13,052 nt of DNA from Streptosporangiaceae bacterium (lineage in GTDB: Bacteria; Actinomycetota; Actinomycetes; Streptosporangiales; Streptosporangiaceae). The position numbers and the translations under genes are program-made. The notes below the pieces were generated by a model. That model saw nothing but the letters and a program-made list of their open reading frames with translations, did not search any database and was not told the origin of the DNA. Shown piece by piece: positions 1 to 13,052 of this stretch. The DNA lies in the NCBI GenBank assembly GCA_030045215.1, contig JASIBJ010000491.1, positions 1-13,052 of the forward strand, written 5' to 3'. Positions within the stretch are counted from its first letter, which is position 1. Each line of letters starts with the position of its first letter.

Positions 1-2251
1 CGGTGGAGGCAGGGCGCTGGGCGAAGGCCGCGGCGGCGGGGGGCTCGGCAGTGGCAGCGCGTTCGGCGGCGGTGGCAGCGGGGGAGGGCTCCACCGCACC
101 CGGTTCGTCATCGGTCGTGTACTGCAGCCCGCGCCGCGCCATTGGCGTCCGCTGCGGCAGCGCGGAGTCAGTGAGCAGAATGGGCTCGTCGACTGGCCGC
201 AGCGTGGGGAAGTCAGTGTCGGTGGTGACGACGGGGCCGTCGCCGTTTCCGGCGACAACCAGGCCGCGCTCAGCTCCGGCAAGTGCCACGTGCCGGCCTG
301 TCGGCAGGCCCGTCGGCGAGGCCGGCTCCAGTGCCCGGTCCGGCGCAAACGCGTTCTCGTCGATGATCAGCTCGGTCGGCAGAAGGACGATGGCGGTAGT
401 GCCGCCATAGACCGACGGCTGCAGCGAGACGCTGATGCCATGACGGCGCGCTAGCTGGCCGGTGATGAAAAGGCCAAGCCGGTCGCTGTCTGACAGATCG
501 AACTGGCGCGGGCTGGCCAGGTCGGCGTTGAGCTCAGCGAGCCGGTCGGCAGAGATTCCCAGGCCGCGGTCCTCGATCTCGATCGCGATGCCACGCCCGA
601 CGACATCGCCTTGAATACGAACGGGCGTATTGGGCGGGGAGAACACCGTGGCGTTCTCGGCCAGTTCGGCCACCAGGTGAATGACGTCGGCCACGGCATG
701 GCCCGCGATCGCGGACCTCGTGCGGGAGAAGACGCGGATCCTGGTGTAATCCTCAACCTCGGCAACGGCGGCCCGAAGCACGTCGACAAGCGGCACAGGC
801 TGGCGCCAGCCTCTCGCCGGGGCCTCACCAGACAAGATAATAAGGCCCTCCGCGTGCCGCCGCATACGCGTTGTCAGGTGGTCGAGGCGGAATAGGTCTT
901 CAAGCTCGTCCGGCTCGGTGGCCCTGCGCTCCATCCCGTCAAGCAGGGTCAGCTGCCGGTGCAGCAGAGACTGGCTACGCCCGGCCAGGTTACGGAACAC
1001 GTCGCTGATGCCCCGGCGCAGCCTAGCTTCGTCCACGGCGGCCTGCACGGCCGACTGCTGGACCATGTTGATGGCCTGCTGCACCTGCTCGATCTCGTCG
1101 CCCGTGGCTACCTCACTGGGCGGCTCGTACTCGGACAGGTCGACGGCCTCGCCGTCCCGCAGCTGTCGTATGACCGTCGGCAGCTTCTGAGTGGCGACGG
1201 TCGTAGCCGACTGCCGCAAGCCGCGCAGTTGCCCGATCACGCGCCTGCCAACGTACAGCGACAACCCGATCGAGACGATAATCCCGATCAGACCGAGACC
1301 ACCGGCGAGGAACAGCTCGCCGAACACGCCGTTCGCCGACTGCTGCGAGCGGTTGGTCAGGTCGACCCCGATCGTCGTTACCGCGCCGGCAAGCGCAGCA
1401 GAGTAGGCGTCGAAGATACGGCTGCCGCCCTTGATTGATGCCGGTGGCCCGTGCCGCCATGGAGCACCTATGACTGCGGACTCCATCGTGGCAAGCTCGG
1501 TGCTCAGCGCCGGCGAGACCGCCTTGTTGATCAGCTGCCGATAGGCTGGCTGGAGCTGGGGAAGCGCATCGGCTAGCTGGTTGCTGCGCTCCGCGGCGAG
1601 CTGGGCGAAGAAGATACGGTCACTCTGCGGGAAGCTGCCACGGGCGATCTCTCCGGACAGCAGGCTGCCTTCCTCAAGCGCGGTCTGCGCCGCCTGGTCG
1701 AGGCCGATGAGGTCAAGTGCCTGCGTGACAAGCGACACGCTCGGCTGCTCGTCCAGGACGCCCTTGATGACTTCGTTGGCGTCATCGACTATCGCCGTGT
1801 ATGCCCCCAGGGCCTGCGTCATCGTGATTGAGCTGTTGGCGACGCTGGCTCGAATCGTGCTGAGCTGATTTGCCGCGAGGTCCAGGGTAGAAATTGCCTG
1901 CTGCGTCTGCGCGGACGTGCCGGACATCACCCCTGAGGAGTTGAATGCGCTGTCCAGTGCCTTCAGGGCCTGCCTTGTGCCGATCTCTTGCATGCCGAAA
2001 GCGGCTGCCAGCCGGGTGCTGTCCGGGGTGGCCAACAGGAGCACGGCGACGGCTCGCTCTTTGTACAGCTGCGTCTCGAACGTGCCAAGTGGCGTCAGCA
2101 ACTGGTTCTTGAGCGCCCTGGAGTGAGCCTCGGTGAGCGCGTTGCCGAGGGTGATGCTGACCACGAGCCCGTAGAGCGCGATGAGGCAGAGCACTGGAAC
2201 GATGATCAGAATGCCCACCCTGAGGCGGATAGACCGGTGACGCAATCCCAT
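1..2251 (-). CDS. NIT-domain sensor histidine kinase, CvnA-like (3' end outside window)
   Basis: Membrane sensor kinase, read on the minus strand; 750 codons are visible and the ORF is still open at base 1. A first membrane segment lies near residues 11-35 and a second near 313-335. The roughly 275 residues between them match the layout of the nitrate/nitrite-sensing (NIT) extracytoplasmic domain. A HAMP-like linker follows, then a dimerisation region with FRNLAGRSQSLLHRQ and LFRLDHLTTRMRR (likely phospho-accepting His458). The ATPase domain has an N-box (ELAENATVFSPP, Asn533), a G1 box (EDRGLGI, Asp561) and a G2 region (DRLGLFITGQLARRHG, about 588-604). Residues after about 630 are Ala/Pro-rich and low in complexity. 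In Streptomyces this kinase type heads conservons with a roadblock protein, a DUF742 protein and a GTPase; such partners would lie left of base 1. ATG 2251 was chosen because it puts basic residues just before the first membrane segment. In-frame ATGs at 2302 and 2332 remain possible, and none has a strong ribosome binding site. The signal sensed is not shown by the sequence. Confidence 0.9.
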   Translation of the reverse strand, partial: MGLRHRSIRLRVGILIIVPVLCLIALYGLVVSITLGNALTEAHSRALKNQLLTPLGTFETQLYKERAVAVLLLATPDSTRLAAAFGMQEIGTRQALKALDSAFNSSGVMSGTSAQTQQAISTLDLAANQLSTIRASVANSSITMTQALGAYTAIVDDANEVIKGVLDEQPSVSLVTQALDLIGLDQAAQTALEEGSLLSGEIARGSFPQSDRIFFAQLAAERSNQLADALPQLQPAYRQLINKAVSPALSTELATMESAVIGAPWRHGPPASIKGGSRIFDAYSAALAGAVTTIGVDLTNRSQQSANGVFGELFLAGGLGLIGIIVSIGLSLYVGRRVIGQLRGLRQSATTVATQKLPTVIRQLRDGEAVDLSEYEPPSEVATGDEIEQVQQAINMVQQSAVQAAVDEARLRRGISDVFRNLAGRSQSLLHRQLTLLDGMERRATEPDELEDLFRLDHLTTRMRRHAEGLIILSGEAPARGWRQPVPLVDVLRAAVAEVEDYTRIRVFSRTRSAIAGHAVADVIHLVAELAENATVFSPPNTPVRIQGDVVGRGIAIEIEDRGLGISADRLAELNADLASPRQFDLSDSDRLGLFITGQLARRHGISVSLQPSVYGGTTAIVLLPTELIIDENAFAPDRALEPASPTGLPTGRHVALAGAERGLVVAGNGDGPVVTTDTDFPTLRPVDEPILLTDSALPQRTPMARRGLQYTTDDEPGAVEPSPAATAAERAATAEPPAAAAFAQRPAST

Positions 2252-2427
2252 AGCTAAGGCCCCAGTGTGAGGAGTGTTCGCCGTATCGCTTGCAGGCAGC
2301 ATGGAACGGCTGGCGATATGGGAGCGTAACATCCGATTAACGCTGGCGATAGTGGAATCAGGATGAGCGGACGCAAATCTGCAGCTAGCAGGGCCGGGGG
2401 CAAGATCCGCTCTGCATGCTGCAACCA

Positions 2428-2480
2428 TTAAACGTCGTTAAATATAAACCGAAACTTTGCGACTTTTATGAACTTTATGG
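2428..2480. promoter_or_regulatory. AT-rich island with ACTTT repeats and TATAAA/TATATT box
   Basis: This stretch is strikingly AT-rich against its GC-rich surroundings. It contains an imperfect palindrome around 2429-2442 (TTAAACG against CGTTAA) and TATAAA at 2443-2448. On the minus strand this reads as a TATATT-like -10 facing the sensor kinase gene. ACTTT occurs three times, at 2454, 2462 and 2472, the last two within ACTTT(T)ATG. A promoter or operator for the minus-strand kinase about 180 bp downstream is a reasonable inference. No well-spaced -35 hexamer was found. Confidence 0.35.
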
Positions 2481-2745
2481 ACTCCTGAGTGATCGCTGGT
2501 GCGGACCGTGCACCGCGTCGGGCCGGTGGGCTGGTCCCGCCTTCCGACCGTTGTGACCGACGGTAAGTAGCCCGGGCATGACACTAGCCGAATCGGCGCC
2601 TGGCCAAGGGGAGCTGAACCTGGGCGCAGTGGTATGCGTACCACGTCGGCTATGGCCCGAGTCTTCCGCTCCGGACGGCATTGTGAGGTAGCCGATCAGG
2701 AAGCCGACGGGAGTAAGTAGATCTGAGGGCAGGCAGCTTGTGGTC

Positions 2746-2805
2746 GGCTAGAATCCCCCTGCGTCTAGCCACCGCCAGAACGGGGGAATGACCGGCAAGG
2801 CTAGA
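2746..2805 (+). repeat. Mutually exclusive inverted repeats GGCTAGA / TCTAGCC / GGCTAGA upstream of hpnE
   Basis: GGCTAGA occurs at 2746-2752 and again at 2799-2805. Its exact reverse complement TCTAGCC lies between them at 2764-2770, so the middle element could pair with either flank but not both. A second possible stem, TCCCCC (2754-2759) with GGGGGA (2782-2787), competes for the same bases. The first copy overlaps a TAGAAT hexamer (2749-2754) that looks like an actinobacterial -10 box. It could be an operator with several half-sites or a switching RNA leader; the sequence alone does not decide. Confidence 0.4.
2749..2754 (+). promoter_or_regulatory. Candidate -10 box (TAGAAT) for the hpnE unit
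   Basis: TAGAAT fits the TAGNNT-type -10 hexamer common in actinobacteria. It would start a transcript near 2761 with a leader of about 230 nt before the hpnE start. No good -35 hexamer is seen 16-18 bp upstream, so this rests on one element only. Confidence 0.25.
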
Positions 2806-2988
2806 TGTGTCCAGCTCACGGGGTTGACGCTGACGTGATGTGCCGGGCGGATGAATATGCCGCGGCGCTATTGTCGGCTTTCGGGGAATTTGGTCGGGAG
2901 AATTGTGCGGCACTCATTAGACGCTCATTACCACGGTCTCTGCGACTTTTTCTGCAAGAGGCTCGGTCGGCCGGACGGGTGGTGCTAG

Positions 2989-4938
2989 GTGACTGCCGAC
3001 CGGGTAGTGGTCATCGGTGGCGGTCTGGCTGGCATGTCGGCTGCCATCGAGGTTGCCGAGCGCGGGCTGCCGGTAACCCTGCTTGAGTGCAGGCCCTGGC
3101 TCGGCGGAGCCACCTGGTCTTTCGGCAGGCGCGGACTGACGATCGACAACGGCCAGCACGCGTTCCTCCGGTGCTTCACCGCCTATCGAGACCTACTGAC
3201 CAGACTCGGCGTCAGCGATTCGGTTGACCTTCAAGAGCGGCTGGATCTGACCGTGCTCGCCGGGGATGGCCGGCAGCGGATCCGGCGCAACTCCTGGCCC
3301 GCGCCCTTGCACCTCGCGAAGATGCTTGCCACCTATGGTCTGCTCAGCCGGGGAGAGCGGCTAGGCGTCGTGCCGGCCTTCATGACGATGTGGCTGAGTG
3401 ATCTGTCTCGGCAGCGCAGCGCGAGCGTCGCCGAGTGGCTCGCCCGGCACGGCCAGGGCGAACGCGCTCGCCGCCAGTTGTGGGAAGTCTTCCTGGTACC
3501 CGTGCTCAACGCGGTCCCCGAGCAGGCAGATCTGGGCACCGCCGCGAGAATGATCAACGCTGCCTTGATGACCAGCAGGGATTGCGCGGACATCGGGATC
3601 TCATCGGTGCCCCTTCGAAACCTGCATGGTGGTCCCGCCGCCCGGCTTCTCGCTGGGCTCGGCGCCGAGGTGCGGGTGAGCACACGAGTCGCCGCGGTGA
3701 CGAGCAGGCGGGGCGGGGGATTCAGCGTTCGCGTTGGCTCGCTGACGGACGAGAGTCAGCCCGCGCACATGTCGTTCAGGGAGCCCGAGGGTGACGAGCT
3801 TCAGGCGGCGGGCGTGGTGCTGGCCGTCCCGGCGTGGTCAGCCGCGGAACTGGTACCGCGCGAGCTCGCGGCTGATGTGAACGCCTGGCGCAAGCTCTCA
3901 CCCTCGCCGCTGGTCAGTATTCATGTGATGTATGACTCCAAGGTGACAAGGCTGCCGTTCGCGCTGAGCGGTGAGTCTGCGCTGCGGTGGATTGTCGACA
4001 AGACCAGATCGGCGGGCCTGCATACCGGGCAGTATCTGGCCGCGAGCATTCCGGCCGCGGACAAATTCGTCGATGCTCCTTCCGCGGCAATACGCGAGGA
4101 ATTCCTGCCGGTTCTGGAGCGGCTGTTCCCGGCGGCCGCCTTTGCGCGAGTAGAGGACTTCTTCGTCACCAGGGAGCGCAGCGCAACGTTCCGCCCGGTG
4201 CCAGGTTCAGCCGCATTCCGGCCCGATCAGATGACGAACCTGCCTGGATTCGCGCTGGCTGGTGCGTGGACGAAGACGGGCTGGCCCGACACGATGGAAG
4301 GCGCTGTACGCAGCGGTCTTCGTGCCGCCGAATGCGTGCTGCGCGCGCTCATGCCATCCGAGGCGAACGCGGCCGAACTCCACGAGCCGCAGCCGCGGAT
4401 GGTGGTCCCGGGGACGAGCCGCGCCGTGGTGCAGGTCGGCGCGTCTGAGACTGCCAACGTGACTGCCGAGACGGCGGGAGGTGCCGAGCCCGTCGCGAGT
4501 AGCGAGCCAGCCGAGCGGGTCAAGGCGGCCGATGTGACCATAGCTGCGGACGTGACCAAGGCAGCTGAGCAAGTCAAGGCGGCTGAGCGGGTCAAGGCGG
4601 CTGAGCAGGCTGAGTCGGCCGGGATTTCTGGGCCAACGGAGGGCGCGGAGTCGCCGCACGGGTCCAGCCCCTTGGCGCCGGATGCAGTCGCCGGGAAGAG
4701 TGTGCGGGGCGCGGGCGGCAAGCCGGCCGGGAAGGGCACGGTCGCGGGGAAGGGCACCGGGAAGGGCACGGGCGCGGGGAAGCGCACCGGCGCCGCAAGC
4801 GGAGTGCCCGCTGCGAACGGGGCACCCACGGCCCGCGCCAAACGCGCGGCCAGCGCGCGGAGGCCAGGGATCGAGGAGCCGGTCCCGCTGACCGCGCCTG
4901 ACGCCATCCCGGAACGCGCCAAAGCAGCAGGGCAGTGA
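2989..4938 (+). CDS. hpnE: Hydroxysqualene dehydroxylase HpnE with long low-complexity C-terminal tail
   Basis: FAD-dependent amine-oxidase-fold enzyme. In hopanoid pathways HpnE reduces hydroxysqualene (made by HpnC/HpnD) to squalene. The dinucleotide-binding motif VVVIGGGLAGMSAA opens the protein, followed by ECRPWLGGATWSF and IDNGQH, the family's flavin-domain signatures. PLVSIHVMYD lies mid-protein, and the C-terminal flavin motif LAGAWTKTGWPDTMEGAVRSG closes the enzyme domain near residue 450, the family's usual length. About 195 more residues follow, unlike any HpnE I know. They contain VKAAE-type repeats near 511-540 and Gly-Lys-Thr repeats near 582-602, and end in a basic Ala-rich stretch. 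The GTG at 2989 places the Rossmann motif at the usual distance from the N terminus; a weak GGGTGG lies about 7-12 bases upstream. The stop overlaps the next gene's start (GTGA), implying translational coupling. hpnC and hpnD are not in the window. CrtI-type carotene desaturase is the alternative, but the motifs favour HpnE. Confidence 0.9.
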   Translation: MTADRVVVIGGGLAGMSAAIEVAERGLPVTLLECRPWLGGATWSFGRRGLTIDNGQHAFLRCFTAYRDLLTRLGVSDSVDLQERLDLTVLAGDGRQRIRRNSWPAPLHLAKMLATYGLLSRGERLGVVPAFMTMWLSDLSRQRSASVAEWLARHGQGERARRQLWEVFLVPVLNAVPEQADLGTAARMINAALMTSRDCADIGISSVPLRNLHGGPAARLLAGLGAEVRVSTRVAAVTSRRGGGFSVRVGSLTDESQPAHMSFREPEGDELQAAGVVLAVPAWSAAELVPRELAADVNAWRKLSPSPLVSIHVMYDSKVTRLPFALSGESALRWIVDKTRSAGLHTGQYLAASIPAADKFVDAPSAAIREEFLPVLERLFPAAAFARVEDFFVTRERSATFRPVPGSAAFRPDQMTNLPGFALAGAWTKTGWPDTMEGAVRSGLRAAECVLRALMPSEANAAELHEPQPRMVVPGTSRAVVQVGASETANVTAETAGGAEPVASSEPAERVKAADVTIAADVTKAAEQVKAAERVKAAEQAESAGISGPTEGAESPHGSSPLAPDAVAGKSVRGAGGKPAGKGTVAGKGTGKGTGAGKRTGAASGVPAANGAPTARAKRAASARRPGIEEPVPLTAPDAIPERAKAAGQ

Positions 4939-6878
4939 CGGTCGCTCCGCCGTCCGCTGCGCAGCAGCGGGCATTGTGCATGGCTGCGCTCGAGCGGGCC
5001 CGGCGGCATGTGCTGGAACAGCAGGACTCGTCTGGGTGCTGGCGCTCCGGCGAATGCGAAGAGGTCGGCACGGATGCCGAGGACCTGCTGTACCGCGAGT
5101 TCGCTGGGATCAGAACCGACGACCTGACGGCCGCGGTCGCGCGCTGGATCAAGTCCAGGCAGCAAGCGGATGGCAGCTGGCGCGGCCGTCAGGGCGGCGG
5201 CGACCTGACCGCGTCCGTGCTCGCGTACGCGGCGCTGCGCCTGGCCGGCGATTCGCCCGACGCCTACCACATGGCCCTCGCCGCGGGCTGGATCCGCGAC
5301 GCGGGCGGCCTCGCGTCGGTCGGTCTACGGGCTCAGGTCTGGCTTGCCGCCCTGGGGCAGGCCGAGTGGCAGGACCTCCCCGTTCCCCCGCCGGAAGCCG
5401 TCTACCTGCCACCGTCCTATCCGATGCGACTGGCCGGCCAGCCCGAGTGGGGGAGACTTACGCTCATTCCGCTCGCTGTCCTGGGCGCGATGCGCCCAGT
5501 TCGCGGGCTCTCCTTCAGGCTGACCGAACTCGAGGTCGCGGCCGGGCAGGGGCCGCGGGGTGGGTCGCCGGCGAAGGTGAGCGGACTTGCCAGGCTCGAC
5601 CGTGGCCTCCAGGCTTACCGGCCGAGCTGGCATGTCGCTCCGCTCGGCGCTGCCCGCGCCGCGGCGCTCCGCAAATGCGGCGACTGGATCGTCGAGGCCC
5701 AGTCTCCGGATGGATCCTGGCGAGGCAGCAGGTCCGGGTTGCTGTACTCGATGATGGCCCTCGAGCTTCTCGGCCGCCGTCGCGCCGATCCCGCGCTGAG
5801 ACGCGGGCTGGCCGCACTCGACGCAGCCTGCAAATGGGAGGAAGGCACCCCTGCGGTACGTCGGCTTGGGACCCGGCCGCCGTCGGCCACGAGAACGGCG
5901 CTGGCGGTGTCTGCTCTCGCCGACGCGGGACTGGCCCGCGACCACCGCGCGCTGGTCGCTGCGGCGGTCTGGCTCATCGAGGAGGAACTCAGCATCCGTT
6001 CGAGGCGGCTCGCCGGCCGCTACGAGCCGTCTCCGGGACAGGCTTCTCGGTCATTCGGTGTGCCCGCCGTAGTCGAGGAGACGGCCGCGGTGGTGCTGGC
6101 CCTGCGCAGCGTGAGTATGGCGGCGGCGTCGGGGCGACTGCCGACGACGACGTTCGCGCTGCGCTGGCTGGCGGGCTTGCAGCGCAAGGATGGCGGCTGG
6201 GGACGACTGGCCTCTTGGCCCGGCAGCCCGCTGGTCACCAAGCTTCCGCTATTCGACCTGGGGGAGCAGGAGGACGCATCGTCGCCGGAGGTGACGGCCT
6301 ACGCGGTGCGGGCGCTCGCGGAAGCCGGGCAGCCGGGTTCTCCGGCGATCAGGCGAGGCGTCGCCTGGATGCTGCGGGCTCAGTCCCCGGATGGCTCATG
6401 GCCGGCCGAGCACGGAACCGGCGACCTGCTGGTGACCGCAGCGGTGGTTCCGGCCCTGATCGCGGCCGGCGTCCTCGCGGGGAAGCCGCCGATCGTGCGT
6501 GCCGTCGGGTGGCTGCTGGAGCAGCAGAACACCGACGGCGGCTGGGGGTACCCATTGCCCGGCCGTACCCGAGGGCCGGACGGCCCTGGGCCCTCGGCGC
6601 CGCTGCCGACCGCCCGCGTGCTGGTGGCATTGCTGGCCGTCGGCGGTCAGGCGGCGATGGATGCGGCCGAGCGCGCGGCGACCTTCCTCGTGACATCGCA
6701 GCGCCCCGACGGTACCTGGCCGGACGCGCGGCCGGGTCCGGCCGACCCCCCGGTGACGCGCGGCCATAAGCCGCGGCTGACCGAGGACTGCGGGGCCGCG
6801 GCCACGGGCGACACGCTGGAGGTCGACACCGCCGCCCTGAGTGCCCTCGGGCAGTACCTGGCGAGGGGCGGCTCATGA
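4935..6878 (+). CDS. Divergent squalene-hopene cyclase family protein lacking the DXDD motif
   Basis: A 647-residue protein, the length of bacterial squalene-hopene cyclases (class II, alpha-alpha barrels at the membrane). About seven QW-type repeats are visible, near residues 23-36, 70-82, 248-263, 410-423, 476-490, 523-538 and 582-597 (for example RQQADGSW, AQSPDGSW, QQNTDGGW). Family blocks such as GGDLTASVLAYAALRLAGD, VWLAALGQAEW, LPLFDLGEQEDASSPEVTA and a terminal ALGQYL support homology along the whole length. The catalytic DXDDTA block reads VVEETA (residues 379-384). The WGGIQPPWFY block reads WRGSRSGLLY (262-271), and the SPVWDTAL block reads PSATRTAL (T319 and R320 where Trp and Asp are expected). 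The GTGFP segment near the C terminus is not recognisable. These replacements are from by-eye alignment to remembered family sequences. The GTG start overlaps the hpnE stop by 4 bp. Squalene or a related polyprenyl is the likely ligand; it may be a cyclase of altered specificity or a non-catalytic paralogue. An ordinary hopene cyclase is unlikely. Confidence 0.88.
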   Translation: MTVAPPSAAQQRALCMAALERARRHVLEQQDSSGCWRSGECEEVGTDAEDLLYREFAGIRTDDLTAAVARWIKSRQQADGSWRGRQGGGDLTASVLAYAALRLAGDSPDAYHMALAAGWIRDAGGLASVGLRAQVWLAALGQAEWQDLPVPPPEAVYLPPSYPMRLAGQPEWGRLTLIPLAVLGAMRPVRGLSFRLTELEVAAGQGPRGGSPAKVSGLARLDRGLQAYRPSWHVAPLGAARAAALRKCGDWIVEAQSPDGSWRGSRSGLLYSMMALELLGRRRADPALRRGLAALDAACKWEEGTPAVRRLGTRPPSATRTALAVSALADAGLARDHRALVAAAVWLIEEELSIRSRRLAGRYEPSPGQASRSFGVPAVVEETAAVVLALRSVSMAAASGRLPTTTFALRWLAGLQRKDGGWGRLASWPGSPLVTKLPLFDLGEQEDASSPEVTAYAVRALAEAGQPGSPAIRRGVAWMLRAQSPDGSWPAEHGTGDLLVTAAVVPALIAAGVLAGKPPIVRAVGWLLEQQNTDGGWGYPLPGRTRGPDGPGPSAPLPTARVLVALLAVGGQAAMDAAERAATFLVTSQRPDGTWPDARPGPADPPVTRGHKPRLTEDCGAAATGDTLEVDTAALSALGQYLARGGS

Positions 6879-7066
6879 GCGCCTGACCGGACGGCCTCCG
6901 GGCGGACGACGATCTGCCAGGGCCGGGCCATGGGGTTAGTTCGCAGAGCCTTTTCAGCATCCGCTCAGGAACATGGGCCAACATCAGTAGCGCTCAAGCC
7001 GACTGGCTTGTTGTGGGCATGGCCCCCTATAGCTTGGTTATGCCCTCACTATCGATCTCACGGTGC

Positions 7067-7072
7067 GAGGAG
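7067..7072 (+). promoter_or_regulatory. Ribosome binding site deciding the ABC permease start
   Basis: GAGGAG lies 5 bases before ATG 7078. The alternative in-frame GTG at 7063 would overlap this site and has no site of its own, so ATG 7078 is preferred. Confidence 0.8.
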
Positions 7073-7077
7073 TACGG

Positions 7078-8610
7078 ATGTTCGGTGTCTACCTGAGGCG
7101 CGAACTGCGCCGGCGCGCCCGGCAGGCCAGCATCATCGCGATTGGCCTGGCGCTCGGTATCGGCCTGGTCATAACCGTCACGGCGCTGTCCGCAGGCGTG
7201 AAGGACGCGCAGAGCGACGTGCTGCACTCGCTGTATGGGCTGGACACCGACATCACGGTGACCCAGGCTCCGACGGCGGGCAGTTTCACCGGAGGCGCGC
7301 GGACCTTCTTCAATTTCGGCGGATCGAGCGGCAGCCGGCCCAAGGCCGGGACGACGATCTCGATCGACAACCTGACCGGCGCCGGCTACGGCGCCCTGCC
7401 GGACTCGGACGTCACCTCGATCGCCGGCATGAAGAACGTAGCGGCGGCAGCCGGCGGCCTGACGCTGACCGACACCAAGACCAGCTTCACGATTCCCAAC
7501 ACCAGCAGCGGGTTCGGCTTCGGCCAGTCCGGCGGCGGCTCGGGCCAGCGCGGGTCGCTCGTGCAGCCGACCACGATCAGTGTCTACGGCGTGCTGGTGA
7601 GCGGCAGCGGCGCCGCGCTCGGCCCGCTCAGCTCGGCCAGCACGACGTCCGGCCGGACCTTCACGGCCGCCGACGCCAACTCCGACGTCGCGGTCATCGA
7701 TTCGGGCTACGCCAAGTCGGCCAAGCTGTCGGTTGGCTCCACGGTGACAGTGGCGAAAACCAGCTTCAAGGTCATCGGCATCGTCAGCCAGTCGGCGGCC
7801 AGCAACCCGCCTGAGGTCTATATCCCCCTGGAGCGGGCCCAGGCGCTGGGCACCGCCGACGGCAAGAGCCTCAAGGGCGACGTCAACACGATCTATGTCG
7901 CCGCCAACAGCGCCGCCAACATCAACCTGGTGTCGAAGGAGATCTCGGGAACCTACCCGAAGGCCACGGTCACGAACGCCAACAACCTCGACAACGAGCT
8001 GACCGGCTCGCTGTCCAGCGCCGCTAACCTGGCGGGCAGCCTGGGCAAGTGGCTCGCGATCGCGGTGCTCGTGGCCGCGTTCGTGCTGGCCAGCTTGCTG
8101 ACGACCTCGGCGGTCTCGCGACGGGTCAGGGAGTTCGGCACGCTCAAGGCGCTCGGCTGGACCAGCCGGCGGGTCGTCGGCCAGGTCGTCGGTGAGGCGC
8201 TGGTCATCGGCCTGATCGGCGGTGTCGTCGGGGTAGGCCTCGGGTTCCTCGGGTCGACACTGGTCAGTCACTCCACCGGGACGCTGACCGCGGCCCTCGG
8301 CCCGACGACCGGCTCCGCCACGCCAGGTGGTTCCCGGACCTTCACCGGCGGATTCCCCGGTGGTGGCGGGTTCTCGGGCGGCGGGTTCCCCGGTAGCGGC
8401 AGCTCGGGCTCATCCTTTGCCGGCGGGTTCCGCCGGTTCTCATCGACCGCGAGCCACACCGTGCCGGTGCACCTGAGCGCCCCGGTGAGCGGCGAGGCCA
8501 TCGCCGCGGCAGTGGTCCTCGCGATCCTGGGCGGTCTGCTGGCCGGCTCGCTCGGCGGCTGGCGTGCCGCCCGGCTGCGCCCGGCTGCGGCCCTTGCGAG
8601 GGTCGAGTGA
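7078..8610 (+). CDS. MacB/FtsX-type ABC transporter permease with Gly-rich insertion
   Basis: A 510-residue membrane subunit of a type VII (MacB-like) ABC system. The first membrane segment spans about residues 19-42 after a basic start. A large extracytoplasmic MacB-PCD-type domain follows (about 43-320), rich in Thr/Ser/Gly and containing the typical SDVAVIDSGYAKSAKLSVGS and KVIGIV stretches. Three further membrane segments lie near 326-346, 371-397 and 475-495. Between segments 2 and 3, SRRVREFGTLKALGWTSRRV is the cytoplasmic coupling motif of FtsX-domain permeases. Residues of about 410-465, between segments 3 and 4, carry an unusual Gly/Phe/Ser/Pro-rich stretch (FTGGFPGGGGFSGGGFPGSG); related permeases normally have only a short loop there. 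Such systems drive extracytoplasmic work or extrusion of lipids, peptides or antibiotics; the substrate here is unknown. The partner ATPase gene begins 55 bases downstream, and the hpnE/cyclase unit ends 199 bases upstream on the same strand. Confidence 0.88.
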   Translation: MFGVYLRRELRRRARQASIIAIGLALGIGLVITVTALSAGVKDAQSDVLHSLYGLDTDITVTQAPTAGSFTGGARTFFNFGGSSGSRPKAGTTISIDNLTGAGYGALPDSDVTSIAGMKNVAAAAGGLTLTDTKTSFTIPNTSSGFGFGQSGGGSGQRGSLVQPTTISVYGVLVSGSGAALGPLSSASTTSGRTFTAADANSDVAVIDSGYAKSAKLSVGSTVTVAKTSFKVIGIVSQSAASNPPEVYIPLERAQALGTADGKSLKGDVNTIYVAANSAANINLVSKEISGTYPKATVTNANNLDNELTGSLSSAANLAGSLGKWLAIAVLVAAFVLASLLTTSAVSRRVREFGTLKALGWTSRRVVGQVVGEALVIGLIGGVVGVGLGFLGSTLVSHSTGTLTAALGPTTGSATPGGSRTFTGGFPGGGGFSGGGFPGSGSSGSSFAGGFRRFSSTASHTVPVHLSAPVSGEAIAAAVVLAILGGLLAGSLGGWRAARLRPAAALARVE

Positions 8611-8653
8611 GCATGCGACGACAAGCTGACCGATCGGGAACTGCGGCCATCCA

Positions 8654-8658
8654 GGGAG
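8654..8658 (+). promoter_or_regulatory. Ribosome binding site of the ABC ATPase gene
   Basis: GGGAG lies 7 bases before ATG 8666 and 4 before GTG 8663, favouring ATG 8666. The start region ATGTGATG also contains an ATG directly followed by TGA at 8661-8666, an odd start-stop overlapping the real start. Confidence 0.65.
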
Positions 8659-8665
8659 ACATGTG

Positions 8666-9367
8666 ATGTACAAGCTGACGGGCGTGACCAAGGACTACCA
8701 GAAGGGCCGCCAGGTCGTCCACGCCCTGCAGGGCGTTGACCTGGCGATCGCAGACGGCGAGTGGCTGGCCATTCAGGGCCCGACGGGGCACGGCAAGACC
8801 ACGCTCCTGCAGATGCTCGGGGGCCTCGACCGGCCGACCCACGGCCAGATCGAGTTCGGGGACGGCACCCCCGTGGACCTGGCCCAGCTACGCGAGGCGC
8901 AGGTCACCAAGATCCGGGCGGATCAGATCGGGTTCATCTTCCAGACGTTCAATCTGGTGCCCACCCTGAGCGCCCAGGAGAACGTGGAGACCGCGCTCGT
9001 CCCGCAGCATGTGCACCCGGCGACCCGCCGGGCGCGTGCCGCGCAGGCACTGGCGGACGTGGGCCTGGCCGACCGGGCCCGGCATCTGCCGTCCGAGCTG
9101 TCCGGCGGCCAGCAGCAGCGGGTGGCGATTGCCAGGGCGCTGGTCAAAGAGCCCAGCGTGCTGCTGGCTGACGAGCCGACGGGCAATCTTGACGAGGGCA
9201 CCAGGGACGAGATCATCGGCGTCCTGGAGAAGCTGTGGCAGAACCTGGGGCTGACCCTCGTGCTGGTCACGCACGACAGTCAGATCGCCCGCCGCGCGCA
9301 GCGTATTGGCCTCATGAAGAACGGCAAGATCTCGATCAAGCAGGACACCCGGAAGGCGCCCGCCTGA
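8666..9367 (+). CDS. ABC transporter ATP-binding protein, MacB/LolD-type
   Basis: A 233-residue cytoplasmic ATPase subunit partnering the permease just upstream; both are probably co-transcribed. All nucleotide-binding motifs are intact: Walker A GPTGHGKTT (residues 38-46), Q-loop FIFQTFNLVPTLSAQENVE, signature LSGGQQQR (145-152), Walker B VLLADEPTGNLD (165-176) and H-loop VTHD (201-204). The NLVPTLSAQENV stretch and ADEPTGNLD are typical of the LolD/MacB/FtsE group that works with FtsX-domain permeases. The Walker A has His-Gly and a Thr after the Lys where Ser-Gly and Ser are usual; this still fits GxxGxGK[ST]. GTG 8663 would add one residue. No periplasmic adaptor gene follows, as is common for Gram-positive systems. 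The gene ends 84 bases before the convergent phosphatase gene, with a strong hairpin between. Confidence 0.93.
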   Translation: MYKLTGVTKDYQKGRQVVHALQGVDLAIADGEWLAIQGPTGHGKTTLLQMLGGLDRPTHGQIEFGDGTPVDLAQLREAQVTKIRADQIGFIFQTFNLVPTLSAQENVETALVPQHVHPATRRARAAQALADVGLADRARHLPSELSGGQQQRVAIARALVKEPSVLLADEPTGNLDEGTRDEIIGVLEKLWQNLGLTLVLVTHDSQIARRAQRIGLMKNGKISIKQDTRKAPA

Positions 9368-9379
9368 CCGGAGCCTGAC

Positions 9380-9422
9380 CGGCGGCTGGCCCCGCCCGCG
9401 CCCCGGCCGGGACCAGCCGCCG
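9380..9422. terminator. GC-rich hairpin between convergent genes, likely bidirectional terminator
   Basis: CGGCGGCTGG (9380-9389) pairs perfectly with CCAGCCGCCG (9413-9422). After one mismatch, four more pairs (9391-9394 with 9408-9411) extend the stem. There is no T-run on either side, as is common for actinobacterial terminators. Its position, between the ATPase stop at 9367 and the phosphatase stop at 9452, supports a role for both strands. Confidence 0.6.
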
Positions 9423-9451
9423 CCCGATATCAAAGACTGGCGGCGCCGCTA

Positions 9452-11509
9452 TCACGAGTACGGCAGCGCGAGCTCGCACCAGACGACCTTGCCCGACAGC
9501 GACCGCCGGGCGCCCCAGCGCTGGGCGACCTGGCTGACGACCTGCAGTCCCCGGCCGCGCTCGTCCTCCTCATCGGGGTGGCGCAGCCGCGGCAGCGCGG
9601 CCGAATCGTCCAGGACCTCGCACACCAGCCCGCCCTCCAGGATGAGCCTGAGCCCGATCTTGCCCTGCGCGTACCTGACGGCGTTAGTGACCAGCTCAGA
9701 CACCAGCAGCTCGGCGGCCGGGAGCAGTTCGGCGAGACCCCATTTGCGGAGCGGGCGCTTGATCAGTGACCTTGCCTTACGGGCCGAGGTCAGCTCGGCG
9801 GGCAGCGTCCAGCGCACGATGTTCTCGGACGGTATGGTCCGCAGGCGCGCGATCAGCACCGCGATGTCATCGCGCTGCTCGTCCGCGTACACGCCGGCCA
9901 GGGTCGCCTTGCACAGATCCTCGAGCGGCAGGTCCACACTCTGCGGGGTGAAGATGTCGCGCAGCCGGGCCAGGCCCTCGTCGATGTCCTTGCTCCGCTT
10001 CTCGACCAGCCCGTCGGTGTACAGCACCAGCAGGCTGCCGTCGGCGACCGGCAGCGTCCGGCTCTGGATCGGGCCAGTCCCTACTCCCAGCGGCGGTGCC
10101 GGGGAGACGTCGAGCAGCTCGTTGGACCCATCCGGCCGGACGAGCAGCGGCGGCAGGTGCCCGGCCGAGGCCACCTCGCACGTGCCGGCGACCGCGTCGA
10201 ATATCGCGTACACGCACGTGGCGAAGTGCGGCTCGCGCGCACCCAGCTCCTGCATCAGCTCGTTCAGCTGCTGCAGCGTCTCCGCCGGCGGCAGCTCGAG
10301 CATCGCCAGCGTGTGGATGGCGGTACGCAGCCGCCCCATCGTCACCGCTGCGCGCACGCCGTGCCCGGCCACGTCACCAACGACGAGGGCGACCCGGCCA
10401 CCCGGCAGCGCGATCGACTCGTACCAGTCCCCGCCGACCTCGATTAGCTTGCTTCCGGGCAGATAGCGGTGCCTGACGTCGACCGAGGATGGCGCCGACA
10501 GGCCGGTCGGCAGCATGGCCCGCTGCAGCGTGAGCGCGGTGGCACGCTCGCGGCTGTAGCGCTGGGCGTTGTCCATGAAGATCGCCGCCCTGGCCGCGAA
10601 CTCCATGCCGATCTGCATGTCGTACGCGTCGAACCGGCGGAATCCGACCCGGCGTACGCACACGAAGAATCCGAGCATGACGTCGCGCGCGATCAGCGGC
10701 AGCAGCAGCATGGACACGCCCGACAGGAGCTCGGCGACCGGGCGGCGGGTCCAGGTCGCTGCCATCGTGGAGGCGTTTGCGCTGCTCATGACCTCCATGA
10801 CCGGCCTGCCGGTGTCCATGCACCGTGTGTAGGGCGTATCCGGCGGGTAGTGCAGGATCTCCCCGGTCGGGAACGCGGCATCCCAGGCGCCGTTCTCATC
10901 GTCGTGGGCTACCGCCAGGCGCCGGACCGGATTGGACCCGTCCGGGGTCTCAGCGGGGAACTCGTCCTCGCCGATCAGGCTCTCCAGGACGACCAGGCCG
11001 GCCGCGTTGCAGAAGTGCGGGACCAGGATGCCGATCAGCTCGGGCGCCATCTGGTCGATGTCCAGGGCGCCGCCGATCCGGCGTACCGCGCCCTCCAGCA
11101 TGATGTGGCGCATCACCGCCGGGTCCAGGAACCGTTCCGAGGGCGGCAGCGCCATCCGCATGATCACCTGCGCGACCAGCTCCGGATCGTCGGAGCGGAT
11201 CGGCTGGACGCTGACGACGACGTCGGTGGTCGCGCCGTCCGCGGTCCTGAACGCCAGCGCGGCTGAGCTCTCGCGGTCGGATATCGCGCTGTCGATAAGT
11301 CCCTGCAGCGTGGCCGCCGCGGGGCCGTCCGGGTTGGCGAGCAGGCTGCTCAGCTCGGTCCCGATCAGCGTGCCCGGATCGGCGAGCACGTCACCAGCAC
11401 TGCGGTCATGCTGGCGTACGCGGCCCGCCTTATCGATCCCGAGGATGAGCGTGCGAGCGGATGTATTAGCCAGCAGCGCGGAAACCTCAGCCGCCACTGC
11501 GGATGCCAC
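9452..11509 (-). CDS. PAS-like/GAF/SpoIIE-type PP2C phosphatase with RsbW-like ATPase domain
   Basis: A 685-residue soluble regulator. An N-terminal PAS-like fold (about 1-125, starting with LILGIDKAGRVRQHD) and a GAF-like domain (about 150-320) are the presumed sensors. The SpoIIE-type Ser/Thr phosphatase domain (about 345-555) keeps its metal motifs: GGDWYES (359-365), GDVAGHG (378-384), ASAGHLPPL, YTDGLVE (497-503) and DDIAVL. The last 125 residues are an RsbW-like HATPase domain with an N-box, SELVTNAVRYAQ (about 601-612), and a RGRGLQVV glycine box. Such proteins control anti-sigma/anti-anti-sigma switching by dephosphorylating and possibly rephosphorylating STAS proteins; no STAS or sigma gene is adjacent. 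The glycine of GGDWYD-type motifs is kept but the last Asp is Glu. The GTG start at 11509 is preceded by AAGGGAG at a 7-base spacing, and an in-frame stop lies upstream (11537-11539), so no earlier start is likely. Confidence 0.92.
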   Translation of the reverse strand: MASAVAAEVSALLANTSARTLILGIDKAGRVRQHDRSAGDVLADPGTLIGTELSSLLANPDGPAAATLQGLIDSAISDRESSAALAFRTADGATTDVVVSVQPIRSDDPELVAQVIMRMALPPSERFLDPAVMRHIMLEGAVRRIGGALDIDQMAPELIGILVPHFCNAAGLVVLESLIGEDEFPAETPDGSNPVRRLAVAHDDENGAWDAAFPTGEILHYPPDTPYTRCMDTGRPVMEVMSSANASTMAATWTRRPVAELLSGVSMLLLPLIARDVMLGFFVCVRRVGFRRFDAYDMQIGMEFAARAAIFMDNAQRYSRERATALTLQRAMLPTGLSAPSSVDVRHRYLPGSKLIEVGGDWYESIALPGGRVALVVGDVAGHGVRAAVTMGRLRTAIHTLAMLELPPAETLQQLNELMQELGAREPHFATCVYAIFDAVAGTCEVASAGHLPPLLVRPDGSNELLDVSPAPPLGVGTGPIQSRTLPVADGSLLVLYTDGLVEKRSKDIDEGLARLRDIFTPQSVDLPLEDLCKATLAGVYADEQRDDIAVLIARLRTIPSENIVRWTLPAELTSARKARSLIKRPLRKWGLAELLPAAELLVSELVTNAVRYAQGKIGLRLILEGGLVCEVLDDSAALPRLRHPDEEDERGRGLQVVSQVAQRWGARRSLSGKVVWCELALPYS

Positions 11510-11516
11510 CGAAGTG

Positions 11517-11523
11517 CTCCCTT
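11517..11523 (-). promoter_or_regulatory. Ribosome binding site of the SpoIIE-type phosphatase gene
   Basis: On the minus strand AAGGGAG stands 7 bases before GTG 11509. It fixes the start, because the frame is closed by a TAG at 11537-11539. Confidence 0.8.
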
Positions 11524-11645
11524 CGGCAGAAGCGGACTACGGTTCGTTCTCCTTAGTATGGAGCAGCTTTATTCCTATTGGGAGAGAACGACGGTTTGGT
11601 TTAGCCGCGATATCGATAATCCATTAGGTCAGGAGGCTGGTCACG

Positions 11646-11708
11646 GTGCCGGGATTGGACCGGGTGATCAGCGTCGGAGTCCGCGACTGGTGCGACCTGG
11701 CGGCGTGA
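11646..11708 (+). CDS. Possible 20-codon small ORF with perfect Shine-Dalgarno
   Basis: GTG at 11646 is preceded by AGGAGG at 11631-11636 with a 9-base gap and opens 20 codons ending in ...VRDWCDLAA before TGA at 11706-11708. It lies in the gap between two minus-strand genes, downstream of an AT-richer stretch (about 11560-11630) that could hold a promoter. Nothing on the plus strand follows it, and it points into the antisense of the siderophore-interacting gene. I recognise no family. It could be a small peptide, a leader of a small RNA, or chance. Confidence 0.25.
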   Translation: MPGLDRVISVGVRDWCDLAA

Positions 11709-11736
11709 CTCCCCGCGACCGAACGGGCCGGGGGTC

Positions 11737-12531
11737 TTACGCGTCGCGGGCCGGTTCGCCGTGGCCCGCGTTGGCCCGCCCGCGACCCCAGTACGCCTTG
11801 GGTGACATCTGGTCCTGAGCCAGGCCGCGGCTGGCGAGGATCTCGCGCAGCCTGAGGACGACCTTGGCCTCGCCGAGCAGGTAGGCGTGACCGCTGCCGG
11901 ATGGCAGCTCGACCTCGGCCGCCTCCGCCGACAGGGCCGCAGGATCGCCGGCCCGGCCGCCGAGCCGGTGCAGCCAGCTCACCCTGGTCCTCGCGGCCGC
12001 GGCCACCTCTTGTTCATCCTCGGGGTCGGGGATCTCGAGCACGATCGTCGCCTCGCTGTCGCCGGGCAGCGACTCGGTCATCGCCAGGATGGCAGGCATG
12101 GCCGACTCGTCGCCCATGAACAAGTGCCAGTCGGCCTCCAGCGACGGGCTGATCTTGCCCCGCGGCCCGATGCCCTCGATCCGGTCACCCGGCCGGGCCG
12201 ACCTTACCCACCGATCGCCTGGCCCGTCGCCGTGCAACACGATGTCGAGCGTGAGCGCGCGCCGCGCGCGGTCAAGCCGCCTGATCGTGTACCGCCGCCG
12301 GACCGGCTTGTTTCCGTCGGCGGCGACCAGCAGCATGACGTCCTGGCCTGGCTGGTAGCTGAACCCGTCAAGCTCGGCGGCGGCCAGCTCCAGCCGCTGC
12401 ATGTGCGGGCTGTATCGCTCAGTCGCCAAGACTTCGAGGTGCAGCTTCCTCGTGCCTGCGAGCGACCCGGTGAGCTGGGCAAACGGGTCGTCCAAGGCCG
12501 CCAGTACCGTCTCCGGCAGCGCGTCGGTCAT
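11737..12531 (-). CDS. Siderophore-interacting protein (SIP family FAD/NAD(P)H ferric-siderophore reductase)
   Basis: A 264-residue cytoplasmic flavoprotein of the ViuB/SIP family, which reduces imported ferric siderophores to release iron. After about 30 leader residues, an FAD-binding beta-barrel carries RRRYTIR (78-84), the flavin-contacting R-x-Y-T motif. GDGPGDRWVRSARPGDRIEG, typical of the family, follows at about 101-120. The NAD(P)H half begins with LFMGDESAMPA (about 137-147), and the family's C-terminal YWGRGRANAGHGEP lies near 248-261. The length matches the family (about 250-290). ATG 12531 is preceded by AGGAAGG (12541-12547 on the plus numbering) at a 9-base spacing. It diverges from the metal-receptor gene to the right. 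No Fur- or DmdR-like operator was clearly recognised in the 144-bp gap. Confidence 0.92.
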   Translation of the reverse strand: MTDALPETVLAALDDPFAQLTGSLAGTRKLHLEVLATERYSPHMQRLELAAAELDGFSYQPGQDVMLLVAADGNKPVRRRYTIRRLDRARRALTLDIVLHGDGPGDRWVRSARPGDRIEGIGPRGKISPSLEADWHLFMGDESAMPAILAMTESLPGDSEATIVLEIPDPEDEQEVAAAARTRVSWLHRLGGRAGDPAALSAEAAEVELPSGSGHAYLLGEAKVVLRLREILASRGLAQDQMSPKAYWGRGRANAGHGEPARDA

Positions 12532-12675
12532 CAGATTTGCCTTCCTGGCGCAGCGTGCTGCCGCCCGTTCGGCGGCCGATGCCTCAGGTTATGCGAGCCG
12601 TCGGCGGCCAACAGATCTGGTGCCCAGGGGCGGTTGCGTTCAGAATGGGGTGCGGTCACGGGTCTAGGGGACAAT
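12532..12675. promoter_or_regulatory. Divergent promoter region between SIP and metal-receptor genes
   Basis: These 144 bases must hold the starts of both transcripts. They contain a short GC-rich hairpin, GCCGCC/GGCGGC around 12560-12576, and CAGAAT at 12641-12646 as a weak -10 candidate for the plus-strand gene. I see no clear iron-box palindrome and no cobalamin riboswitch features. Confidence 0.4.
12666..12670 (+). promoter_or_regulatory. Ribosome binding site deciding the metal-receptor start
   Basis: AGGGG lies 5 bases before GTG 12676. The in-frame GTGs at 12742 and 12754 sit nearer the conserved core but lack a site of this quality. Confidence 0.55.
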
Positions 12676-13052
12676 GTGCGGGACGCTAGGGGCTGGCGCG
12701 CGCCGGATCAGTGCACGGATGACCTGGGTCAGCGGGTCTCGGTGCCGTCTGTAGTGCGCCGGGTGGTGTCGCTGGTCCCGTCGCTGACCGAGACCGTGGC
12801 ATCGCTGGACCCGGGTCTGCTGGCTGGCGCGACCGACTGGTGCTCGCACCCGCCGGAACTGGCAGTGCGCCGGATCGGCGGTACGAAGAACCCGGACATC
12901 GGCAAGATCGTCGGTCTTGCACCTGACATCGTGCTGGCCAACGAGGAAGAGAACCGGGGCCCCGATCTCGACGCGCTTCGCGCCGCCGGACTGGCCGTGT
13001 GGGTCACCAGTATCAGGGACCTGCCCGGCGCGTTGCGCTCGCTGCGTCGGAT
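12676..13052 (+). CDS. BtuF-like helical-backbone metal receptor (5' part only)
   Basis: Start of a periplasmic-binding-protein-fold gene; 125 codons are visible and the frame is open at the window edge. RRVVSLVPSLTETV (about residues 28-41), GATDWCSHP (51-59), RRIGGTKNPDIGKIVGLAPDIVLANEEEN (about 66-94) and the following LDALRAAGLAVWV match the BtuF/HutB/FhuD-like class that binds corrinoids, haem or siderophore-iron. No secretion signal or lipobox is visible with the GTG 12676 start: the 29 residues before the core are hydrophilic. Actinobacterial relatives also often lack one, so this may act in the cytoplasm or pair with an unusual partner. GTG 12742 or 12754 would give a shorter N terminus. 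Divergence from the SIP reductase gene suggests shared metal-related control. Whether the ligand is iron, haem or cobalamin cannot be read here. Confidence 0.85.
   Translation, partial: MRDARGWRAPDQCTDDLGQRVSVPSVVRRVVSLVPSLTETVASLDPGLLAGATDWCSHPPELAVRRIGGTKNPDIGKIVGLAPDIVLANEEENRGPDLDALRAAGLAVWVTSIRDLPGALRSLRR

Follow-up and report, generated by a model that had tools for sequence, protein, structure and literature searches.

Our analysis suggests, with moderate confidence, that shc2, a gene in the window (the whole analysed stretch of DNA, 13,052 nucleotides), encodes a pseudoenzyme derived from squalene-hopene cyclase (SHC), which would have been born of the collapse of a hopanoid gene cluster and kept for a putative role other than cyclization. 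Most of the active site is lost while selection is retained, so the job of shc2 is probably non-enzymatic. The locus contains the following features:

2711..3000, + strand: upstream stretch with 80–82% nucleotide conservation in L001 and L002, holding the hpnC relic and the opening codons of hpnE2
2866..2964, + strand: broken hpnC relic with stops in frame (tblastn 2.5e-4; HMM 13.0 bits, against 7.1 for the best of 500 shuffles)
2989..4938, + strand: hpnE2, paralogue of the HpnE-family hydroxysqualene dehydroxylase (TIGR03467), body at residues 1–455
4354..4935, + strand: Ala/Lys-rich C-terminal tail of HpnE2, residues 456–649 (omega 0.44, amino acid identity 46%)
4935..4938, + strand: GTGA, 4 bp shared by the hpnE2 stop and the shc2 start
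4935..6878, + strand: shc2, catalytically degenerate SHC paralogue of 647 amino acids (profile matches, alignment, omega of about 0.20)
7063..8610, + strand: macB, MacB/FtsX-type permease
8663..9367, + strand: abc, ABC transporter ATPase adjoining the permease

The shc2 frame starts with GTG and is uninterrupted. Its product matched both Pfam models (SQHop_cyclase_N, 240 bits; SQHop_cyclase_C, 166 bits) and scored 302 bits against TIGR01507 (hopene_cyclase), under the curated cut-off of 431. The SHC fold is present with seven QW-type repeats, in agreement with the first-pass annotation, which had described such repeats from end to end. That annotation also took the frame to be intact and maintained, and this is confirmed by the G+C content by codon position (0.76/0.60/0.84, the pattern of a coding gene) as well as by omega. 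The protein shares 44–49% identity with the canonical SHCs of the genus that holds its nearest sequenced relatives (nine genomes, the genus of G001) and of close relatives of that genus. A search of a plasmid collection matched 50 records, the best at 40% identity. An Rfam scan of the window gave no structured RNA match at gathering scores.

We compared shc2 with a clade of 43 relatives, 23 of which were included in a quick tree of 61 rows. All 23 clade rows formed one group (support 100) inside the Streptosporangiaceae SHCs, on a long stem of 0.5; this topology places shc2 within SHC and indicates that it arose once within Streptosporangiaceae. The earlier idea that VVEE proteins might form a clade is thus right as to the single clade and wrong as to its mark: VVEE is no new motif, since it occurs in 1/43 members, the window protein itself, and we rejected it as a clade marker; the position varies freely. 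Forty database members of the clade were used, 535–750 amino acids long and down to 45% identity. Where JGI gives names, they call clade members squalene-hopene/tetraprenyl-beta-curcumene cyclase.

The replaced active-site blocks of shc2 are listed below:

5730..5738, + strand: RSG, residues 266–268, replacing QPP (alignment)
5889..5894, + strand: Thr-Arg, residues 319–320, replacing W312-D313 (alignment)
6069..6080, + strand: VVEE, residues 379–382, at the DXDD position (alignment; column varies across the clade)
6726..6833, + strand: residues 598–633, replacing the canonical TGTGFP..FY..Y active-site segment (unconserved, model confidence mostly low)

In a residue-by-residue alignment with the Alicyclobacillus enzyme, V379-V380-E381-E382 fall on D374-V375-D376-D377, so the VVEE substitution had been read correctly, and RSG and T319-R320 were likewise found where they had been reported. 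A displaced motif was also sought. No D-x-D-D lies anywhere in shc2 or in any clade member (0/43), against 109/109 canonical sequences; clade members were chosen for missing DXDD at its place, and only the absence elsewhere is independent evidence. Beyond what had been described, shc2 also carries other residues at H451, W489, Y495, F365 and Y420 and in the C-terminal TGTGFP..FY block.

As reference we took the 172 columns in which 109 canonical SHCs agree to 97% or more. Of these, 67 persist in 90% or more of the 43 clade members and 57 in fewer than 10%. The kept columns include the Gln, Gly and Trp of the QW repeats, whose frame is retained at nearly 100%, and W133 (43/43), W169 (36/43) and E45 (39/43) are largely kept. 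The lost ones include D374, D376, W312, F365, Q262, I261, F129, R127, E93, W489, Y495 and H451, together with the greater part of the TGTGFP block; the cavity and termination residues W312, F365, W489, Q262, R127, E93 and the GFP block are thus lost in shc2 and largely lost in the clade. A new consensus of at least 80% appeared at just 4 of the 57 lost positions (one Leu, three Gly). The proton-donor column (D376) is mixed, with Glu in 12 members, Gly in 10, Ala in 9, Ser in 7, Gln in 2, Arg in 2 and Asp in 1, while the D377 position carries an acid in 41/43. At the lining, F129 has become Arg at a frequency of 0.74 (32/43), L36 is Gln, Glu or Arg in 33/43 and I261 is Ser or Asp in 35/43.

Conservation at 29 positions that we take to line the cavity is 0.97 in canonical SHCs versus 0.73 elsewhere, and 0.49 in the clade versus 0.63 elsewhere. 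At 13 hydrophobic cavity positions the polar fraction is 0.43 in the clade and 0.00 in canonical SHCs, compared with 0.07 at 135 control positions. Moreover, the helix region presumed to be the membrane plateau (a label assumed here, like 'conservon' and 'termination') is deleted in 9/43 clade members versus 0/109 canonical ones. The lack of a replacement consensus together with the polar lining shows the pattern of a cavity freed from constraint, and not of a re-tooled active site. From these substitutions we infer that shc2 would have lost the ability to donate a proton to squalene, to stabilise the cation and to terminate the reaction.

In spite of these losses, shc2 is under purifying selection and does not drift freely: omega was 0.195–0.207 in three pairs (delta lnL 82–84 versus omega 1) and 0.09–0.10 in residues 51–180. 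The canonical SHC domain gave 0.079 and its C-terminal part 0.046; we used the domain value because the whole canonical ORF (0.19) includes a false upstream start in its first 120 codons, where omega is 24.7. The neighbours macB (0.08) and SpoIIE (0.03) evolve more slowly than shc2.

The clade has also gained a hotspot of conservation:

5235..5309, + strand: residues 101–125 (LRLAGDSPDAYHM..AAGWIRDAGG)

Mean conservation in this region is 0.95 in the clade versus 0.73 in canonical SHCs, with a Fisher p of 4e-7 for a region picked after seeing the data. Among the shc2 copies of the genus and G121, identity is 0.89 in residues 101–125 versus 0.45 in 126–590 (18 pairs), whereas the canonical SHCs of the genus show 0.67 versus 0.79 (21 pairs). 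This persistence in the genus copies and G121 led us to reject an artefact of word-based search. L001 and L002 were retrieved by a scan with a peptide from inside the hotspot, which makes L083, L084 and L108 cleaner evidence; these three match at 21, 23 and 22 of the 25 positions, and at 175/415, 176/408 and 86/247 outside. We read this near-invariant helix-loop-helix as a putative binding surface. A plain pseudogene is disfavoured by omega and the hotspot.

The surroundings look like a collapsed ancestral hopanoid cluster, judging from shared flanks, the hpnC relic and the surviving genes. The survivors are hpnE2, shc2, macB and abc; hpnC (as a working gene), hpnD, ispA, hpnG and hpnH are lost. 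In relatives, the far side can be seen for 8 canonical hopanoid clusters, and in 4 of these a macB homologue follows hpnH. HpnE2 scored 358 bits against TIGR03467, above the cut-off of 283; its paralogues are monophyletic (support 100/100) and keep 119/171 invariant columns, and omega of its body is 0.136. Co-translation of shc2 with the gene upstream had been proposed, and hpnE2 indeed adjoins it through the GTGA overlap, which also occurs in L001 and L002, with TGATG in L083.

The host of shc2 is a soil actinobacterium, and the canonical enzyme makes hopanoid membrane lipids. A second, canonical shc elsewhere in the genome, suggested earlier as something to look for, exists in the relatives: the DXDD motif was read in 9/9 genomes of the genus (including G109). 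All nine also have hpnE2, and seven have shc2 or a remnant, each with the canonical SHC. In G149 hpnE2 adjoins macB, with no shc2; in G130 an unrelated ORF follows hpnE2 at the place of shc2, with no shc2 match genome-wide; G028 holds only a remnant (about the first 121–138 residues plus a tail). Outside the genus, G121 has only the N-terminal part of shc2, without hpnE2. shc2 is therefore dispensable in the genus, one of the nine genomes having a remnant and two none.

Slow decay would make shc2 a redundant SHC copy being lost, with translation persisting because the collapse is recent or because its frame is protected by coupling to hpnE2. The stripped cluster fits this, as do the four genomes just described where shc2 is missing or shortened and an omega some 2.5 times as high as in the canonical SHC domain. 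However, omega is far below 1 in all three pairs, database members are still long at 45% identity, the QW frame is held, and constraint was gained at the hotspot, a gain that decay does not yield; we consider decay fairly unlikely. The pseudoenzyme reading has its own counter-evidence, namely that the acid at the D377 position could hint at residual chemistry, that evolution faster than macB and SpoIIE is also expected of partial decay, and that W133, W169 and E45 are largely kept.

A cyclase re-tooled to initiate on a different isoprenoid through E381/E382 or another acid could explain the D377-position acid, the Glu at the D376 position in 12/43 and the purifying selection, and PMC6127371 describes single substitutions that can redirect the Alicyclobacillus enzyme, D377C yielding 3-deoxyachilleol. 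We sought a new conserved acid or cavity consensus and found, apart from that acid, only the one Leu and three Gly. The mixed proton-donor column, the loss of H451, Y495, W312, F365 and W489 with no new consensus and cavity conservation below background all speak against this reading. In this class of enzymes, according to PMC11795633, the proton comes from the middle Asp, a residue that even oxidosqualene cyclases retain. We therefore regard a re-tooled cyclase as very unlikely. Of the options first offered, a binding or above all regulatory paralogue comes closest; a different initiation chemistry or an undescribed terpenoid step is unlikely, given VVEE in a single member, the sparse new consensus and the polar lining. 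A non-catalytic lipid carrier, whose cavity would bind squalene, hydroxysqualene or hopanoids and present them to HpnE2 or the MacB-type exporter, is quite improbable in view of that lining and the membrane-plateau deletions.

Under the pseudoenzyme reading, one of two hopanoid clusters would have collapsed within Streptosporangiaceae and left shc2, which would retain the two-barrel QW scaffold without catalysis, while the 25-residue helix-loop-helix in its N-terminal part became a binding surface. A protein-protein role is what we infer for it: shc2 may be an auxiliary scaffold or modulator of HpnE2, an apparently intact, translationally coupled FAD enzyme, or may modulate handover from HpnE2 to the membrane or the adjacent MacB-type exporter. 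HpnE2 is the most likely partner, although this is a doubtful guess, weakened since hpnE2 persists without shc2 and so does not need it. Only tentatively do we propose that this clade of soil Streptosporangiaceae made of SHC, as the relic of a collapsed cluster, a scaffold dedicated to binding proteins through a new helix-loop-helix and working with HpnE2 and the MacB-type exporter, which would be the first pseudoenzyme of the triterpene cyclase family in the literature searched. By title and abstract, that search found no SHC-derived pseudoenzyme or DXDD-less SHC paralogue, nothing on Streptosporangiaceae hopanoids and, among the papers listed, nothing on an HpnE-SHC complex.

Compared with SHC (TIGR01507; Alicyclobacillus acidocaldarius, PDB 1gsz/2sqc), shc2 shares the two-barrel fold, the seven repeats and a full-length alignment, but lacks DXDD, W312-D313, F365, Y420, H451, W489, Y495, Q262 and the TGTGFP..FY block, falls under the family cut-off and has an unconserved cavity. 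Oxidosqualene cyclases keep the middle Asp (PMC11795633), where shc2 has Glu and the clade Asp in 1/43. Tetraprenyl-beta-curcumene and onoceroid cyclases are also close, the former being part of the JGI name, but the Bacillus megaterium tetraprenyl-beta-curcumene cyclase keeps DXDD, with D373 as its last Asp (PMC6127371), which the clade does not. Like pseudoenzymes in general, shc2 combines a kept fold, lost catalytic residues, an active-type paralogue in relatives' genomes and purifying selection.

As databases name clade members cyclases, counts of hopanoid producers are inflated and enzyme mining could be misled. If the scaffold reading is true, the triterpene cyclase fold can serve a non-enzymatic job, and the clade would offer a natural series of an active site dissolving while the fold is held. 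Hopanoid genes may also be connected with a MacB-type exporter, which would be a lead on hopanoid handling in actinobacteria.

The best 120 of 469 relatives of the window protein (P0001, the product of shc2) were checked for the DXDD motif, and 41 of these 120, the window protein included, lack it both at its usual place and anywhere else. The first-pass annotation was correct that DXDD is replaced at its place; a search across the whole protein recovered no displaced copy, in this protein or in the other DXDD-less proteins listed. With 40 other database rows and the genomic copies L083 and L084, the window protein makes up a DXDD-less set of 43, which was compared with 109 canonical squalene-hopene cyclases (SHCs; 79 database rows, 29 loci and the Alicyclobacillus enzyme). 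A quick tree covered 61 rows: 23 taken from the DXDD-less set, 33 canonical and five outgroup. All 23 DXDD-less rows form a single clade with support 100, nested within the Streptosporangiaceae SHCs. Their stem is long (0.5 changes per site), and the placement of long branches is unsure. Because these rows form one clade, DXDD was most likely lost once. Of the first-pass annotation's question whether VVEE proteins form a clade, the answer is that the DXDD-less proteins do, but exact VVEE is private to one of the 43 and so is no motif; other members carry GIEE, AIEE, GIGE, AASD, GAGD and others at this position. Saccharothrix loci L014, L015 and L016 encode a different SHC-like family, whose resemblance to the window protein is only weak (49-62 bits) and which reads VVLE or VTLE where DXDD would stand.

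Oxidosqualene cyclases, in contrast to the clade, retain the middle Asp of DXDD, the residue that delivers the proton (PMC11795633). A D377 change alone redirects and weakens SHC (PMC6127371), and D376 and Y495 are initiation residues (PMC4717167). No literature on DXDD-less SHC paralogues was found among the open-licence papers searched. In canonical SHCs 172 columns reach 97% invariance or more; 67 of these are retained by at least 90% of clade members and 57 by fewer than 10%. Retained are the QW Gln, Gly and Trp residues, Y95, W133, W142, E151, E197, T449, T556 and similar residues; gone are D374, D376, H451, Y495, I261, W312, F365, W489, E93, R127 and Q262 and most of the TGTGFP..FY segment, and D313 (kept 0.14) and the Y420 position (0.16) are mostly lost. 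D374 and H451 serve initiation, I261, W312, F365 and W489 the cavity, and E93, R127 and Q262 termination. A new consensus of at least 80% appears at four of the 57 lost columns (one Leu, three Gly), and the F129 position is Arg at frequency 0.74. At 29 cavity positions mean conservation is 0.97 in canonical SHCs, where other positions average 0.73; in the clade the two values are 0.49 and 0.63. Polar residues occupy 13 hydrophobic cavity positions at 0.43 in the clade, vs 0.00 in canonical SHCs and 0.07 at 135 control positions. Judged from these columns, the active site of the clade is dissolved; counting against this reading are an acid at the D377 position in 41/43 and the retention of W133 (43/43), W169 (36/43) and E45 (39/43).

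Pairwise codon models (our own script) on the window, L001 and L002 gave omega values of 0.204, 0.195 and 0.207 for shc2 (delta lnL of 82-84 against omega 1), 0.16-0.24 for hpnE2, the upstream hydroxysqualene dehydroxylase paralogue, 0.07-0.09 for the downstream permease gene macB and 0.03 for SpoIIE; shc2 is thus still under selection. For the canonical SHC domain, compared between genomes G001 and G002, omega is 0.079, and 0.046 across ORF residues 550-790. The tightest shc2 stretch is residues 51-180 (0.09-0.10). Within it, residues 101-125 have a mean conservation of 0.95 in the clade vs 0.73 in canonical SHCs, and 8/10 canonical-variable sites are fixed there vs 17/205 outside, in a region picked post hoc. 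L001 and L002 were retrieved via a peptide lying inside this hotspot; L083, L084 and L108 also show the pattern. Because database searches depend on shared words, the comparison was repeated with copies of the genus and of G121, a genome outside it: shc2 identity is 0.89 in the hotspot vs 0.45 in 126-590 (18 pairs), and that of canonical SHCs from seven genus genomes 0.67 vs 0.79 (21 pairs).

Four Streptosporangiaceae MAG contigs recovered by a genome scan (L001, L002, L007, L013) led to a genus of nine genomes. The window, L001, L002, L083 and L084 share one gene order around shc2, which runs from a divergent NIT sensor through hpnE2, shc2, macB, abc (its ABC ATPase gene) and SpoIIE to, where seen, SIP. 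Behind the sensor lie Roadblock, DUF742 and ATP-binding genes as far as the contig extends, a 'conservon' set. The hpnE2 stop and the shc2 start share the bases GTGA in the window, L001 and L002. The features concerned are as follows.

Window 1-2428, - strand: NIT-domain sensor, divergent from hpnE2-shc2 and conserved beside them
Window 2866-2964: frame-broken hpnC relic directly upstream of hpnE2 (tblastn 2.5e-4)
L001 3070-7317: NIT sensor with Roadblock/LC7, DUF742 and ATP-binding partners, conserved beside hpnE2-shc2
L085 9700-10401, L086 8765-9625, L100 and L141: shc2 loss sites (genomes G028, G121, G149 and G130)

The upstream stretch at window 2711-3000 is 80-82% conserved in L001 and L002, as is a 30-39 bp piece at 2459-2497 (93-95%); they are a possible promoter or leader.

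A canonical shc elsewhere in the genome, which the first-pass annotation proposed to look for, is present in all nine genus genomes (DXDD read in each); the window itself probably belongs to this genus, judging by gene order and identity. Full-length shc2 occurs in four (G001, G002, G082, G109) and is interrupted by contig ends in two (G003, G004), and the apparent losses that follow are read from MAGs rather than closed genomes. G028 keeps a remnant only, G149 has hpnE2 adjoining macB without shc2, and G130 has no shc2, an unrelated ORF beside hpnE2 and macB on a separate contig; G121 keeps an N-terminal remnant without hpnE2. In G028, deletions also removed macB-abc. hpnE2 is present in 9/9, that of G130 being assigned by best match and sensor neighbour, not by tree.

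macB also follows hpnH of the canonical hopanoid cluster in G015 (HpnC, HpnD and HpnH named by NCBIfam), G036, G017 and G033, where no shc2 matched; two further ORFs intervene in G033. Overall, a MacB-type permease follows hpnH in 4/8 canonical clusters with a visible far side (L098, L101, L102 and L103, the first three with an ABC ATPase) and is absent after hpnH in the others (L092, L095, L096, L109); it is a candidate hopanoid or lipid exporter. The clusters of G036 and G017 start next to the SpoIIE-like and GNAT/SCP2 genes that also lie near the shc2 locus, and that of G039 next to the SpoIIE-like gene. In L001 (593-2401) the GNAT protein is Eis-like and carries an SCP2 domain of the sterol-carrier type; its homologues flank canonical clusters in L101 and L102. 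By HMM the hpnC relic scores 13.0 bits in the window, and its L001 counterpart 16.7; 500 dinucleotide-shuffled versions of the window stretch reach 7.1 at most, and the HMM did not find the relic in L002. The working cluster was located in four genomes that have shc2 or a remnant (G001, G004, G082, G028); in all of them it lies elsewhere, adjoining a different gene that is shared with G141. Given the shared flanks, the macB placement and the HpnC-like relic, the locus is most simply an old hopanoid cluster that lost hpnC, hpnD, ispA, hpnG and hpnH, with hpnE2 and shc2 surviving.

HpnE2 forms its own clade (100/100; 9 rows vs 22, three pairs being identical). It keeps 119 of the 171 columns that are invariant in canonical sequences; 21 are lost, roughly half of these through exchange for a similar residue. 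HpnE2 thus seems to be a working oxidoreductase that may be re-specialised. Its tail (window 4354-4935) is long, Ala/Lys-rich and drifting (46% identity, omega 0.44).

A re-tooled cyclase should have a new, conserved and mostly apolar cavity, but that of the clade is the reverse, and we regard this explanation as improbable, hardly different in rank from a lipid carrier, which is also doubtful. Slow decay of shc2 is somewhat less unlikely than either. We lean, by a modest degree, towards shc2 being a selected pseudoenzyme. That the hotspot has gained constraint and the cavity has lost it speaks for a new function other than catalysis, and the hotspot may be a protein contact. HpnE2 would be the likeliest partner, a tentative choice; it can do without shc2, which is absent in G149 and G130, and the role of shc2 is therefore at most auxiliary. 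By descent and fold shc2 is an SHC, but by test it falls outside the enzyme family.
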